Part shown: one piece after another, positions 1 to 64,000 of the stretch
Position numbering within the stretch: the stretch's first letter is position 1
Layout of the letters: every line of letters starts with the position of its first letter
Assembly (NCBI GenBank): GCA_000233775.1
Contig: CP003096.1
Span: 248,001 to 312,000 of the forward strand
Length of the DNA: 64,000 bases
Reading direction: 5' to 3'
Source: Thermovirga lienii DSM 17291
Lineage (GTDB): Bacteria; Synergistota; Synergistia; Synergistales; Thermovirgaceae
Program-made: the position numbers and the translations under genes
Notes under the pieces: model-generated
Database searches by the model: none
What the model was told of the DNA's origin: nothing
The model's input: only the letters and a program-made list of their open reading frames with translations

Positions 1-474
1 AGATTATTTGGTTCCAGTTCAAAGGACAATGGGAATATTCCATCAAGGCTCCACGTGAGAGATGCTTTTCTCTCAGAGACAAGCATAAATGAGCTTTCAG
101 AACTTGAGGAAGGCTTACCTTATACTGAATGGAAGGAAGAAAACAGCCTTGACAGGATAACCTGTGCAGCAAACCCTCGGTCTATAGAACGGGTTCCAGC
201 AGGGGCGGTTTTCGAATTCGAAATAGTATATACGATTGAGAAAGAAGAAGATCTAAAGGATGACCTTAACAACTTGCAGGCTGTGCTGAAGCTATTGGAG
301 GATGACGCACTAGGAGGCGGCGGTAGCAGGGGAAACGGCAGAGTCAAAATAGAGATAAAAGACGTTTTGGTCAGGAAAAAGGAACATTACCTTGAAGGAA
401 AAGATGAGATCAAGGTCGAATTGGGCGGGGACGACCTTGGAACTTCTGTGGAAAAAGTTTACAGGGGGTCATAA
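1..474 (+). CDS. csm3: Type III-A Csm3 (Cas7-like backbone subunit), C-terminal part
   Basis: The reading frame is open from base 1 and ends at TAA 472-474, so the gene begins outside the window and 157 codons are visible. The visible start contains LFGSS followed by SRLHVRDAFL, a signature of Csm3, the repeated backbone subunit of the Csm complex that binds crRNA and cuts target RNA. A glycine-rich stretch (GGGGSRGNGRVK, around visible residues 95-110) matches the RAMP G-loop. The stop overlaps the csm4 start by one base (TAATG), so the two are translationally coupled. The family identification is firm. The catalytic aspartate of the N-terminal part is outside the window and cannot be checked. 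Confidence 0.9.
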   Translation, partial: RLFGSSSKDNGNIPSRLHVRDAFLSETSINELSELEEGLPYTEWKEENSLDRITCAANPRSIERVPAGAVFEFEIVYTIEKEEDLKDDLNNLQAVLKLLEDDALGGGGSRGNGRVKIEIKDVLVRKKEHYLEGKDEIKVELGGDDLGTSVEKVYRGS

Positions 475-1400
475 TGTTGAAGCCTTTGGTCTTTCATCTT
501 CGCTTCAAAAGCGGGATAAGACAGGGAACCCTTGCCGGCGATGTGAATCGCCAGGCGGGATTTATCGGCGGTTCTACCGTTTGGGGAGGGGTAGGTTGGG
601 CTTCTGCTCAGCTAAATGGTCCTGAGATTACCGAACGCTTGGTCAGAACCTGCCGCCTGTCTTCTCTGCTTTGGAAGCGAGATGATTGTTATTATGTCCC
701 TGCTCCTGTTTTCCCCGTCGCAGGAAAGGGAATCGATGACAGAAAGAAACTGAAAAAGGTTCAGTGGGTGCCTGTTGACGAACTAAACCATTTTGTTGCT
801 GAAAAGATCAATTCCAATCTGGGCGACAGGTTTTTTACGGAGGAAACGGTAGTTTCCGCAGCCTTGGACAGAGTTAGCAAAGCTGCTGTTCCTTATTACA
901 AAAGACGATTAAAGGTGGCAGAAGGTGTTGTTGGTGTCTTGGTGGCGGAATGCCCAGAAGACATGGTAGCTGCTTTTAAAGGAGCTATTAGACTACTTGG
1001 AGATACAGGGCTAGGTGGTGAAAGGAGCACCGGTTGGGGTGTTTTCGATGTGGAAGAAGTATCGGCTGCAGAAACCCCTTTCGGGGATCTTTTGCAGAAG
1101 GAAGGCAAAAGGTACATGACTCTTGGGGCCTTTTTGCCCAAACCGGAAGAATTAAATTTATTAGAAAAAGAGAGGGAGTACACAGGGTACAATTTGTGGA
1201 GATTTAGAGGTTATGTGGGAGAAACTGACGTTATAAAACCTACAGTGGTATGTCTATCTCACGGTTCTCTCCTTCCTTTCAAGCCTGTTGGGAAAGTAAT
1301 AGATATAACCCCCTCCAGGATGGAACATCCGGTGCTTTTCAACGGTTGCCCGCCATCTTTGGCCGTGGATTTGCCTAAGTTGGAGGAGGTGGAAGAATGA
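474..1400 (+). CDS. csm4: Type III-A Csm4 (Cas5-like RAMP subunit)
   Basis: A 308-residue RAMP protein. Csm4 caps the 5' handle of the crRNA and contacts Cas10 at the foot of the Csm complex. The N-terminal strand (LKPLVFHLRFKSG) followed by a segment ending WGGVGWA fits the Csm4 start, and GLGGERSTGWGVF (around residues 180-195) is the glycine-rich loop. The size is normal for Csm4. It starts at ATG 474, overlapping the csm3 stop, and its TGA overlaps the csm5 ATG (ATGA at 1397-1400). Order and family features together support the call; sequence alone separates Csm4 from other Cas5-type RAMPs less sharply. Confidence 0.85.
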   Translation: MLKPLVFHLRFKSGIRQGTLAGDVNRQAGFIGGSTVWGGVGWASAQLNGPEITERLVRTCRLSSLLWKRDDCYYVPAPVFPVAGKGIDDRKKLKKVQWVPVDELNHFVAEKINSNLGDRFFTEETVVSAALDRVSKAAVPYYKRRLKVAEGVVGVLVAECPEDMVAAFKGAIRLLGDTGLGGERSTGWGVFDVEEVSAAETPFGDLLQKEGKRYMTLGAFLPKPEELNLLEKEREYTGYNLWRFRGYVGETDVIKPTVVCLSHGSLLPFKPVGKVIDITPSRMEHPVLFNGCPPSLAVDLPKLEEVEE

Positions 1401-2563
1401 GCGAAAATAAGTTGCCGTGGAAGATAAAAAAATACAAAGCAAGGTTTGTGGCTCTTTCTCCAATACATATAGGAACAGGAGAGGTTCTTCCTGCATGCAG
1501 ATACGTATTGCCACCGGAGGGTCAAGATCAAGGCTGGTGCCTCAAAGAGTCCTTTTCAGCGGGGCTATTGGCTGAAGGCAGAATTTCGATCAAAGATTAC
1601 ATGGAGAAGCCTCTTTCCCTCGATATGCCCATTTTAAAGAGGGGGGTTGACGATGGGAACTTTCTTTACCCCATATCTTTTACTAAGGCAGCAAGAGAAA
1701 AGCTTAAAAAGGAAGTTAAACCTTTCGTAAGAGATGGCTTCGGGAGGGCTTACCTGCCGGGATCATCAATTAAGGGGATGCTGAGAACGGCTTTGGCGTT
1801 TTCTTTTTTGATGAATGAGGAACAGGCAAGGAAAAACTTACTTAAACAGCTTGACCAGCTCGAACCAAAAGGGCTTATAGAAAAAATGAATAATGTGAGT
1901 CCCAAGAATATAAAGGAAATACGAAAGAAAAATGCTGCTAGAGTTTCTCTTGTGGAGAACCTCTTTCGGCCTCTAGAAAAAGAAAAAACTGATCCCAAGT
2001 ACGACATATTAAGAGCGGTCAAGGTCAGCGATTCAGAGCCCATAGATACTCCATTGGTTGTAGCAGCGGTGAACATATTTACATCCAAGGGCAGCAGAAT
2101 AGAGCCTCTATCCAGCGATACTCCGCCGACCTTTTGCGAAGTTGTGGATCCAGGTACGGAGATTTGTTTCGAGATCACTTTAGATGAAGGTCTTTTGGTG
2201 AAATTAGGAGAAAGCAATCCTTCCAAAATAAGAATAAAGAACCATTATGATTTGCTTTCGGCGCTGCAGGACCACGCAAGAGTAATGGTTAATATCGAGA
2301 AAAGTTTTCTCGAAAAAAACGGTGTGAATGATGTTTGGGATAAAGAATACGAGCAAGGTGAAGATGCAGATTATGCCATAGTAAGGCTGGGCTGGGGCAG
2401 CGGTTGGACCGGTTCTTCTCTATTTCCTATTCTCTCGTGTGATGACCCTGAAAAGGAGACACCCAAAAGACCGTTATCGAGAAAGATTGTGATTTCGAGC
2501 AAAGGAGAACCTAGAGCGATGCTTGGTTGGGGGAAGCTTTACATTGAGGAGATTCCTGAATAA
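1397..2563 (+). CDS. csm5: Type III-A Csm5 (RAMP subunit)
   Basis: A 388-residue protein with a typical Csm5 opening (ARFVALSPIHIGTGEVL) and the conserved block AYLPGSSIKGMLRTAL near residues 115-130. Csm5 caps the 3' side of the Csm complex and helps set crRNA length. A GWGSGWTGSSLFP segment in the C-terminal third resembles a further glycine-rich loop. The gene overlaps csm4 by four bases, and its TAA overlaps the ATG of the next gene by one base, so csm3-csm4-csm5 read as one tightly coupled operon. Confidence 0.9.
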   Translation: MSENKLPWKIKKYKARFVALSPIHIGTGEVLPACRYVLPPEGQDQGWCLKESFSAGLLAEGRISIKDYMEKPLSLDMPILKRGVDDGNFLYPISFTKAAREKLKKEVKPFVRDGFGRAYLPGSSIKGMLRTALAFSFLMNEEQARKNLLKQLDQLEPKGLIEKMNNVSPKNIKEIRKKNAARVSLVENLFRPLEKEKTDPKYDILRAVKVSDSEPIDTPLVVAAVNIFTSKGSRIEPLSSDTPPTFCEVVDPGTEICFEITLDEGLLVKLGESNPSKIRIKNHYDLLSALQDHARVMVNIEKSFLEKNGVNDVWDKEYEQGEDADYAIVRLGWGSGWTGSSLFPILSCDDPEKETPKRPLSRKIVISSKGEPRAMLGWGKLYIEEIPE

Positions 2564-3240
2564 TGGGTAAAGTGGGTAGCATAGCTCTTTATCTGGAGGT
2601 ATCAAACCAAGATATATGGAAAGAACATGAAACTCGGGCGTCCTTTGTGCACAATGTATTTGGCAATTATGAAGAAGGGCTGCGAGCAGGTCCAAGGCTC
2701 GCAGCCCGAAGGGGCTACGTGGGCTTGCTTATATGTGCATTCACTCCCGAAGGTTACAGGAAAATGCTCTTGAATGCGTCGGACATATATGGAAAAAAGA
2801 TTGATGGCCCGTGGGGGAGAGTCCAATGTGTTAGGATCAGGGCTGACGATTCTGGCCACCCTTGGATTAGAACTTTGGACATAGGAAAACCTAAGTATTT
2901 TTGCATGTTAGATGGTCCCGTAAGACTGAAGACCTATTCTCCCATAAGAAGTCCTTTTTCTATACTAAAGGATCTTGAGGCGTCTCAGAGGTTCCTTTGG
3001 GAGTATTCTGGCGCCAAGGATCTGGAGTTCTCTTTTGACTTACCCCATTGGATATTTACCAAGGTTAGACTAAAAGCAAATATCAAGCAGGATGTTCAGG
3101 ACGTTACAGGCTCGCTGTGTGTTTTCAGTAGCCATAAAATGGCTCAGCTGATACTCGATTTTGCCATACTCAGGGGATTTGGCTCGGAACGAGAAAGGGG
3201 TTTTGGGAGCCTCGATGTAATAGTGGATAGGGGTGATTGA
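2563..3240 (+). CDS. Uncharacterised RAMP-fold protein in the Csm operon
   Basis: A 225-residue protein that I cannot assign to a named Csm subunit. Its C-terminus has a RAMP-type glycine loop (RGFGSERERGFGSLDV, residues ~203-218), very like those of Cas6 and Cas5/Cas7 proteins. The middle (ARRGYVGLLICAFTPEGY) may be another RRM-like strand region. It begins at ATG 2563 overlapping the csm5 stop, and its TGA lies inside the start of the cas6 gene, so it is co-translated with the effector genes. It is not Csm6: I find no HEPN R-x4-6-H pattern. It could be a second Cas6-like processing enzyme or an accessory subunit. Confidence 0.6.
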   Translation: MGKVGSIALYLEVSNQDIWKEHETRASFVHNVFGNYEEGLRAGPRLAARRGYVGLLICAFTPEGYRKMLLNASDIYGKKIDGPWGRVQCVRIRADDSGHPWIRTLDIGKPKYFCMLDGPVRLKTYSPIRSPFSILKDLEASQRFLWEYSGAKDLEFSFDLPHWIFTKVRLKANIKQDVQDVTGSLCVFSSHKMAQLILDFAILRGFGSERERGFGSLDVIVDRGD

Positions 3241-4003
3241 GCTGAGATTGAGGGTCAAATTCAAAATCAAACCAGGCTCTACGATAGATTTTAATTACCA
3301 GTGGCATATAACCGCCATGGTATATAAGGTTTTATCTGTATCGGCTCCAGAGTTCAGCAAACAGCTTCATGATTCGGGATATCCTCATTTGGCTGGTCCG
3401 GATTTTAAGTTTTTTACCTTCAGCACTTTGTGGGCAGGTAGAGGAGCTACAACTGTGGTAGGTAAGAGGCTTTGCTTTGAATCGGACTCTCTGCTTTGGC
3501 GGTTTGATACTCCTGTAGCAGTAGTTTCTTCTCTTTTGGCAGAAGGGCTGATGTCCCTTGGCGAAGTGCGTATTGGAAGCCTGAATGCTGAGGTAGGACA
3601 GATTATTGACGAGCCAATGCCTGATTTCTCTGATGGTTTTGCCACCTTTTCTTGCATCTCCCCTCTTGTATCGAGCGTCCCAGATGCCAAGTTGGGACAC
3701 AAATACCTAGACCCCAAGGATAATCAGTTCTGGGAGGTGTTGAGGGGCAATTTAATCAAGAAATGGGAAACATTGTACAGGAAACCTTTCCAAGGTGAAG
3801 TTAAACTGCAGCCGGACTGGGAATATATAAAGACAAGAAAGACAAGTAAATTGATTTCGCTAAAAGGTCGGTACCTAATTAGAGGCCATTTGGTGCCTTT
3901 TGCGGTGGAGGGAGCGCCTCAAATTATAGCCCTTGGCTACAGTGCAGGTTTTGGGGGGCGCAATAGCTTAGGATTTGGAATGGTTGAAGTTGCCAAAGGT
4001 TAA
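3233..4003 (+). CDS. cas6: CRISPR pre-crRNA endoribonuclease Cas6 (type III locus)
   Basis: A 256-residue Cas6-family protein that should cleave array transcripts within each repeat to leave an 8-nt 5' handle. The C-terminal GYSAGFGGRNSLGFGMVEV is the classic Cas6 glycine-rich loop. A histidine near the N-terminus (WHITAMVYKVLS) lies where many Cas6 enzymes carry a catalytic histidine. The start is GTG 3233, overlapping the previous stop. The gene is followed after 15 bases by the interrupted cas1a. It differs clearly from the type I-B Cas6 at 22601, so each system has its own enzyme. Confidence 0.85.
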   Translation: MIELRLRVKFKIKPGSTIDFNYQWHITAMVYKVLSVSAPEFSKQLHDSGYPHLAGPDFKFFTFSTLWAGRGATTVVGKRLCFESDSLLWRFDTPVAVVSSLLAEGLMSLGEVRIGSLNAEVGQIIDEPMPDFSDGFATFSCISPLVSSVPDAKLGHKYLDPKDNQFWEVLRGNLIKKWETLYRKPFQGEVKLQPDWEYIKTRKTSKLISLKGRYLIRGHLVPFAVEGAPQIIALGYSAGFGGRNSLGFGMVEVAKG

Positions 4004-4004
4004 A

Positions 4005-4021
4005 GGGGGGATCCTGAGATA
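4005..4021 (+). promoter_or_regulatory. Strong ribosome-binding site ahead of an apparent AUA start of cas1a
   Basis: Immediately after the cas6 stop lies a G-rich Shine-Dalgarno-like stretch (4004-4010) followed after eight bases by ATA 4019-4021. In the cas1a frame there is no ATG, GTG or TTG between the cas6 stop (4001-4003) and TTG 4076. The sequence from 4019 aligns codon for codon with the first strand of an ordinary Cas1 (compare 29581). The true start is therefore either the rare AUA codon or, less likely, TTG 4076, which would remove the first beta strands. Confidence 0.4.
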
Positions 4022-4643
4022 CCCAATCAACTTTTTCTATTTGAAAAGGTAGAAATAGGTAGACACATCAACACTTTGAAGGTGAAAAACAGGGAAAAAG
4101 ATGTAGGAGTCCTTGTGCCAGTTTTGCAGATATCTGAAATATTTGCGTTAGGAGGTGCTTGTCCAGATAACGCTGCGTTGAGTTTACTTGCGGAAAAGGC
4201 GGTTCCGCTGCATATATTTGATAACAAAACGTATGAAGGCTCTTGGATGCCCTACATGTCCATCCTGTCTGGGCAGGTCAGCATGGCTCAGTATATGGTC
4301 CTTTTCGATAAAGATTTGACATTGAAGATAGCCCAGGAGATAGTTAGGGGCGCTTGTAGATTGAGGTGCAGCGTGGCTAGAAAGTGGTTCAGAAAAGATG
4401 CAGATATGTGGGAAAGTAAGTATTTAGATTGTTTGAGTAAAATTTATACTAAATCTGCCCCTTCAGAAAAGGTTATACGGGAGATCTTAGAACTGGATTA
4501 TGAGAGGATAACGACTTACCTCTCAGACATAGATTGGTATGCTTTTGCTGAAGGAATAGCCAAGGCCACAGTGGTCTCTGCTTTTAGCCGCCTTTCTTTA
4601 GACCCTTGGATAAATGCACTTTCAATTATGGATCCTTGTTTTG

Positions 4644-6039
4644 GGTCAAGTCCAAATTTGTGTGTAAATTCCCTCTGGCAGATAAGATCACCCCGTTTTA
4701 AGCTACATTTACCTGGGTATCGGCATTATTCACCTCCTTCTGCTGTTTTTCTGTGTTAGCCTTCCACTCCCAATACTCTGCCATATCAAAGTAGCGCTTT
4801 CCTGTGGTCCACACCTCGTCGATCTCTACAAGCACTGCTCCGATCAGTCTCACAGCCGACTCCTCGTTAGGGAAGATTCGGATCACCCGCTCCCGCCGGC
4901 GGATCTCCTGGTTGAGCCGCTCGACTCCATTGGTGGTGCGCAGCCGCTTCCGGTAGCGCCCTGGTAGTGCCATCACCGCCATTGCGTCCTCGAAACCAGC
5001 TTCAAGTCGCTCTACCGCCTTTGGCGCCCGGGCGCCAAAGGCCTCTATCGTTTCGTTCAGCAACCGCCTGGCCGTCTCCATATCCGGCGCGTCGAAGATC
5101 AACCGCAGTCGCCCGTGCAGGTCGCCCTGGAGGCTCTTAGGACAGGCGTCCAGGATGTTCCGGATAAAGTGGGTCTGGCACCGCTGCCATGTCGCTCCTT
5201 GGAAGTGGGTTTCTATCGCATTGATCAAGCCCTTGTGATCATCCGAAACAACCAAGTCCACTCCCTTGAGACCGCGCTCCTTGAGCCGGCCGAAGAACTC
5301 CGACCAAGCAGCCTCTGATTCGCTATCCCCGAGCATAAGCCCTAAAATCTCCCGGTATCCCTCCCGGTTGATCCCTGTAGCGAGAAGTACGCTTGAAAGC
5401 CGTACCCGGCCGCCTTTACGCACCCGGATGACAATGGCATCTACCAGGAGAAATGGGTATTCCTGGCTGCTCAAATCTCGCTCGTTCCACTCCTTTACGA
5501 TGTCGTCCAGTCTTTTGCACAGGCTGGATACGGTGGATTTGGAGAACTCCGTGCCGCATAGTTCATCAACAACCGCCCTTACCTTCCTGGTGGATACGCC
5601 GTTCACGACCATCTCGACCATGGCCAGCAAGAGCGCCTGCTCGCTCCGCTGGTACCGCTCGAAAAGCTCCGTGGAGAAGTGCCCGCTCCGGAGACGGGGA
5701 ACCATAAGCGTAAGTTCTCCTACGCGAGACTTGAGCAGCTTATCCCGATACCCGTTGCGGTACCCCTGCCGCTCTTCGGTACGTTCGTATGGCTTGGCCC
5801 TGAGTTGTTCGGTAGCCTGAGCATCGAGTATCTGATTCACGATGTTCTCCACCAACCGAGCCAATCCATCATCCCGAATAAATAATCCTTGCAAGAGATC
5901 ACAGTCTACGGTAACCTGGTAGTGAGCCATCTTTTCTCCCTCCTGATGATTAAGATTAAGCTACTTCTTATCTACCAGAGGGAGGGGTGGCTCTCCTGCT
6001 TCAAGCCATCAATTTTACACCATCATAATGGACACTACT
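4644..6039 (-). mobile_element. IS256-family insertion sequence, copy 1 (intact), inserted in cas1a
   Basis: The element is 1,396 bp and flanked by an 8-bp direct repeat TTGTTTTG (4636-4643 and 6040-6047). Its termini are imperfect inverted repeats: the left edge reads GGTCAAGTCCAAATTTG and the right edge, read inward, AGTAGTGTCCATTATGATGG, both followed by a TGTAAA core. It encodes one intact transposase on the minus strand. A near-identical copy lies at 34297-35691, and a related but diverged element at 57691-59087. The matching target duplicates mark a simple insertion with no later rearrangement. Confidence 0.93.
4698..5930 (-). CDS. IS256/mutator-type transposase (intact)
   Basis: A 410-residue DDE transposase. 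Visible family features are ATEQLRAKPYERTEERQGYRNG near the N-terminus, the first aspartate in FLLVDAIVIRVR, the second in LVVSDDHKGL, the QRCQTHFIRNIL block and the final glutamate in NGVERLNQEIRRRERV. ATG 5930 follows a good AGGAGGGAG ribosome site. Codon use looks more GC-rich than the surrounding cas genes, in keeping with recent arrival. The identical protein in copy 2 is frameshifted, so this copy is the likely source of activity for that element. Confidence 0.95.
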   Translation of the reverse strand: MAHYQVTVDCDLLQGLFIRDDGLARLVENIVNQILDAQATEQLRAKPYERTEERQGYRNGYRDKLLKSRVGELTLMVPRLRSGHFSTELFERYQRSEQALLLAMVEMVVNGVSTRKVRAVVDELCGTEFSKSTVSSLCKRLDDIVKEWNERDLSSQEYPFLLVDAIVIRVRKGGRVRLSSVLLATGINREGYREILGLMLGDSESEAAWSEFFGRLKERGLKGVDLVVSDDHKGLINAIETHFQGATWQRCQTHFIRNILDACPKSLQGDLHGRLRLIFDAPDMETARRLLNETIEAFGARAPKAVERLEAGFEDAMAVMALPGRYRKRLRTTNGVERLNQEIRRRERVIRIFPNEESAVRLIGAVLVEIDEVWTTGKRYFDMAEYWEWKANTEKQQKEVNNADTQVNVA

Positions 6040-6305
6040 TTGTTTTGCTGCATTGTGGGATGATTTGTTCTTCTTATTTAAACCGTTGATGGTGGATTTG
6101 TGGTTGCCTGTCTTTAATGACTGGTCTGGGGATATGAATGAGGTCCCCGATTTGTATAGGAAGCATTTTTCAAAGATATTTGCACAAGATGGGCAGAGGG
6201 TGTGGAGCTTGAGGATGCTTCCTGTTAGGGAAGGTTACGCTCTAATATCTAATTTTTTGGGAAACTCCACATATAGAGCGGCTAGGAGAGTGATGATTCC
6301 CAAAG

Positions 6306-6794
6306 ATGGAGATTGATAACCTTATAACTTATGGTTGGGCTCTTTGGTGTCCCATAGCGGGACAGCTTTGGGATTGGGGCATTGATCTGAAAGATGAAGA
6401 GTCGAGGTTTGTTTTTGAAAAAAGTTGGTTCTTTATTGATTACGATAAAGAAGACCTTTGGGAGCATATGGAAATTAATGATTTTGCCCCTCATGTAGAG
6501 TTTTATAAAAAATTTGTCTGTATTTATGCGGCGCAATGGCCTCCTTTGCATGTATGGATAGGCGCAGCCTTGAGGTTGCTTTTTGTAGTTCCAGAGATGG
6601 ATCACGGATATGTTGTAAGAATGAACAATTATCAAACGGAAAAGATAAAGGTAAAGTTGAACGAGGTCATAAAAGAAAAATTGTTTTCTAAATGGGAAGA
6701 GTTAGATCACGGTTCATTCTTCAAGCGAGTGAATAAGTGTCAATTTTGCTTTTTAAGGGATTTGTGTTGGTTTTTGCAGGAGGTTTCGATTTGA
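6306..6794 (+). CDS. Cas4-like protein lacking the nuclease motif
   Basis: A 162-residue protein. The N-terminal ALWCPIAGQLWDWGI lines up with the first-cysteine region of Cas4 (compare YFICKRQVWLMARGI in the I-B Cas4 at 29057). The C-terminal KRVNKCQFCFLRDLCW matches the C-x2-C-x5-C half of the Cas4 iron-sulphur site. The region equivalent to the RecB-type E-x-K active site (GEIKKSS in the I-B Cas4) reads MEINDFA here, so the catalytic lysine is missing. This suggests a structural adaptor rather than a nuclease. ATG 6306 overlaps the end of cas1a, and its stop overlaps the cas1b start region. The Cas4 relationship is inferred from motif alignment by eye. Confidence 0.6.
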   Translation: MEIDNLITYGWALWCPIAGQLWDWGIDLKDEESRFVFEKSWFFIDYDKEDLWEHMEINDFAPHVEFYKKFVCIYAAQWPPLHVWIGAALRLLFVVPEMDHGYVVRMNNYQTEKIKVKLNEVIKEKLFSKWEELDHGSFFKRVNKCQFCFLRDLCWFLQEVSI

Positions 6795-7648
6795 ATATTG
6801 GGGAGAAAAAACAAAAAAGAGAGATAACGATAATTCAGGGTTGGAGAACCCCATATGTTTCGATGTTTATTCCTGCAGACCCGGTAGTTTTTCCTTACAG
6901 AGTCTTAAGGTTGGCACAGGCCGTCTATTATGCAACACCAGAGAAAAGGATTAGGGTGATAAAGACTCTGCTCAAAGGAGTTGCAGAATCGTATGTTTTT
7001 TGGGCAAATATTTGTTCCCAATGTCTCATAACGGAAGAAATTCTAAGAGCTGTTAGGGTTTTCAGGAGAAATATAGACAGTATTGGCGAAGTGAAAGAAG
7101 GATTAGGCTTTGAAGGAAATTTTCACAAGGAAATTTTTGAGATTTGGATGCGTAATGTTCCTCCGGAATTTGGTTTTACAGGTAGAAACAGGCAGCCCCC
7201 GCGAGACCCTCTAAATGCTCTTATATCTTATGGTAACAGCTTAATGTACAAAATATGTGTTCCTCCGCTTCAAAAGGCGGGATTCAATACTTCAGTGGGA
7301 TTCTTGCATCAGCCTGGCAGAGGGCGCCATACCCTTGCGTTGGATATTGCTGAATTGCTAAAACCTGTGTTAGTCGAGGCTGTTATTTGGAACATGCTGC
7401 TTGAAGGAGAGTTTGCAAGAGATATGACTACAGAGGGTCCTGGTGGATGTTTTTTAAATAAGGATGGCAAAAAGGCGTACCGTGATTCTCTTTTTAAAAT
7501 GGTAGAGGATCTTTTTGGGGGAAGTACTAGATGCCATTTTGGATGGCCGATCAATTTGTTGAAAGCCCTTGAGGAAACAGTGGCACGTATTAGTAGGGAT
7601 TTGATACAAGAGACAATTCCTGAATCATGGGTAGTCTTCAGGAGGTAG
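6791..7648 (+). CDS. cas1: Cas1 paralogue (cas1b) with full active site but no N-terminal beta domain
   Basis: A 285-residue Cas1-type integrase subunit. The helical catalytic domain is clear: E108 in GLGFEGNFHKEIF, NALISYGNSLMY, H173 in VGFLHQPGRGRHT and D185 in LALDIAELLKPVLVE match the Cas1 E-H-D triad (numbering from TTG 6791). Only about 15 residues precede GWRTPYVSMFIP, which corresponds to GYYVGTYYP at the end of the beta domain in the I-B Cas1, so nearly the whole dimerisation domain is absent. I chose TTG 6791 because AGGAGGT sits six bases upstream; the longer GTG 6737 start adds residues unlike Cas1. It overlaps the Cas4-like gene by four bases and is followed directly by two cas2 genes. 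Confidence 0.85.
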   Translation: MNIGEKKQKREITIIQGWRTPYVSMFIPADPVVFPYRVLRLAQAVYYATPEKRIRVIKTLLKGVAESYVFWANICSQCLITEEILRAVRVFRRNIDSIGEVKEGLGFEGNFHKEIFEIWMRNVPPEFGFTGRNRQPPRDPLNALISYGNSLMYKICVPPLQKAGFNTSVGFLHQPGRGRHTLALDIAELLKPVLVEAVIWNMLLEGEFARDMTTEGPGGCFLNKDGKKAYRDSLFKMVEDLFGGSTRCHFGWPINLLKALEETVARISRDLIQETIPESWVVFRR

Positions 7649-7650
7649 GC

Positions 7651-7956
7651 ATGTTCAGAGTGTTGGTGTATGACGTTTCGCAAAAGAAAGTTTACAAAGT
7701 AAGAAGATATCTTGCGGACAAGATGTTTTGGGTGCAAAATAGCACTTTCGAAGGATATCTTACGGAAGAACAAAAGCTAGTGGTAATGGAAAGTTTGGGG
7801 AAAATACTGGATCCTGAAGAGGACAGCATAATGATTTTTTCAACGGAATCAGAGTATGCATGGAAGAAAATGATATTAGGTGTAGATAAAAGTTGTATTA
7901 GTTACCTGTTGAAATATGGTGGAGGTGAAAAGGATGAGGAACAAGAAGGAAATTAA
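7651..7956 (+). CDS. cas2: Cas2 paralogue 1
   Basis: A 101-residue Cas2-type protein that bridges Cas1 dimers during spacer integration. The opening FRVLVYDVSQKKVYKVRRYL has the beta strand with the conserved aspartate, and FWVQNSTFEGYL is the usual second block. ATG 7651 follows CAGGAGG at a good distance and lies two bases after the cas1b stop. The C-terminus is somewhat long and charged (GGEKDEEQEG) compared with the I-B Cas2. It overlaps the second cas2 by 23 bases. Confidence 0.9.
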   Translation: MFRVLVYDVSQKKVYKVRRYLADKMFWVQNSTFEGYLTEEQKLVVMESLGKILDPEEDSIMIFSTESEYAWKKMILGVDKSCISYLLKYGGGEKDEEQEGN

Positions 7957-8221
7957 CACGTTCATTATATACGACGTAGGACAAAAAAGGGTGCCTAAAG
8001 TGCATAAAGTTTTGTGCAGTTACATGTTTTGGGAGCAAAACAGCGTGTTTTCTGGGAATATATCCAAAGGAATGCTCAAAAAAATTTTATATAAACTTGA
8101 TGTCATAATTGATACAAAGTGTGATTGTGTTTACTGTTACAGTTTACGATATCCTTATACTCTTCAGGTGGAGCGGTGGGGCAAGTATTCTACCAGATAT
8201 AGTGAAATAGTGCGCTTGTAG
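7934..8221 (+). CDS. cas2: Cas2 paralogue 2
   Basis: A 95-residue second Cas2-family protein. It has the first strand with its aspartate (TFIIYDVGQKRVPKVHKVL) and the block FWEQNSVFSGNI. ATG 7934 is preceded by GGAGGTGAAAAGG; the upstream in-frame ATG at 7916 lies inside that ribosome-site region. It differs clearly in sequence from the first Cas2, so this is not a recent tandem duplication. It is the last gene before the CRISPR leader. Confidence 0.85.
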   Translation: MRNKKEINTFIIYDVGQKRVPKVHKVLCSYMFWEQNSVFSGNISKGMLKKILYKLDVIIDTKCDCVYCYSLRYPYTLQVERWGKYSTRYSEIVRL

Positions 8222-8315
8222 TTGTGGTCTGCCTCCGCGGAGAGTGTTTCTACGCAAACATAGTTCTGTTTTTCACTTATTCTTAAGTCTTGCAAATACT
8301 GGTATTATAATAAGG
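8222..8315 (+). promoter_or_regulatory. Leader of CRISPR array 1
   Basis: About 94 bases between the second cas2 stop and the first repeat. The last 50 bases are AT-rich (CTTATTCTTAAG, GGTATTATAATAAGG), with TATAAT at 8305-8310 as a possible -10 element. Placement next to cas2, and a repeat variant near the far end, both suggest new spacers enter here. A cas1-cas2 recognition motif cannot be picked out by eye. Confidence 0.55.
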
Positions 8316-9821
8316 GATTCAATCGAACCGATACGGAATGGAAACCGTCCCGTCGCTCACATTGTGGGCACATTACCAGATTCAATCGAACCGATACGGA
8401 ATGGAAACTGTTTTGGCGCCCGCCACGTTTCGCTATTTGATTCAATCGAACCGATACGGAATGGAAACGTTACGCTCACGATAGGCAAGCTCCAGTATTT
8501 GATTCAATCGAACCGATACGGAATGGAAACATATTCTTTCGCCCTCAAACCTCAAAGGGCGGCGATTCAATCGAACCGATACGGAATGGAAACAAATAAA
8601 CTGAGCTTTGTTTAGAGTTTCTTTGATTCAATCGAACCGATACGGAATGGAAACTAGCGCCGGCATGAAGAAGGGCGCCCCTCCTAGATTCAATCGAACC
8701 GATACGGAATGGAAACTGCCTCCAACATCTCATATCACTCCTTTTTGTTATGATTCAATCGAACCGATACGGAATGGAAACTTTCTGTTAACTGTCTAGC
8801 CCTGACGAAGACCTCTTCGATTCAATCGAACCGATACGGAATGGAAACGTCGCTATCGGATATATTCTTAATTTATCATACGGATTCAATCGAACCGATA
8901 CGGAATGGAAACTGTGTCAAGCTCTAATGGTAAAGTCTAAATATTCGATTCAATCGAACCGATACGGAATGGAAACCAGTAAACGTCCCAGCCGTCCTCA
9001 CGTAGCCACTTGAGATTCAATCGAACCGATACGGAATGGAAACAACATTTGGTGCAAGGCGTCATCGATGTCGTTAAGGATTCAATCGAACCGATACGGA
9101 ATGGAAACACCTTTCCAAATATTATATTTTATTGTCAAGGATTCAATCGAACCGATACGGAATGGAAACTTCAGCGCTGCAAACGGAAGGATATAGGAGA
9201 CAGATTCAATCGAACCGATACGGAATGGAAACCAATATCCAACCTTTTCATCGCTTATGCGGACAGGATTCAATCGAACCGATACGGAATGGAAACGCAT
9301 CCCATCCTTTCCTTTCTTATTGTCAAGGTACGATGATTCAATCGAACCGATACGGAATGGAAACGTGCACTCCTCCGTACCATTTAGATAGTACGGAGCA
9401 TAGATTCAATCGAACCGATACGGAATGGAAACCTGAAAATATTTTTTCAGCGCTGAATATGGGAGAATGGATTCAATCGAACCGATACGGAATGGAAACC
9501 CTGATTTGTTCCTGATCCAACTGTGGTAATTGGATTCAATCGAACCGATACGGAATGGAAACTACTACACCCCATCCTTTCTTATATTTTCTTGTCGATT
9601 CAATCGAACCGATACGGAATGGAAACTCGCGCCGATCGGGAGGCGTTGTGAAAAAGAGGAGCCCGATTCAATCGAACCGATACGGAATGGAAATTGTTCT
9701 CTCTGTATTGATATCTCCCTTTGGCGGATTCAATCGAACCGATACGGAATGGAAACCCTTGGACAGCCACCACCTTGCCCACATAGGCAAAGATTCAATC
9801 GAACCGATACGGAATGGAAAC
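8316..9821 (+). CRISPR. CRISPR array 1: 24 repeats of 30 nt, 23 spacers
   Basis: The repeat begins GATTCAATCGAACC and ends GATACGGAATGGAAAC. Repeats start at 8316, 8379, 8439, 8501, 8564, 8625, 8687, 8752, 8819, 8883, 8947, 9014, 9079, 9140, 9203, 9267, 9335, 9403, 9470, 9533, 9597, 9665, 9727 and 9792. Spacers run from about 30 to 38 nt. The repeat at 9665 ends GGAAAT instead of GGAAAC; the others look identical. The likely crRNA 5' handle is AUGGAAAC. The array belongs by position to the type III-A locus. Short open frames across it are only repeat translations. Confidence 0.98.
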
Positions 9822-9829
9822 ACTCCTAT

Positions 9830-10110
9830 GCTTTGACTTATCTATGATTTTCGGTGTTTTTTCTAATAGATACCCAAAATGTTTTTCCTTTCCAGTCTCC
9901 AAGTCCCTTAAGGCTCTTACATGTCTTTTCTCCGTCTTGTGTGACTACTAAAGCTACACCAATTTCATGAAATTGCCCCGCTAGTGTCCAATTGATGTTT
10001 TGTCAATGCTCGAATTTCGGCCTCAGTTTTTGAGGTCTCTCCAATGTTGCGAGATGTTGGAATTCTTGGATTGCCAAACACAAATTTGTGCAAAACTTGA
10101 CATCTTGGAT
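9830..10110 (-). pseudogene. Possible decayed coding remnant between array 1 and a promoter
   Basis: Bases 9822-10139 hold no intact gene. On the minus strand two adjoining frames look protein-like: one ends ALTKHQLDTSGAIS near 9965, and the next frame continues EIGVALVVTQDGEKTCKSL and stops near 9841. A single frameshift near 9975 would join them. I do not recognise the product. It may be chance coding-like sequence. Confidence 0.25.
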
Positions 10111-10139
10111 GTGAAAGAGTATAGTGTGCGACACAAGCA

Positions 10140-10186
10140 TTGGTCCGTACCAATACACATTTTATAAAATATATGGTACGCACCAA
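10140..10186 (+). promoter_or_regulatory. Promoter with two matching palindromic operator-like sites
   Basis: TTGGTCCGTACCAA (10140-10153) and ATGGTACGCACCAA (10173-10186) are near-palindromes of one pattern, TTGGTSCGTACCAW, the second read on the opposite strand. TTGGTC (10140-10145) and TATAAA (10163-10168) are 17 bases apart and would form the promoter, so one site covers the -35 and the other lies just past the -10. TGGT-N4-ACCA resembles operators of GntR/FadR-type repressors. The genes downstream start at 10250 and 10399. Confidence 0.5.
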
Positions 10187-10249
10187 CAATAACCTTGCTG
10201 CCTTTTCCCAAAGGTGGGCGGCAAAAATTGACTTAGGGAGGGATTTTGT

Positions 10250-10408
10250 ATGGAGAAGGTATTAAGGAACGTCATAGGAGAAGAATGGGTATTGGAGCTC
10301 AAATTGAAGAAAGTGCAAAAGCCCTCCAAGGCTAAACATGCCGCCGTTTCAAACGAAAGAAACCACAATCACATCGAACACCTTGGGAGGGATGGGGAAT
10401 GGTGGTGA
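10250..10408 (+). CDS. Small uncharacterised protein coupled to the citrate-synthase-family gene
   Basis: A 52-codon frame from ATG 10250, with AGGGAGG at 10236-10242, ending TGA 10406-10408. It overlaps the start of the next gene (ATG 10399) by ten bases. The product is basic and histidine-rich (KVQKPSKAKH, NERNHNHIEH) and ends GEWW. I know no family for it. The ribosome site and overlap favour a real coupled peptide, either a leader that sets translation of the lyase or a small partner. Confidence 0.45.
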   Translation: MEKVLRNVIGEEWVLELKLKKVQKPSKAKHAAVSNERNHNHIEHLGRDGEWW

Positions 10409-11115
10409 GGTCTTCAGAGCCTACTTATGTTGCTCCCAATAGGCTTGTATTGGATGGCGAGGACATAACAAGTTGGATAGAGAGGGCTTCTCCTGCGGAA
10501 CTTTGGTTCAGGATGATTCAGGGTAGGGCTCCTCAGCCTGTTGAAGTTAGAGTGTTCAATGCCATACTCTGTGCCATGGCGGACCACGGCAGCACTCCGC
10601 CGAGCACTCAGGCCGCAAGGTTGGTGGCCTCTACCGGTTCGGGGGTTCACTGTGCCTTGGCAGCGGGGATGATGGCCTTCGGAGAGCATCACGCAGGCGC
10701 CATAGAAAAGGCCATGGGTTTTTTTGAGGAAATAAACCAATCAGGCAGGAAACCCTCCGAAGTGGTCATGGAGATTCTCGCAGAACGAAGGAAGATCCCC
10801 GGATTCGGTCATCGCTATCACACTAAGGATCCTAGGGTGGAACCTTTAGTAAGGTTGGGGAAGAATCTTCCCAATACCACTTTTTTGGAGATGTTCCTGG
10901 AGATGGAACGCGCTCTGCGCAACTTGAAAGGTATAAACGGAAATATAGACGGGGTATCTGGTGCCCTTCTTTTGGATATGGGATTTGTAAAGGAGGCAGG
11001 AAGGGCAGTTTTCTTCGCAGGGCGCCTTCCAGGAATGGTCAGTTGGATTATAAAGGAAATATATTCGGGGTACTTCAAGCCCTACAAACTGTGTCTAGAT
11101 GCAAAGGGAGCGTAG
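10399..11115 (+). CDS. Citrate-synthase-superfamily protein (citryl-CoA lyase-like)
   Basis: A 238-residue protein matching the catalytic half of citrate synthase: ADHGSTPPSTQAAR with the first histidine (~residues 55-67), GEHHAGAIEKAM, then IPGFGHRYHTKDPR with the second histinine-bearing loop (~residues 133-147). It lacks the N-terminal large-domain helices of citrate synthase and is close in size to citryl-CoA lyase-type members, which split citryl-CoA into acetyl-CoA and oxaloacetate or act on related acyl-CoA esters. The substrate cannot be told from sequence. ATG 10399 overlaps the small upstream gene. The operator pair at 10140-10186 probably controls it. Confidence 0.75.
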   Translation: MVVRSSEPTYVAPNRLVLDGEDITSWIERASPAELWFRMIQGRAPQPVEVRVFNAILCAMADHGSTPPSTQAARLVASTGSGVHCALAAGMMAFGEHHAGAIEKAMGFFEEINQSGRKPSEVVMEILAERRKIPGFGHRYHTKDPRVEPLVRLGKNLPNTTFLEMFLEMERALRNLKGINGNIDGVSGALLLDMGFVKEAGRAVFFAGRLPGMVSWIIKEIYSGYFKPYKLCLDAKGA

Positions 11116-11118
11116 ATC

Positions 11119-11147
11119 TTGCGTTCGGATCTCGCATCTATTATAAT
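11119..11147 (+). promoter_or_regulatory. Promoter of the riboswitch transcript
   Basis: TTGCGT (11119-11124) and a perfect TATAAT (11142-11147) are separated by 17 bases. They lie just after the citryl-lyase-like stop and about 70 bases before the riboswitch. Confidence 0.6.
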
Positions 11148-11216
11148 ATACTTGCCTATTGTACTCACTTGTCCACTAATGTATGACCCACGCGCTGGAA
11201 GATAGTCAGGCAACCA

Positions 11217-11333
11217 ACACGCTGAATTCCCTGAAGGGAAACGGGGGACCCAATCTTCAGGGGTGAATCCCACGTAAGTGGGTAGGGCTAGTCTCTTTCG
11301 GCCCGAACCCGTCAGCTAACCTCGTAAGCGTGG
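11217..11333 (+). ncRNA. Cyclic di-AMP riboswitch (ydaO/yuaA type)
   Basis: The conserved core elements appear in order: GAAACGGGGGACCCA, GGGGTGAATCC, GTAGGGCT, CCCGAACCCGTCAGCTAACC and TCGTAAGCG. The outer helix can form between CACGCT (11218-11223) and AGCGTG (11327-11332). This family binds c-di-AMP and usually turns expression off. The next gene is the GNAT acetyltransferase at 11460. A hairpin at 11401-11419 could act as the expression platform. Confidence 0.9.
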
Positions 11334-11400
11334 AAAGAGGGTTTATTCCCTCACTGTGATGTGGTCCTAGGGCAACTATTTGTATTCGATCCAGCCGATA

Positions 11401-11435
11401 TGTGGTGTTTCACACCACAGGTATCTTTGTTCTTT
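11401..11435 (+). terminator. Hairpin between riboswitch and GNAT gene, possible expression platform
   Basis: TGTGGTGT (11401-11408) pairs perfectly with ACACCACA (11412-11419) across a three-base loop and is followed by a T-rich run (GGTATCTTTGTTCTTT). It lies about 70 bases after the riboswitch core and 25 bases before the ribosome site of the next gene. An intrinsic terminator controlled by the aptamer is plausible. The T run is interrupted, so efficiency is unclear. Confidence 0.5.
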
Positions 11436-11459
11436 GAAACAACGAGGAGGGATAAACAG

Positions 11460-12113
11460 ATGTTGGAAAATGTTGTCTTAACGTCTAAAAAAACAAGAAA
11501 AAAGCCTCTTTTAGACGACAGGAAAATACCGCAAAAGGAACAAATAACTGTACATAAAGCTGAAGTCGAAGATGTGGAGCAGATTTATAGGGTTGCTTGC
11601 TCTGTGGGTACGGCCCTGAAGGATCCTTATAAGGGCTTTCTGATCGATGACTACCTTTCTGACCCAGATTACTACAAGGAAATGTTCGCCAAGGCAGCTC
11701 AAGAGCTAGATCATTTTTACGTTGCAAAGAAAAATGACGCCGTTGTGGGCTTTCTCATGGCCTACCCAAAAGAGAAGCTATTGGAAGTCGACCCTCTTTG
11801 GTTGGAGGAAATAGTCTGGGATCCCGACTTTGACCATGAATCTAAAACTAAAAACTTTGCGTTGGTGGGCAAGACTGCGATACACGCAAACTTGACGGGG
11901 AAGGGAATAGGATCTTCTTTGTACGCAAGGTTGATAAGGGACCTAAAGGCCCAAGGAATAGAAGATTTGTTTGGAGAGACAGTCATATCTCCAACACCCA
12001 ACTTCGCATCTTTGGCATTCAGGATCAAGCAAAAGTACAGCCTTGCGGGGATTCGGTACGTGAATTACAAGGGAAGAAGGGTAACGGATTTGATCTACCA
12101 CAGGCACATATGA
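11460..12113 (+). CDS. GNAT-family N-acetyltransferase
   Basis: A 217-residue protein. The core includes the strand and turn around FYVAKKNDAVVGFLMAY, an acetyl-CoA-binding-like segment (AIHANLTGKGIGSSLYARLI, the Q/R-x-x-G-x-G/A region, ~residues 140-160), and PTPNFASLAFRIKQKY near the C-terminus. The substrate is unknown. I chose ATG 11460 because GAGGAGGG lies about eight bases upstream; an open frame extends back to 11361 but crosses the hairpin. The gene sits behind a c-di-AMP riboswitch, so its expression should respond to that messenger. Its last codons form half of a terminator hairpin. Confidence 0.8.
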   Translation: MLENVVLTSKKTRKKPLLDDRKIPQKEQITVHKAEVEDVEQIYRVACSVGTALKDPYKGFLIDDYLSDPDYYKEMFAKAAQELDHFYVAKKNDAVVGFLMAYPKEKLLEVDPLWLEEIVWDPDFDHESKTKNFALVGKTAIHANLTGKGIGSSLYARLIRDLKAQGIEDLFGETVISPTPNFASLAFRIKQKYSLAGIRYVNYKGRRVTDLIYHRHI

Positions 12114-12135
12114 TGCGCCTGTGGTAGATCCTTTT
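12092..12135. terminator. Bidirectional terminator overlapping the GNAT stop
   Basis: A perfect 14-bp stem, GATCTACCACAGGC (12092-12105) with GCCTGTGGTAGATC (12117-12130), encloses an 11-base loop that contains the GNAT TGA stop, and is followed by CTTTT. The left arm is coding sequence. It lies between convergent genes and can end both transcripts. Confidence 0.8.
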
Positions 12136-12140
12136 CCTTA

Positions 12141-12941
12141 TTATTTCTCCATAACTTCCTCCAGGCTTCTGTAGAAAACTCCCCTGGGGGATTCTTTTAT
12201 TTTTCTTGCGGTCAGGAAAACGCCGTCCATGTATATGTCGCTTGTGTAGTCTTCCACGGAGATCTTTATTATCTCGTCCTTTCTAGCAAGGGTTATCTCA
12301 TGTCCTGAATAGGGGCCGGGCCATGGGAGTCTTTGGGATAACACCTGGACACCCTCTATCTTTCCGCCCAATACTCCAGGGTAGGTTTCTTTGCTCTCTA
12401 TTTCACCCATTTTTCCTTCTGATGCAGCCTTTGCAAGGGCTGCAGCTGTTCCGCTTGGGGCGTTGGCCATCTTGTTAGTGTGCTTGTCAATTATGGATAC
12501 AAAGGGGAAAAATTTTCTTGCCTCCCTTATGAACTTTGTGACAAGATATATCCCAAGGCCGTAGTTTGGGATCGCTGCCCAGCGAAGGCCCTTTTTGACT
12601 ACTTCGTTTTTGTACGGTTCAAGCTGCTCTTCTGTAAGCCCTGTAGTTCCTATAACGGCATCAAGTCCGTGTTTTAGGTAAAGCTTCATGTTATCTTCTA
12701 GGATTACGGTGGATGTGAAATCAATTACCATGTCAGGTTTTGAGTTTACAAGTCCTTCTTCTAAGCTTTCTGACACCTTAATTCCTAAAGGCCCTACTCC
12801 CGCTAGAATTCCAAGGTCCTCATCTTGCTCCTTGCACCAACCTCCAACCAGACTGAAGCTGTCCTTTTCCGTGGTTTGTATGGCTCTTATTATCGCTTTG
12901 CCAACGTTTCCAGATGCACCCGCCAAGAAAATTTTTATCAT
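12141..12941 (-). CDS. DapB-like dihydrodipicolinate reductase family protein
   Basis: A 266-residue NAD(P)-dependent reductase. The N-terminal Rossmann motif is IFLAGASGNVGKAIIRAI, VIGTTGLTEEQL is the DapB block, and DKHTNKMANAPSGTA is the substrate loop equivalent to E-x-H-H-x-x-K-x-D-A-P-S-G-T-A. One of the two DapB histidines is replaced, and an asparagine precedes APSGTA, so catalysis on tetrahydrodipicolinate is likely but not certain. The start is ATG 12941, with GGAGGT 6 bases upstream; the longer frame to 12974 has no ribosome site. It is the only gene of its transcript visible here. Confidence 0.8.
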   Translation of the reverse strand: MIKIFLAGASGNVGKAIIRAIQTTEKDSFSLVGGWCKEQDEDLGILAGVGPLGIKVSESLEEGLVNSKPDMVIDFTSTVILEDNMKLYLKHGLDAVIGTTGLTEEQLEPYKNEVVKKGLRWAAIPNYGLGIYLVTKFIREARKFFPFVSIIDKHTNKMANAPSGTAAALAKAASEGKMGEIESKETYPGVLGGKIEGVQVLSQRLPWPGPYSGHEITLARKDEIIKISVEDYTSDIYMDGVFLTARKIKESPRGVFYRSLEEVMEK

Positions 12942-13149
12942 GGTTTTACCTCCTTGGATGAAAATTTTTTTCAATAGTCTTTGCTCTTAGTATATCCTCT
13001 ATCTTGCCGATTGAGCTTTATTCGTGCGGAGGATGTTTAGCCCTCCGCTCCTTCATTTTTAGCTATGAAATGCAATCTCCAAATGATAAAATTATATGCA
13101 ATAGCGGAGTTTGATGAAATATTACCCATGTTAAGGAGGGGGAAGGAAC

Positions 13150-13491
13150 TTGGGAAACGGACATCTATATATACTGTGGACTAGCGGGGATCCTGTAACG
13201 GCGGAAAAGATGGTCTTCATGTATGCCATCAATTCTCTCAAAAAGAAGTGGTGGGATAAGGTGACCCTGGTGGTGTGGGGAGCGGCGGCCCAGCTAGCCG
13301 GCCAGGATGCAAAGATTCAGAAAAAACTTAAGGAAGCCCAAAAGGTTGGGGTTCATGTGGCTGCCTGCAAGGCATGTGCCGATCAGCTAGGGGTAACGGA
13401 GGTTCTGGAGAATCTTGGAGTGGAAGTCATTTACTGGGGAGGCCCCTTGACTGAAGTGCTAAAAAAGGGTGAAAAGTTATTAACCATATAA
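13150..13491 (+). CDS. DsrE-like small protein
   Basis: A 113-residue protein of the DsrE/DsrF-like fold: an N-terminal strand (GHLYILWTSGDP), alternating strands and helices, and a cysteine pair in ACKACADQLG (~residues 77-86) where DsrE-family proteins carry their reactive cysteine. Such proteins carry or relay sulphur, but many members are uncharacterised. The start is TTG 13150, with AAGGAGGGGGAAGG upstream. It is followed 20 bases later by the DMT transporter, probably in one transcript. Confidence 0.7.
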   Translation: MGNGHLYILWTSGDPVTAEKMVFMYAINSLKKKWWDKVTLVVWGAAAQLAGQDAKIQKKLKEAQKVGVHVAACKACADQLGVTEVLENLGVEVIYWGGPLTEVLKKGEKLLTI

Positions 13492-13511
13492 AGAAGAAGG
13501 GTTAGTCTGAG

Positions 13512-14432
13512 ATGAGCGAAGTAAATCCAGAAAAGCGTTTCCCCAATTGGCTTATAGTTCTTATGTTTGCAGGCCTCTATACTACCTGGAGCACTACTTA
13601 TTTGGCCATATATTACATGGTCAAAACCATTCCTCCATATCTTTCCTCGGGCCTAAGGTTTTTGGTGGCGGGGGCAATTTTGTATGGGTTTGCCCGCATA
13701 AAAAACAAGAATGAAAGGATCTCCTTAAAACATTGGAAGAGTGCATTGATTACAGGAGGGCTAGTAATATGGCTGGGTAACGGCAGCGTAGTCTGGGGTG
13801 AAAAATACATATCCTCCAGCCTTGCGGCCCTTTTGATAGCCACCGTCCCTCTTTGGATAGTTCTGCTCAACTGGTTGCTTTTTGGCGGAGGCAAGCCTGG
13901 AGTCATAGAAATGGTAGGCGTGGTTCTTGGCTTTTTGGGAGTGGCTCTTTTGATAGTCTTTACAAGGCACATTGGAGGAGAAGGGTACAACCTCAAGGGG
14001 ATCGTAATAGTGCTGGCTGCATCCATTTCTTGGGCGACGGGCTCCTTGTATTCTAGGTACAGCCAAACACCCTCTTCTCCTCTTCTTTCGGTAGCAGCCC
14101 AAATGCTTGCGGGTGGAGCCCTCATGTTTTTGGCTTCTTTCTTCGTGGGCGAATGGGCTACCTTTGAACTTTCAAAGGTAAGCATGGTCTCGGTTCTTTC
14201 ATGGGCTTACCTGGTGGTTTTCGGGTCTTTAGTTGGATTCGTGTGTTACATGACGTTGATGAAAGTCTGCAGGCCCTCCAAGGTGGCCACATACGCATAC
14301 GTGACACCTGTGGGAGCAGTTTTCCTAGGGTGGCTCATCGCAGGGGACACCATCACCTATCACACGTTGATTGCAGGAGGAATAATTATATTGGCCGTTC
14401 TTATGATAATATCCTTTGCACCGAAGGAGTAA
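13512..14432 (+). CDS. DMT-superfamily (EamA) transporter
   Basis: A 306-residue integral membrane protein with about ten hydrophobic segments in two EamA repeats (roughly residues 15-145 and 160-300). Early residues include TTWSTTYLAIYYMVKTIPP, and the first repeat ends around GVALLIVF. EamA proteins export amino acids or other small metabolites; the substrate is unknown. ATG 13512 lies 20 bases after the DsrE-like stop. The last 32 bases overlap the 3' end of the convergent GGDEF gene. Confidence 0.85.
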   Translation: MSEVNPEKRFPNWLIVLMFAGLYTTWSTTYLAIYYMVKTIPPYLSSGLRFLVAGAILYGFARIKNKNERISLKHWKSALITGGLVIWLGNGSVVWGEKYISSSLAALLIATVPLWIVLLNWLLFGGGKPGVIEMVGVVLGFLGVALLIVFTRHIGGEGYNLKGIVIVLAASISWATGSLYSRYSQTPSSPLLSVAAQMLAGGALMFLASFFVGEWATFELSKVSMVSVLSWAYLVVFGSLVGFVCYMTLMKVCRPSKVATYAYVTPVGAVFLGWLIAGDTITYHTLIAGGIIILAVLMIISFAPKE

Positions 14433-15792
14433 GGGCTTCTTTTTTCAACAGCTTGGCTTTTCTTTTTGCGTCGTAGAGTCTTTCGTCAGCAGTATTTATA
14501 AGTTTGTGGCCATCTGATGAATCTTCTGGGAAAGAGGCAACCCCGAAATCCACATCTAGCGGTATTTCAAGCTCTTTCTGGAAAGCTTCTTTTACTTCGC
14601 GCTTCAGCCTGAAGGAGAGTTTCAAAGCCTCTGTTTTGTTTGTGTCAGGAAGAATGGCTATGAATTCGTCCCCTCCATATCGGGCGAGGATGTCGGAGCG
14701 CCTTATGCGTTGTTCCATGAATTTGGAAAATTCTATCAATATGTTGTCTCCTTCCAGGTGACCAAGGGTGTCGTTTATGTGTTTGAATCCTGCAAGGTCC
14801 ATTATGACCAATGAGAATGTAGTATTGTATCGTTTGCAGCGGGAAAGCTCCTCCTGTAGCCTATCGGAGAAGAATTTTCTGTTCCATAAGCCTGTCAGCG
14901 GATCTTTGAGGGCTTCAAGTTTTGTTTGTTCCAGCAGATTTTGGTGTGCCCACAAAACCCCAAGGTGCATTGCCAGGATCTCTATTAGCTCTATCTCTTC
15001 ATCTTTGAAGCCATTTATTTTTGGACTTCCAATACTTAAAACGCCCAAGACCCCTTCATCGAAGATTATAGGTACGTCAAGCTCTGACCTAGATTCGGTG
15101 CTTACCTGTATGTTTTCTGGGTACTTAGTGACATCTGGGAAGTAAAGAGTTCTTTTTTTCCTTACGGCTTTTCCAACAAGGCCTTTGCCTGATTCTACCT
15201 TAGCAATGACTTCGCGGGAGGCATCTCCTGACTTGTAGACTAGGCGAGTTTTTCCCGTTTTTTCATCTATCACTTCCCAGATGTCAATCCAGGGAAGTGA
15301 TGTATTCCGTGACATTTCCTGGACCACTTTCCTGCAGATATCATGGATGCCCTTTTCTTTCGCTGCGTTGCAGACTATGTCGAAAATTATTTGGCCCATC
15401 CTGCTTTTTCTCTCTATAGCCTCTTTTTGCCATAGTTTGGTGCGTGATGCGGCAAAATAGCTGCACAAAAGGTTTATGACTTCTTGGTCTGACTTTGGAA
15501 GAGAACCTTTAAACTTCAAGAACCCCCAATTCGTACCCTCGCAGCTTATAGGGAAACATGTCCTGTTAGTTTCGGTCCCGGGGCAATATGCGTTGGTGTC
15601 TTGGCTAGGGAATTCCTCTAGTTCTAGATAAAAATTCTTGTGTCCTAATTTGCGCAGAGCGTCAGCAAATACATCGGCAAGTTCATCCATGGTTTCGCTT
15701 TTCAAAAACTTCAAGATAGAGTGGGTCGCGTATTTCAGGCTTTCATTAGTTCTCTTAAGCCTTTTGCGGTAAGAAATCCATCGCGTTGCCAT
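14401..15792 (-). CDS. GAF-GGDEF diguanylate cyclase
   Basis: About 463 residues. A GAF-like sensor region lies in the middle (GKGLVGKAVRKK, DVPIIFDEGVLGVLSIGS). A C-terminal GGDEF domain has DPLTGLWNRKFF at its start and the intact signature RYGGDEFIAILPD. RRSD five residues before the signature matches the RxxD inhibitory site, so the enzyme should make c-di-GMP and be feedback-inhibited. I chose ATG 15792, preceded by AAAGGAAA; the open frame reaches ATG 15945 but has no visible ribosome site there. There is no transmembrane segment with the shorter start. An HD-GYP gene at 36816 may degrade the same messenger. Confidence 0.85.
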   Translation of the reverse strand: MATRWISYRKRLKRTNESLKYATHSILKFLKSETMDELADVFADALRKLGHKNFYLELEEFPSQDTNAYCPGTETNRTCFPISCEGTNWGFLKFKGSLPKSDQEVINLLCSYFAASRTKLWQKEAIERKSRMGQIIFDIVCNAAKEKGIHDICRKVVQEMSRNTSLPWIDIWEVIDEKTGKTRLVYKSGDASREVIAKVESGKGLVGKAVRKKRTLYFPDVTKYPENIQVSTESRSELDVPIIFDEGVLGVLSIGSPKINGFKDEEIELIEILAMHLGVLWAHQNLLEQTKLEALKDPLTGLWNRKFFSDRLQEELSRCKRYNTTFSLVIMDLAGFKHINDTLGHLEGDNILIEFSKFMEQRIRRSDILARYGGDEFIAILPDTNKTEALKLSFRLKREVKEAFQKELEIPLDVDFGVASFPEDSSDGHKLINTADERLYDAKRKAKLLKKEALTPSVQRILS

Positions 15793-16137
15793 CCGAAGGG
15801 GTTTCCTTTTGAGGGTGATTTTTTGCCCCAAGGTTTCGATGCCTCCCAGGTTTTTCTTTGGTTCAACAAGCTGCTGAGAAAAACACCTATAACATAAAAA
15901 ATATACCATTTGTGGCAGCTTATAGCAATGACTTTTACCATACAAAGTGAATTAATGTTTTCAAATGAGGTGCGTATTCAGCGGTAAAAGTGTGCAGAGA
16001 GCCTGATATTTATTGACTTTTATAGATATTTTTCACTGGGTGCTTACGGCAAGACAAATGCTGGCAATAGGGTTTGTTGACACATCTACTGCCAGCACTG
16101 GGAAAGCATAAAGTAAAGTTGGATAACGAAATGTTGT

Positions 16138-16905
16138 TTAAAACAGTGCATCTAGGCACTGTTTGAGTTTAGTCACCGGTATTTGGCCTGGAGCGGATTC
16201 TTTGTTTCCGACGGCGAAGGTAAGGTCTGATCCGAACTTTCCGCCTATTACACGGCTCAAGCTGCCTAGTTCGCCCATCGACATGGTTATCAGTGGTACC
16301 TCTGGAAAATCTCTCCTTGTGGACAAGGTTGCGGCTAGAAGTGCAAGAACATCTTCTTCTTTTTTGGGCATGACCGCTAGTTTGGCTACATGAGCTCCGG
16401 CCTTTATCTCAGAGGCCATTATGGAGTATAGTTCCTCTTCAGGAGGGGTTTTTTCGAAGTCATGGAAGGATACAATGAGGTAGGTTGAAGTGCCTTTCAG
16501 GAGTTCCTTTGCCTTTTGGATCTTCTCTTCGCCGTAGGCAAGCTCTATGTCTATGTAGTCTACTAATTTGAGCTTTACTGCCTTTTCGTATAGGGAGAAC
16601 TTGGCCTCATCTGAGACTTCCTTGAAGCCTCCCTCCCAATGTCCTCTGCATGTGAGTATTATGGGAACGTCCTTTACAATCTTTCGCACTTCTTTAATCG
16701 TAGATAAGGAAGTTTCAACGTCTTCAATGAAGTCCCAAGCATCTATCCGCAGTTCTATTATGTCTGGGGCAAGTTGAATTGTTCTTTTTGCTTCTTCGCA
16801 AATTATTAGTTCTTGGCTATCTATTAACGAGATGCATACAAGAGGCTTAGGTGCCCCTAAAGTTTTCCCTCTTGTTTTAATGGGGTGTAGAGGTGTTGGT
16901 CTCAT
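16138..16905 (-). CDS. aroD: 3-dehydroquinate dehydratase, type I
   Basis: A 255-residue class I enzyme that converts 3-dehydroquinate to 3-dehydroshikimate through a Schiff base. Visible features are IIELRIDAWDF and ILTCRGHWEGG early in the barrel, IVSFHDFEKTPP with the catalytic histidine, and GAHVAKLAVMPK with the Schiff-base lysine. The start is ATG 16905, with GGAGG seven bases upstream; the longer frame to 16947 lacks a ribosome site. It is isolated from other shikimate genes here. About 190 bases between it and the GGDEF gene hold only a possible weak stem (TGCTGGCA with TGCCAGCA near 16060-16100). Confidence 0.92.
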   Translation of the reverse strand: MRPTPLHPIKTRGKTLGAPKPLVCISLIDSQELIICEEAKRTIQLAPDIIELRIDAWDFIEDVETSLSTIKEVRKIVKDVPIILTCRGHWEGGFKEVSDEAKFSLYEKAVKLKLVDYIDIELAYGEEKIQKAKELLKGTSTYLIVSFHDFEKTPPEEELYSIMASEIKAGAHVAKLAVMPKKEEDVLALLAATLSTRRDFPEVPLITMSMGELGSLSRVIGGKFGSDLTFAVGNKESAPGQIPVTKLKQCLDALF

Positions 16906-17017
16906 GGGGGTGCCTCCAGCACAACGAAATTTGTTAAAAGGTAACATTAAGGATGTAACAGGTCAATTACAAGAATCAAATCCCCAATTTGCGTGAATTA
17001 GGTTAAATGTAATGAAG

Positions 17018-17050
17018 AAAACGGGAGCAGCTGTGTTGGCTCCCGTTTTT
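17018..17050 (-). terminator. Intrinsic terminator after the saccharopine dehydrogenase-like gene
   Basis: AAAACGGGAGC (17018-17028) pairs with GCTCCCGTTTT (17039-17049) across a ten-base loop. On the minus strand it follows the stop at 17068 and ends in TTTTCTTC. It may also act on the opposite strand, since the right arm ends in a T run. Confidence 0.8.
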
Positions 17051-17067
17051 CAGTTTTCCTTTTATTT

Positions 17068-18390
17068 CTATATTGTTGTCTCTTTTTCAGTGAAGGTTAT
17101 TCCCTCTTTTTCAAGCAGCTTGAGGGAAGGTTCGTATATCTCAGGTAGCACTGGAGCGTGCACCCCCGTGGCTTTGATTTTGCCTTGTAAGATCAACATG
17201 GCCCCTATTGCCGGAGGTATGCCAGTGGTCTTGGCGATTGCCGTATCCTCGTCTACCGAACCAGTGCAGATCAGGGTGGACGTTATGAGTTTTTTGGTGT
17301 TTTCTTTGGGGAAGCTTGCAACATAGCGATGTTCCATGAGCACTAGGTCCTTTTCTCCTTTTGAGAATACTAATCTTTTGTGGAACAGTGACGCTACCAC
17401 ACTGCGAGGTGAGCCCGTTTCGAAGGGGATTTTCTCCTCTGAAAGCAAGCCAAGCCATTTGAGTTTCAGGAAAACGGAAGAGAAGGCTTCCCTTCCTAGG
17501 GCGGAGCAAAGCTTTTCTTCCACGTTCGCTTTGCCGGTGTTCAGTATCTTGGCCATGAAATCTCTGTAAGTGAGTTCTTTTAGGTCCATTTCCGTGGTCT
17601 CAAAAAGACCCAGGTCGTTCATCTTAGCTATAAGTTCGCACCATCCAGGGTAGCGGAAGGTGCCTCGGTATACATGTTTTGCCTCCTTAATACCGTACAG
17701 TTCGATGTAGGGTATGGAGTCGGCATTTGCGTATTCTTCGAAACAGCCAAGGCCTTCTACATCCACCAGGCTGGGATGTTTGTAGGTTTCACCATCAGGC
17801 AATACAACTACTTCTCCATTCCTTAAGAACCTTGCGGTTCTCTTGCTGGCCCCTATCAGTGCCTCCGGCGACCATGAGAGCTTGTATCCCAGGGGGTTGT
17901 TGTTGTCGCACAGGGAGGGCAGGGCGCCACAACATGACCAGAAGGAGTCCACAAGGCCTCCTTTCTCGTGTATTTCTTTGATGGTTTTTGCCGCCGACAT
18001 GTGGTCGATGCCAGGGTCAAGCCCCAGTTCGCACAGGATCAAGACACCCTTTTCTTTGGCCGCAGCATCAAGGGAGCGCATTTCATCCTTTATGTACGAG
18101 GGATCCACGTAGTTTATGCCGAATTCTACACACTTTTTAGCCACAGGCGGCATGAATTGAGCCGGCAAAAGGTTTATGACGATGTGGGGTTTTACTTGCT
18201 CAATAAAGCGCTCTGTCTCATTGGCTGCATCCCCTACAATGATTTGGCTTCGGGGATGCCCACCCGTAGCCCTTTTTAGGTTGTTTTCGTCTATGTCCAC
18301 TACGGTTACCGAGTGTTCAGTGTTTCTTAAAAGATACTGGACGCAGGGCCGCGCAACTCGACCGGCTCCAAGAATCAAAATCTGTGCCAT
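17068..18390 (-). CDS. Saccharopine dehydrogenase-family oxidoreductase
   Basis: A 440-residue NAD(P)-dependent enzyme. The Rossmann motif is at the start (ILILGAGRVARPCVQYLL), INLLPAQFMPPVAKKC closes the first domain, and the family block CELGLDPGIDHMSA is around residues 118-131. The size and the GIDHM block match saccharopine dehydrogenase (glutamate-forming) and related lysine-metabolism enzymes. A role in lysine or related amino-acid breakdown is likely but not proven. ATG 18390 is preceded by GGAAGGTGG. A truncated NhaC gene ends 15 bases upstream on the same strand, and a GntR regulator gene precedes both. Confidence 0.8.
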   Translation of the reverse strand: MAQILILGAGRVARPCVQYLLRNTEHSVTVVDIDENNLKRATGGHPRSQIIVGDAANETERFIEQVKPHIVINLLPAQFMPPVAKKCVEFGINYVDPSYIKDEMRSLDAAAKEKGVLILCELGLDPGIDHMSAAKTIKEIHEKGGLVDSFWSCCGALPSLCDNNNPLGYKLSWSPEALIGASKRTARFLRNGEVVVLPDGETYKHPSLVDVEGLGCFEEYANADSIPYIELYGIKEAKHVYRGTFRYPGWCELIAKMNDLGLFETTEMDLKELTYRDFMAKILNTGKANVEEKLCSALGREAFSSVFLKLKWLGLLSEEKIPFETGSPRSVVASLFHKRLVFSKGEKDLVLMEHRYVASFPKENTKKLITSTLICTGSVDEDTAIAKTTGIPPAIGAMLILQGKIKATGVHAPVLPEIYEPSLKLLEKEGITFTEKETTI

Positions 18391-18405
18391 TATTAATCCA
18401 CCTTC

Positions 18406-18624
18406 CTACATGACCAGCAAACTTGAGTTGTAACCACCGGAGGCCTGCTTGAATATGTAGTCTTTTATCGTCATGCTCAAGGCCGCAATAGGGTTCCAGT
18501 TGGCTAAGACAAGGGCGCCTATCAGGACACCCGAAAATAAGGCGACAATTACGTTCCTGTACCTAACAGCCAGCAAAACAGCGATGATAGGCGGAAGCAA
18601 AGACAAAAAACCATAATGTTCCAT
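18406..18624 (-). pseudogene. Truncated NhaC-family antiporter (N-terminal 72 residues)
   Basis: A 72-codon frame with a good ribosome site (AAAGGAGAG). Its sequence (LLPPIIAVLLAVRYRNVIVA, GVLIGALVLANWNPIAA, then IKDYIFKQASGGYNSSLLVM) resembles the first two membrane segments of NhaC-type sodium/proton antiporters, which normally have about 450-500 residues. The frame stops right before the saccharopine dehydrogenase ribosome site, so the rest was probably deleted and the join placed the next gene directly behind the remnant. A functional short membrane peptide is possible but less likely. Confidence 0.65.
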
Positions 18625-18693
18625 AAATGAATTCTCTCCTTTCTCTCTGCAACAGTAGTTTTTCTGAAGACTGATTTGGAACCGGCAACATTT

Positions 18694-19443
18694 TTAAAAA
18701 AAGGCATCACCTTCCTTTCCCGTATAAATGTTTTTATGTTCAGGTTGAACTCCTTTTGAGGGGCCATGTAAAAGGAAGCGTGGAGAAAGGTACTCGTAGG
18801 TACTTTTTAGATGTGCCTTCATGGCGATCTCTGCTCCCGATGGGTCTTGCTCGATTATTGCCTTGACTATTTTTTCGTGTTCCATGCAGCTTTTGGATTT
18901 GTGAGGGTCTCTGAGGATTATTTCGGATAAATCAGGAGCATAGAAGCGGTCGAAGTAGAATATATAAAGTTCGGATCGCCAAAAGGTCTGCCTTACGAAC
19001 TTGTCGATGTAAGCATTTCTGGCTAGTGCCGAGATGGTTAGGTGGAGGTTTTTGTTTGCCTCAGTGTAGTTTGCTACATCACCGGTTCTGTAATACTCTT
19101 TTTCTTCTTCAATGATCCTTGAAAGATTTTCTATGTCTTTTTGTGTTCGATGGTAAGCAGCCTCAAAAGCAGCTTTGCCCTCTAGGAAAATCCTTGCATC
19201 AAAGACTTCTTTCATGTCTTTGGCATTGAGGTGGGGGATGTAGCACCCTTTGTTTTTGCCGGTGACCAGAAGGCCTTCGGCTATCAATTTTCGAAGGGCG
19301 TTGCGGATAGGAGTGCGACTTACGCCTATCATTTCTGCGAGTTCTGTTTCAACTAAACGATCGCCAGGAGCATAGTTTTTCGAAAGAAGAAGGTCGATTA
19401 TCTTGTAATAAGCCATTTCCTCTGCAGAAAATTTGCTGTTCAT
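18694..19443 (-). CDS. GntR-family transcriptional regulator (FadR/FCD type)
   Basis: A 249-residue regulator. The N-terminal winged helix reads YAPGDRLVETELAEMIGVSRTPIRNALRKL with the usual GntR helix-turn-helix (~residues 25-60). The FCD ligand domain follows, with the metal-site-like positions DARIFLEGKAA, NLHLTISALA and CMEHEKIVKAI. It probably controls its own operon (NhaC remnant and saccharopine dehydrogenase-like gene) in response to an amino or organic acid. ATG 19443 lies below a promoter region that contains the palindrome CGTATACG (19526-19533). Confidence 0.9.
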   Translation of the reverse strand: MNSKFSAEEMAYYKIIDLLLSKNYAPGDRLVETELAEMIGVSRTPIRNALRKLIAEGLLVTGKNKGCYIPHLNAKDMKEVFDARIFLEGKAAFEAAYHRTQKDIENLSRIIEEEKEYYRTGDVANYTEANKNLHLTISALARNAYIDKFVRQTFWRSELYIFYFDRFYAPDLSEIILRDPHKSKSCMEHEKIVKAIIEQDPSGAEIAMKAHLKSTYEYLSPRFLLHGPSKGVQPEHKNIYTGKEGDAFF

Positions 19444-19525
19444 ACATTGCCCTCCATTTCACTAATTCGTATCCAACGCTGAATCCCAAAAAATAAATAC
19501 TATGATTTTTCGTTATTGTCAATAT

Positions 19526-19533
19526 CGTATACG
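19526..19533. promoter_or_regulatory. Candidate GntR operator upstream of the regulator gene
   Basis: CGTATACG is a perfect palindrome in the 211-base gap between the P-ATPase stop and the gntR start, within ATCGTATACGTT. It resembles the GTATAC core of FCD-type GntR operators. Auto-regulation is inferred from position only. Confidence 0.35.
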
Positions 19534-19654
19534 TTGTCTGTGGAGGGCAGGCATCCCTTTATTGGTGGGGCACTGACAAATTAACAATTTGGGACAAATA
19601 GGCAAAAAATTGAGTTAGGTCTTTATTTTTGGCATTGTGTTCAAAATATTTGCT

Positions 19655-22408
19655 TTATGCTTTTGCCATTCTCAATCTCCTGAATAATTTCATGGTTTCA
19701 TAAACGGCAAGGTAAATGCCGGATGCCCCAAGGATGAAAATCCAGTCAGAGATCTGGGGTCCCTCAAAGCGGAGGAAATCGCTTACGTAGGGCGTATAGA
19801 TTCCAATAAACACCATTGTAATGGACCACACTATTGAGCCCAAAAGGATTTTATTGGAGAAAAAGGCCTTGTTGAAAAGGCTTTTTTCATCATCTCTGCG
19901 AGAAAGGATATTAACAAATTGACAATAGGCGATGGTCAGGTACGTAATGGCCGTTGCTCTTGCAAATAATGGATTTTCCATCATCTCTGGGGTCAGGATT
20001 ATCCCTTGGCGCTTCATGAACATAACGAAATTGAGGAAAGCCAGTGTTCCTATTAGCCCTCCCAAAAACATCACTTCCACCGAGTTTTTGAAGTTCATTA
20101 TGTGTTCTTTGCGATCCCTTGGAGGCATTTTCATTATGTTCTCATCTGGAGGATCAAAAGTAAGGCAAGTCAAGGGCAAGACTTCTGCCAGCAAGTCTAT
20201 GGCCAAAATCTGAATGGCGAGGATAGGTATAGCCCAGTTTTTCATGGCTATGCCTGCCAAACCGAGGAGGACCACCATCAATTCGGCCATGTTCGTTGTC
20301 ATAGAGGCAAGGACGGTTTTTCTGAGGTTCTTGTAGATCGTTCGTCCTTCCTTGACAGCTTCTACCAGGGTGGGGAAGCTGTCATCTAGCAGTACCAGCT
20401 CCGCTGCTTCCTTTGCCACGTCCGTTCCCTTTTGCCCCATAGCAACTCCTATTGCTGCTCGTTTCAGCGCAGGGGCATCGTTAACTCCATCTCCAGTTAC
20501 AGCTACAACCTCATCTTGAGCTTCCAATAGCATAACTATGCGAAGCTTGTCTTCGGGAGCTACGCGAGAAAAAATTATGGACTTATGTGACATGAGAATA
20601 TCCGTAAGTTCGGAGTCACTCATTTTTTTCATTTGGGTGCCAGTGTAGGTAGGAGGGGCACCCTCTTCGGATAGACCAATTTCTTTCCCTATTGCCTGAG
20701 CCGTAATTGCATGGTCTCCTGTCATGACTATTATTCTTATTTTTGCCTGGTGACAGCTTGCAACGGCCTCCTTAACTCCTTCTTTGGGAGGGTCTATCAT
20801 TCCTACAAGCCCCAAAAAGACCACATCTTTTTCAGTTTCTTCCAGTACATAGTCCTGGCCGTTTGCCTCAAGAGGCCTAAACGCTATGGCAAGAACGCGA
20901 AGGGCTCGTTTCGACCATGTTTCATTGAGTTTTTGTATTTTTTCTTTGTCCTCCTCTGTCAAGGGTAAGATTCTGCCGTCGCGGTAAATATATTTTGCTA
21001 CGGAGAGTACGCTGTCAGTGGCGCCTTTCATAGCTAGCTGTAGGCGGTCTCCGAACTTCCTTACTGAGCTCATGCGCTTGCGCTCCGAATCGAAGGGAAA
21101 CTCGTGTATCTCCGGGTTTTCTTCGTCTTCTTTTGGGCTTCTTGTCCCTGCCTTCATTGAAAGGGTAATTAAGGCGGCCTCAGTTGGGTCGCCAATGGGA
21201 TACCATCCGCTGTGCTGGTCGTCTGGCGGATGTATCTCAGCGTTAGATGCCATGGTCGCTGCATCAAGCATTATTTCTAGTTCTTTTATCTTCTCCTCTG
21301 ATATGGGAGTCCCTTTTTCGTCAAGGATCTCGCCCTTTGGCTCATACCCTATACCTGTTACCTGATATTCAGCATCATCGAACCATAGCTTGGTTACCGT
21401 CATCTCGTTTTTCGTCAGGGTTCCTGTTTTATCGGTGCATATTACGGTGGTGGAGCCCAATGTTTCCACAGACGGGAGGTTTTTGACCACAGCCTTTTTT
21501 TCAGCCAGGCGCTTACTGGTGGAGGCCAATGCTACTGTTACTTGGGCGGGAAGGGCCTGAGGGACTGCAGCCACTGCTATCCCAAGAGCGTACACCATGC
21601 TCATGAAAAGCCCCAAACCCTGCCATAGAGCTACACCGAAAAGACCTATGCTTATTATGATTACGATGCCAGTAAGCCACTTTGCCAAAATACCGAGTTC
21701 TATTTGGAGCGGAGATTGGGTAGTTGTTGTAGCCTGTGTCATTCCTGCGATTTTGCCCATTTCGGTTTTCATGCCTGTTGCAACCACCACGCCGTATGCG
21801 GAACCGCTTGCTACTGTTGTTCCCATATAGGCCATGTTTTCCCGGTCTGCCAAGATGCAATCGTGCATTATAGCCTTGTTGTTCTTTTCTTGAGACACTG
21901 ACTCACCAGTCAATGAAAATTCGTTTGTTCGAAGATTGAACGCTTCGATGATCCTTAAGTCCGCGGGGACTTTATCCCCTGCTTCTATGTAGACTATATC
22001 CCCTGGCACCAGCTTGGATTGGGGGATTTCTGTGAGTTCGCCGTTTCTTTTCACCTTTGCTGGTGATGTTATGAGTTCCTTTAGGCGAGCCAAAACTTTG
22101 TTGGCCTTGTATTCCTGGAAAAAGCCTATTAGTGCGTTTATTATCACTATGATGAACATTATGGCGCCGTCCCTTACACTTCCAATGGCAAGGGATATGA
22201 AACCTGCGACGATCAAAACTATTACAAGCAGATCCTTAAATTGGGAAAGGAAGATCATCCACTTTGATACAGCTGCATCTTCGGTAATTTCGTTTGGACC
22301 ATATTCTTTAAGCCTTCGTTCAGCCTCATCATTCGTCAGGCCGTTTTCAGAGGTTTTCAAAGCATCCAGAACTTCTTGGACAGTCATCTGATAATAGGGT
22401 TTTCCCAT
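19655..22408 (-). CDS. P-type cation-transporting ATPase (Ca2+-type, P2)
   Basis: A 917-residue P-type ATPase. Visible signatures are the N-terminal cation-ATPase domain (GLTNDEAERRLKEYGPNEI), LTGES in the actuator domain, CTDKTGTLTKNEMTV with the phosphorylated aspartate (~residue 327), RIIVMTGDHAITAQAIG, and VTGDGVNDAPALKRAAIGVAMG in the hinge. About ten membrane segments flank these. Overall order and length match SERCA/PMR1-like calcium pumps; a monovalent-cation pump of the same subgroup cannot be excluded. ATG 22408 has GGAGAGCC upstream. It appears to be transcribed alone or ahead of gntR. Confidence 0.9.
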   Translation of the reverse strand: MGKPYYQMTVQEVLDALKTSENGLTNDEAERRLKEYGPNEITEDAAVSKWMIFLSQFKDLLVIVLIVAGFISLAIGSVRDGAIMFIIVIINALIGFFQEYKANKVLARLKELITSPAKVKRNGELTEIPQSKLVPGDIVYIEAGDKVPADLRIIEAFNLRTNEFSLTGESVSQEKNNKAIMHDCILADRENMAYMGTTVASGSAYGVVVATGMKTEMGKIAGMTQATTTTQSPLQIELGILAKWLTGIVIIISIGLFGVALWQGLGLFMSMVYALGIAVAAVPQALPAQVTVALASTSKRLAEKKAVVKNLPSVETLGSTTVICTDKTGTLTKNEMTVTKLWFDDAEYQVTGIGYEPKGEILDEKGTPISEEKIKELEIMLDAATMASNAEIHPPDDQHSGWYPIGDPTEAALITLSMKAGTRSPKEDEENPEIHEFPFDSERKRMSSVRKFGDRLQLAMKGATDSVLSVAKYIYRDGRILPLTEEDKEKIQKLNETWSKRALRVLAIAFRPLEANGQDYVLEETEKDVVFLGLVGMIDPPKEGVKEAVASCHQAKIRIIVMTGDHAITAQAIGKEIGLSEEGAPPTYTGTQMKKMSDSELTDILMSHKSIIFSRVAPEDKLRIVMLLEAQDEVVAVTGDGVNDAPALKRAAIGVAMGQKGTDVAKEAAELVLLDDSFPTLVEAVKEGRTIYKNLRKTVLASMTTNMAELMVVLLGLAGIAMKNWAIPILAIQILAIDLLAEVLPLTCLTFDPPDENIMKMPPRDRKEHIMNFKNSVEVMFLGGLIGTLAFLNFVMFMKRQGIILTPEMMENPLFARATAITYLTIAYCQFVNILSRRDDEKSLFNKAFFSNKILLGSIVWSITMVFIGIYTPYVSDFLRFEGPQISDWIFILGASGIYLAVYETMKLFRRLRMAKA

Positions 22409-22498
22409 GGCAAGGCTCTCCTTTTGGTGTTTGCATATCTTTTTAGATTAGTGTAACGGCGAAGAATTTTTTTGACAACGCGAAAGCCCATTAGTTTG

Positions 22499-22526
22499 TT
22501 GTAATATTTAAATTCTCGTGTAAAAT
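22499..22526 (+). promoter_or_regulatory. Possible promoter of the type I-B cas operon
   Basis: In the 192-base gap before cas6, TTGTAA (22499-22504) and TAAAAT (22521-22526) are 16 bases apart. Another -35-like TTGACA lies at 22472-22477 but has no well-spaced partner. The assignment is weak. Confidence 0.3.
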
Positions 22527-22600
22527 ATGTGCATGGAGTTTTTTTATAACCCAAACGATCTCTTTTTTAATTTTTTTTGCGCGGAAGCGGGGGTGCTCAA

Positions 22601-23389
22601 TTGAAGATACTGCTAAATCTTAATTCTCCTCAAGGCGGAGAGATTAGGCTTCCAAGGGTTAACCTTCATATATTGCAAGGATTTGTTTATAACTTGATGT
22701 CTAGCAACTTGGCTAAGTTTCTCCACGACGAAGGTTACAAGATCGATGGGCGAAAGTTTAAACTTTTCTCTTTTTCGTGGCTTATGGGCAAAAAGGTTTT
22801 TGATGACAAATATGTAGTTTTCCAAGATGGAGCTTCTCTGGTTATCTCTTCTTCTCTTTCCTCCATATCCCAAGACGTGTTAAATGAGGTTTTGCAAAAA
22901 GAGTACCTCCGTTTGGCAGGTAACGAAGTGTTCTGTTCATCGGTAAATGTTTATACAGAGCTTGTGGTTGAAGAGGAAATTTCGATTAGAACGCTTTCTC
23001 CCATTTGCTGTTATTCAACCATGTACAAAACAGATGGGAGGCCCTATACGGTCTATCACGCGCCCTCTGAACAAGATTTTCAAAGGCAAATACACAATAA
23101 TTTGTTGAAGAAATACAAATTGATTTATTCCGAAAGAGCCGTTCCAGAAGGAAAGGTAACTCTGGAGCCTCTTTCGCGCCCAAGGCTCCAGACGGCTCTT
23201 TTCAAGCCCGATGATCCTCGCCCGATAAAAGGGTGGTGGGGCGATTTTGTGCTGAAGGGGCCGAAAGAGCTGTTGTCAGTTGCGTTGGATGCAGGTATAG
23301 GTGTCAAAAACAGTGCTGGTTGGGGATGTGTGACATTATTTGAGCGGAAAGGGAGGAATAAATATGGGCTTCCTCGAAGCGGTATATAG
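22601..23389 (+). CDS. cas6: CRISPR endoribonuclease Cas6 (type I-B locus)
   Basis: A 262-residue Cas6 protein with the usual opening (PRVNLHILQGFVYNLM) and the C-terminal glycine loop DAGIGVKNSAGWGCVTL. It should process transcripts of array 2. I chose TTG 22601, nine bases after the GCGGGGGTG ribosome-like stretch, because the sequence MKILLNLNSP matches Cas6 starts; a further upstream TTG 22577 only adds basic residues. The 3' end overlaps the cas8b start by 26 bases. Confidence 0.88.
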   Translation: MKILLNLNSPQGGEIRLPRVNLHILQGFVYNLMSSNLAKFLHDEGYKIDGRKFKLFSFSWLMGKKVFDDKYVVFQDGASLVISSSLSSISQDVLNEVLQKEYLRLAGNEVFCSSVNVYTELVVEEEISIRTLSPICCYSTMYKTDGRPYTVYHAPSEQDFQRQIHNNLLKKYKLIYSERAVPEGKVTLEPLSRPRLQTALFKPDDPRPIKGWWGDFVLKGPKELLSVALDAGIGVKNSAGWGCVTLFERKGRNKYGLPRSGI

Positions 23390-24815
23390 TTTGGGAAAAA
23401 GAGAATCATCTACTGACTTTTCTCCTGAGTGGGAGGATATAGACAATTTCCTTACGCTGCCCCTTCCAATCATAGAAGACCAAGACAGGAAAGGTCGCAT
23501 TATAAGAGTTTGGCTTGAAGCCGAAGAGCCCTTAGGAAAACAGCTGGAAGTAAGGGACATAGCAAAGATTGATGTCGTCGATTTTCTGGCTGGAGAAGGA
23601 ACCCTTCAGGAGAAAAGGAGGAAATACCTTTACAGGGATCCTGTCGGAGCCAACGTGACTTGGTCCTATTCTCCAACCTACAAACTGGGCAGCCCCAAGA
23701 AAGCAGATAGAGAAAAACTCCTGGAAGAAACGGAGTGGAAAGACAAGCAAGATTCTAGATTTTACAAGCTGTATAACAGGGTCTTGGCAGATTTAGAGAG
23801 AGAGGGTGTTTTTTCAAAGGGAAGTGTAGATTTAATAATGACTAAGCTTGTTGAACGGAGAGGAGAAATTTGTGACTTGTGGTCGGATCCAAAGAGATCG
23901 TACATTTTAATGTTTGGATGTGAAGATAAGTCGGTTTTTTTGTACCCTGGAGATATACCAGCGTTTATTTCATACTTTAGACAAAAATTAGCAAAGAAAT
24001 CAGGTGGTGGAGATTTAATAAAATGTTCTTTCTGTGGCTGCTCTGAGGAAAGTAGCGCATCTTTTAGTGACGTGTTCAAGTTTTCCACATTCGACAAAGT
24101 TAGCTTCTTGCCCGGGAACAATAAAAAGCACAAAAATAAAGTCTTTCCTATATGTCAACAGTGCAACGCTATGTTCACAAAGGGGAAGGATGTCTTAAGA
24201 AATAAATTTTCCAATGGCAGCATAATAAACGGCATCAACATAGATGTCGTACCAGAGCTGATTTTTGGACATGAGCAACTTGCCGCTGTAGCAGACAATG
24301 TATCTGATTTTATAAAAAAAGGATTAAGGATAGAGAAAAACCTTTTTTCCTTCCTTGCTCGGCAAGGTGAGGGCTTAGTCTTTCATTTCATGTTTTGGGA
24401 AAAAAACCAGGCTCAAGAAAGGGTACATCTCATAGTTGAGGACGTTCCGCCTACCAGACTAAAGAGGCTGGAGGAGCTATGGAGGAAGTCTTTGGAGGTG
24501 TACTCTCCATTCAAAAAGGACAACACGGAGAGCAAATATTTAGATTTCGCAATAAGAAACATTGTGTGGGTTTACTTAGATCTGGCTGGTACCGGCGATA
24601 GCGAGAAGAAATTTCAGATGGATAGATGTTTTAAGGTCTTGGGGCAATTGTTGAACGGACAAAAAGTAGATGTGCGCGGCTTAAAGGCCAATATGGTTTC
24701 TCGTTTCCCTGGCCTTTTTGCATCTGAAGAGTGGCCTAAAGTCGGCCCAGAGAAGAGTGGCCAAATGCTTTTGGTTTTGGATTTCTTGGAGAGAGTCAAT
24801 AAAGCAGGGAGGTGA
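23364..24815 (+). CDS. cas8b: Cas8b/Csh1-type Cascade large subunit
   Basis: A 483-residue TM1802-type Cas8b, the subunit that recognises the PAM in type I-B Cascade. A zinc-binding-like pair, CSFCGCS (~residues 220-226) and CQQCNAMF (~residues 257-264), is typical of this family. The start ATG 23364 follows GGGAGGAATAAAT and lies inside the cas6 end. The C-terminus ends after a short helical region; the small-subunit domain that many Cas8b proteins carry follows as a separate gene six bases later. Confidence 0.85.
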   Translation: MGFLEAVYSLGKRESSTDFSPEWEDIDNFLTLPLPIIEDQDRKGRIIRVWLEAEEPLGKQLEVRDIAKIDVVDFLAGEGTLQEKRRKYLYRDPVGANVTWSYSPTYKLGSPKKADREKLLEETEWKDKQDSRFYKLYNRVLADLEREGVFSKGSVDLIMTKLVERRGEICDLWSDPKRSYILMFGCEDKSVFLYPGDIPAFISYFRQKLAKKSGGGDLIKCSFCGCSEESSASFSDVFKFSTFDKVSFLPGNNKKHKNKVFPICQQCNAMFTKGKDVLRNKFSNGSIINGINIDVVPELIFGHEQLAAVADNVSDFIKKGLRIEKNLFSFLARQGEGLVFHFMFWEKNQAQERVHLIVEDVPPTRLKRLEELWRKSLEVYSPFKKDNTESKYLDFAIRNIVWVYLDLAGTGDSEKKFQMDRCFKVLGQLLNGQKVDVRGLKANMVSRFPGLFASEEWPKVGPEKSGQMLLVLDFLERVNKAGR

Positions 24816-24820
24816 ATTTT

Positions 24821-25228
24821 GTGAAGCTTGATTTTCTGGACGAGTTCTCTGATCCGTATCTGAAGGAGGATTCAGGCAAGGGAGTTTTCTTAGCGGGTGT
24901 GGCGTTAGGGATGTTGGCAAAAGGACAGGCTGGTCAAAGTGGAGATTTAGGGAATTCTCCTCTGTTCAAACAGATTAACTTTGGGAAAATTCAACTAAGG
25001 GACCTCAAAAAGCATTTATCACGGATACCAGAGCTTATAAGAGCCTACGAAATACCTCATGCGGGAATGATAGAAGTCTTGGCTGCTGAGGCAGGTAGAC
25101 TCATTATCACGGGACAGAAAAAAGACCTTGGAGTGGATGGCAACTTCGTGTTTGCTGTGGCATTTATGAATGCCCCAAAGTTCTGTTTTGAAAAGATTTT
25201 CAAGAAGCAAGAAGAAGGGAAAGAATAA
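24821..25228 (+). CDS. cas11b: Stand-alone Cas11b-like small subunit
   Basis: A 135-residue mostly helical protein. Its sequence (VFLAGVALGMLAKGQ, FKQINFGKIQLRDLKKHLSR, EVLAAEAGRLI) resembles the C-terminal region of Csh1/Cas8b proteins, which in type I-B systems supplies the Cas11 small subunits that line the Cascade belly, often by internal translation. Here it has its own stop-separated gene: cas8b ends at 24815 and GTG 24821 has GGGAGG eight bases upstream. An in-frame GTG at 24812 is possible. The call rests on position, size and resemblance seen by eye. Confidence 0.7.
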   Translation: MKLDFLDEFSDPYLKEDSGKGVFLAGVALGMLAKGQAGQSGDLGNSPLFKQINFGKIQLRDLKKHLSRIPELIRAYEIPHAGMIEVLAAEAGRLIITGQKKDLGVDGNFVFAVAFMNAPKFCFEKIFKKQEEGKE

Positions 25229-25260
25229 AAAGCGAAGCTATATAAGAGGAGGGTGGAAAG

Positions 25261-26169
25261 ATGGCTTTTGAGAAAAGAAGAGAGCTACTTTTTGTTTATA
25301 GCGTAAAGGACGCCAATCCTAATGGGGATCCTCTCAACGCAAATCATCCTCGATATGACGCTGATTCAGGGCAGATATTGGTATCGGACGTCAGGATCAA
25401 AAGGACCATAAGGGACCAGTTTGTACGGGAAGGCAAAGACGTTTTCGTTGATGGTGAGCCTAAGACCCTTGATTCAAGGGTAAAGGAGCTGAAGGAAAAG
25501 TTCAATGTCAAAGAGGCTAGGGAGGCTTTAAGTAGGTGCATAGACACTCGCCTGTTTGGAGTTACTTTTGCTTTGGGAAAGGAATCTTTCTCGTGGACTG
25601 GGCCCTTACAGTGGAAATGGGGACGTTCTCTTCATAGGGCGAAGGTGGAATTTGTTCAAGGTACAGCTGCTTTTGCCACAAAAGAGACCAGCGAACAACG
25701 TTCCTTCAGAAATGAATATATAGTACCTTTCGCCCTAATAGCCAGTTACGCTATAGCGAATCAGTATGCTGCTGAAACTACCGGAGCTACTTCTGAAGAT
25801 CTAGATGCACATTTTGACGCTGTATGGGTAGGTCACGAAAACTTGATAACAAGAAGCAAGATAGGCCACAAACCAAGGCTTTTGCTGGAGGTTGCGTATA
25901 AAGAAGGATACAACGGCGTCATTGGTTCAATGGATGACAAGATAGGCCTCAAAAAGAAAGACGGTTCTCCTTTGAGTGAAGAGGAGGAGCTGGCCTTGAG
26001 ATCTCTTGAAAACGTAATTTTGGATGCGGAGCCATTAGTGGAAGAGGTTATTTCAAGAAAGAATTTTATAGACAAGGTTAGGGTAAGGAAAGATAGAGAA
26101 GTCTATTTAAAAGGTTTGGACAGGCTGCAAGAAAGCATGGACTTGAGTCTTGAGTTAGAGGAGAGGTGA
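25261..26169 (+). CDS. cas7: Cas7b/Csh2 Cascade backbone subunit
   Basis: A 302-residue Csh2-type Cas7, the repeated subunit that holds the crRNA. The opening FVYSVKDANPNGDPLNANHPRYD and ILVSDVRIKRTIRDQF are diagnostic, and RLFGVTFALGKESFSWTGPLQ and EQRSFRNEYIVPFALIASY follow. ATG 25261 is preceded by GAGGAGGG. Its TGA overlaps the cas5 start by four bases. Confidence 0.95.
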   Translation: MAFEKRRELLFVYSVKDANPNGDPLNANHPRYDADSGQILVSDVRIKRTIRDQFVREGKDVFVDGEPKTLDSRVKELKEKFNVKEAREALSRCIDTRLFGVTFALGKESFSWTGPLQWKWGRSLHRAKVEFVQGTAAFATKETSEQRSFRNEYIVPFALIASYAIANQYAAETTGATSEDLDAHFDAVWVGHENLITRSKIGHKPRLLLEVAYKEGYNGVIGSMDDKIGLKKKDGSPLSEEEELALRSLENVILDAEPLVEEVISRKNFIDKVRVRKDREVYLKGLDRLQESMDLSLELEER

Positions 26170-26879
26170 TTGCCTTGCCAACCGTCTTTGAGATATCGGG
26201 ACGGATGGCCATGTTCCGCAAGCCATATACTACTACGTCTTCTATTTCGTATCCTTTTCCTCCACCGAGTGCTCTTGCAGGTATGATCGCGGCTATTTTA
26301 GGCTACACTCATGGAGCCGAGGATAAAGGGTGGAATGCATTATATTGGGAAAAGATGAAGGGTACACAGGTGGCATTGCGGATCATGAATCCTGTCTCTT
26401 GGCATAGCGAAACAATCAATTTTTGGAACGTAAAGGAGCCACAAAAAAAACATATTCAGGTAAAACACCAATTCTTGAGGGAACCAAGATATAGAGTTTT
26501 TGTAAAAGGGCCCCTTGAAGAGGAGCTTGATTCTTTTTTGAGCAAGGGATGCTTTCTTTACACCCCTTATCTAGGAGTTGCATACGCCCTTTGTGATGTG
26601 AAGTACCTAGGCAGATTTAAAGAGGAAGATTGTATTCCTCCGGTAAAGGTTAATACAGTCATTCCTTTTGGAGATGGTCTCAAGGTAGATGTTTTGGGCT
26701 CTGGAGGTGTTTTCAGGGAATTGGTGCCTTTCAGCATGGATGAAGAAAGGAGCCTGAAAAAATCCATAACAGTATTGTTCCAGCTATCTCCGAGTAAAGG
26801 TATTTTAATCAAGGAAAAGGGAGATGTGGAAATTGCAAGATGCGGGGATGATGTGGTCGCCTGGTTCCCTGCCTGGTGA
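26166..26879 (+). CDS. cas5: Cas5b/Cas5h Cascade subunit
   Basis: A 237-residue Cas5 of the Hmari/Tneap type: FEISGRMAMFRKPYTTTSSI followed by YPFPPPSALAGMIAAILG is the family N-terminus. Cas5 binds the crRNA 5' handle next to Cas8b. GTG 26166 overlaps the cas7 stop; TTG 26175 is an alternative start nearer the conserved sequence. The 3' end overlaps cas3. Confidence 0.92.
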   Translation: MIALPTVFEISGRMAMFRKPYTTTSSISYPFPPPSALAGMIAAILGYTHGAEDKGWNALYWEKMKGTQVALRIMNPVSWHSETINFWNVKEPQKKHIQVKHQFLREPRYRVFVKGPLEEELDSFLSKGCFLYTPYLGVAYALCDVKYLGRFKEEDCIPPVKVNTVIPFGDGLKVDVLGSGGVFRELVPFSMDEERSLKKSITVLFQLSPSKGILIKEKGDVEIARCGDDVVAWFPAW

Positions 26880-29070
26880 TTTAGAGAGTCACCCAGGGCG
26901 CCCCCTTAAAGATCACTTGATGGGGACGTGGAAGTTGGCGGAGTGCTTGTCCGAGAGAAATCGTGTGCCCATAGATATGGAGAAACTCAAATGGGTCTGC
27001 TGGACTCACGACCTTGGAAAGGCTCACTGCTCTTTCCAAAAATACTTGCAAGGAAAAGGTACAAAGGTTCGCCATGCTGAACCTTCTGCATGGTTTACAC
27101 TTGCGGTCACCAATGATCTTGTCTGTTCGGAAGGAGTCCGCAGGCATCACTCCAGCATATGTAACTATGATGAATCAAAGTCTTACTGGGCATGCGATGA
27201 TTTTAAAGCGGAAAATGTCAACGTTTCCTTGAAGGAGATCCTTCCAAGTTGGCCTTTCATGTTGTCTGAACACAAGCTACAGGAGTTAGCTTTTGAACTG
27301 CTTTTAGGAGAAAAGAACAGGCTTGAGGATTGGCTACGGTTCAGAACTATTTATTCCCTCTTCATAACTTCAGATCGAATGGATGCAATGAGGATACAGA
27401 AAGTAGAGAAGAGTGTAATCCCCCAGTGGAAGGCAAAGACCTTTTCTGTTGATACTCCCATGGCAGGTTGGCGTTCTGAAGTGAGGCGCCTTTGTGTAGA
27501 GGCTGCTGATAATGTGTCTTTGCCGGGCATTTACAGTCTGAGCTTACCTACAGGCTCAGGCAAGACCCTTATTGGTCTTGAGATGGCCCATAATTGGGCG
27601 AAAAAGATGAAGTTTAGCAACATAATATACGCTTTGCCGTTTATTAGCATTGTTGAACAAAATGCCCAAGTAGCTTCAGAGGTTTTTGGGGAAGATAACG
27701 TTCAAGAGGATCACAGCTTGGCATATATTTCGGATACTGAGACAGAAAACACAACGCCGGAAAAGAGAATGCAGAGCTTCTTTCGTTATTGGGATTCACC
27801 TGTTGTTGTTACTACCTTAGTTCAGTTGTGGACGGCTATTTTCGGCTCCAGCGCAAACGAATCCATGAATTTCCATAGACTCAGCAATTCTGTCGTTATC
27901 ATGGATGAACCTCAAGCTATAAGGCCCCAGTTGTGGAAGGGGTTTGGTAAGGTTTTGAGTTTTTTATCGAAGAAGTTGAATATTACCTTCCTTCTAATGA
28001 CAGCCACTAAGCCTCATATTGTCGAAGGAAAGGAGCTGGCTCCAGCAGGTGTGGTTGCAAAAAGACCCTATAAAACCCGTCAGGAATGCCGGTTTCTTGA
28101 CGGTGTTCATGATATAGACAGCCTACCGGACTTGCTTGAGGAGAATATAAGCAGGTTGCGTGAAAGTTCTGGGCTAGTGGTTCTCAACACAAAGCGAAGC
28201 GCACTTAAGGCTTACGACATGCTAAAGGGTATCCTTGGACAGAACGATCCTGACCCTATTCTTTTCCTTTCCGGGTGGATGACTCCTAAACACAGAAAAG
28301 AAGTTTTGGGTAAGCTGATAGGTCTTGAGAAAGAAGGAGTAAAAAGATATTTAGTTTCCACCCAGGTTGTAGAGACAGGAGTAGATTTGGATTTTCAATG
28401 GGTTTTCAGAGACCTAGGGCCTTTGGACAGCATCATCCAGGTTGCAGGCAGGTGCAATCGCCATTTTTCAATGGGGGAACCTGGGGAGGTCGTGATAGCA
28501 GAATTGATGGATCCGGAAAAAGGCAAGAGCTTTAGTAGATATGTATATGATGACGTGCTCTTATTGGCTTCCAGGGAAATATTAGGCAAGAGGCCTCTGT
28601 TTGACGAGCAGGATACAGTGGAAATGGTTGATGAGTATTTTAGTCGCATACTGGATGGTTTAAAGCCCGAGCATATATGGGAGGACATTGAAAGAGGTTC
28701 TTGGGACACTTTGCCGAAATTAATTGAAAAAAGGACTAAAGGCGTGTCTTTGTATGTGGAGTTGGATGAAAATTTGAGAAACCTTTTGGATGAACTTTCT
28801 AACATGACGCGCGGCTTCGAGAATTTGGATAAGGCAAGGAACATTGCTAGAAAACTGCAAATGTACAAAATAGAGGTTCCTGCAAAGAGCATAGAAAAAT
28901 GGGAGCAAAAGCTTGGATCTAATTTCATCATCGATGGAGCGCATCCTGTCTTGTGTAAACTGCCTGGAAGAGATGAGTGGTTTTTATCTAAGGAGGGAAT
29001 AGGAACAGTTTACAGTATGGAGACTGGTTTTATTCCCCCTGATGGAGATAGCGGAGATGAGTTTTTGTAG
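26824..29070 (+). CDS. cas3: Cas3 HD nuclease-helicase
   Basis: A 748-residue single-chain Cas3. The HD nuclease domain is at the start (ESHPGRPLKDHLMGTWKLAE with an early histidine, CWTHDLGKAHCSFQ with the HD pair, RRHHSSI). The superfamily 2 helicase follows: LPTGSGKTLIGLEMA (Walker A, ~residue 240), NSVVIMDEPQAI (Walker B), LLMTATKP (motif III) and STQVVETGVDLDF with QVAGRCNRH (motifs V and VI). It cuts and unwinds DNA recruited by Cascade. ATG 26824 follows AAAAGGGAG; ATG 26848 or 26851 inside the cas5 overlap is also possible. Confidence 0.95.
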   Translation: MWKLQDAGMMWSPGSLPGDLESHPGRPLKDHLMGTWKLAECLSERNRVPIDMEKLKWVCWTHDLGKAHCSFQKYLQGKGTKVRHAEPSAWFTLAVTNDLVCSEGVRRHHSSICNYDESKSYWACDDFKAENVNVSLKEILPSWPFMLSEHKLQELAFELLLGEKNRLEDWLRFRTIYSLFITSDRMDAMRIQKVEKSVIPQWKAKTFSVDTPMAGWRSEVRRLCVEAADNVSLPGIYSLSLPTGSGKTLIGLEMAHNWAKKMKFSNIIYALPFISIVEQNAQVASEVFGEDNVQEDHSLAYISDTETENTTPEKRMQSFFRYWDSPVVVTTLVQLWTAIFGSSANESMNFHRLSNSVVIMDEPQAIRPQLWKGFGKVLSFLSKKLNITFLLMTATKPHIVEGKELAPAGVVAKRPYKTRQECRFLDGVHDIDSLPDLLEENISRLRESSGLVVLNTKRSALKAYDMLKGILGQNDPDPILFLSGWMTPKHRKEVLGKLIGLEKEGVKRYLVSTQVVETGVDLDFQWVFRDLGPLDSIIQVAGRCNRHFSMGEPGEVVIAELMDPEKGKSFSRYVYDDVLLLASREILGKRPLFDEQDTVEMVDEYFSRILDGLKPEHIWEDIERGSWDTLPKLIEKRTKGVSLYVELDENLRNLLDELSNMTRGFENLDKARNIARKLQMYKIEVPAKSIEKWEQKLGSNFIIDGAHPVLCKLPGRDEWFLSKEGIGTVYSMETGFIPPDGDSGDEFL

Positions 29071-29578
29071 TGGTTTGTCGGAAAAGGCAAGAATAGGTGG
29101 AACGCTTGTTTGGTATTACTTTATATGCAAGAGACAGGTATGGCTTATGGCGAGAGGGATTGAACCTGAAAGGACCAACGATGCCCTTATGATAGGTAAG
29201 CTGTTGAGTGAACGCACGTATGAGCGAGAACGGCATAATGTAAAGTTTGGAGATAATAGCTTTGATATAGTGAGAAAAGAAGAGGGAGTCGTTGTAGTAG
29301 GAGAGATAAAAAAGAGCAGCCGTTTTGAGCATGCGGCAAAAATGCAGCTTCTTCATTATTTGTATGTACTACAGAAAGATGGCGTAGAAGCAGAAGGGGA
29401 GTTGTTGTTCCCGAAAGAGCGGAAGAAAGAAAGGGTCAAATTGGAGTCAAAAACAATCAAGTTGTTAGAGCAAATTTATGAAGATATACACAAGTTAGCT
29501 GAAGCAGCCAACCCACCAGTTTTAAAACGGAACAGGTACTGTTCCGGATGTGCATATAGATATTGGTGTTGGAGTTAG
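29057..29578 (+). CDS. cas4: Cas4 nuclease/adaptation factor
   Basis: A 173-residue RecB-family Cas4 with an iron-sulphur cluster. The first cysteine lies in YFICKRQVWL, and the other three in YCSGCAYRYWCWS at the C-terminus. The nuclease motif is intact: VVGEIKKSSRFEHAAKMQL carries E-x-K and the downstream Q-h-x-x-Y-like region. Cas4 trims prespacers and helps select PAM-adjacent fragments. It overlaps the cas3 end by 14 bases (ATG 29057; ATG 29042 is also in frame). Cas1 starts two bases after its stop. Confidence 0.92.
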   Translation: MSFCSGLSEKARIGGTLVWYYFICKRQVWLMARGIEPERTNDALMIGKLLSERTYERERHNVKFGDNSFDIVRKEEGVVVVGEIKKSSRFEHAAKMQLLHYLYVLQKDGVEAEGELLFPKERKKERVKLESKTIKLLEQIYEDIHKLAEAANPPVLKRNRYCSGCAYRYWCWS

Positions 29579-29580
29579 AA

Positions 29581-30576
29581 ATGGGAAAAACTATATATCT
29601 ATTATCTTCTGGTTCTTTAAGTAGGAAGGATAATACCATTGTGGTAGAAAATGATGATGGCAGGCGTTTTATCCCTGTTGAGACCACCGATGAGATTTTG
29701 GTCTTCGGAGAGGTGGACTTGAATAAGAGGTTTTTAGAATTCGCTGCTCAATCGGAAATAATCCTCCATTTTTTCAACCGTTATGGATATTACGTGGGAA
29801 CTTATTACCCTAGAGAGCATTTGAACTCAGGGGCGGTAATCATAGCTCAGGCCAGGCATTACTTGGAGCTAGACAAAAGACTTGCTCTGGCTAAGCGGTT
29901 TGTGCATGGCGCAATCTCCAATATGGAGAAAGTGATATCTTATTACGCAAGAAGAGGGAAAAGCGAGCTTGAGGGAGCTAACGAAAAGCTTGCGGAGTTT
30001 AAAGACAACTTGGAAAGGTGCAGTGATATAAGTGAATTAATGGGGTTAGAAGGCAATGCGAAAGACATATATTATTCGGTCTTTGATGAAATTACTGAAG
30101 ATGAAGAGTTTGTGTTTGAGAAAAGGACCAAGCGACCACCAGCCAACAGAGTAAATGCCCTTATTAGTTTCCTTAATAGTTTGTGCTATATTCTTGTTTT
30201 ATCCCAGATATATCGCACGCACATGGACCCGAGGATAGGTTTTCTTCACGAGAGTAACTTCCGTAGATTTAGTTTAAATTTAGATATAGCTGAAATTTTT
30301 AAGCCCATTTTGGTTGACAGGCTGATTTTTTCGCTAATCAATAAAAAAATGATCCAAAAAAAGAGTTTTTCCGAAAGAGGCGGAGGTCTTTATCTTACCG
30401 ATAAAGGCAAAGAAGTGGTCCTGAAAGCATGGGAGGATAGGCTTCAATCCACGATTGAGCATAAAGGATTGAGGAGGAATGTCAGTTATCGAAATCTAGT
30501 AAGGATGGAAGTGTACAAGGTAGAAAAGCATGTTCTAGGAGATAAGCTGTATGAGCCTTTTGTGGCAAGGTGGTAG
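29581..30576 (+). CDS. cas1: Cas1 integrase (type I-B)
   Basis: A 331-residue full-length Cas1. The N-terminal beta domain (YLLSSGSLSRKDNTIVVEN, DEILVFGEVDLN, HFFNRYGYYVGTYYP) is followed by the helical domain with the catalytic glutamate in LMGLEGNAKDIYY, histidine in IGFLHESNFRRFS and aspartate in LNLDIAEIFKPILVD. It serves as the normal reference for judging cas1a and cas1b of the other locus. ATG 29581 is right behind the cas4 stop; cas2 begins two bases after its own stop. Confidence 0.97.
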   Translation: MGKTIYLLSSGSLSRKDNTIVVENDDGRRFIPVETTDEILVFGEVDLNKRFLEFAAQSEIILHFFNRYGYYVGTYYPREHLNSGAVIIAQARHYLELDKRLALAKRFVHGAISNMEKVISYYARRGKSELEGANEKLAEFKDNLERCSDISELMGLEGNAKDIYYSVFDEITEDEEFVFEKRTKRPPANRVNALISFLNSLCYILVLSQIYRTHMDPRIGFLHESNFRRFSLNLDIAEIFKPILVDRLIFSLINKKMIQKKSFSERGGGLYLTDKGKEVVLKAWEDRLQSTIEHKGLRRNVSYRNLVRMEVYKVEKHVLGDKLYEPFVARW

Positions 30577-30578
30577 GA

Positions 30579-30842
30579 ATGTTTGTGATAATGGTGTACG
30601 ACGTAGGGGAGAAGCGAGTCGCAAAAATGTTGAAAACTGGTAGAAAATATTTAAGCTGGGTTCAAAATTCTGTTTTAGAAGGGGAGCTTTCCCCAGGGCT
30701 TTTTGCAAAGCTAAAAGCCGATGTTTTGAAAGTGATGGACAAAGAGCAAGATAGTGTTATTTTCTATACTTGGAGGGTTGAGCGGTACTCCACTAGGGAA
30801 ATATTAGGGGTTGAAAGGGGAGCTAGTGGTCCCTTTATCTAG
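30579..30842 (+). CDS. cas2: Cas2 (type I-B)
   Basis: An 87-residue Cas2: MFVIMVYDVGEKRVAKM with the conserved aspartate, then SWVQNSVLEGELS, and a C-terminal strand ending in VERYSTREILG. ATG 30579 directly follows the cas1 stop with AAGGTGG upstream. It is the last gene before the leader and array 2. Confidence 0.95.
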   Translation: MFVIMVYDVGEKRVAKMLKTGRKYLSWVQNSVLEGELSPGLFAKLKADVLKVMDKEQDSVIFYTWRVERYSTREILGVERGASGPFI

Positions 30843-31011
30843 TTGTGTCGACCTCCAATAGTGCTGAAAAACCTGGGGGTAGACAAAGGGGTTGAGCCTT
30901 GGATAAACGTTGTAGCTACTGGTTATGGCTCAAAAATAGGACCTTGAAAATAGAATAAATCTATGGAATATTATTGTAGAGAGAAACTAGAATACGGCTA
31001 GAAGAAAATGG
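30843..31011 (+). promoter_or_regulatory. Leader of CRISPR array 2
   Basis: A 169-base gap between cas2 and the first repeat. The last ~75 bases are AT-rich (AAAATAGAATAAATC, GGAATATTATTGTAGAG). TATTAT at 30969-30974 could be a -10 box. Degenerate repeats at the opposite end of the array support this side as the insertion end. Confidence 0.6.
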
Positions 31012-34000
31012 GTTTTAGACCTTCCTATAAGGGATGGAAACACTATGGCTTTGGCTCTTTTATTATAGCCATTATCTGGTTTTAGACCTTCCTATAAGGG
31101 ATGGAAACACTACATTGGCAATTTCTTTTGCTGACTTATTTTTAGTTTTAGACCTTCCTATAAGGGATGGAAACGGTTTTTCAACAACTGCAGCTTGGGG
31201 CTCTAAACCAAGTTTTAGACCTTCCTATAAGGGATGGAAACGGGGCTTTAGGCGCATCCTCCTGGCCCGTGTCACCGTGTTTTAGACCTTCCTATAAGGG
31301 ATGGAAACTCGAACTGTTCCTCAAGCCCCCTTGTGCTGAGCCACGTTTTAGACCTTCCTATAAGGGATGGAAACGAGCGGTGACGGTGCCAGCTAGCGGG
31401 ACCACAGCCAGTTTTAGACCTTCCTATAAGGGATGGAAACTATGTCAGCGCCATATGTCGAGGATATGCATTTTGGTTTTAGACCTTCCTATAAGGGATG
31501 GAAACACGACATAGATGCACTGCTTCAGGAGCTCTTCGATGGTTTTAGACCTTCCTATAAGGGATGGAAACATGAAAATGACATAACCAGATACAAATGA
31601 AGGCGGGTTTTAGACCTTCCTATAAGGGATGGAAACTAGACTTCATGCGCGACGACTTCAGTCGTCTGCCCCGTTTTAGACCTTCCTATAAGGGATGGAA
31701 ACTAGCAATAAGAGAAAGGAGTGAAAAACATGACTCTAGTTTTAGACCTTCCTATAAGGGATGGAAACATGCCGTGCGGGCTGAGAGGTGTCGCCGTTCT
31801 TTCTAGTTTTAGACCTTCCTATAAGGGATGGAAACTTTGATGTGCGCTACCTGTTTTCCTCCCCAAAACAAGTTTTAGACCTTCCTATAAGGGATGGAAA
31901 CTGATTTTGACGAGGCCATGCTTAACGTTCTTATCTTGTTTTAGACCTTCCTATAAGGGATGGAAACCTCCAGCGTCACGACGTGGTAACCGTTGGCGCA
32001 TGGTTTTAGACCTTCCTATAAGGGATGGAAACATTACTCCTATGGTCTAGAACAGAAGCTCGTACACAGTTTTAGACCTTCCTATAAGGGATGGAAACTC
32101 GACAACAACGCCTGGTACTGGAAGGGGCAGCTGGTTTTAGACCTTCCTATAAGGGATGGAAACAAGGGGCCAAAAGTACCAGTGCTAACAACGCGAAAGC
32201 GTTTTAGACCTTCCTATAAGGGATGGAAACTAAATATGCCCGCCGCACCCTCACCTGCTATGGCCACGTTTTAGACCTTCCTATAAGGGATGGAAACACG
32301 CATATTTTGCGGCAATAATACTGTCTGCGGATAGTTTTAGACCTTCCTATAAGGGATGGAAACCGCAATATGACCCACAAACCGACACAGTGTCTTTTAT
32401 GTTTTAGACCTTCCTATAAGGGATGGAAACTTGCAACAGAATCAGAGTTTTCGCTGTGGTCACATCGTTTTAGACCTTCCTATAAGGGATGGAAACTTCG
32501 TAGCGGATATCAAACTGGCTGAACCCCATAAGCCGTTTTAGACCTTCCTATAAGGGATGGAAACGTGGCGTTCGTATGGTTGGCCAAGAGCGGCAAGCTG
32601 AGTTTTAGACCTTCCTATAAGGGATGGAAACAGTTCCCGCCTCATTTCCAGTAGCTCCCGCACCGCCTGTTTTAGACCTTCCTATAAGGGATGGAAACCT
32701 GGCTAGACCTATAATCCTTGAGCATGACGGAAAGTTTTAGACCTTCCTATAAGGGATGGAAACCTGCTCCATCTCCCCATCGAGACGGGTTCTTCCATGT
32801 TTTAGACCTTCCTATAAGGGATGGAAACTACATCCTCCTAAGTTTTTTGGTCGGCACGTACTTAGTTTTAGACCTTCCTATAAGGGATGGAAACACAGTA
32901 TGGTAACACCGCAAATCATAAGCATCATAGTTTTAGACCTTCCTATAAGGGATGGAAACCGGAAAAACAACCTTAGGTAGAATAGTCGCAAAATAGTTTT
33001 AGACCTTCCTATAAGAGATGGAAATAGTGTTTTTATGACCCGACCGATGCCGCGCAAGCAGTTTTAGACCTTCCTATAAGGGATGGAAACTCCAAACACA
33101 CCTTCCAATCTAAATGTTCAATCTGAACCGTTTTAGACCTTCCTATAAGGGATGGAAACCCGCTCTATGGCGTCCGGCGGCCAACCGTGTTCATTGTTTT
33201 AGACCTTCCTATAAGGGATGGAAACACCAGTTTCGCGTTTTTCTGCGCAATAGCCACCTCGTTTTAGACCTTCCTATAAGGGATGGAAACGTGCCCATGC
33301 TGCAGAGTGTGCCGGGGCTACTTCAGGTTTTAGACCTTCCTATAAGGGATGGAAACGTGCTTGAAGGAATTACGCCTGTTTACGCTTTTTCAAGTTTTAG
33401 ACCTTCCTATAAGGGATGGAAACTTGTTATCTTTGTTACCTCTCTGCGCGTCCTCTTGGTTTTAGACCTTCCTATAAGGGATGGAAACTTTGTTTCCTTC
33501 GCGCAAAGGCCGTGGGCCTATAACGGTTTTAGACCTTCCTATAAGGGATGGAAACACAAAAAGGAAAACCCCCTTTATGATCGGGCTAGACCGTTTTAGA
33601 CCTTCCTATAAGGGATGGAAACTGTCGGCGCTTGGGATATCGGATTGCGGCAGCCTTGCGTTTTAGACCTTCCTATAAGGGATGGAAACACCACCTCGCC
33701 CTCCCATGTGATTTTTTCCGGCATAGGTTTTAGACCTTCCTATAAGGGATGGAAACTCCAATTCAATTGCCGTGGCGAGTTCAGCCGACAATGTTTTAGA
33801 CCTTCCTATAAGGGATGGAAACCTGAAATAGTCTTTGACTGTGCCATTAACCACGGTGTTTTAGACCTTCCTATAAGGGATGGAAACTGTCGAGGATATG
33901 CATTTTCCGGGTAGCCCTCTGACGTTTTAGACCTTCCTATAAGGATTGGAAACCAAGCTGTCACAGAAGCAGTAGGTCAGTGCCTTATTGTTTTAGACCT

Positions 34001-34019
34001 TCCTATAAGGGTTGGAAAC
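31012..34019 (+). CRISPR. CRISPR array 2: 46 repeats of 30 nt, 45 spacers
   Basis: The repeat begins GTTTTAGACCTTCC and ends TATAAGGGATGGAAAC. The first repeat is at 31012-31041 and the last at 33990-34019, with units of 65-68 bases and spacers of 35-38 nt. I counted 46 repeats by listing each start. Variants are at 32996 (ATAAGAGATGGAAAT), 33924 (AAGGATTGGAAAC) and 33990 (AAGGGTTGGAAAC); the last two are at the distal end as expected. The array lies downstream of the type I-B cas operon in the same direction. The crRNA handle would be AUGGAAAC, the same eight bases as array 1. Confidence 0.98.
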
Positions 34020-34185
34020 TGCGGCAGGTAGTTTTAAAAGTAGCTTAGAGATGTAAAATTTCTATTCATAAGATACGCTGACAGATCATGGGCTCTACAA
34101 AGTGCAATAAATAAGTATTCTCAGCAAAATAGGTGGAGATAGGGCCAGGTTTATTCAACAAATAGCAGAAGAAAACAAAATCTCA
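34020..34185. other. Spacer DNA between array 2 and the orphan HD-GYP 3' fragment
   Basis: A 166-base AT-rich stretch with no gene. I see no repeat remnant beyond the last degenerate unit and no clear terminator. Confidence 0.5.
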
Positions 34186-34296
34186 TCAATTAGCTTGAAA
34201 AAGCTGGCTTAGTGGTGCGTTTTCGTCAGTATTCAATACGTGTCTTTTTTCCGTAAAAATACGCAGGCAGGCATCTACGACTTGAGGGTCGTACAG
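34186..34296 (-). pseudogene. Orphaned 3' end of the HD-GYP gene
   Basis: Read on the minus strand from the IS border, the frame continues that of the HD-GYP gene at 35693-36816: after LYD it gives PQVVDACLRIFTEK, typical of HD-GYP C-termini, then about 19 more residues to TGA 34188-34186. The duplicated target GTCGTACAG (34288-34296 and 35692-35700) shows where the gene was cut by the IS. Confidence 0.8.
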
Positions 34297-35691
34297 AGTA
34301 GTGTCCATTATGATGGTGTAAAATTGATGGCTTGAAGCAGGAGAGCCACCCCTCCCTCTGGTAGATAAGAAGTAGCTTAATCTTAATCATCAGGAGGGAG
34401 AAAAGATGGCTCACTACCAGGTTACCGTAGACTGTGATCTCTTGCAAGGATTATTTATTCGGGATGATGGATTGGCTCGGTTGGTGGAGAACATCGTGAA
34501 TCAGATACTCGATGCTCAGGCTACCGAACAACTCAGGGCCAAGCCATACGAACGTACCGAAGAGCGGCAGGGGTACCGCAACGGGTATCGGGATAAGCTG
34601 CTCAAGTCTCGCGTAGGAGAACTTACGCTTATGGTTCCCCGTCTCCGGAGCGGGCACTTCTCCACGGAGCTTTTCGAGCGGTACCAGCGGAGCGAGCAGG
34701 CGCTCTTGCTGGCCATGGTCGAGATGGTCGTGAACGGCGTATCCACCAGGAAGGTAAGGGCGGTTGTTGATGAACTATGCGGCACGGAGTTCTCCAAATC
34801 CACCGTATCCAGCCTGTGCAAAAGCTGGACGACATCGTAAAGGAGTGGAACGAGCGAGATTTGAGCAGCCAGGAATACCCATTCCTCCTGGTAGATGCCA
34901 TTGTCATCCGGGTGCGTAAAGGCGGCCGGGTACGGCTTTCAAGCGTACTTCTCGCTACAGGGATCAACCGGGAGGGATACCGGGAGATTTTAGGGCTTAT
35001 GCTCGGGGATAGCGAATCAGAGGCTGCTTGGTCGGAGTTCTTCGGCCGGCTCAAGGAGCGCGGTCTCAAGGGAGTGGACTTGGTTGTTTCGGATGATCAC
35101 AAGGGCTTGATCAATGCGATAGAAACCCACTTCCAAGGAGCGACATGGCAGCGGTGCCAGACCCACTTTATCCGGAACATCCTGGACGCCTGTCCTAAGA
35201 GCCTCCAGGGCGACCTGCACGGGCGACTGCGGTTGATCTTCGACGCGCCGGATATGGAGACGGCCAGGCGGTTGCTGAACGAAACGATAGAGGCCTTTGG
35301 CGCCCGGGCGCCAAAGGCGGTAGAGCGACTTGAAGCTGGTTTCGAGGACGCAATGGCGGTGATGGCACTACCAGGGCGCTACCGGAAGCGGCTGCGCACC
35401 ACCAATGGAGTCGAGCGGCTCAACCAGGAGATCCGCCGGCGGGAGCGGGTGATCCGAATCTTCCCTAACGAGGAGTCGGCTGTGAGACTGATCGGAGCAG
35501 TGCTTGTAGAGATCGACGAGGTGTGGACCACAGGAAAGCGCTACTTTGATATGGCAGAGTATTGGGAGTGGAAGGCTAACACAGAAAAACAGCAGAAGGA
35601 GGTGAATAATGCCGATACCCAGGTAAATGTAGCTTAAAACGGGGTGATCTTATCTGCCAGAGGGAATTTACACACAAATTTGGACTTGACC
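34297..35691 (+). mobile_element. IS256-family insertion sequence, copy 2 (frameshifted transposase)
   Basis: A 1,395-bp element with the same ends as copy 1 (begins AGTAGTGTCC, ends GGACTTGACC), in the opposite orientation. It is flanked by a 9-bp direct repeat GTCGTACAG (34288-34296 and 35692-35700). It is one base shorter than copy 1 because an A is missing from the AAAAGACTGG stretch, near 34824. It interrupts the 3' end of the HD-GYP gene. Confidence 0.93.
34406..35637 (+). pseudogene. IS256-type transposase with a one-base deletion
   Basis: The first frame runs 34406-34840 and ends early. The remaining two thirds are open in another frame until TAA 35635-35637. Joined, they give the same protein as the intact copy at 4698-5930. 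The deletion lies in SLCKRLDDIV: copy 2 reads AAAAGCTGG where copy 1 (minus strand) reads AAAAGACTGG. Programmed frameshifting is unlikely because the intact copy needs none. Confidence 0.9.
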
Positions 35692-36816
35692 GTCGTACAG
35701 GATCCCCTTGTTCTTTTCTATTTCCTTGAGGGCTACGTCAATTCCCAAAGCGGGCCTGTAGGGGCGATGATGGGACATGGCATCTATTACGTCCGCTACA
35801 GCGAGGATCTTGGATTCAAGTAGGAGTTCGTTGCCTTTTAGTCCGTTGGGGTAGCCGGTGCCGTTTTCCCGTTCGTGATGTTCTAAAACTATTCTTGCAA
35901 TAGGCCAGAGAAAACCCACGTCCTTTAGTATCTCATAACCTGTTGTAACGTGGGTTTTGATCAGTTCAAACTCTAAGTCGGTAAGTTTGCCCGGTTTATT
36001 AAGAATTTCGGAAGGGACGTTTATCTTCCCAATATCGTGAACCTGAGCGGCCAGGCGGAGGCCTTCAATTCGGTCTTTAGGTACCCCCATCTCTTCCGCG
36101 ATGGCGCAGGCCAGTTCAGCTGTGCTTAGCTGGTGATGGGCGGTATAGGAGTCTTTGCTCTCGACAATTTTTACGAGCGCAGAAATCAAGGGCATTAATG
36201 CTTCTCGCAGTTTAGCTATTAGCATGTTTTTCTCTTCCTCAAGCTGGTTGCTCCGTTCTTCGTTTTTTAGCATGGTCCCTACGATCAATGATGCTATCGG
36301 GAAAATTGTCAAATATGCTACGCTTATTTTCTTAAGGGCTACAGGAGCCACTGAGGGCCAAGGAAGAAACATAGCTTGCCAGATAATCACAAGCAAATGG
36401 ACCAACACACTAAAAACCAGAAGACTTCGAGCGGGGATACGGGTGACCTCTCCGTTCAAATGTTTGCGATAAATTGCTCCTAGTGCTGCAGAGCTAATTA
36501 TTGACGCAATTCCTGCATACACGCCAACGCCTCCTAGGTGTACCCTATATAATGCAGCCATAGCTGCCGCAATGACAGCGGGAGCCCATCCCCCAAACAG
36601 TCCAGCCATGGACAGTATAACGCTTCTTCCATCGTAAAATAATCCCTGAGAATAGTGGACACTAAAATGCATTCCCACTACAGTTATGATGCCGAAGAAA
36701 AGGCCCATTAAAAAATTCCTCCAGCTGGCCCTGGTTTTCGCGTAATCGTGAACTATGTCGTACAAGGCTACGATCGCTATGAGCAAGCTCAAATTGTAAA
36801 GCAGCTCAAAAAACAT
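35668..36816 (-). CDS. Membrane HD-GYP phosphodiesterase, 3' end replaced by IS sequence
   Basis: A 382-residue protein. The N-terminal ~190 residues form a membrane sensor of the 5TM-LYT type (MAGLFGGWAPAVIAAAMAAL, HLGGVGVYAGIASIISS). A C-terminal HD-GYP domain has AAQVHDIGKINVP, HHERENGTGYPNGL and DVIDAMSHHRPYRPA. HD-GYP enzymes hydrolyse c-di-GMP. The last codons (GQVQICV) are read from the IS inverted repeat, replacing about 33 native residues now orphaned at 34186-34296. The catalytic motifs are untouched, so activity may survive. ATG 36816 follows AGGAGGAATTACTA. Confidence 0.88.
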   Translation of the reverse strand: MFFELLYNLSLLIAIVALYDIVHDYAKTRASWRNFLMGLFFGIITVVGMHFSVHYSQGLFYDGRSVILSMAGLFGGWAPAVIAAAMAALYRVHLGGVGVYAGIASIISSAALGAIYRKHLNGEVTRIPARSLLVFSVLVHLLVIIWQAMFLPWPSVAPVALKKISVAYLTIFPIASLIVGTMLKNEERSNQLEEEKNMLIAKLREALMPLISALVKIVESKDSYTAHHQLSTAELACAIAEEMGVPKDRIEGLRLAAQVHDIGKINVPSEILNKPGKLTDLEFELIKTHVTTGYEILKDVGFLWPIARIVLEHHERENGTGYPNGLKGNELLLESKILAVADVIDAMSHHRPYRPALGIDVALKEIEKNKGILYDGQVQICV

Positions 36817-37019
36817 TAGTAATTCCTCCTGCAAGGCTTTGCGTTTAATAAATATAACAACTATATTCGTATTGTATTTTGTATTATATGAAGTAGTCTG
36901 TAAAGCGGCAACACTTTGGTGAGTTAAGATGCCATGCAAAGATGCCTGAAATTACTCTATCATCAGCATATTTCAGGAGCGCACGGGAGAGGAGATTAAA
37001 CAATCTTGCGTTTTAGCCA

Positions 37020-37053
37020 ATTGGGGCACGGCGAAGAGCCATGCCCCAATGCG
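37020..37053 (-). terminator. Terminator after the sodium:alanine symporter gene
   Basis: ATTGGGGCA (37020-37028) pairs with TGCCCCAAT (37042-37050), with an inner GGC/GCC extension around a TCTTC loop. It follows the symporter stop on the minus strand. There is no strong T run, but the stem is very stable. Confidence 0.6.
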
Positions 37054-37061
37054 GTTAAAAT

Positions 37062-38405
37062 TTAGTTTATCCCGGAATCGTATTCGTTTAATGTTTTTGC
37101 CACTACCTTGGAGAGCAAAAGTAGAGCTATGAGGTTTGGAATTACCATGAGGCCGTTGAAGGTATCGGCAAGCTCCCATACCAGGTTGACCTTTAGAGTG
37201 GAACCCAGCACGATAAAGAGCATTACCAATACCCTGTAGGGCGTTAACCCTTTTACTCCGAACAGATACCTTATATTGCTCTCTCCGAAGTAGTACCACC
37301 CAATTATGGTCGAGAAAGCGAAGAAGAAAAGGCACACGGCGACAAAAGGATTCCCCAAGGAGCCAAAGGCCTTGGTGAAAGCACTCTGCGTCAAGGCTAT
37401 GCCTGTCGTCTGACCATCCAATGCGCCGGTTGCGAGGATCACCAGTGCAGTTATGTTGAGCACGACGAAAGTGTCTATTAGAACTCCCATGATTGCCACA
37501 AGACCCTGCTGGACGGGGTGCTTTACCTTGGCGACGGCATGAGCGTGAGGCGTAGAACCCATGCCAGCTTCATTGGAGAAGAGCCCTCTGGCTACACCGT
37601 AACGGACCGCTTCCTTTACCGTAGCGCCTATGATTCCCCCAGTTGCGGCTTTGGGGTTGAAGGCTCCCTGAATGATCATTTTAAGACTGGGGATGATGTT
37701 TTCAGCGTGCATTCCCAAAACCACTAAGCCACTTACAATATAAAATAAGGCCATTATAGGAACGATCTTCTCGGTAACCGAGGCTATGCGCCCTATGCCT
37801 CCGAAGAAGACCAAGCCCGCCAGTATGGCTATACCAATACCCACGTAGAGGCTAGGAATATCAAAGGCAGTCGCGAATGCATCACCTATGGAATTAGACT
37901 GCACCATGTTGCCTACGAAACCGAGAGCGAAGATGATCGCCACGGCGAAGAAGGCAGCCATTGCCTTGCTCCCCGTACCTTGGCTTATGTAATAGGCTGG
38001 CCCGCCCACAACTTGACCGTCCTCGTCTTTTACCTTGAATGTCTGAGCCAGCACCGCTTCGGCAAAAATGGTTCCCATGCCGAAGAAGGCGCTGAGCCAC
38101 ATCCAAAAAATTGCCCCAGGGCCACCAGAAGCTATAGCGGTAGCGGCTCCAGCAAGATTGCCAGTTCCCACCTGCGCTGCCACAGCTGTGGCCAATGATT
38201 GAAATGAAGACATACCTTCCTTGCCGGCCTTTTCTCCTTTTATTGAGAAGTTGCCAAAAGCATTGGAGAAGATAGCCTTGAGCTTCCTGATCTGAACAAA
38301 GCGAAGCTTGAAGGTGAAAAATATTCCCGTACCACACAGAAGATAAAGCAGTAAGTTGCCCCACAGGAAGCTGTTGATGGTGCTTATTAATTTTGCTAGG
38401 TCCAC
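37062..38405 (-). CDS. AGCS-family sodium:alanine (glycine) symporter
   Basis: A 447-residue transporter with about eleven membrane segments. Diagnostic blocks are QSLATAVAAQVGTGNLAGAATAIASGGPGAIFWMWLSAFFGMG, here split as AAQVGTGNLAGAATAI and GGPGAIFWMWLSAFFGMG, and GLFSNEAGMGSTPHAHA. It takes up alanine or glycine with sodium. The GTG 38405 start follows AGGAGGGATCACAG; the longer open frame to 38447 adds a hydrophilic stretch with no ribosome site. Confidence 0.9.
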   Translation of the reverse strand: MDLAKLISTINSFLWGNLLLYLLCGTGIFFTFKLRFVQIRKLKAIFSNAFGNFSIKGEKAGKEGMSSFQSLATAVAAQVGTGNLAGAATAIASGGPGAIFWMWLSAFFGMGTIFAEAVLAQTFKVKDEDGQVVGGPAYYISQGTGSKAMAAFFAVAIIFALGFVGNMVQSNSIGDAFATAFDIPSLYVGIGIAILAGLVFFGGIGRIASVTEKIVPIMALFYIVSGLVVLGMHAENIIPSLKMIIQGAFNPKAATGGIIGATVKEAVRYGVARGLFSNEAGMGSTPHAHAVAKVKHPVQQGLVAIMGVLIDTFVVLNITALVILATGALDGQTTGIALTQSAFTKAFGSLGNPFVAVCLFFFAFSTIIGWYYFGESNIRYLFGVKGLTPYRVLVMLFIVLGSTLKVNLVWELADTFNGLMVIPNLIALLLLSKVVAKTLNEYDSGIN

Positions 38406-38665
38406 CTGTGATCCCTCCTGTAAATTATTATCGAGTTCTTTGTCCACACCAGTTTGGAAAAGAAAAAATAATCTTTATGTGAACAAAAGAACTATCAATA
38501 CCTATCAAAGGCTATAATTTAGCTCGCGAAAGGTCAAGGGTTTTGCAAATCTTGCTATTGTAAGAATTTGTGAATGCATTCACTGTTTGGGAGTGTTTGT
38601 GAGGCTTTGCTCGGATAGTGTGTTAAAATCAAGTATGAGAGCATCAAAGGTTTGGGGGGATTTGC

Positions 38666-39190
38666 GTGAAAAGGATGCTTTTGATAGTCGACATGCTCAA
38701 TGATTTTATTGACCCTAAAGGTGTGTTGTTCTGTGGCAAAAGTTCCAGAGAAATAATCCCAGTAATCAAGGATTTAGTGGAGGAATGCAAGAGTAAGGGG
38801 GATTCTGTTATCTACTTGGCGGATGCTCACGAGAAAGACGACAGGGAGTTTGATCGTTTCCCTCCTCATGCGGTCAAGGGTACGTGGGGAGCACAAGTTG
38901 TGCCGGAATTGGCTCCAGACGAGGAGGACCTAGTAATAGAAAAGAAGCGCTTTTCGGGGTTCTATGGCACGGAGCTGGATGGAGTGCTCAAGGATTTGGC
39001 GCCAGACGAGGTCTGGGTCGTGGGAGTTTGCACCTCTATATGTGTCATGGACACAGTGGGGGATCTCTGCAACAGGGACATTCCGGTAGTAGTGGTAGAA
39101 AATGGAGTGGCGGATTTCGATGAGGAGTTTCATAGGTTTGCTTTGGCCCGAATGGAGAGGGTATACGGGGCAAAGATTATAAAGTGGTGA
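38666..39190 (+). CDS. Isochorismatase-family cysteine hydrolase (nicotinamidase-like)
   Basis: A 174-residue hydrolase with the family triad: aspartate in LLIVDMLNDFID, lysine in KKRFSGF, and cysteine in GVCTSICVMDT (~residue 118). A D-x-H pair (ADAHEKDD) and PPHAVKGTWGA resemble the metal and substrate region of nicotinamidases. It probably cleaves an amide, perhaps nicotinamide, but the substrate is not certain. GTG 38666 lies behind GGGGGGA. It precedes the ABC efflux operon by 29 bases and may share its transcript. Confidence 0.8.
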   Translation: MKRMLLIVDMLNDFIDPKGVLFCGKSSREIIPVIKDLVEECKSKGDSVIYLADAHEKDDREFDRFPPHAVKGTWGAQVVPELAPDEEDLVIEKKRFSGFYGTELDGVLKDLAPDEVWVVGVCTSICVMDTVGDLCNRDIPVVVVENGVADFDEEFHRFALARMERVYGAKIIKW

Positions 39191-39219
39191 ATTAACCGCT
39201 CTTAAGATAGGAGTGTCGG

Positions 39220-39933
39220 ATGGAACAACAAAAGACCCTTTTAAAGCTGGAAAAAGTAAGGAAGATATACAAGATGGGCGAGGTGGAGGTCGAGGCCTTG
39301 AAACCTTCCTCCTTGGAAGTGTATGAGGGGGAGCTTTTAGTGATCTTGGGGCCTAGTGGATCTGGTAAGAGTACGTTGCTCAACATAATGGGGGGCATGG
39401 ATTCGCCTACCGAGGGGGCCGTTTGGTTTGGTGGAGAAGACCTTGCAAGAGCAAGTGAAAGACGCTTGACAGAGTACAGGCGACATCAAGTGGGCTTTGT
39501 GTTTCAATTTTATAACCTGATCCCTGACCTAACCGCCTTGGAGAACGTTGCCATAGCCGCGGAATTATCAAATACTCCCCTCTCTCCACGAAAGCTCCTC
39601 GAACAGGTCGGCATGAATAACAAGATGGACAGTTTCCCCTCCCAGTTGAGCGGAGGAGAGCAGCAGAGGGTGGCGATTGCTAGGGCAGCAGCCAAAAACC
39701 CAAAGATGCTTTTGTGCGATGAGCCCACGGGCTCTTTGGACTGCGAGACAGGACGAAAGATATTATCTCTGCTATTGGACGTAAACAGGCAGTACGGCAC
39801 TACCGTAGTGATAGTCACCCATAATGTGGCAATAAGGGCAATGGGGCGGAGGATCATACGCATGAGCAGCGGAGCGATAGCAGAGATGACGTTCAATGAA
39901 AGGCCAGAACCTCCCGAAAGGATAAGTTGGTGA
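39220..39933 (+). CDS. ABC transporter ATP-binding protein (MacB/LolD type)
   Basis: A 237-residue ATPase: Walker A GPSGSGKSTLLNIMGG, Q-loop region FVFQFYNLIPDLTA, signature LSGGEQQRVAIARA, and Walker B LLCDEPTGSLD. The closest class is the MacB/LolD/FtsE-type ATPases that drive FtsX-like permeases. It is coupled to the permease gene (TGATG overlap at 39931-39935). Confidence 0.92.
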   Translation: MEQQKTLLKLEKVRKIYKMGEVEVEALKPSSLEVYEGELLVILGPSGSGKSTLLNIMGGMDSPTEGAVWFGGEDLARASERRLTEYRRHQVGFVFQFYNLIPDLTALENVAIAAELSNTPLSPRKLLEQVGMNNKMDSFPSQLSGGEQQRVAIARAAAKNPKMLLCDEPTGSLDCETGRKILSLLLDVNRQYGTTVVIVTHNVAIRAMGRRIIRMSSGAIAEMTFNERPEPPERISW

Positions 39934-42311
39934 TGCGCACTCTCTGGAGGAAGCTTTTTAGAACCATAGTAAGCACGAAGGGACAGTTCTTTGCGGTCCT
40001 GTCCGTCATAGCCGTAGGGATCACTCTTTACGTTGCCATGGCGGCAGTATCGGAAAACTTGATCCATTCGAAAGATCTGTTCTATGCGGAGACAAGCTTT
40101 GCTGATCATTTCTTCCACGTGGTCAATGCTCCAGAGGGGATAGGGGAACGGATAAAGGCCGTCAAAGGAGTTTTAGCGGCTACTGCGAGAACCCAGAAAG
40201 ATGTTCCTGTGCTGTGGGAGGGAAAGAAAAGGGCCAACTTGCGCCTTACTGGTTATCCCATGCCTGACAATGGAGAGTTAAACCGAGTAAAGGTAATAGG
40301 AGGCCGCATGTTCGATAAGTACCCTAAACTCGGGGCTGTCGAGGTGCTTATAAACCGCCAGTTTGCAGAGGCTCACAAGTTGAAACCCGGAATGGACTTG
40401 GATGTTGCAGCAGAAGGAAAACGTAAGGTCTTAACGATAGTAGGAATAGCGGCAAGCCCAGAGTTTGTCTACACCGTACGTGACGCTGCTGGACTCCTCG
40501 AAGACCCCTCAACCTTCGGAGCTGCCATAATGCCAGAAAATCAAATACAAGAACTTATGGGCCGAAAAGGGTCGGTAAACCAGGTGCTGATCCGCTTTGC
40601 CCCCGGCGCCCAGAAAGAAGAGATAGTCCAAAAGATCAAAGAAATCCTACAACCCTATGGCTTACTTGCGGAATATCCCCAAAAGGATCAATTGAGTGAA
40701 GCAATTTTAAGGGGTGAACTAACTCAGCTGCGAGCTTTCTCTCGTTTTTTGCCCACCATCTTTCTTGCCATTGCCCTGCTAATGCAGTTTGTCTTTGTTG
40801 GCAGGCTAGTGAAAACCCAAAGAGGTCAGATTGGATTGCTTAAAGCTCTGGGCTACAGCAACATAAGCCTCCTCTTCCTTTATGGCTCCTACGCCTTTCT
40901 GGCTACCACCATAGGCGCCTTTGTGGGAATAGCCTTGGGTTATGGTCTAGCATCTTTGTTGGTAAGACTTTACTCAATCTTTTTCAACTTGCCCCGGCTC
41001 GAGGAAACCTTGCGCCTGGGGACTGCAGGTGCTGTGGCCTTCCTGAGTATCACTGCGGGAACAACAGCAGGCCTTGCAGCGGCTTGGGGCATAACGTCCA
41101 TACGTCCGGCAGAGTCCATGCGCCCCACGTTTCCAAAGGCTACCAAAAGATCTTTCCTGGAGAGGATTCCCATTCTTTGGAATCACCTGGGGCTTCAGTG
41201 GAGGATGAGCTTTAGATCATTATCGCGAAGTCGCTTTCGTGCTTTCGTCACCGCCATGGGGGCTATTTTCTCCATCGCTCTGCTTGTGGTTTCCCTTTTC
41301 TCCAAAGACTCAATGGATGACCTAATGAGGAGGCACTTCAGCTACGATCGCCAGTACGATTACCTCGTAAGGATAATCAGCCCTGTCAAGGAGGGTGAAA
41401 TCCTCAATATTTCAAGAATAGATGGAGTTTTGGAGGCCGAACCCTTCTTGGAGCTTCCGGTGCGCATAAAGCTGGGGAGGAAAAACAGGGAGGACGTTCT
41501 GCTTGCCATGGAGCCCTCTCCCAGCCTGGTGAGGATAACAAACCAGGAGGGAAAAGAATTGCCACTGCCCGAGGAAGGACTTTTACTGGATTGGTTTACT
41601 GCCCAAAAGCTGGAAGCAAAAGTAGGAGACGAACTACAAGTTCAATCCATGCTTGACCTAGGGCCTCCCCGCTACGGCATCTTCCGGGTGGAAGGCATAA
41701 CAAAGAGGGCCATGGGAAGCGCTTCCATGGTCAGCCTAAAGGAGGCAAACAGACTCCTGAATGAGCAGAACGTAGTATCTGGGGTCATGTTAAAGATAGA
41801 CCCTGGGCTTTCGGATAAAGTAGAAAGAGAGCTGGAACGTATGGTGAACATCTCGTCAGTCCTGAATAAAAAGGACGAAAGAGCTTACTTTCAGAAAAAC
41901 CTTGGTTACATGTATTACTCCATAGGGATACTGGTTCTGTTTTCGTCCGTTCTGGGCTTTGCCATAATTTACAACTCTTCCGTCATCGCCCTTTCGGAAC
42001 GCAAAAGAACCCTTGCCGCCTTGAAAGCCCTTGGTATGACCAACCAAGAAGTTGCAGTTTACCTTTGGAGCGAAGATGGGTTCTTGCTTTTTTGGGGGAT
42101 CATCCTAGGATTGCCCCTTGGAAAAGTGCTCTCGGAACTTTATGCTGTAGCTGTGAGTACCGACCTTTTCTCTTTTAACGTTATAATATACAAGAGCACG
42201 TACTTTTTGGCTGCTTGCGGTGGAATTGTGTTGGGAATTTTTGCTTGGATTTTGGCCCTTAAGGGAGTAAAAGAGCTTAAGATGATAGAGATCCTGAAAG
42301 CCAACGATTGA
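39933..42311 (+). CDS. ABC transporter permease with two FtsX domains
   Basis: A 792-residue membrane protein: an N-terminal membrane segment (FFAVLSVIAVGITLYVAMAA), a large extracytoplasmic MacB-PCD-like region, two FtsX membrane blocks (~residues 265-385 and 665-785), and a second extracytoplasmic domain between them. It works with the ATPase upstream and the adaptor downstream. ATG 39933 overlaps the ATPase stop. Such sets export peptides, lipoproteins or drugs; the cargo is unknown. Confidence 0.88.
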   Translation: MRTLWRKLFRTIVSTKGQFFAVLSVIAVGITLYVAMAAVSENLIHSKDLFYAETSFADHFFHVVNAPEGIGERIKAVKGVLAATARTQKDVPVLWEGKKRANLRLTGYPMPDNGELNRVKVIGGRMFDKYPKLGAVEVLINRQFAEAHKLKPGMDLDVAAEGKRKVLTIVGIAASPEFVYTVRDAAGLLEDPSTFGAAIMPENQIQELMGRKGSVNQVLIRFAPGAQKEEIVQKIKEILQPYGLLAEYPQKDQLSEAILRGELTQLRAFSRFLPTIFLAIALLMQFVFVGRLVKTQRGQIGLLKALGYSNISLLFLYGSYAFLATTIGAFVGIALGYGLASLLVRLYSIFFNLPRLEETLRLGTAGAVAFLSITAGTTAGLAAAWGITSIRPAESMRPTFPKATKRSFLERIPILWNHLGLQWRMSFRSLSRSRFRAFVTAMGAIFSIALLVVSLFSKDSMDDLMRRHFSYDRQYDYLVRIISPVKEGEILNISRIDGVLEAEPFLELPVRIKLGRKNREDVLLAMEPSPSLVRITNQEGKELPLPEEGLLLDWFTAQKLEAKVGDELQVQSMLDLGPPRYGIFRVEGITKRAMGSASMVSLKEANRLLNEQNVVSGVMLKIDPGLSDKVERELERMVNISSVLNKKDERAYFQKNLGYMYYSIGILVLFSSVLGFAIIYNSSVIALSERKRTLAALKALGMTNQEVAVYLWSEDGFLLFWGIILGLPLGKVLSELYAVAVSTDLFSFNVIIYKSTYFLAACGGIVLGIFAWILALKGVKELKMIEILKAND

Positions 42312-42321
42312 GGTTTGTATC

Positions 42322-43494
42322 ATGAACAAAAAACTGCTGCTTGGTTTAGCGGGTGTATTTTTACTGGCTGCGTTAGTTTGGCTTTACCTCAGCAGGGGGA
42401 CTGAGGTGGAGACAGCCTTTGTCCAAATTGGAGATGTAGTTCGAACTGTTGAAGAAGACGGATACGTGGAGGCTGTGGGGGATAGGGCCTTGTACGCCGT
42501 TCACGGAGGGAAAGTTTCGAGGGTTTTTGTCAAGACCAATGACGTTGTTCATAAGGATCAAGAGCTAATAAGAATGGAAAATAAAGACATAGAGGCAAGC
42601 CTCTCGGAGATAAAGAGATTGCTTGCAGAATCCCAAAGGGAGTTGGATTTTTACAGAGCATCAGAGGAAAAGGCGAGGATAGCCTTGGCCGATGCCGAAA
42701 GGACTATGAAAAGATACAAGCGGTTGTATGATTCGCAAGAAATATCCCTTTCTGAGTATGAACAGGCCACATTGAACGTGGAGGAAAAAAGAAGAGAGCT
42801 TGAGAAGGCCCGTTCCAACCTACTAGGGGTGGAAGCTAGGACTAAGGGATTGAAAGAACAACTCGAGGCTCTTGAGAGTAAAAGAAGGGAACTCATAATT
42901 AAAAGCCCCATTGATGGATACGTGCTGAAGCTTCCAGCAGAGGAGGAGCAAGTGGTTTCTCCGGGAGAACTTTTGGTCATCGTAGCCCCAAGGGGACCAA
43001 TGGAGATAAGAGCGGACTTTTTGAGCGACCTCCTTTCAGAGATAAAGGTAGGACAAAAAGTCATGATAACTGCTCAAGCCCTAGGAGATGTAAGTTTAAA
43101 GGGGCAAATAGACCGAATATATCCTTTGGCGGAGGAGAAGATTTCTCCGCTGGGGGTAGAGCAAAGGCGAGTTCCCGTTTATGTATCCCTACCTCATGTA
43201 GCGAACCTCATGCCTGGTTACGAGGTGCGAATAGCCGTAGAGACTGCTCGTAGGGAGCAAGTTAAGACCCTGCCGATAGAATCGGTTAGGACAAACAGCC
43301 AGGGAAGTTCCGAAGTCCTAAAGATAGTTGACGGAAGGGTCCGCATTGTGCCTGTTGATGTGGGGCTGAAAAGCAGGCAGAAGGTGGAAATTGTGGAAGG
43401 TTTGGATGAGGGGGATGTGGTAGTCAAGGACGCTGGAATTGAACTAGATGACGGGGCAAAGGTGAAGGCCGCAGGAGCCTTCCCGCGGCCGTAG
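42322..43494 (+). CDS. HlyD/MacA-type periplasmic adaptor
   Basis: A 390-residue membrane-fusion protein. One N-terminal signal anchor (LLLGLAGVFLLAALVWLYL) is followed by a lipoyl-like half (GGKVSRVFVKTNDVVHKDQ), a long coiled-coil region (~residues 90-195, rich in E, K, R and L), the second lipoyl half (IKSPIDGYVLKLPAEEEQVVSPGE) and beta-barrel domains. It completes a MacAB-like efflux set with the two genes before it, starting 11 bases after the permease. Confidence 0.88.
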   Translation: MNKKLLLGLAGVFLLAALVWLYLSRGTEVETAFVQIGDVVRTVEEDGYVEAVGDRALYAVHGGKVSRVFVKTNDVVHKDQELIRMENKDIEASLSEIKRLLAESQRELDFYRASEEKARIALADAERTMKRYKRLYDSQEISLSEYEQATLNVEEKRRELEKARSNLLGVEARTKGLKEQLEALESKRRELIIKSPIDGYVLKLPAEEEQVVSPGELLVIVAPRGPMEIRADFLSDLLSEIKVGQKVMITAQALGDVSLKGQIDRIYPLAEEKISPLGVEQRRVPVYVSLPHVANLMPGYEVRIAVETARREQVKTLPIESVRTNSQGSSEVLKIVDGRVRIVPVDVGLKSRQKVEIVEGLDEGDVVVKDAGIELDDGAKVKAAGAFPRP

Positions 43495-43503
43495 GTTATC
43501 CAA

Positions 43504-44076
43504 TTACTGGGCCAGCTTCTTGAGAAGCCAAGCCATGTTTTGGCCCAAAACCTCCATGGTTTTTATACCTTCTTCATCTTCTAGCGCTTCCTTTTTGCCG
43601 AGACCTATACCCACGTTCCAATACCTGGAGCCTGGAACAATCATCTGGGCAAAGGTAAAAAAGGTGTTAAGTGCCTGGAATGTCGGTATGGCTCCAGCTC
43701 TTCTAACGGCGACAACACCTGCACCAACTTTTCTTTTAAACATATCGCCGTTGGCTCTGGAAACCATTCCGGCCCTGTCAATTAGAGCTTTCATTTCCGC
43801 AGTTACATTACAAAAATAAGTGGGTGATCCCAATAAAATTCCATCGGCTTCATCCATTTTGGCAATACAGTCGCTGATGAAATCATTGATGATGCATTGC
43901 CTGTTCTTGTTTTCAAAGCACTTGTAGCATGCCATGCATCCTCTTACGTTTTGGTTTCCAAGCTGGGCTATCTCCGTTGCAATGCCTTCTTTTTCCAACT
44001 CCCTGCAGACTATGCTCAATAGTTCGTAGGTGTTTCCGTCTTTTCTTGGGCTGCCGTTGAAAGCTACGACTTTCAT
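43504..44076 (-). CDS. NADPH-dependent FMN reductase / flavodoxin-like protein
   Basis: A 190-residue flavoprotein. VVAFNGSPRKDGNTYELL is the FMN-phosphate loop, GSPTYFCNVTAEMKALIDRAG is the flavin-ring region, and RGCMACYKCFENKNRQCIIND holds a cysteine cluster found in the iron-sulphur-flavoprotein-like group. ATG 44076 follows GCAGGAGGTG. It converges with the adaptor gene (nine bases apart). Its physiological partner is unknown. Confidence 0.85.
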   Translation of the reverse strand: MKVVAFNGSPRKDGNTYELLSIVCRELEKEGIATEIAQLGNQNVRGCMACYKCFENKNRQCIINDFISDCIAKMDEADGILLGSPTYFCNVTAEMKALIDRAGMVSRANGDMFKRKVGAGVVAVRRAGAIPTFQALNTFFTFAQMIVPGSRYWNVGIGLGKKEALEDEEGIKTMEVLGQNMAWLLKKLAQ

Positions 44077-44185
44077 TCTTCGTACACCTCCTGCAACGAA
44101 GTTCAATGCTTTATTTTTATATAACTATATAGCTATAGTAAACATCTATGTTGGAAAGTTCAAGGAAGCTGGAAAGTTCAAGAAG

Positions 44186-44222
44186 AAAGAAAGGGGCCCG
44201 CTGGTTGGGCCCCTTTCTTTTA
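44186..44222 (-). terminator. Terminator of the pyroglutamate operon
   Basis: AAAGAAAGGGGCCC and GGGCCCCTTTCTTT form a 14-bp stem with a GCTGGTT loop, immediately after the last gene of the operon on the minus strand. A short direct repeat (TGGAAAGTTCAAG, twice) lies just beyond it. Confidence 0.88.
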
Positions 44223-45023
44223 AAATACTGCGTAATCGGCGTCTTTGACTGAACAGATGAACATGTGGCCTGGGGCGTGGGTTATGGCGAAAGGCACATT
44301 GCTGGCCATCAGGGCTGCCTGAGGCGTCACCCCGCAGGCCCAGAATACCGGTATCTCTCCGTCGTTAATAGGTACAGGGTCTCCGAAATCAGGCCTGCTT
44401 ATGTCCTTTATGCCTATCAAAGCTGGATCACCGATATGCACTGGGGCGCCGTGCACTGCTGGGAACCTGCCTGTGGCCAAGACTGCCTTGGGGACCATAG
44501 GAGCTGGTATGGGCCTCATGCTGACCACCATGGGTCCAGAAAGCCTTCCTGCAGGTTTGCACTGTATGTTGGTTATGTACATAGGCACGTTGCAGCTGCA
44601 TTCTATGTGTCTGATGGGTATGGAGGCCTCTATCAGGGCGCTTTCGAAACTGAAGGAGCATCCAAGCAGAAAAGCCACCAGATCATCTCTCCAGTAGGGG
44701 CGTATATCCGTAGGTTCTGCCACAAGCTTTCCGTTCTCCCACACGCGATATTTGGGCAGGTCTGTCCTCAGATCGGCTCCTGGAGCAACCATGCGGGGTT
44801 CGGGGTCTCCAGGTTCGGTTATATCCAGTACAGGGCATGGCTTGGGATTCCTCTGGGCGAATACCATGAAGTCGTAAGCCCAATCCTTGGGAAGCACCAC
44901 AAGATTGGCCTGGACGTATCCTTTGGCCATACCTGGGGTAGGGCCCGTCCATTGGCCGGAGCGTATCATTTCCCATATCTCTGAAGGATGGGTGTTGGCA
45001 AAATCCTTGGCGCTGGCGGTCAT
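44220..45023 (-). CDS. D-glutamate cyclase-family protein (DUF1445, YcsI-like)
   Basis: A 267-residue protein of the YcsI/DUF1445 family: [63 protein letters not shown]. Related enzymes interconvert D-glutamate and 5-oxo-D-proline. ATG 45023 overlaps the pxpA stop (ATGA). It is the last gene of the cluster, as in ycsFGI-kip regions of Bacillus (established gene content, order differs), and fits pyroglutamate metabolism. Confidence 0.85.
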
Positions 45024-45793
45024 TTTAAGATCACTTCCTTTATGGGTGATATGGTTATTCCTTCTTTCTCCAAAGTGCTTCTTATTGTTTTCGCCATCTC
45101 TACCGCCTCTGGAGTGTCTCCGTGGAGACATATGGAATGGGGTTTGAGTTTTATCAATGTCCCATCTATGGCCTCCACTGTGCCGTCTTTAACCATTTGA
45201 ACTACTCGCCTTGCTGCCAGTTCGGCGTCATGAATGACCGCACCTTCCTTTTTGCGGGATACCAGGGAACCATCTTTTTCATATGCCCTGTCGGCGAAGG
45301 CCTCAGAAGCGAAGAGGACTTTTGCCTTAGCGGCTGCTTCCTCGAAGGATGAGTTCGCAAGACCCAAAAGTATCAAGTTCTCTCCTGCGTCTTTGACTGC
45401 ACAGGCGATAGCGTAGGCTAGTTCCGGGTCCTTTGCTGCTTGGTTGTAGAGAGCGCCGTGGGGCTTTACGTGCTGCAAAGATAAGCCTTCGGCCTTGCAT
45501 ACGGCCTGAAGGGCCCCTACCTGATATAGAGTGTAAGCATAGACTTCATCTGGAGTGCAGTTCATAACCCTCCTTCCGAAGCCCATTAGATCAGGATGTC
45601 CCGGGTGAGCTCCTATCTGGACACCTTTTGCTTTTGCGGCCCTCACGGTCTTGAGCATGACCAAAGGATCTCCAGCATGGAAACCGCAGGCCACGTTTGC
45701 CGAAGAAACGCTTTCCAACACGGCTTCGTCGTTTCCTATCTTATAAGCGCCAAAACTTTCTCCAAGGTCGCTGTTAAGGTCAATACGGTACAT
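45020..45793 (-). CDS. pxpA: 5-oxoprolinase subunit A (LamB/YcsF family)
   Basis: A 257-residue Pxp[34 protein letters not shown] and [16 protein letters not shown] are diagnostic, with [16 protein letters not shown] further on. With PxpB and PxpC it opens 5-oxoproline to glutamate using ATP. ATG 45793 follows GAGGTGATAAGC. It lies 13 bases after pxpC. Confidence 0.95.
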
Positions 45794-45806
45794 GCTTATC
45801 ACCTCT

Positions 45807-46874
45807 TTAGGATATTTCCTCGCAGGTTACATGGTAGTTTTTGCCATTTATTTTCATAGACCATTGGATTGGTCCTGCTTTAGGTGTCGAAGCTGCGTGT
45901 GTTTTGCGTGTGGAGCGGTAATTTGCCCGCTCTATTTCAAGGGTCCGCAGCTTATCTTTCTCTTCTTTTAGAGCTAAAGCAGCCTCTTCGAAGGATACCT
46001 TCTTGAATGAAACTTTTTCACCGGGGAGCCGCTGAGCTAATAGAGCAATGTGAGGGGTGGTTATGACGGCAATTTTTGTGTATCCTCCGGTGGTCTGGCG
46101 GTCCGCCAGCATGGCCACTGGCTTTCTGCTGCCTGGAACCTGTATGGCTCCCAAGGGTATGGCGTCCGAAATTATGTCAGCTCCTGACTTGTGTTCTATC
46201 TCAGGACCGTCCAGGCGGTAGCCCATTCGGTCCGCTTCGTTTGTTATGGTGTACTCGGCACTCAAGAAAGTTTCTATTCCTTCAGGCGTGAAGTAATCAT
46301 CCTGTGGCCCCAATACGACGTTAATTGGTACGTTCTGTCCATATGGTGGGATCATCCACGAAGGACAGCTGAAGCCATCGCAGAGATGCCATAGTGCCGG
46401 CAATTCGCCTGTAGAGATTGTGTCCTGCTTCTGGAGGGCCCTTCCCTCCAGGCCGCCTATGTGTGCCCTCAGGTATGTGGAACGACTACCCATGATGACA
46501 GGGACATCTATCCCTCCAGAGACACATAGGTATGCACGACACCCCGGACCTGTGGGGCCTCCTATGGATATTTTGTCGCCCCCCTTCACCCTGATGGCGG
46601 TCCAATGCGGGACTTTTTCGTTGTTTATGCGCATATCCAAAGGAGCACCGCTTAGGCATATTACGCCCTCTCCTTCTACAACGTTGATGGTTGGCCCCAT
46701 GACGGTGATTTCCAGTGCAGCTGCATTGGGGGCGTTGCCGACGATTATGTTCCCAGCCTGCAGGGCGAAACTGTCCATCGCCCCTGCAACGGGCATGCCT
46801 ATTCCTTGAAATCCCCATCGCCCAAGGTCCTGTACCGTCGTTAGAAGTCCGCCAGAGACTATTTCAAGCTTCAT
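45807..46874 (-). CDS. pxpC: 5-oxoprolinase subunit C (KipA/biotin-dependent carboxylase-like)
   Basis: A 355-residue protein of the KipA/PxpC type. It starts with IVSGGLLTTVQDLGRWGFQG and carries LSGAPLDMRINNEKVP, RAYLCVSGGIDVPVIMGSRSTY, and DRQTTGGYTKIAVITTP. It pairs with PxpB to form the ATP-using partner of PxpA. The start overlaps the pxpB stop by four bases. Confidence 0.93.
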   Translation of the reverse strand: MKLEIVSGGLLTTVQDLGRWGFQGIGMPVAGAMDSFALQAGNIIVGNAPNAAALEITVMGPTINVVEGEGVICLSGAPLDMRINNEKVPHWTAIRVKGGDKISIGGPTGPGCRAYLCVSGGIDVPVIMGSRSTYLRAHIGGLEGRALQKQDTISTGELPALWHLCDGFSCPSWMIPPYGQNVPINVVLGPQDDYFTPEGIETFLSAEYTITNEADRMGYRLDGPEIEHKSGADIISDAIPLGAIQVPGSRKPVAMLADRQTTGGYTKIAVITTPHIALLAQRLPGEKVSFKKVSFEEAALALKEEKDKLRTLEIERANYRSTRKTHAASTPKAGPIQWSMKINGKNYHVTCEEIS

Positions 46875-47617
46875 TGGGAGGCACCTTCTTTCGTAAGGAT
46901 TTCGGGCAAGTAGGTTCCCTTGGCAACCTCAGAAGATATGGACTGGTATTCCTCAAAGGATATGGGTTTGAATCGCACCCAGTAGCCGGCTTCTATAAGT
47001 GTTGGTTTCTCTGATTTAGGGTCGAACATCTTGAGAGGTGTGCGACCAATGAGCTGCCACCCGCCGGGGCTGTCTATGGGGTATATTCCCGTTTGCTTGC
47101 CAGCAATGCCCACACTGCCCGCTGGAATGAGGGTCCTGGGGGTTTCCAGTCTTGGCGTTGCAATCCGTTCATCCATGCCTCCAAGGTAGGAAAAACCAGG
47201 GGTAAAGCCCAACATATAACAGTAGTAGTCTGGCCTTGAGTGAATTTCGATTACCTCCTCCACGGAGAGGTTGTTGTGCTGCGCTACGTTCTCTATGTCG
47301 GGTCCCAGCTCTCCGCCATAACAAACGGGTATGACTATTAGCGTGCCGCCTGTGGTGATGTTTTCTTCATCCATCGTTGAAAGAGAGGTCAATGTGCTTT
47401 TTAGCTTCTCCAAGGGGATTTCCAGGGGATCGAAGTATATGGCCAAAGAACGGTAAGTCGGTATGAGTTCTTTTATTCCAGGTATGTTCTTGTTTTCTAA
47501 AGCTCGGCGCAAGCTCTGGACCTGGCCGTTGATGTCAAGGGAAATCGTTGAGCCGAACTCCACCACGACACAGCTGTCGCCGGCGTGCAGAATCCTGGGA
47601 TAGGTCGCTTCTTCCAA
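46871..47617 (-). CDS. pxpB: 5-oxoprolinase subunit B (KipI family)
   Basis: About 248 residues of the KipI/PxpB type: RILHAGDSCVVVEFGSTISL at the start, VCYGGELGPDIENVA, YCYMLGFTPGFSYLGGMDERI and PAGSVGIAGKQTGIYPIDSPGGW. I prefer TTG 47617 because GGAGGTG is six bases upstream; the ATG at 47632 would place that motif inside the gene. Confidence 0.93.
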   Translation of the reverse strand: MEEATYPRILHAGDSCVVVEFGSTISLDINGQVQSLRRALENKNIPGIKELIPTYRSLAIYFDPLEIPLEKLKSTLTSLSTMDEENITTGGTLIVIPVCYGGELGPDIENVAQHNNLSVEEVIEIHSRPDYYCYMLGFTPGFSYLGGMDERIATPRLETPRTLIPAGSVGIAGKQTGIYPIDSPGGWQLIGRTPLKMFDPKSEKPTLIEAGYWVRFKPISFEEYQSISSEVAKGTYLPEILTKEGASQ

Positions 47618-47686
47618 CAAGTTCACCTCCATAAATAGCTTTCGTAATAAAAATACACCTTTCAATGGGCTTAAACAACAATAAAG

Positions 47687-47716
47687 AGCTTCCGCGACCC
47701 AAAGGCCACGGAAGCC
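47687..47716 (-). terminator. Hairpin between the Nramp-like gene and pxpB
   Basis: GCTTCCG (47689-47695) can pair with CGGAAGC (47709-47715) across a 13-base loop. It lies right after the Nramp-like stop on the minus strand? No: the transporter stop is at 47732, so the hairpin follows it by about 16 bases. It has only a weak T run and may attenuate rather than stop transcription into pxpB. Confidence 0.5.
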
Positions 47717-47731
47717 AACGTTAATAGCAGA

Positions 47732-48982
47732 TTAACTGAACAAAGAGAAGATTCTTCCTAGAGACATTACGCCCATCCACATGGTGAATGCTGCCATTAT
47801 GTAACCTATTATGGACATCCACAAGGGGTGCTTGTAGCTTCCAATGATATCTTTCCTGTGGGCGGCCAAAAGAACAGATATCAAGGCCAAGGGCAGGATA
47901 AGTCCATTTATGGAGCCAGCAAAAATCAAGAGGGCGACAGGTTTTCCGACGGTGGCAAAAATTGCGGTGGAGAAGACTATGAATCCTATCATCCATGCCC
48001 TAAGTTTGTCGTTGACCGACTTAAACAGAGTCCTGAGGAAGGAGATGGAAGTATAGGACGCTCCTATGACCGAGGTTATGCCTGCAGACCAAAGGATGAT
48101 TCCGAATATCTTGTATCCCAATTCGCCCGCGCCGAGCTGGAACGCTGATGCAGGAGGGTTGCTTGGGTCCAGTTTATGCCCCATGAGGACTACGCCCAAT
48201 ATGGCCAAGAACAGGAGGAAACGCATGATGCCGGTGATCCCTATAGCGTTTACAGCTCCCTTGCTTATGGAAGGCAGATTCTCCTCGCCTGTGATTCCAG
48301 CGTCAATTATCCTGTGGGCTCCTGCGAAAGATATGTAGCCACCAACCGTTCCACCCACGAGGGTAAGAACTATCATCCAGTCAATGGTGGACGGCAATAC
48401 GGCCTCCTTCAAGGCCAACCCTACAGGCGGCTGGGTCTTGAAGACCATGAAGAGGACCATGGCTATCATAACGAAGCCCAACGCTTGCGCGAACTTATCC
48501 ATGGCCCTACCTAACTCTTTTCTCAAGAAAAGGAATATGGCTATTGCCGCACTGATGATTGCCCCAAGGGGCATGGACATGCCAGTGAGAACGTTAAGCC
48601 CCATGGCAGCGCCCGCAATGTTGCCTATGTTGAACACCAAACCGCCCAGAGCCACGGCAAAGGCTAAAAAATAGCCCAATCCAGGTAAAACTTTGTTTGC
48701 GACGTCTTGAGCCCTCATCTTGGACACTGCGAGGATTCTCCAGATGTTGAGCTGCACCACGATATCGATGAGTATGGAGCTCAATATGGCGAACGCAAAG
48801 GCTGCCTTGAGCTTTTCGGTGAACACCGCCGTCTGGGTTAAGAAGCCAGGACCTATGGCTGAAGTAGCCATAAGGAAGGCCGCCCCCAGAAGCACCGAGA
48901 GGGTACCCTTCTTCTTCATCTCCTCTTCCGCCGCCATCTGCAACCCCGTTTTTTCCGCAGTTGCTTCCTTTACCTCTGACAC
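47732..48982 (-). CDS. Nramp-family transporter (YcsG-like)
   Basis: A 416-residue membrane protein of the Nramp superfamily, with about eleven membrane segments. ATSAIGPGFLTQTAVFTEKL and GNIAGAAMGLNVLTGM replace the usual DPGN metal-site block, so divalent-metal transport is doubtful. The Bacillus homologue YcsG sits in the ycs-kip region, so uptake of pyroglutamate or a related compound is a reasonable inference. GTG 48982 follows GTGGAGGTGG. It is probably the first gene of the operon. Confidence 0.82.
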   Translation of the reverse strand: MSEVKEATAEKTGLQMAAEEEMKKKGTLSVLLGAAFLMATSAIGPGFLTQTAVFTEKLKAAFAFAILSSILIDIVVQLNIWRILAVSKMRAQDVANKVLPGLGYFLAFAVALGGLVFNIGNIAGAAMGLNVLTGMSMPLGAIISAAIAIFLFLRKELGRAMDKFAQALGFVMIAMVLFMVFKTQPPVGLALKEAVLPSTIDWMIVLTLVGGTVGGYISFAGAHRIIDAGITGEENLPSISKGAVNAIGITGIMRFLLFLAILGVVLMGHKLDPSNPPASAFQLGAGELGYKIFGIILWSAGITSVIGASYTSISFLRTLFKSVNDKLRAWMIGFIVFSTAIFATVGKPVALLIFAGSINGLILPLALISVLLAAHRKDIIGSYKHPLWMSIIGYIMAAFTMWMGVMSLGRIFSLFS

Positions 48983-49000
48983 AAAAACCACCTCCACAAA

Positions 49001-49030
49001 ATATATGAATCATGTCACACCTTCATATAT
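49001..49030. promoter_or_regulatory. Inverted repeat upstream of the ycsG-pxp operon
   Basis: ATATATGAA (49001-49009) and TTCATATAT (49022-49030) form a perfect 9-bp inverted repeat 12 bases apart, starting about 18 bases before the GTG start. It could be an operator or a 5' hairpin. Confidence 0.4.
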
Positions 49031-49191
49031 GCAAAAAAGTTGCCTAAAGAATGCGTCTAGCCTAAAAAGAGAGAAAAACAGAAAAAAATGGTTAAAATCG
49101 ATAATATTTAGGAAAACCTTTTTCGGCAGGAAGGGGCTCTTTGAGGGTCTAAACCGTTCGGTGAGCGCACACTGTGCGAAGAGTGATAAGG

Positions 49192-50412
49192 TTACATGCC
49201 CATTTTGTTTCTGTGCCAGGTTATGGTTCTGCGGGGCAATCCCAGTTTCAGGGCGAGGGCTTCATCGGAAATCCCCAGAGGTTTTGCCTCTTTTATGGCC
49301 TGCCTTAACTGCGCCACCGACATGGTGGGTTTTGCCCTTAGGGGTCTTGACAGGAGTTTTTCTAGCGGGATGGTTCCAACGGGAGAGAGTGCCCAGGTGG
49401 TCTTGGTTATTCTCAGGATCGTAGAGGGGTGGTAGTTTGTTTCTCGTGATACTGTTTTTAGAGTCAAAGGAGATGGTGCGGTGCTTTCTCCAGCCAGGAA
49501 GGCTTTTTGGGCTTTAGCCAAAAATTGGGATATTCTAAGCTTTGTTCTAATGCGTATGGATAGAGCGACTAGGGTGTGTTTTGCTGAAAGCCACTGCTCC
49601 CTCAATGTCTGGTTGCTTGTGTGCTCTAAAAGCTCTGTATCCAAGAATAACTTGGGCAGGTTTTCGTGGAGAAGGCGTACCCTTATGGTATCTTTTTCTT
49701 TTACAAATTCTATTTCTGGCACTATATACTGGTTTTTTATGATGAAATTCCCAGGGTGTGGATCAAGCTTTTTGATTTCCTCTAGAGCTTTTTGGGTTCT
49801 TTCATGGGTCCACCCGAGGAACTTGGAGAGGCCTCTTATGTCTTTTTTCAATATAAATTCCTTTCCTTCGGTTAAAACAACCCAAGGGTCTTTCCCTACC
49901 ATGCCCTTGCGCCTCAACTGTATGAGCAGGCACTCCCATAAATTTCTTGCGAATAGCCCTGGTGGGTCGATAGAGTCTTGAATGTCCTTTAGGATGTCTA
50001 AGGTTTTCTTTTTGCTTAGTCCTGCGAATTTACACAACACGTCCAAGGTGTCTTCTGAAATGTACCCTCTGGAGTCAAGGCCCTGGACAAGGGTATCTAT
50101 CACTTCATCAGGCATACCCTCCAATGACGGAATGAATCTCAACTGGCTTGATATGTCCTCGTCCATGCTCGTTGGGGCAGGAATGTTTTCCAGTGGATTG
50201 ACATCATCGCCATCAAAAGCGCTGAGAGGCACGGCCGAGGGGGGAGGCGCTACGCCTAGAAAGACGTTGTCTCCTACTCTTTGTTTTAGTTCTTCCTCAA
50301 GGGCGTAAGCTGGCACTGTAAGGAGGTTTAGGGATGGCAATATCAGAGGTAGAGGGTTTAATTTGGTCGTTAGAGTTGGTTTCAGCTCGTGGTGGAGTTC
50401 ATTCGATGCCAT
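49192..50412 (-). CDS. rpoN: RNA polymerase sigma-54 factor with an atypical RpoN box
   Basis: A 406-residue sigma-54. The activator-interacting start (LKPTLTTKLNPLPLILPSLN) is less glutamine-rich than usual. The core-binding region and DSRGYISEDTLD, LDPHPGNFI and ETNYHPSTILRI are recognisable. The C-terminal RpoN box, normally ARRTVAKYRE, reads PRRTITWHRN, and the protein ends eight residues after the PRRT start of that motif. ATG 50412 overlaps the activator stop. It directly follows an NtrC-type activator and sensor kinase gene pair on the same strand. Confidence 0.88.
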   Translation of the reverse strand: MASNELHHELKPTLTTKLNPLPLILPSLNLLTVPAYALEEELKQRVGDNVFLGVAPPPSAVPLSAFDGDDVNPLENIPAPTSMDEDISSQLRFIPSLEGMPDEVIDTLVQGLDSRGYISEDTLDVLCKFAGLSKKKTLDILKDIQDSIDPPGLFARNLWECLLIQLRRKGMVGKDPWVVLTEGKEFILKKDIRGLSKFLGWTHERTQKALEEIKKLDPHPGNFIIKNQYIVPEIEFVKEKDTIRVRLLHENLPKLFLDTELLEHTSNQTLREQWLSAKHTLVALSIRIRTKLRISQFLAKAQKAFLAGESTAPSPLTLKTVSRETNYHPSTILRITKTTWALSPVGTIPLEKLLSRPLRAKPTMSVAQLRQAIKEAKPLGISDEALALKLGLPRRTITWHRNKMGM

Positions 50413-51757
50413 ACTTCTGCATCCTCCGAAGAAGGGCGAACCTGGAGATTCCCAGAAGTTCTGCGGCCTTGGTCTTGTTGTTTTTGGCCTTATTCAAAGC
50501 TTCTTCGATCAAATGCCTTTCGAAGGATTCTATCTTTTCCTGGAGGGTTTGCCCAGGAGCTTGTGTGGCTATTTTATTGTCCTTTTGTGGCAGTTCCTCC
50601 AGCATCCTGTCGGGAAGGTCGCTGAGCCTCACAAGCCGGTCTTCTGGATCCTTAAGTATGAAAAGCCTTTCCACGAGATTTTTCAGTTCTCTGCAGTTTC
50701 CTGGCCAACTGTAGTCCAAAAAGACCTCTTCCGCCTCGGGTGTGAGGGACAAGGGGGAGCGCTTGAAGGATTTGCGATACTGCTCGACGAAGGTGTAGAA
50801 AATTTCTATTACGTCCTTTCCCCTCTCACGCAGAGGAGGGATGATTATGGGAAACATGGCGATGCGGTAGTACAGGTCCCTTCGAAACTCTCCTTTTGCT
50901 ATTTTATCCTCTATGTTCTGGCACGTGGCGGATATGACTCTAAGGGACACCTTGATCTCCTTTGTTCCGCCTAGGGGGCGGTAAGATCGGGAGTCCAAAA
51001 AGCGAAGGAGCTTTCCTTGCAAGGCAAGGGGCATGTCTCCTATCTCGTCCAGAAACAAGGTTCCCCCATCTGCCAGCTCCACCAGGCCCATTTTATCCTG
51101 CACAGCTCCGGTATAGGCTCCCTTCTTGTAACCGAAAAGCTCCGCCTCCAAGAGGTTCTCGGGTATGGCAGCACAGTTTAGGGCAACGAAGTTTCCTTTG
51201 CATCCTGAGGTTCTGTGTATAAGCCTGGCAAGTACCTCCTTGCCAGAGCCGCTCTCGCCCCTTATCAGAATGTTGAGATCTGAGACCTTGCTCACTTTTT
51301 CAACGAAACCTCTAATTTGTTGAATTGGGGGAGAGGAGCCCGTAAGGTCTACGGAGCTGTCCGCTGTCATTTGTGATACGGCGCGCTGGAGCGCTATGTT
51401 CTCTGCTGCCCTTGCCACCATGTTTCGGGCAGCCTCCAATGGGAAAGGTTTGTCCAGATAGTTGTAAGCTCCTTCCTTTATGGCCTTTACCACAAGGGCC
51501 GAATCACCAAAGGCGGTCATAACTATAACCTTGACTTGTGGGGACGTTTTTAAGATGTGCGGGAGAGCATCCAGGCCGTTACCATCGGGTAGCCTTATAT
51601 CCAAGAGTGCTATGTCAGGGGTTTCTTTCGATAGAAGCTCTTTAAGGTCGCCCAGGGAAGATGCCAAGGATACCGAGTAGTTGCCTTCTTTTTCGAAGGC
51701 TATCTTTAACCCCTGTGCTAGGCCCGGTTCATCTTCAATTATCCAAAGTTTATACAT
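50399..51757 (-). CDS. NtrC-family sigma-54-dependent response regulator
   Basis: A 452-residue regulator. The receiver domain has WIIEDEP and phosphoacceptor region [11 protein letters not shown]. The AAA+ domain has Walker [16 protein letters not shown], the sigma-54 contact loop GAYTGA (usual form GAFTGA) and Walker [13 protein letters not shown]. The Fis-type helix-turn-helix is at the C-terminus ([20 protein letters not shown]). ATG 51757 follows AAGGAGGCC. The gene starts two bases after the kinase stop, so the two form a two-component pair, and it overlaps rpoN. Confidence 0.93.
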
Positions 51758-51758
51758 G

Positions 51759-53015
51759 CTAGTTTCGGCCTCCTTCGCGATACAGTGGTAATTGTATCTT
51801 AAATTCTGCCCCCGGGCCCGGGTCAACCTCTATGGAGCCTTCGTGCATTTGAACTATCTGTAGGACCAAAGGTAGGCCCAACCCTGTTCCGTCCGGCCGT
51901 GTTGTAAAGAATGGGTCAAATATCCTATCGATTAGTTCTTCCGGGATGCCTGGTCCGTGGTCTTTTATGCTTAAGAGGGCAAAATCCGTTTCTTCTATGG
52001 CTTTGATCTCTAGGGTTCCTCCAGTTTCCTCCATGGCCTTTATGGCGTTGAGGACCAGATTCAAAAGCATTTGTTGCAGCTTGTCTCTGTCACCCCATAC
52101 ATAAATATCCTTTTGGGGCAATTCGTGGCGCCACTGTATATTTTTCTTTGAAAGCTGCATTTTGACCATGTTGAAAGTCCACCCAAAAAGTTCTCTAAGG
52201 CTTACGGGGCCTTTTACCAGCGCCTTGGGCCTGGCGAAGTTCAATAGCTGGCTGACCGTGCTATTAAGCCGGTCGATTTCCTGATCCAGGACCATGAGGG
52301 AGGGCTTGCCCTCCTCTGACACCGTTTCGGAAAGGAGGTCCAAATGCACTCTCATAGCCGCTAAGGGGTTTCGTATCTCGTGGGACACTCCAGCAACTAG
52401 CTGCCCCAAGGCTGCGAGGCGCTCTGCTCTTGCCACTTGACGCTCTCTCTCGTGCAACTTCTTAAGTTGGTCTACCATGGAATTAAACGTTTCCTTTAAA
52501 ATTTGGATTTCTTTGAATTTTGAGGGATTTCCCGGGATGTGGGTCCACTTGCCGCTACTGACCTGTTGACATGTCCAGGCTATGGCTTTAAGAGGGCGTG
52601 TAAGCGAGTAGGCCAGTAATATAGCTATCTCCAGGGCCAAAAGCAGTCCTATCATCCCCATGACGATCACTAGCCTGCGATTTAAGAGCATCTCTGAGAA
52701 GATCTTTTTTCGGTCCAAGGTGACGTTCCACTGAAAGCCGTCTGCTGTTCGTAAGGTGAGAAATTCCCCATCAGGGTTTTGGGTATTTGTGAAAACCCAG
52801 TTTTTACCCACCTTGTTTACAAGCAAGGTCGCCTCAGATGTGCTTAGATACCTTACTAGGGAGCTTACTTCCTTAAGCTGCTTCATCTCTGCGTTAAGTC
52901 GGTCTTTGTACTCTACGTACAGGGCTGTAGACGTGATCCCCAGAGTGATTATTATGGCCAACAAGGAGACTATTATTTTTATCAGAAACTCCAGGCTTGG
53001 GTTTTTTATCTTCAT
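51759..53015 (-). CDS. Sensor histidine kinase (NtrB-like)
   Basis: A 418-residue membrane kinase: an N-terminal membrane segment (IVSLLAIIITLGITSTALYV), a short periplasmic domain, a second membrane segment (~residues 110-135), a HAMP-like linker, the dimerisation box LVAGVSHEIRNPLAAMRVHL with the phosphohistidine, and ATPase motifs NLVLNAIKAM, IKDHGPGIP and GTGLGLPLV. It is paired with the downstream activator. Its start overlaps the symporter end by four bases. Confidence 0.92.
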   Translation of the reverse strand: MKIKNPSLEFLIKIIVSLLAIIITLGITSTALYVEYKDRLNAEMKQLKEVSSLVRYLSTSEATLLVNKVGKNWVFTNTQNPDGEFLTLRTADGFQWNVTLDRKKIFSEMLLNRRLVIVMGMIGLLLALEIAILLAYSLTRPLKAIAWTCQQVSSGKWTHIPGNPSKFKEIQILKETFNSMVDQLKKLHERERQVARAERLAALGQLVAGVSHEIRNPLAAMRVHLDLLSETVSEEGKPSLMVLDQEIDRLNSTVSQLLNFARPKALVKGPVSLRELFGWTFNMVKMQLSKKNIQWRHELPQKDIYVWGDRDKLQQMLLNLVLNAIKAMEETGGTLEIKAIEETDFALLSIKDHGPGIPEELIDRIFDPFFTTRPDGTGLGLPLVLQIVQMHEGSIEVDPGPGAEFKIQLPLYREGGRN

Positions 53016-54403
53016 GTCCTACTCCTCCTGGATAATAGGCTCCACAAGGCTCCTTCAACCAAGAGGCTGGGAAGTAAGGCTTGTTCCGGCCTGATTTGGA
53101 AGACGTAGACCAAGATGGTGTGAAGCACCAAAGCTGCGGAGATGGCTATGAAAAGCCCTTCTTTTTTCTTTTTGGCAGGCAGGTACATGGGTAAAAAGAA
53201 GCATATAGAGACCACTGCCCAACTGTACTGTCCCAGGTCCAGTATGCCTGGAAGGGGAAGCTGGCTCAAGATCAAACAAAATGTGGCTATAAGGCCTATA
53301 CCTATGCGGTTTATGAGGAGGAACCGGTCCTCTCGAATAATGTCCCCTTCCTCGTGGGCGGACCATGATGGAAAGAGGTCATAGCAGAAGGAGCACGTAG
53401 CGAGCAAAAGTTGAGAGTTTGCGGTACTTACAGCTGCAGCCAGTATGGCTATCATTAAAAGTGTATAAATTTGTGGCGGAAGAGCTGTTGATATTAGGTG
53501 GTATAAAGACCCTGCCTGGTCAGATGCTGCTGAGCTTGAAAGCACCTTGCCGCCCAGGCCTATCAATGTGGTGCAGGCATATATCCAGCCTATTATGAGC
53601 GCTGAAATCCAGAGCATGGAAAATGCGCTTTTGGGGCGGTGGGCCGACATGATGCGTATAGCGTACTGAGGGTTTGAAGCAACTCCAAATCCCCATCCCA
53701 GCATCATGGAAAATGTAAAGATGGCTCCTCGCTTATCCAGGGTTTCCAATAGATGTGGGTGGTTTTCGGCTATGATCCCATGAATCTTCATTGGAGAGCC
53801 AACTTGTTTTATTACAAAAATAGCACCCACGGTAATGCCAAGTACGATTATGGCCAAGTTCAAGGCGTCGCTTTTTGCTACCGAGGCCAAGCCTCCGAAG
53901 GTGGTGTATATGACGAAAAGATAGATGAGTATGGAGGAAATAATAGGTGGAGTGCCAAGCATATTGGAGACTATAGAGCCGAAGACTCTGAATTGAATCA
54001 CTATATATAGGCTATAGGCCACAAGAAGTGCCAAGGCAGAAACTTTTCGTAGCCTTGAGTCCTCGAAATTTTCCTCCAGCCATTCCGGCAGGGAAAGGGC
54101 CCTGGATTTTCTGAGCTTGCTTACGGTAAAAGGAAGGAACACCAATCCCAAAAGCCAGCCGTTGACTGAAGCAGTGAAAGCTTGATAGCCGTCGGAATAA
54201 AGCCATGCGGTGTAACCTATCAGGCTTGCAGCGCTCATCCAGGTGGCCACGAAGGTGGATACGGAGATGGTAAGGGAGAGTTTTCTTCCTCCAAGGTAGA
54301 AGAACCTGCGAGTTTCGTGCCAGTAAAAGGCTTGTCCGGCCAGGAGGATTACCAGCAGCGCGTAGCCTCCAAAGCCGACCACCTGCATCAATAGTGCCTT
54401 CAC
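53012..54403 (-). CDS. Sodium:solute symporter (SSS family)
   Basis: A 463-residue transporter with about thirteen membrane segments. FYLGGRKLSLTISVSTFVAT and ASLIGYTAWLYSDGYQAF near the start, and GWGFGVASNPQYAIRIM in the middle are typical SSS blocks. The substrate is unknown, perhaps an amino or organic acid sensed by the kinase encoded next to it. GTG 54403 is chosen because it overlaps the small upstream gene; the open frame extends to 54484. Confidence 0.87.
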   Translation of the reverse strand: MKALLMQVVGFGGYALLVILLAGQAFYWHETRRFFYLGGRKLSLTISVSTFVATWMSAASLIGYTAWLYSDGYQAFTASVNGWLLGLVFLPFTVSKLRKSRALSLPEWLEENFEDSRLRKVSALALLVAYSLYIVIQFRVFGSIVSNMLGTPPIISSILIYLFVIYTTFGGLASVAKSDALNLAIIVLGITVGAIFVIKQVGSPMKIHGIIAENHPHLLETLDKRGAIFTFSMMLGWGFGVASNPQYAIRIMSAHRPKSAFSMLWISALIIGWIYACTTLIGLGGKVLSSSAASDQAGSLYHLISTALPPQIYTLLMIAILAAAVSTANSQLLLATCSFCYDLFPSWSAHEEGDIIREDRFLLINRIGIGLIATFCLILSQLPLPGILDLGQYSWAVVSICFFLPMYLPAKKKKEGLFIAISAALVLHTILVYVFQIRPEQALLPSLLVEGALWSLLSRRSRT

Positions 54404-54405
54404 GC

Positions 54406-54552
54406 TCAACTTTTTCTCCGCCTCCTTAGGCAGAACTTGGCTATCAAGAAGGGAGCAAAAATCAAAAGGGAGAAAATGACCCAATCAATGATCCAAAGGG
54501 TATTTCGTATTTTTATCCTCTCCTTCAACCAGCATAAAATCTCGTAAGTCAT
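54406..54552 (-). CDS. Small membrane protein upstream of the symporter
   Basis: A 48-residue protein with one strong membrane segment (WIIDWVIFSLLIFAPFLIA) and a basic tail (LRRRRKS). Its stop sits three bases before the symporter GTG, suggesting coupling. Several SSS transporters are paired with small membrane subunits, so this could be a partner. The ribosome site is poor and no family is recognised. Confidence 0.5.
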   Translation of the reverse strand: MTYEILCWLKERIKIRNTLWIIDWVIFSLLIFAPFLIAKFCLRRRRKS

Positions 54553-54686
54553 TATATACGACTTGCCACTATATTGTTGCCCAGCTTCCGTGGTGCGTGA
54601 CTTTAGATAGTCCACATTGTGTGTTGAAACAAAAAATAGCATTCAATATAATGCAACAATAATAATGCAAAATAGAGGTGGCAAAT

Positions 54687-55799
54687 ATGTGGAAAGGTAA
54701 ACTTCCGAGGGAGATCTTTGAGATAGGGCAAGAAGGATATGTCTCGGCAGGCGAGGTTACGTATCCGGAAGGCATAGAGGTAATAGATTGTGAATTGGGA
54801 ACAAGCCCTTTAGGCATGTCGGAAAGAGTGTGTCGTTTGTTGAAGGAAGGGAAAACCTGCAATCTATGCGACTACCCGGAACCCGAGCCGAATGATTTAA
54901 AGGTGGGAATTGTAAAGGCCCACAGTTCTTGGAAAATTTCTCCAGAGGAAGTGTTAGTGGGGGGAGGTTCTATTGGGGTTCTGGTGAGCCTCTTTAGAGT
55001 TTTGCTTCGCCCAGGTTCAGTTATGTTAGGTGTTTCTCCTCAGTTTACCGATGTGCCCCTGCAAGCCCTTTACAATGGCGCATCGTATGAGTCAATAAAC
55101 CTTGAAGCTCCGAGGTATTCGATAGATAAAAATCGTATTTTGGAGGCCTTAGATAGAAAGCCCGAAGTCCTTTACATAGACAGGCCTAACAATCCAACAG
55201 GCCAAGTGTTGTCTTTGGATGATTTGGCTGAATTAGCCCGTGCTGCTATGAAAACAGGGACCTGGGTAATTGCTGATGAGGCCTATGGGGATTTCCTGCC
55301 TGATGAAGAATCGGCCGCAGTGTTGGATTTTCCTAACTTGGTCATCTGTCGTTCCTTCTCTAAGGGGCTTGGGGTAGCGGGAATTCGAGTTGGGTTTGCC
55401 GTTTGTCGAGACCGGGAACTGGCTGCCCTTTATCGGAAGATTCAGCCACCGTTTGTGATTGGTACCCTGGATGCATGTATAGCCTTAGAAGTCTTGAAGG
55501 ATGGAAAAGCTTTGGATGCGGTGCGGGATTATGTGAAAAAAGCAAAATCTAAAGTTTTAGAGTTGGTATCACAAAAGCAAGGTTGGTCGGTGGCGGATAC
55601 AGACCAACGGGTTCCCATATTCCTTCTCTCACAGGAGGCGGGAAACATTGTTAAGCGCCTGGCCGATGTGGGGATTGCATGTGCTCCGGGCAGCGGATAC
55701 TTCAACCTTGACGACAGATCAGCCCGCCTGCGCGTTCCCTCACCCGACAAGCTTGAGGCCTTCCTGGAAAGACTAAACATAATTGGGGACATACCTTGA
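54687..55799 (+). CDS. PLP-dependent aminotransferase (class I/II, HisC-like)
   Basis: A 370-residue enzyme. GGGSIGVLVSLFRVLL, YIDRPNNPTGQVL with the PLP-ring asparagine, VIADEAYGDF with the aspartate, and RSFSKGLGVAGIRVGF with the Schiff-base lysine (~residue 223) are all present. It resembles histidinol-phosphate and aromatic aminotransferases; the substrate is not clear. ATG 54687 follows AGAGGTGG. No neighbouring biosynthetic genes help define the role. Confidence 0.85.
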   Translation: MWKGKLPREIFEIGQEGYVSAGEVTYPEGIEVIDCELGTSPLGMSERVCRLLKEGKTCNLCDYPEPEPNDLKVGIVKAHSSWKISPEEVLVGGGSIGVLVSLFRVLLRPGSVMLGVSPQFTDVPLQALYNGASYESINLEAPRYSIDKNRILEALDRKPEVLYIDRPNNPTGQVLSLDDLAELARAAMKTGTWVIADEAYGDFLPDEESAAVLDFPNLVICRSFSKGLGVAGIRVGFAVCRDRELAALYRKIQPPFVIGTLDACIALEVLKDGKALDAVRDYVKKAKSKVLELVSQKQGWSVADTDQRVPIFLLSQEAGNIVKRLADVGIACAPGSGYFNLDDRSARLRVPSPDKLEAFLERLNIIGDIP

Positions 55800-55918
55800 T
55801 TTTTGATGTTTTATGTGGCTAGGTTCCCAGCTTTTTACGGTAGGAGGCAATAAAAGGGATATATGGAAAGAAATAAAACCGAACCCGGTATATACTTTGT
55901 TTATACGGGGGTGGTGAT

Positions 55919-56149
55919 ATGCGGTCTCAAGTTAAGAAATGGGGAAACAGCCTTGCAATACGTGTTCCCAAGATATTGGCAGAGAGAGCAGGTCTATTTG
56001 AGGGAGTGTCCGTGGAGCTTCAGCTGAATGATGATGCTATTATTATTCGGCGGCAAGGATATAACTTGGAAGAGCTCATGTCTCAGGTTTCGTCGGAGAA
56101 CATTCATGGTGAGATAAATACTGGGAATTCCGTGGGGAGAGAAGAGTGA
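55919..56149 (+). CDS. mazE: MazE-type antitoxin (AbrB/SpoVT fold)
   Basis: A 76-residue DNA-binding antitoxin: QVKKWGNSLAIRVPKILAERAGL is the swapped-hairpin barrel, followed by an acidic C-terminal tail expected to bind the toxin. It overlaps the toxin gene by four bases. The partner toxin is frameshifted. Confidence 0.9.
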   Translation: MRSQVKKWGNSLAIRVPKILAERAGLFEGVSVELQLNDDAIIIRRQGYNLEELMSQVSSENIHGEINTGNSVGREE

Positions 56150-56485
56150 TAGAGCGTTATATTCCTGATCGTGGTGATATTATTTGGCTGGAATTTAACC
56201 CGCAACTTGGGCACGAGCAGGCAGGGAAGAGGCCGGCGTTAGTTTTATCCCCAGCCCTCTATAACGGTAAAATAGGATTGGCATTGATATGTCCTATTAC
56301 TAAACAAATTAAGGGTATCCCTTTGAAGTGGCTCTGCCTAAAGATCTTGGCGTTTTCGGTGTTGTTTTGGCCGATCAGATAAAAAGCCTTGATTGGCGAG
56401 CAAGAAAAGCAAAATTTATATGCAGGGCTCCAGTAGAAGTGCTTGCAGATGTCCAGGCAAAGATTCGAGTGCTTATTGAATAACT
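56146..56485 (+). pseudogene. mazF: Frameshifted MazF-type toxin
   Basis: The frame starts at GTG 56146 (YIPDRGDIIWLEFNPQLGHE, then GKRPALVLSPALYN) and runs normally to about base 56320, then stops early at 56382. The other frame continues typical MazF sequence (VALPKDLGVFGVVLADQIKS, LDWRARKAKF) to TAA 56483-56485. One missing base near CCCTTTGAAG explains it. The intact protein would be about 112 residues. The endoribonuclease is probably inactive. Confidence 0.85.
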
Positions 56486-56721
56486 GGGTCTTTGTTTGTG
56501 GTGTTTTTGAAGAAAGTAATTAAAAGCGAAGGGAAAGGAGCTTCGTTGCATAATAATAAATTGGGGTTGTGACGAAAGTCACTAAAATGTATAATCCATC
56601 TACTTGAGTGTGTAGGTGGTAGAAGATTGAAGTATATGAGAACATTATGTTTGGTAGAACAAGTATTTAGAGTGCATATGACGACCGAAGTTCGTGACAT
56701 CTTAAAAGGTGAACGTTAGAA
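56486..56721. other. Non-coding gap after mazF
   Basis: A 236-base AT-rich stretch. I see no gene, hairpin terminator or clear promoter beyond weak AT-rich segments. Confidence 0.5.
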
Positions 56722-57654
56722 ATGGTCTTGGCTGCATGTAAACCAAGAATATGCAAAAAACTTGTGTCCCCTGATTGGTTGTACAACCTTATAAATGGTG
56801 AAACATCAGAAAAGGAGCCTACCAAGGATTACAAGATCTTTGAAGTCAGCTGGGGAAAGCCCTTGGAGTATGATAAGGGACACATTCCTGGAGCTATTCA
56901 TCTGGATACCAATCTATTCGAAAGGGAGCCCTTATGGAACAAGGTGCCCGACGAAGAGCTGGAAGAAGTGCTTGTCCGACATGGAATAACAAGGGACACC
57001 ACGGTTATCCTTTACGAATCTGAAACCGCGGCAGCTTTTCGGGTGGCCGTAATAATGATGTACGCTGGAGTAAGAGATGTTAAGGTGCTTGATGGCGGAT
57101 TGAAAGCGTGGAAGGCTGCCGGTTTCCCTTTGGAAGTGCGGCCCAATTGCCCTGTTCCCGTGAAAAGTTTCGGCGTTAAAGTCCCTGCCTTTCCTGAATT
57201 CCTGGTGGATACCCAAGAAGTAAAGAAGCTCCTTTCGGAGGAAAACGCCCTTTTGGTTTGCGTAAGAAGCTGGGCGGAATATATAGGCGAGACCAGCGGC
57301 TATGCTTACATAAAGGCAAAAGGAAGGATAAAGGGGGCCGTGTGGGGCCACGGAGGTTCTGACGCATATCACATGGAAGACTACAGAAACCCGGATAACA
57401 CTATGAAAGACCTGCATGAGATAGAAAGAAACTGGAGACAGTGGGGTATTACTCCAGAGAAAAGAGTGGTTTTCAGCTGTGGTACCGGCTGGAGGGCCAG
57501 TGAGGCCTTTTTCGCGGCTTACCTAATGGGTTGGGAAAACATAGCGGTATATGACGGCGGCTGGATCGAATGGAGCATGGACGAATCCAACCCCATAGAG
57601 ACAGGTCCCCCTTCACGGAATCCTCTCGAAGACCCAATAAAGTGCAAAATATAA
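56722..57654 (+). CDS. Two-domain sulfurtransferase (rhodanese family)
   Basis: A 310-residue protein with two rhodanese domains. The first (YDKGHIPGAIHLDTN, VILYESETAAAF) lacks the active cysteine. The second has RIKGAVWGHGG and the active loop FSCGTGWRASEAFFA with its cysteine (~residue 252). This is the layout of thiosulfate or 3-mercaptopyruvate sulfurtransferases. ATG 56722 has AAAAGGTG upstream. An IS begins 37 bases after its stop. Confidence 0.9.
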   Translation: MVLAACKPRICKKLVSPDWLYNLINGETSEKEPTKDYKIFEVSWGKPLEYDKGHIPGAIHLDTNLFEREPLWNKVPDEELEEVLVRHGITRDTTVILYESETAAAFRVAVIMMYAGVRDVKVLDGGLKAWKAAGFPLEVRPNCPVPVKSFGVKVPAFPEFLVDTQEVKKLLSEENALLVCVRSWAEYIGETSGYAYIKAKGRIKGAVWGHGGSDAYHMEDYRNPDNTMKDLHEIERNWRQWGITPEKRVVFSCGTGWRASEAFFAAYLMGWENIAVYDGGWIEWSMDESNPIETGPPSRNPLEDPIKCKI

Positions 57655-57690
57655 CATACATAAGAAAATCTTGATAAATGGACCAACTCC

Positions 57691-59087
57691 AGTTACGTCC
57701 ATATAATTGTGTAAAATTAAGAGCCAAGGCAAGGTCTCTGGTTTAAAATGGTAAGCGGAAAAACAAACCCAAACCGGAGGTGACCTTGCAATGGCTCAGT
57801 ACAATATTACCATCGACTCAGAATTACTGCATCAGTTATTTTTGTCGGACAGTAAGGATTCTGGAGTATCTAAGTTATTGGAGTCGGTATTGAATCAAGT
57901 TCTTCAAGCCCAGGCAACGGAACAATTGAGAGCAGAGGCTTACGAGCGGACAGAGGAAAGACGAGGGTATCGCAACGGAACATACCCGCACAGGCTTACG
58001 ACGAGAGTAGGGAGCCTTGTTTTGAGGGTGCCCAGGCTTCGTAATGGCAAGTTTTCTACGGAGCTTTTCAGCAGATATCAGAGGAGCGAACAGGCCTTTA
58101 TTTTGGCTTTGATGGAGATGGTAGTAAATGGGGTATCAACCCGTAAGGTATCTGAGATAACCGAGGAGTTATGTGGAGTAAGGATATCCAAGTCATTGGT
58201 GTCGGAATTATGCAGGAGGCTGGATCCAGTTATAGAAGCGTGGAGAGATAGGTCTTTGAAGGATAAGGAGTATCCCTTTCTGATTGTAGATGCATTGGTT
58301 ATAAGGGTGAGGGAAGAAAACAGGGTCTTACATAGGAGCATGCTTATATGTGTGGGTGTGAACAGAGAAGGTATACGAGAAGTTTTGGGGTTTGTGGTAG
58401 GAGATAGCGAATCAGAGGAGAGCTGGGGGGATTTTTTCGGTTGGTTGAAAGATAGAGGTTTAAGAGGTGTGGATTTAGTGGTATCTGACGACCACAAGGG
58501 ATTAGTAAAGGCTTTGAGGAGAAATTTTCAGGGGTCAAGCTGGCAGAGGTGTCAAACTCATTTTATACGGAACATACTATCTGCTTCACCTAAGGGTCTT
58601 CAGGGGGAGCTCAAGACTCGGATACAGGCTATTTTGCATGCTCCGGATATGGGGACAGCCAGGATGTTGTTGATGAGGGTTTTAGAGGAATACGAAGAAA
58701 AAGCTCCTAAGGCGATGAGGATTTTGGAAGAGGGATTTGACGATGCTGTGGCGATATTGTCTTTGCCGGAGAAGTATCGTAAGCGTCTGAGGACGACCAA
58801 CAGTGTGGAGAGATTGAATGAGGAGATAAGGCGTAGGGAGAGGGTTATACGGATATTTCCAAGCAGGGAATCGGCAGTAAGGTTGCTTGGCGCAGTTCTT
58901 CTTGAGATAGACAACAAGTGGGCTGGTGGAAGGAAGTACCTTGATATGGATGAGTACTATGAATATCTTTCACAACAGCAATCTAGATCAAGCCCTAAAA
59001 TCTATTGCCTTTAACAAAAAATAAGAAAAATGCATAAGACCATTACCAGAGACCAAAACAAATTTACACAAAATATAGGACTTGACC
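57691..59087 (+). mobile_element. Third IS256-family element (diverged type)
   Basis: A 1,397-bp element flanked by an 8-bp direct repeat CCAACTCC (57683-57690 and 59088-59095). It begins AGTTACGTCC and ends GGACTTGACC, matching the ends of copies 1 and 2, with TGTGTAAA cores inside both ends. It encodes one intact transposase. It sits between the rhodanese gene and metH, close to the metH start. Confidence 0.92.
57791..59014 (+). CDS. IS256/mutator-type transposase (second type)
   Basis: A 407-residue DDE transposase related to those at 4698 and 34406 but clearly diverged. ERTEERRGYRNGTYPHRL, FLIVDALVIRVR with the first aspartate, LVVSDDHKGL with the second, QRCQTHFIRNIL and NSVERLNEEIRRRERV with the glutamate are all present. 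It is intact. Base composition is lower in G+C than in copies 1 and 2. Confidence 0.95.
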   Translation: MAQYNITIDSELLHQLFLSDSKDSGVSKLLESVLNQVLQAQATEQLRAEAYERTEERRGYRNGTYPHRLTTRVGSLVLRVPRLRNGKFSTELFSRYQRSEQAFILALMEMVVNGVSTRKVSEITEELCGVRISKSLVSELCRRLDPVIEAWRDRSLKDKEYPFLIVDALVIRVREENRVLHRSMLICVGVNREGIREVLGFVVGDSESEESWGDFFGWLKDRGLRGVDLVVSDDHKGLVKALRRNFQGSSWQRCQTHFIRNILSASPKGLQGELKTRIQAILHAPDMGTARMLLMRVLEEYEEKAPKAMRILEEGFDDAVAILSLPEKYRKRLRTTNSVERLNEEIRRRERVIRIFPSRESAVRLLGAVLLEIDNKWAGGRKYLDMDEYYEYLSQQQSRSSPKIYCL

Positions 59088-59141
59088 CCAACTCCTAATA
59101 ATATACACAAACATAACCTAATATTTATGGGGGGTGGTCCA

Positions 59142-61607
59142 GTGGACAGGATGAAATTCTGGCAATGGATGGAGGCAAAAAGTAGAGTAATACTTATGGA
59201 TGGAGGCATGGGCACCCTTCTTGCAGAAAAAGGTTGGAAGCCTCCAATGTTGCCTGAAGAGATGAACGTCTATTCTCCTGACGTAGTAGCCTCAATTCAC
59301 GAGGCATATTTGGCCTCAGGGGCGGACATAATAGAGACCAACTCCTTCGGTGGGAGCACGAGAAAACTGGCTCACAGGGGCCTTCAGGGCAAGGCCAGAG
59401 ACATAAACAAAGAAGCTGCCAGGATAGCCAAAGGGTGTGCAGGGGACAAAGCCCTCGTTGCCGGATCTGTAGGTCCCCTTGGTGAGCTTTTGGAACCTTT
59501 CGGATCCCTATCCTTTGAGGAAGCCTATGAGGCCTTCTATGAACAGATAGCAGGCCTTGCAGAGGGTGGAGCGGATTTCATCTTAATAGAAACCATGATG
59601 GATATAAGGGAGGCCAAGGCTGCGGTGGCAGCGGCGAAGGACGCAGCGCAAGGCCTAGCCTTTGTCGTGAGTTTTACTTTCGATCACCACGGAAAGACCG
59701 TTACAGGGACCCCTCCAGAGGTCGCTGCAGCATGGGCTTACGCTGTAGGAGCCGCTGGAGTGGGCGCCAACTGTGGTGTGGGCCCGGGAGAGTACGTGGA
59801 GACGGTCAAGAAGCTTTGGGAATACTCCAGGCTGCCTGTCTTCGTATATGCCAATGCAGGCCTTCCCGGAGACGAAAACTTCTGGGATCCAAGAGCGTTT
59901 GCAGAAAAATCGAAGGAGCTGGCCCTTGCTGGCGCCAGCGTAATAGGAGGTTGCTGCGGGACCACACCAGAACATATCAGAGAGATGAAGGAGGCTTTGG
60001 CCGGAGTTTTGTCTCTTCCTCCTAGCTCCAGAAAGGAGACCTTTCTTGCCTCCAGGAGTAAGCTGGTGGCCGCTGGTTGCGGCGGTCCCCTACTCGTGGT
60101 GGGTGAGAGGATAAACGTGTCAAGAAAGTCGGCCCTGAAGGAACAGGTGGCAAATGGTGATTTCACCCTTCTGAAGGAGGAAGCAAAGCTTCAGGAACAG
60201 GCCGGAGCCGAGGTGATAGACGTAAACGTTGGCCTACCGGGCGTGGACCAGGTGGCCCTAATGAGTGAGGCCATATCTGTTGTGGAAGCTACCGTTACTT
60301 CTCCTGTATCCATCGACAGCGACAAGATAGAGGTTCTCGAAGCGGGTCTAAAGAGGGCCTCGGGAGTGCCGTTGATAAACTCGGTGACCGCGAAACAGGG
60401 GCATCTGGAGAAGGGGCTTGAACTTGCTAGCCGCTATGGAGCCGTTTTGACGGTACTTCCCATGGACGAGAAGGGCTTGCCCCATACCATAGAGGAGCGA
60501 AGAGCTGTCATAGACAGCATAGTGGAAAGAGCCCGAAAGACAGGTTTCCCCATGGAGAACCTGATCATAGACGGCCTCACTCTGGCGGTGGGCGCCGATG
60601 AAAAGGCCCCGCGGGTCACCCTTCAGGCATTGGAGTACATCTCTCAGTTGGGATGTTTGTCCATCCTTGGCGTGAGCAACGTATCTCACGGTCTTCCCTC
60701 GCGGCATCTAGTCAACAGGACCTTCCTGGCCATGGCCATGGCTTCTGGATTAGGCGCTGCCATAATAGACCCCACAGCACCAGGGATTTTTGAGACCATT
60801 TTGGCTTCTAACCTTTTGAGGGGGTCAGACCCTAAGGCTTTAAACTACATTCAAGCCCAGGACAAGCTTAAGGAGCGGGCCCTCGTTGAACCCGGCAGGG
60901 ATTCTGCCCCCAAAAAGGAAGAGAGGAAAAAGGAAATAGAAGAGCCCACGGAGGAAAAGAACCAAGGCCCTTACTTTCCATTGATGGAGGCCATAATAGA
61001 GGGAGACGAAAAGGCTGCCCAATTGCATGTTCGCGACCTGATAGACGAAAAAGGCGTAAAACCCATGGATGTAATATCCTGTGGAATAATTCCTGCCCTG
61101 GAAGAGGTGGGCAAGCTTTACGAGGTGGGAGAATTTTTTCTACCTCAGCTTTTGGCCTCGGCGCAGGCAGCTCAAGTGTCATGTGATTTCGCCAGGGAGA
61201 GAATGGAGCCCTCCGACAGGGGAGAGAACAAGGCAACCGTGGTGCTTGCCACAGTGGAAGGGGACCTTCACGATCTAGGGAAGAACATAGTTGGGACGGT
61301 CTTGAGAAGCTACGGTTACCAGGTAATCGACTTGGGAAGGAACGTGCCCGCCCAAAAGATACTGGAGGCGGCTTCTGAATCCAATGCCCACATAGTTGGC
61401 CTATCTGCTCTGATGACCACCACCATGGAAGAAATGGCAAGAACGGTGAAACTACTTAAGGAAAAGTTGCCCCATCTTCCGGTGATAGTTGGAGGAGCGT
61501 CGGTTAACGAAAGCTTCGCCAAAAAGATAGGCTCAGACGGCACGGCCCCGGATGCCATAGGGGCGGTAAGGCTAGTTTCGAGGCTGACAGAGAGGGGTGA
61601 CGAGTGA
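59142..61607 (+). CDS. metH: Cobalamin-dependent methionine synthase without the reactivation domain
   Basis: About 821 residues. The homocysteine-binding domain comes first (DGGMGTLLAEKGW, TNSFGGSTRKL, VIGGCCGTTPEH with zinc cysteines). The folate-binding domain follows (VVGERINVSRKSAL, AEVIDVNVGLPGVDQVAL). The cobalamin cap and B12-binding domain are last (LATVEGDLHDLGKNIVGTVL carries the D-x-H-x-x-G cobalt ligand). The C-terminal S-adenosylmethionine reactivation domain is absent, as in many anaerobes. GTG 59142 follows GGGGGGTGG; ATG 59151 is also possible. It overlaps metF. Confidence 0.9.
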   Translation: MDRMKFWQWMEAKSRVILMDGGMGTLLAEKGWKPPMLPEEMNVYSPDVVASIHEAYLASGADIIETNSFGGSTRKLAHRGLQGKARDINKEAARIAKGCAGDKALVAGSVGPLGELLEPFGSLSFEEAYEAFYEQIAGLAEGGADFILIETMMDIREAKAAVAAAKDAAQGLAFVVSFTFDHHGKTVTGTPPEVAAAWAYAVGAAGVGANCGVGPGEYVETVKKLWEYSRLPVFVYANAGLPGDENFWDPRAFAEKSKELALAGASVIGGCCGTTPEHIREMKEALAGVLSLPPSSRKETFLASRSKLVAAGCGGPLLVVGERINVSRKSALKEQVANGDFTLLKEEAKLQEQAGAEVIDVNVGLPGVDQVALMSEAISVVEATVTSPVSIDSDKIEVLEAGLKRASGVPLINSVTAKQGHLEKGLELASRYGAVLTVLPMDEKGLPHTIEERRAVIDSIVERARKTGFPMENLIIDGLTLAVGADEKAPRVTLQALEYISQLGCLSILGVSNVSHGLPSRHLVNRTFLAMAMASGLGAAIIDPTAPGIFETILASNLLRGSDPKALNYIQAQDKLKERALVEPGRDSAPKKEERKKEIEEPTEEKNQGPYFPLMEAIIEGDEKAAQLHVRDLIDEKGVKPMDVISCGIIPALEEVGKLYEVGEFFLPQLLASAQAAQVSCDFARERMEPSDRGENKATVVLATVEGDLHDLGKNIVGTVLRSYGYQVIDLGRNVPAQKILEAASESNAHIVGLSALMTTTMEEMARTVKLLKEKLPHLPVIVGGASVNESFAKKIGSDGTAPDAIGAVRLVSRLTERGDE

Positions 61608-62464
61608 TGTTCATAAGCGAGATATTTAGTTCCAAAAAGGGGCCGGTATTTTCGTTTGAAATATTTCCTCCCAAGAGGGAGTATCCCATAGAGTCCATAT
61701 ATGAGACCATCGAGGAATTGGTCACATTGGATCCCGATTTTGTAAGTGTCACCTATGGTGCCGCTGGAGGGACCAAGGACAGGACCGTGGAGATAGCAGG
61801 TTATATAAAGAAACGATGGGGCAAGCCACCCCTGGCTCACCTTACCTGTATAGGTGCCCATCGAGAGGACATCCTACGGATACTGGACGAACTCTCTGCC
61901 CTGGAGGTCAAAAACGTTCTGGCGTTGAGAGGCGACCCACCGAAGGATGGGCCCGCCGAAGGCGGAGACTTCAAGTACGCCAAGGACTTGGTGCATTTCA
62001 TAAGGGAACAAAGGCCTGGTGGTTTCTGCGTTGCGGGAGCAGCGTACCCAGAAGGACACGTTGAGGCACCATCGATGGCATGTGACCTCATAAACCTGAA
62101 GAAGAAGGTTGACGAGGGGGTGTCCTTCCTGATCACCCAGCTTTTCTTCGATAACGAGCTATTTTTGAGCTTCAGGGACGTTGCCAGATCTTTGGGCATA
62201 GGTATCCCCATCACTGCTGGAATAATGCCCGTGTTGAACGCCAAGCAGATCTCCAGAATGGTGTCCTTGTGCGGTGCCTCCATTCCTTCGGCTCTTGCTC
62301 ACCTAATAGCCAGATACGAGAGGGACCCTAAAGGACTCCACGAAGCAGGTTTGGAATACGCCATAAATCAGATAAAGGGTCTTGTAAGGGAAGGCGTGGA
62401 CGGTATCCATCTTTATACCATGAACAAGCCCGAGGTAGCAAAGAGGATAATGGCAGAACTTTGA
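61607..62464 (+). CDS. metF: Methylenetetrahydrofolate reductase
   Basis: A 285-residue MetF-type reductase that supplies methyl-tetrahydrofolate to MetH. FSFEIFPPKREYPIES, VTYGAAGGTKDRTVEIA, HLTCIGAHREDI, VLALRGDPPKDG and ITQLFFDNELF are family signatures. ATG 61607 shares a base with the metH TGA, so the two are coupled. GTG 61604 is an alternative start. Confidence 0.93.
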   Translation: MFISEIFSSKKGPVFSFEIFPPKREYPIESIYETIEELVTLDPDFVSVTYGAAGGTKDRTVEIAGYIKKRWGKPPLAHLTCIGAHREDILRILDELSALEVKNVLALRGDPPKDGPAEGGDFKYAKDLVHFIREQRPGGFCVAGAAYPEGHVEAPSMACDLINLKKKVDEGVSFLITQLFFDNELFLSFRDVARSLGIGIPITAGIMPVLNAKQISRMVSLCGASIPSALAHLIARYERDPKGLHEAGLEYAINQIKGLVREGVDGIHLYTMNKPEVAKRIMAEL

Positions 62465-62543
62465 TGCAAAAGACTTTGAGTTGGTCATTGATGACATAAA
62501 ATATTTATAGGTTTAAAAATCCTTTTGGGGGAGAAGGGTGGAC

Positions 62544-63308
62544 ATGGTTAACAAACTGAAGGAGAAACTCCAAAGCGGTGAAGTGGTGGTGGGGCCCTTC
62601 GTGGGGCTCAACTGTCCAGATCTAGTGGAGATAATGGGCATAGTGGGATTTGATTTCTGCGTCATAGACACGGAGCATGGTCCGATGAACCCCGAGTCCA
62701 TACAGCACCTAATCCGAGCGGCAGAGCTTTCGGGCATGACTCCAGTTGTCCGGGTTACCGAGGCAAGCCCTACCAATATCCTAAGGGTGCTGGACGTAGG
62801 AGCGAAGGCCATTCACGTGCCCCAGGTCAACGATGTCCAAACTGCTCAGATGGTTGCAAAAGCTTCCAGGTACTACCCTGAGGGAATGCGAGGGGCGGCG
62901 GTGCCAAGGGCTCTTGAGTATGGGCTTAAACCCCTTAAAGAGGCGCTGGAGGAAGCCAACAGGGACACCATGGTCATAGTTCACTGTGAGAACGTGGAAG
63001 GCTTGAGCAGACTTGAGGAAATAGCGAGCGTCAGTGGCATAGACATGATATTCGTAGGGCCTTACGACCTGTCTCAATCCCTGGGGATACCGGGCCAGAT
63101 CATGCATCCTGATATGAGAGAAGCCGTGGGAAGGGCTCTTTCCATAATAAAGGGTGCCGGAAAACCTGCGGGAATATTCGTAACCTCTGTAGAGGAAGCC
63201 GTGCAACGGATCCAGGAGGGGTTCAATTACATTGCCTACAGCCTGGACAGCCTCATATTCGGCTTGGCGTGCAAGGAACAACTGGCGAAGATCAAAGAGT
63301 CTTTGTAG
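62544..63308 (+). CDS. HpcH/HpaI-family aldolase
   Basis: A 254-residue class II aldolase-type protein: VGPFVGLNCPDLVEIMGIVG, FCVIDTEHGPMN with the metal-site glutamate, GAKAIHVPQVND and DMIFVGPYDLSQSLGIPG are characteristic. Substrates in the family include 2-keto-3-deoxy-sugar acids and 4-hydroxy-2-oxo acids; this one is not defined. ATG 62544 follows GAGAAGGG; GTG 62538 is also in frame. Confidence 0.88.
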   Translation: MVNKLKEKLQSGEVVVGPFVGLNCPDLVEIMGIVGFDFCVIDTEHGPMNPESIQHLIRAAELSGMTPVVRVTEASPTNILRVLDVGAKAIHVPQVNDVQTAQMVAKASRYYPEGMRGAAVPRALEYGLKPLKEALEEANRDTMVIVHCENVEGLSRLEEIASVSGIDMIFVGPYDLSQSLGIPGQIMHPDMREAVGRALSIIKGAGKPAGIFVTSVEEAVQRIQEGFNYIAYSLDSLIFGLACKEQLAKIKESL

Positions 63309-63337
63309 GTTTGCTTGGAGTCTTTCCGCAAAAGTAA

Positions 63338-63370
63338 GGGGGCGCTAAAAGAAGCGCCCCCTCGTTTTTT
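63338..63370. terminator. Terminator after the HpaI-type gene
   Basis: GGGGGCGC (63338-63345) pairs with GCGCCCCC (63354-63361) and is followed by TCGTTTTTT on the plus strand. It also lies just after the stop of the convergent ribonucleotide reductase gene. Confidence 0.9.
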
Positions 63371-63377
63371 AAAGCTT

Positions 63378-64000
63378 CTAGCACTTGGAGAAACCGCACA
63401 CCGTGCAGGTTATGCAGCCTTCCATCCTGGTCATTGCAGCACCGCAGACGGGGCACATGTCCGTCTCTGCCATGGATTCCATTATCTCCTTCTCTTCCTT
63501 GTCCAGATATCCCAGGTACGTTAGCCCAAAGGCTATGGCGTCAGGCACCGACATTATCACACTGTCTTCGTGCCATACAGGTTGAGAGCCGCCTATGCCT
63601 TTCATTTGCTTTATGATGTGGTGGATCTTTACTCCGCTCCTAAGAGCCAGGGATATGAGCCTTCCTATAGCCTCGGTGAATGCCATGGTCTCATGTCCCG
63701 ATTTGCCCATGGTGGTGAATACCTCTATGGGGCGGCCGTTGATCTCGTTAACTGTAAGGTAGAGGTTCCCGTAGCTTGTGGGAATCTTGGCCGTCTTACC
63801 CGATAGCACGAAGGGCCTTTCCACAGGCTGAGGTCCTGGGGGAGTGGAAGCTATGGGAAGCTTCTGTTGCACAGGATGCTTTTCCTTGTACAGGACCTGT
63901 TCGCTCCTGCAGCCGTCCCTGAAGACCGTTATGCCCTTGCACCTGGTCTTGAAGGCCAAAAGATAGGCCTTCTTTACGTCCTCTACGGAGGCGCTGTTGG
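63378..64000 (-). CDS. nrdJ: B12-dependent (class II) ribonucleotide reductase, C-terminal part
   Basis: The frame is open to the window edge, so the N-terminal part lies outside; about 206 residues are visible. AFKTRCKGITVFRDGCRSEQVL and RPFVLSGKTAKIPTSYGNLYL, and the later GKSGHETMAFTEAIGRLISLALRSG match the C-terminal region of vitamin B12-dependent NrdJ. The end carries a CPVCGAAM...CTVCGFSKC zinc-ribbon-like tail. The enzyme reduces ribonucleotides for DNA synthesis without oxygen. Confidence 0.88.
   Translation of the reverse strand, partial: NSASVEDVKKAYLLAFKTRCKGITVFRDGCRSEQVLYKEKHPVQQKLPIASTPPGPQPVERPFVLSGKTAKIPTSYGNLYLTVNEINGRPIEVFTTMGKSGHETMAFTEAIGRLISLALRSGVKIHHIIKQMKGIGGSQPVWHEDSVIMSVPDAIAFGLTYLGYLDKEEKEIMESMAETDMCPVCGAAMTRMEGCITCTVCGFSKC

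Follow-up and report, generated by a model that had tools for sequence, protein, structure and literature searches.

The usual targets of c-di-AMP, a bacterial signal for salt and potassium, lie in the movement of potassium or solutes and in wall remodelling. Potassium, osmolyte-transport and wall genes are also what PMC9337991 mentions as usual targets of c-di-AMP riboswitches. In the 64-kb stretch of the Thermovirga lienii genome analysed here (hereafter the window), a riboswitch of this class precedes a gene encoding a putative acetyltransferase of the GNAT family, which raises the questions of whether this enzyme is controlled by the switch, in which direction, and what it may acetylate. 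The presence of the riboswitch, proposed in a first-pass annotation of this DNA, is borne out by Rfam: the RF00379 match on the plus strand (Table 1) exceeds the gathering score of 38 bits, with E = 5e-25 over the 64-kb window, and its alignment covers model positions 1-134 of 134, that is the full length, with the core motifs present. RF00379 is the one RNA family that Rfam found in the window, with no second riboswitch beside it, and the aptamer is the single RF00379 match in a search of the whole T. lienii genome. The tail pseudoknot is complete (7/7 pairs) in all 19 leaders compared (the window and 18 others). A DAC domain (c-di-AMP cyclase domain) is encoded in the genome of T. lienii itself and in 20 of the 21 genomes searched, and c-di-AMP can therefore be expected in the host. 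Judged by model score and tail pairing, this element is a genuine c-di-AMP riboswitch, which would bind its ligand in T. lienii as well. It shares with the RF00379 class the full-length match, the core motifs and the tail pairing, and differs by its target, a stand-alone GNAT instead of a potassium, osmolyte-transport or wall gene. Two aptamers from other genomes carry long insertions in peripheral stems while the core is kept (L024 1079-1385 and L028 2245-2432; 307 and 188 nt versus about 135).

The GNAT open reading frame matches PF00583 with 37.6 bits (cut-off 20.7), and it begins 113 nt downstream of the aptamer; a GTG codon at 11361 could serve as an alternative start of a longer frame, but would fall within the leader. 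As the first-pass annotation had it, this is the only gene behind the switch, the next one, dapB, being convergent. The annotation had also given the unit a promoter of its own, and such an element can be read from the sequence (Table 1), in a layout that recurs in the congener (G180: TTGCCT-17-TATAAT at the equivalent place upstream of the switch); it was not among the matches of a promoter consensus scan.

Table 1. Features of the riboswitch-GNAT unit, with positions in the window.
Feature	Position	Strand	Basis or remark
Promoter-like element TTGCGT-17 nt-TATAAT	11119..11147	+	Sequence reading; TTGCGT 11119-11124, TATAAT 11142-11147
c-di-AMP (ydaO/yuaA) riboswitch aptamer	11210..11346	+	RF00379 match, 108.9 bits
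Tail pseudoknot, 5' strand CTCTTTC	11293..11299	+	7/7 pairs with tail
Tail pseudoknot, 3' strand GAAAGAG	11333..11339	+	7/7 pairs with loop strand
Tail hairpin GAGGG(UUUAUU)CCCUC	11337..11352	+	Fold -8.8 kcal/mol, z -1.6
Anti-Shine-Dalgarno element GUUUAUUCCCUC	11341..11352	+	Duplex calculation and inverted repeat I3
Terminator-like hairpin, imperfect U-tract	11397..11425	+	-12.7 kcal/mol, z -2.0
Shine-Dalgarno region GAGGAGGGATAAAC	11444..11457	+	Sequence; pairs with 11341-11352
GNAT-family acetyltransferase, 217 aa	11460..12113	+	PF00583
Possible terminator (inverted repeat across the GNAT 3' end)	12092..12130	+	18-nt arms 12092-12109 / 12113-12130, 94% complementary

Whether the enzyme is a true target of the switch can be addressed by their distribution. 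Across the phylum of T. lienii, RF00379 and a relative of the GNAT are each found in 4 of 185 genomes, and these are the identical four, belonging to three genera; in all of them (4/4) the riboswitch lies just upstream of the GNAT gene and in the same orientation. A scan of genome contigs gave five GNAT relatives; the two from Soehngenia and Gudongella have no such riboswitch. When a profile made from six GNAT members was run on 391 genomes of the class of Soehngenia (G185), 21 had a strong match (E below 1e-50), and ten of 31 class genomes, with weak matches only (E 1e-5 to 1e-3), were excluded as generic GNATs. Of 20 class GNAT loci scanned with Rfam, 16 had RF00379 immediately before the gene, and the addition of G269 from its match positions brings the riboswitch-GNAT pair to 17 of the 21 class GNAT genomes (G269 and a second copy in G185 were outside the 20-locus scan, the second copy being judged separately). 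The four others (G185, G255, G326 and G455) are not among the 112 class genomes, out of 391, in which a search with stricter filters matched RF00379. In a wider sample of 398 genomes from the phylum of Soehngenia, one further relative was detected (E below 1e-20; G848), with no riboswitch found at its locus. This relative (L062, G848:C66:4995-5609) has two in-frame TAG codons, and is either a decayed gene or a case of recoding. In a FastTree phylogeny, the four proteins from the phylum of the window cluster together (support 0.91), and this cluster stands beside a riboswitch-bearing group of the class with weak support (0.34).

The claim that the switch controls the GNAT is thus strongly supported by linkage. 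In the other direction, 95 of the 112 riboswitch-bearing class genomes in this sample have no strong GNAT match, which is to be expected if the riboswitch class has several kinds of target. The unit is also found in changing surroundings. T. lienii and its congener share a citryl-CoA-lyase-like gene upstream and the convergent dapB downstream, and the neighbours differ at the other two loci of the phylum. Besides dapB, the contexts include a ClpB-like gene with pyrBI in one lineage, other opposite-strand genes in another, an MFS carrier 110 nt downstream, and an ArsR-ABC group (neighbours were named by Pfam for ten of them, and by reading of the sequence for most others). In the loci inspected, what follows the GNAT is usually a gene of the opposite strand or one some hundreds of bases off. 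A glutamate-synthase-domain gene 402-436 nt downstream of the GNAT (Soehngenia and Gudongella), a glutamine synthetase upstream (G181) and an FlK-like neighbour are each limited to one lineage or genome, and no metabolic or pathway partner gene recurs across lineages among the neighbours examined. The FlK-like gene, a thioesterase, precedes the unit in the same orientation at six class loci, L046, L048, L050, L051, L056 and L061 (PF22636 in the one tested).

With neighbours this variable, the switch and the GNAT behave as a stand-alone unit, and to judge from the genomes compared this unit has been conserved in evolution across two phyla. The co-occurrence of both in several unrelated bacteria makes it probable that the enzyme serves as a dedicated output of c-di-AMP. 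An adjacency by mere chance, with the switch serving another gene and the GNAT being unregulated, could appeal to the 4 of 21 class GNAT genomes that lack any riboswitch match, but it is contradicted by the linkage counts, since switch and GNAT are adjacent in every genome that holds both (4/4 in the phylum of T. lienii, 17/17 in the class) in differing gene contexts; we therefore reject it as scarcely credible. The GNAT gene adds a new target to a known riboswitch class. We found no paper in the open-access literature that joins the RF00379 class to a GNAT target, and an earlier notice is possible. A GNAT family so tightly tied to the signal offers a handle on what else c-di-AMP controls.

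How the switch would act on this gene can be approached from the leader, which we compared across 19 of the 20 linked loci (L024, which has the riboswitch, was omitted as its variant GFLIGDY was missed by the motif search). We consider it probable that the c-di-AMP riboswitch has one dedicated GNAT family as its target and exerts translational OFF control. At high c-di-AMP, the 3' tail of the aptamer (GAAAGAG) would be locked into the pseudoknot with CUCUUUC, which would disrupt the GAGGG/CCCUC hairpin and release the anti-Shine-Dalgarno strand; the freed strand would pair with the ribosome-binding site, and the acetyltransferase would not be produced. When stress (osmotic or potassium) brings c-di-AMP down, the tail hairpin would return, leaving the ribosome site open and the enzyme produced. 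The architecture is consistent with such an exchange, the tail hairpin overlapping the GAAAGAG strand, competing with the pseudoknot and containing the anti-Shine-Dalgarno strand, and the pairing between 11341-11352 and 11447-11457 was recovered independently by a repeat search (inverted repeat I3). The best duplex between the two elements reaches -15.7 kcal/mol in the window (18/300 shuffles as good) and -18.4 kcal/mol in the congener (6/300), where both elements are kept and the stretch between them is divergent; it is equalled by at most 8/300 shuffles in 10 of the 19 leaders. With the tail locked, the Shine-Dalgarno region of the window drops in computed accessibility from 0.209 to 0.095, a fall matched by 4/60 shuffles (for the RNA alone at 37 C, the host being a thermophile). 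The corresponding fall is matched by at most 2/60 shuffles in 8 of the 19 leaders; three (L010, L026 and L033) have no change or a slight opposite shift, and the others have small drops. Collectively, these computations no more than suggest an OFF switch, the signal being weak in the window itself and strong in roughly half of its relatives.

The leader could also be read as a mainly transcriptional platform, in which the hairpin between aptamer and gene is an intrinsic terminator formed on c-di-AMP binding. By a strict scan, 11 of the 15 leaders from the class do have a canonical terminator ahead of the gene, and the hairpin of the window, stable as it is (Table 1), is equalled by 5/200 shuffles. 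Its tail (UUUGUUCUUUG) is, however, an imperfect U-tract, with which the hairpin passes the strict scan solely as a poor case, and a consensus scan of the region returned 2 terminator sites against a shuffle mean of 1.8, which is not above chance. The terminator-like hairpin announced by the first-pass annotation thus exists, but is only weakly terminator-like. The strict scan moreover found no terminator in L010, L011, L023, L025, L027 and L030, among which L030 seems, by eye, to have one with G-U pairs. A mainly transcriptional platform in the window therefore seems unlikely to us. Many leaders carry an anti-Shine-Dalgarno element, a terminator or both, in an arrangement by which the ligand should shut the gene off, and the platform of the window is best read as translational OFF, with termination likely in many relatives.

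An AlphaFold2 model of the enzyme itself (pLDDT 81.7, with residues 1-25 below 50) has a plain GNAT fold, and a fold comparison of residues 26-217 gave Z scores up to 19.0 (146 aligned residues, rmsd 1.8), with Ard1, RimI, EctA, PA4794 and others as top matches within a few Z units of one another. Among curated models and folds, those nearest to it are generic ones (RimI, ArsN1, Ard1): no curated NCBIfam family was reached, all scores being far below cut-off, and a search of solved structures by sequence had weak generic GNATs as its sole matches. An alignment of 25 members has 24 invariant positions, including G59-F60-L61, Y65, W114, F124, K138, G149, G151, E173, N181, F187 and K190, and D63 and D64 are almost invariant (the GNAT of G364, truncated by a contig end, was excluded from the count of invariant residues). 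The acetyl-CoA loop motif of GNATs is Q/R-x-x-G-x-G/A; the corresponding region here reads T146-G-K-G149-I-G151, with both numbered glycines invariant in the 25 rows and T in the first position. The conserved acids and aromatics of the substrate-side segments would fit a cationic amine.

As the product of this enzyme, the first-pass annotation had proposed an acetylated compatible solute or modified cell-wall material, and either may be right. PMC9337991 describes a c-di-AMP riboswitch that terminates transcription at high c-di-AMP and controls an osmolyte-precursor gene, which is switched off when high c-di-AMP signals that the cell is 'not in osmotic distress'. By analogy with this switch, osmotic or potassium stress would be the condition that calls for the GNAT. 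We tentatively propose that it acetylates a small amine or osmolyte as part of the osmotic response, a possibility that we put forward with caution; an acetylated osmolyte is a plausible product. As described in PMC9337991, the tandem Na+/c-di-AMP riboswitch that precedes ablA in Dehalobacter likewise adjoins an enzyme gene, one tied to osmolyte synthesis in a pathway whose last step is an acetylation, but here the switch is single and an aminomutase is not needed. An AblB-like GNAT making N-epsilon-acetyl-beta-lysine, the best-known product of the kind, would extend this link between c-di-AMP riboswitches and ablA, and the genome of T. lienii does encode two AblA-like genes, while EctA, another osmolyte GNAT, is among the tied fold matches. 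Yet in the congener (G180, 99% complete), where both the GNAT and its switch are present, there is no match to TIGR03820 (lysine 2,3-aminomutase), which disfavours beta-lysine as the substrate. No AblB-type match appeared among the NCBIfam matches, from a library that may not include an AblB model, and no aminomutase was recognised among the listed neighbours (by sequence reading, ten of them having been run against Pfam), so that we regard an AblB-like role as very improbable. With EctA, the enzyme has the GNAT fold in common (Z 17.1, 148 aligned, rmsd 2.5) at an identity of 13%, but it differs from both EctA and AblB in that it matches no curated model and that no ectoine or beta-lysine genes were recognised beside it, ectB and ectC included, among the listed neighbours.

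A protein substrate was weighed as well: the GNAT might be a RimI/Ard1-like N-terminal or lysine acetyltransferase with potassium or wall proteins as its targets, in keeping with weak RimI profile matches in 6/6 members and with the high rank of Ard1 and RimI in the fold comparison. Identity to these two is nonetheless at most about 20%, their fold rows are tied with those of small-molecule GNATs, and the curated scores fall short as described above; we hold protein acetylation unlikely. Returning to a small amine as the substrate, we may further speculate, with more doubt, that the stand-alone riboswitch-GNAT unit of the two phyla represents a conserved and so far unrecognised c-di-AMP output, by which a cellular amine would be acetylated when c-di-AMP drops, with a novel osmolyte as the product or a reduced charge on a potassium-like pool of cations as the effect.

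The window also carries two CRISPR arrays (8310-9850 and 30991-33960) with different repeats, in about 24 and 45 copies at a spacing of 60-68 nt; Cas1 is found near both, Cas6 upstream of the first and Cas3 upstream of the second. A defence role of the GNAT was considered and rejected, as none of the members (6/6) had a PADLOC match. Mutator-family transposases are encoded at 4698-5930, 34406-35637 and 57791-59014, the first and the last being confirmed by Pfam and the middle copy being broken into two frames. A mobile or viral origin of the GNAT was rejected too, tblastn having found no relative in viral contigs or plasmids. Just upstream of the unit, 10399-11115 encodes a 238-aa protein whose match to citrate synthase / citryl-CoA lyase is confined to the C-terminal portion of these enzymes, and the congener has an equally short citryl-CoA-lyase-like form at the equivalent position. 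A GAF-GGDEF diguanylate cyclase, that is a gene of c-di-GMP signalling, is encoded at 14401-15945, with about 2.3 kb between it and the riboswitch-GNAT unit.
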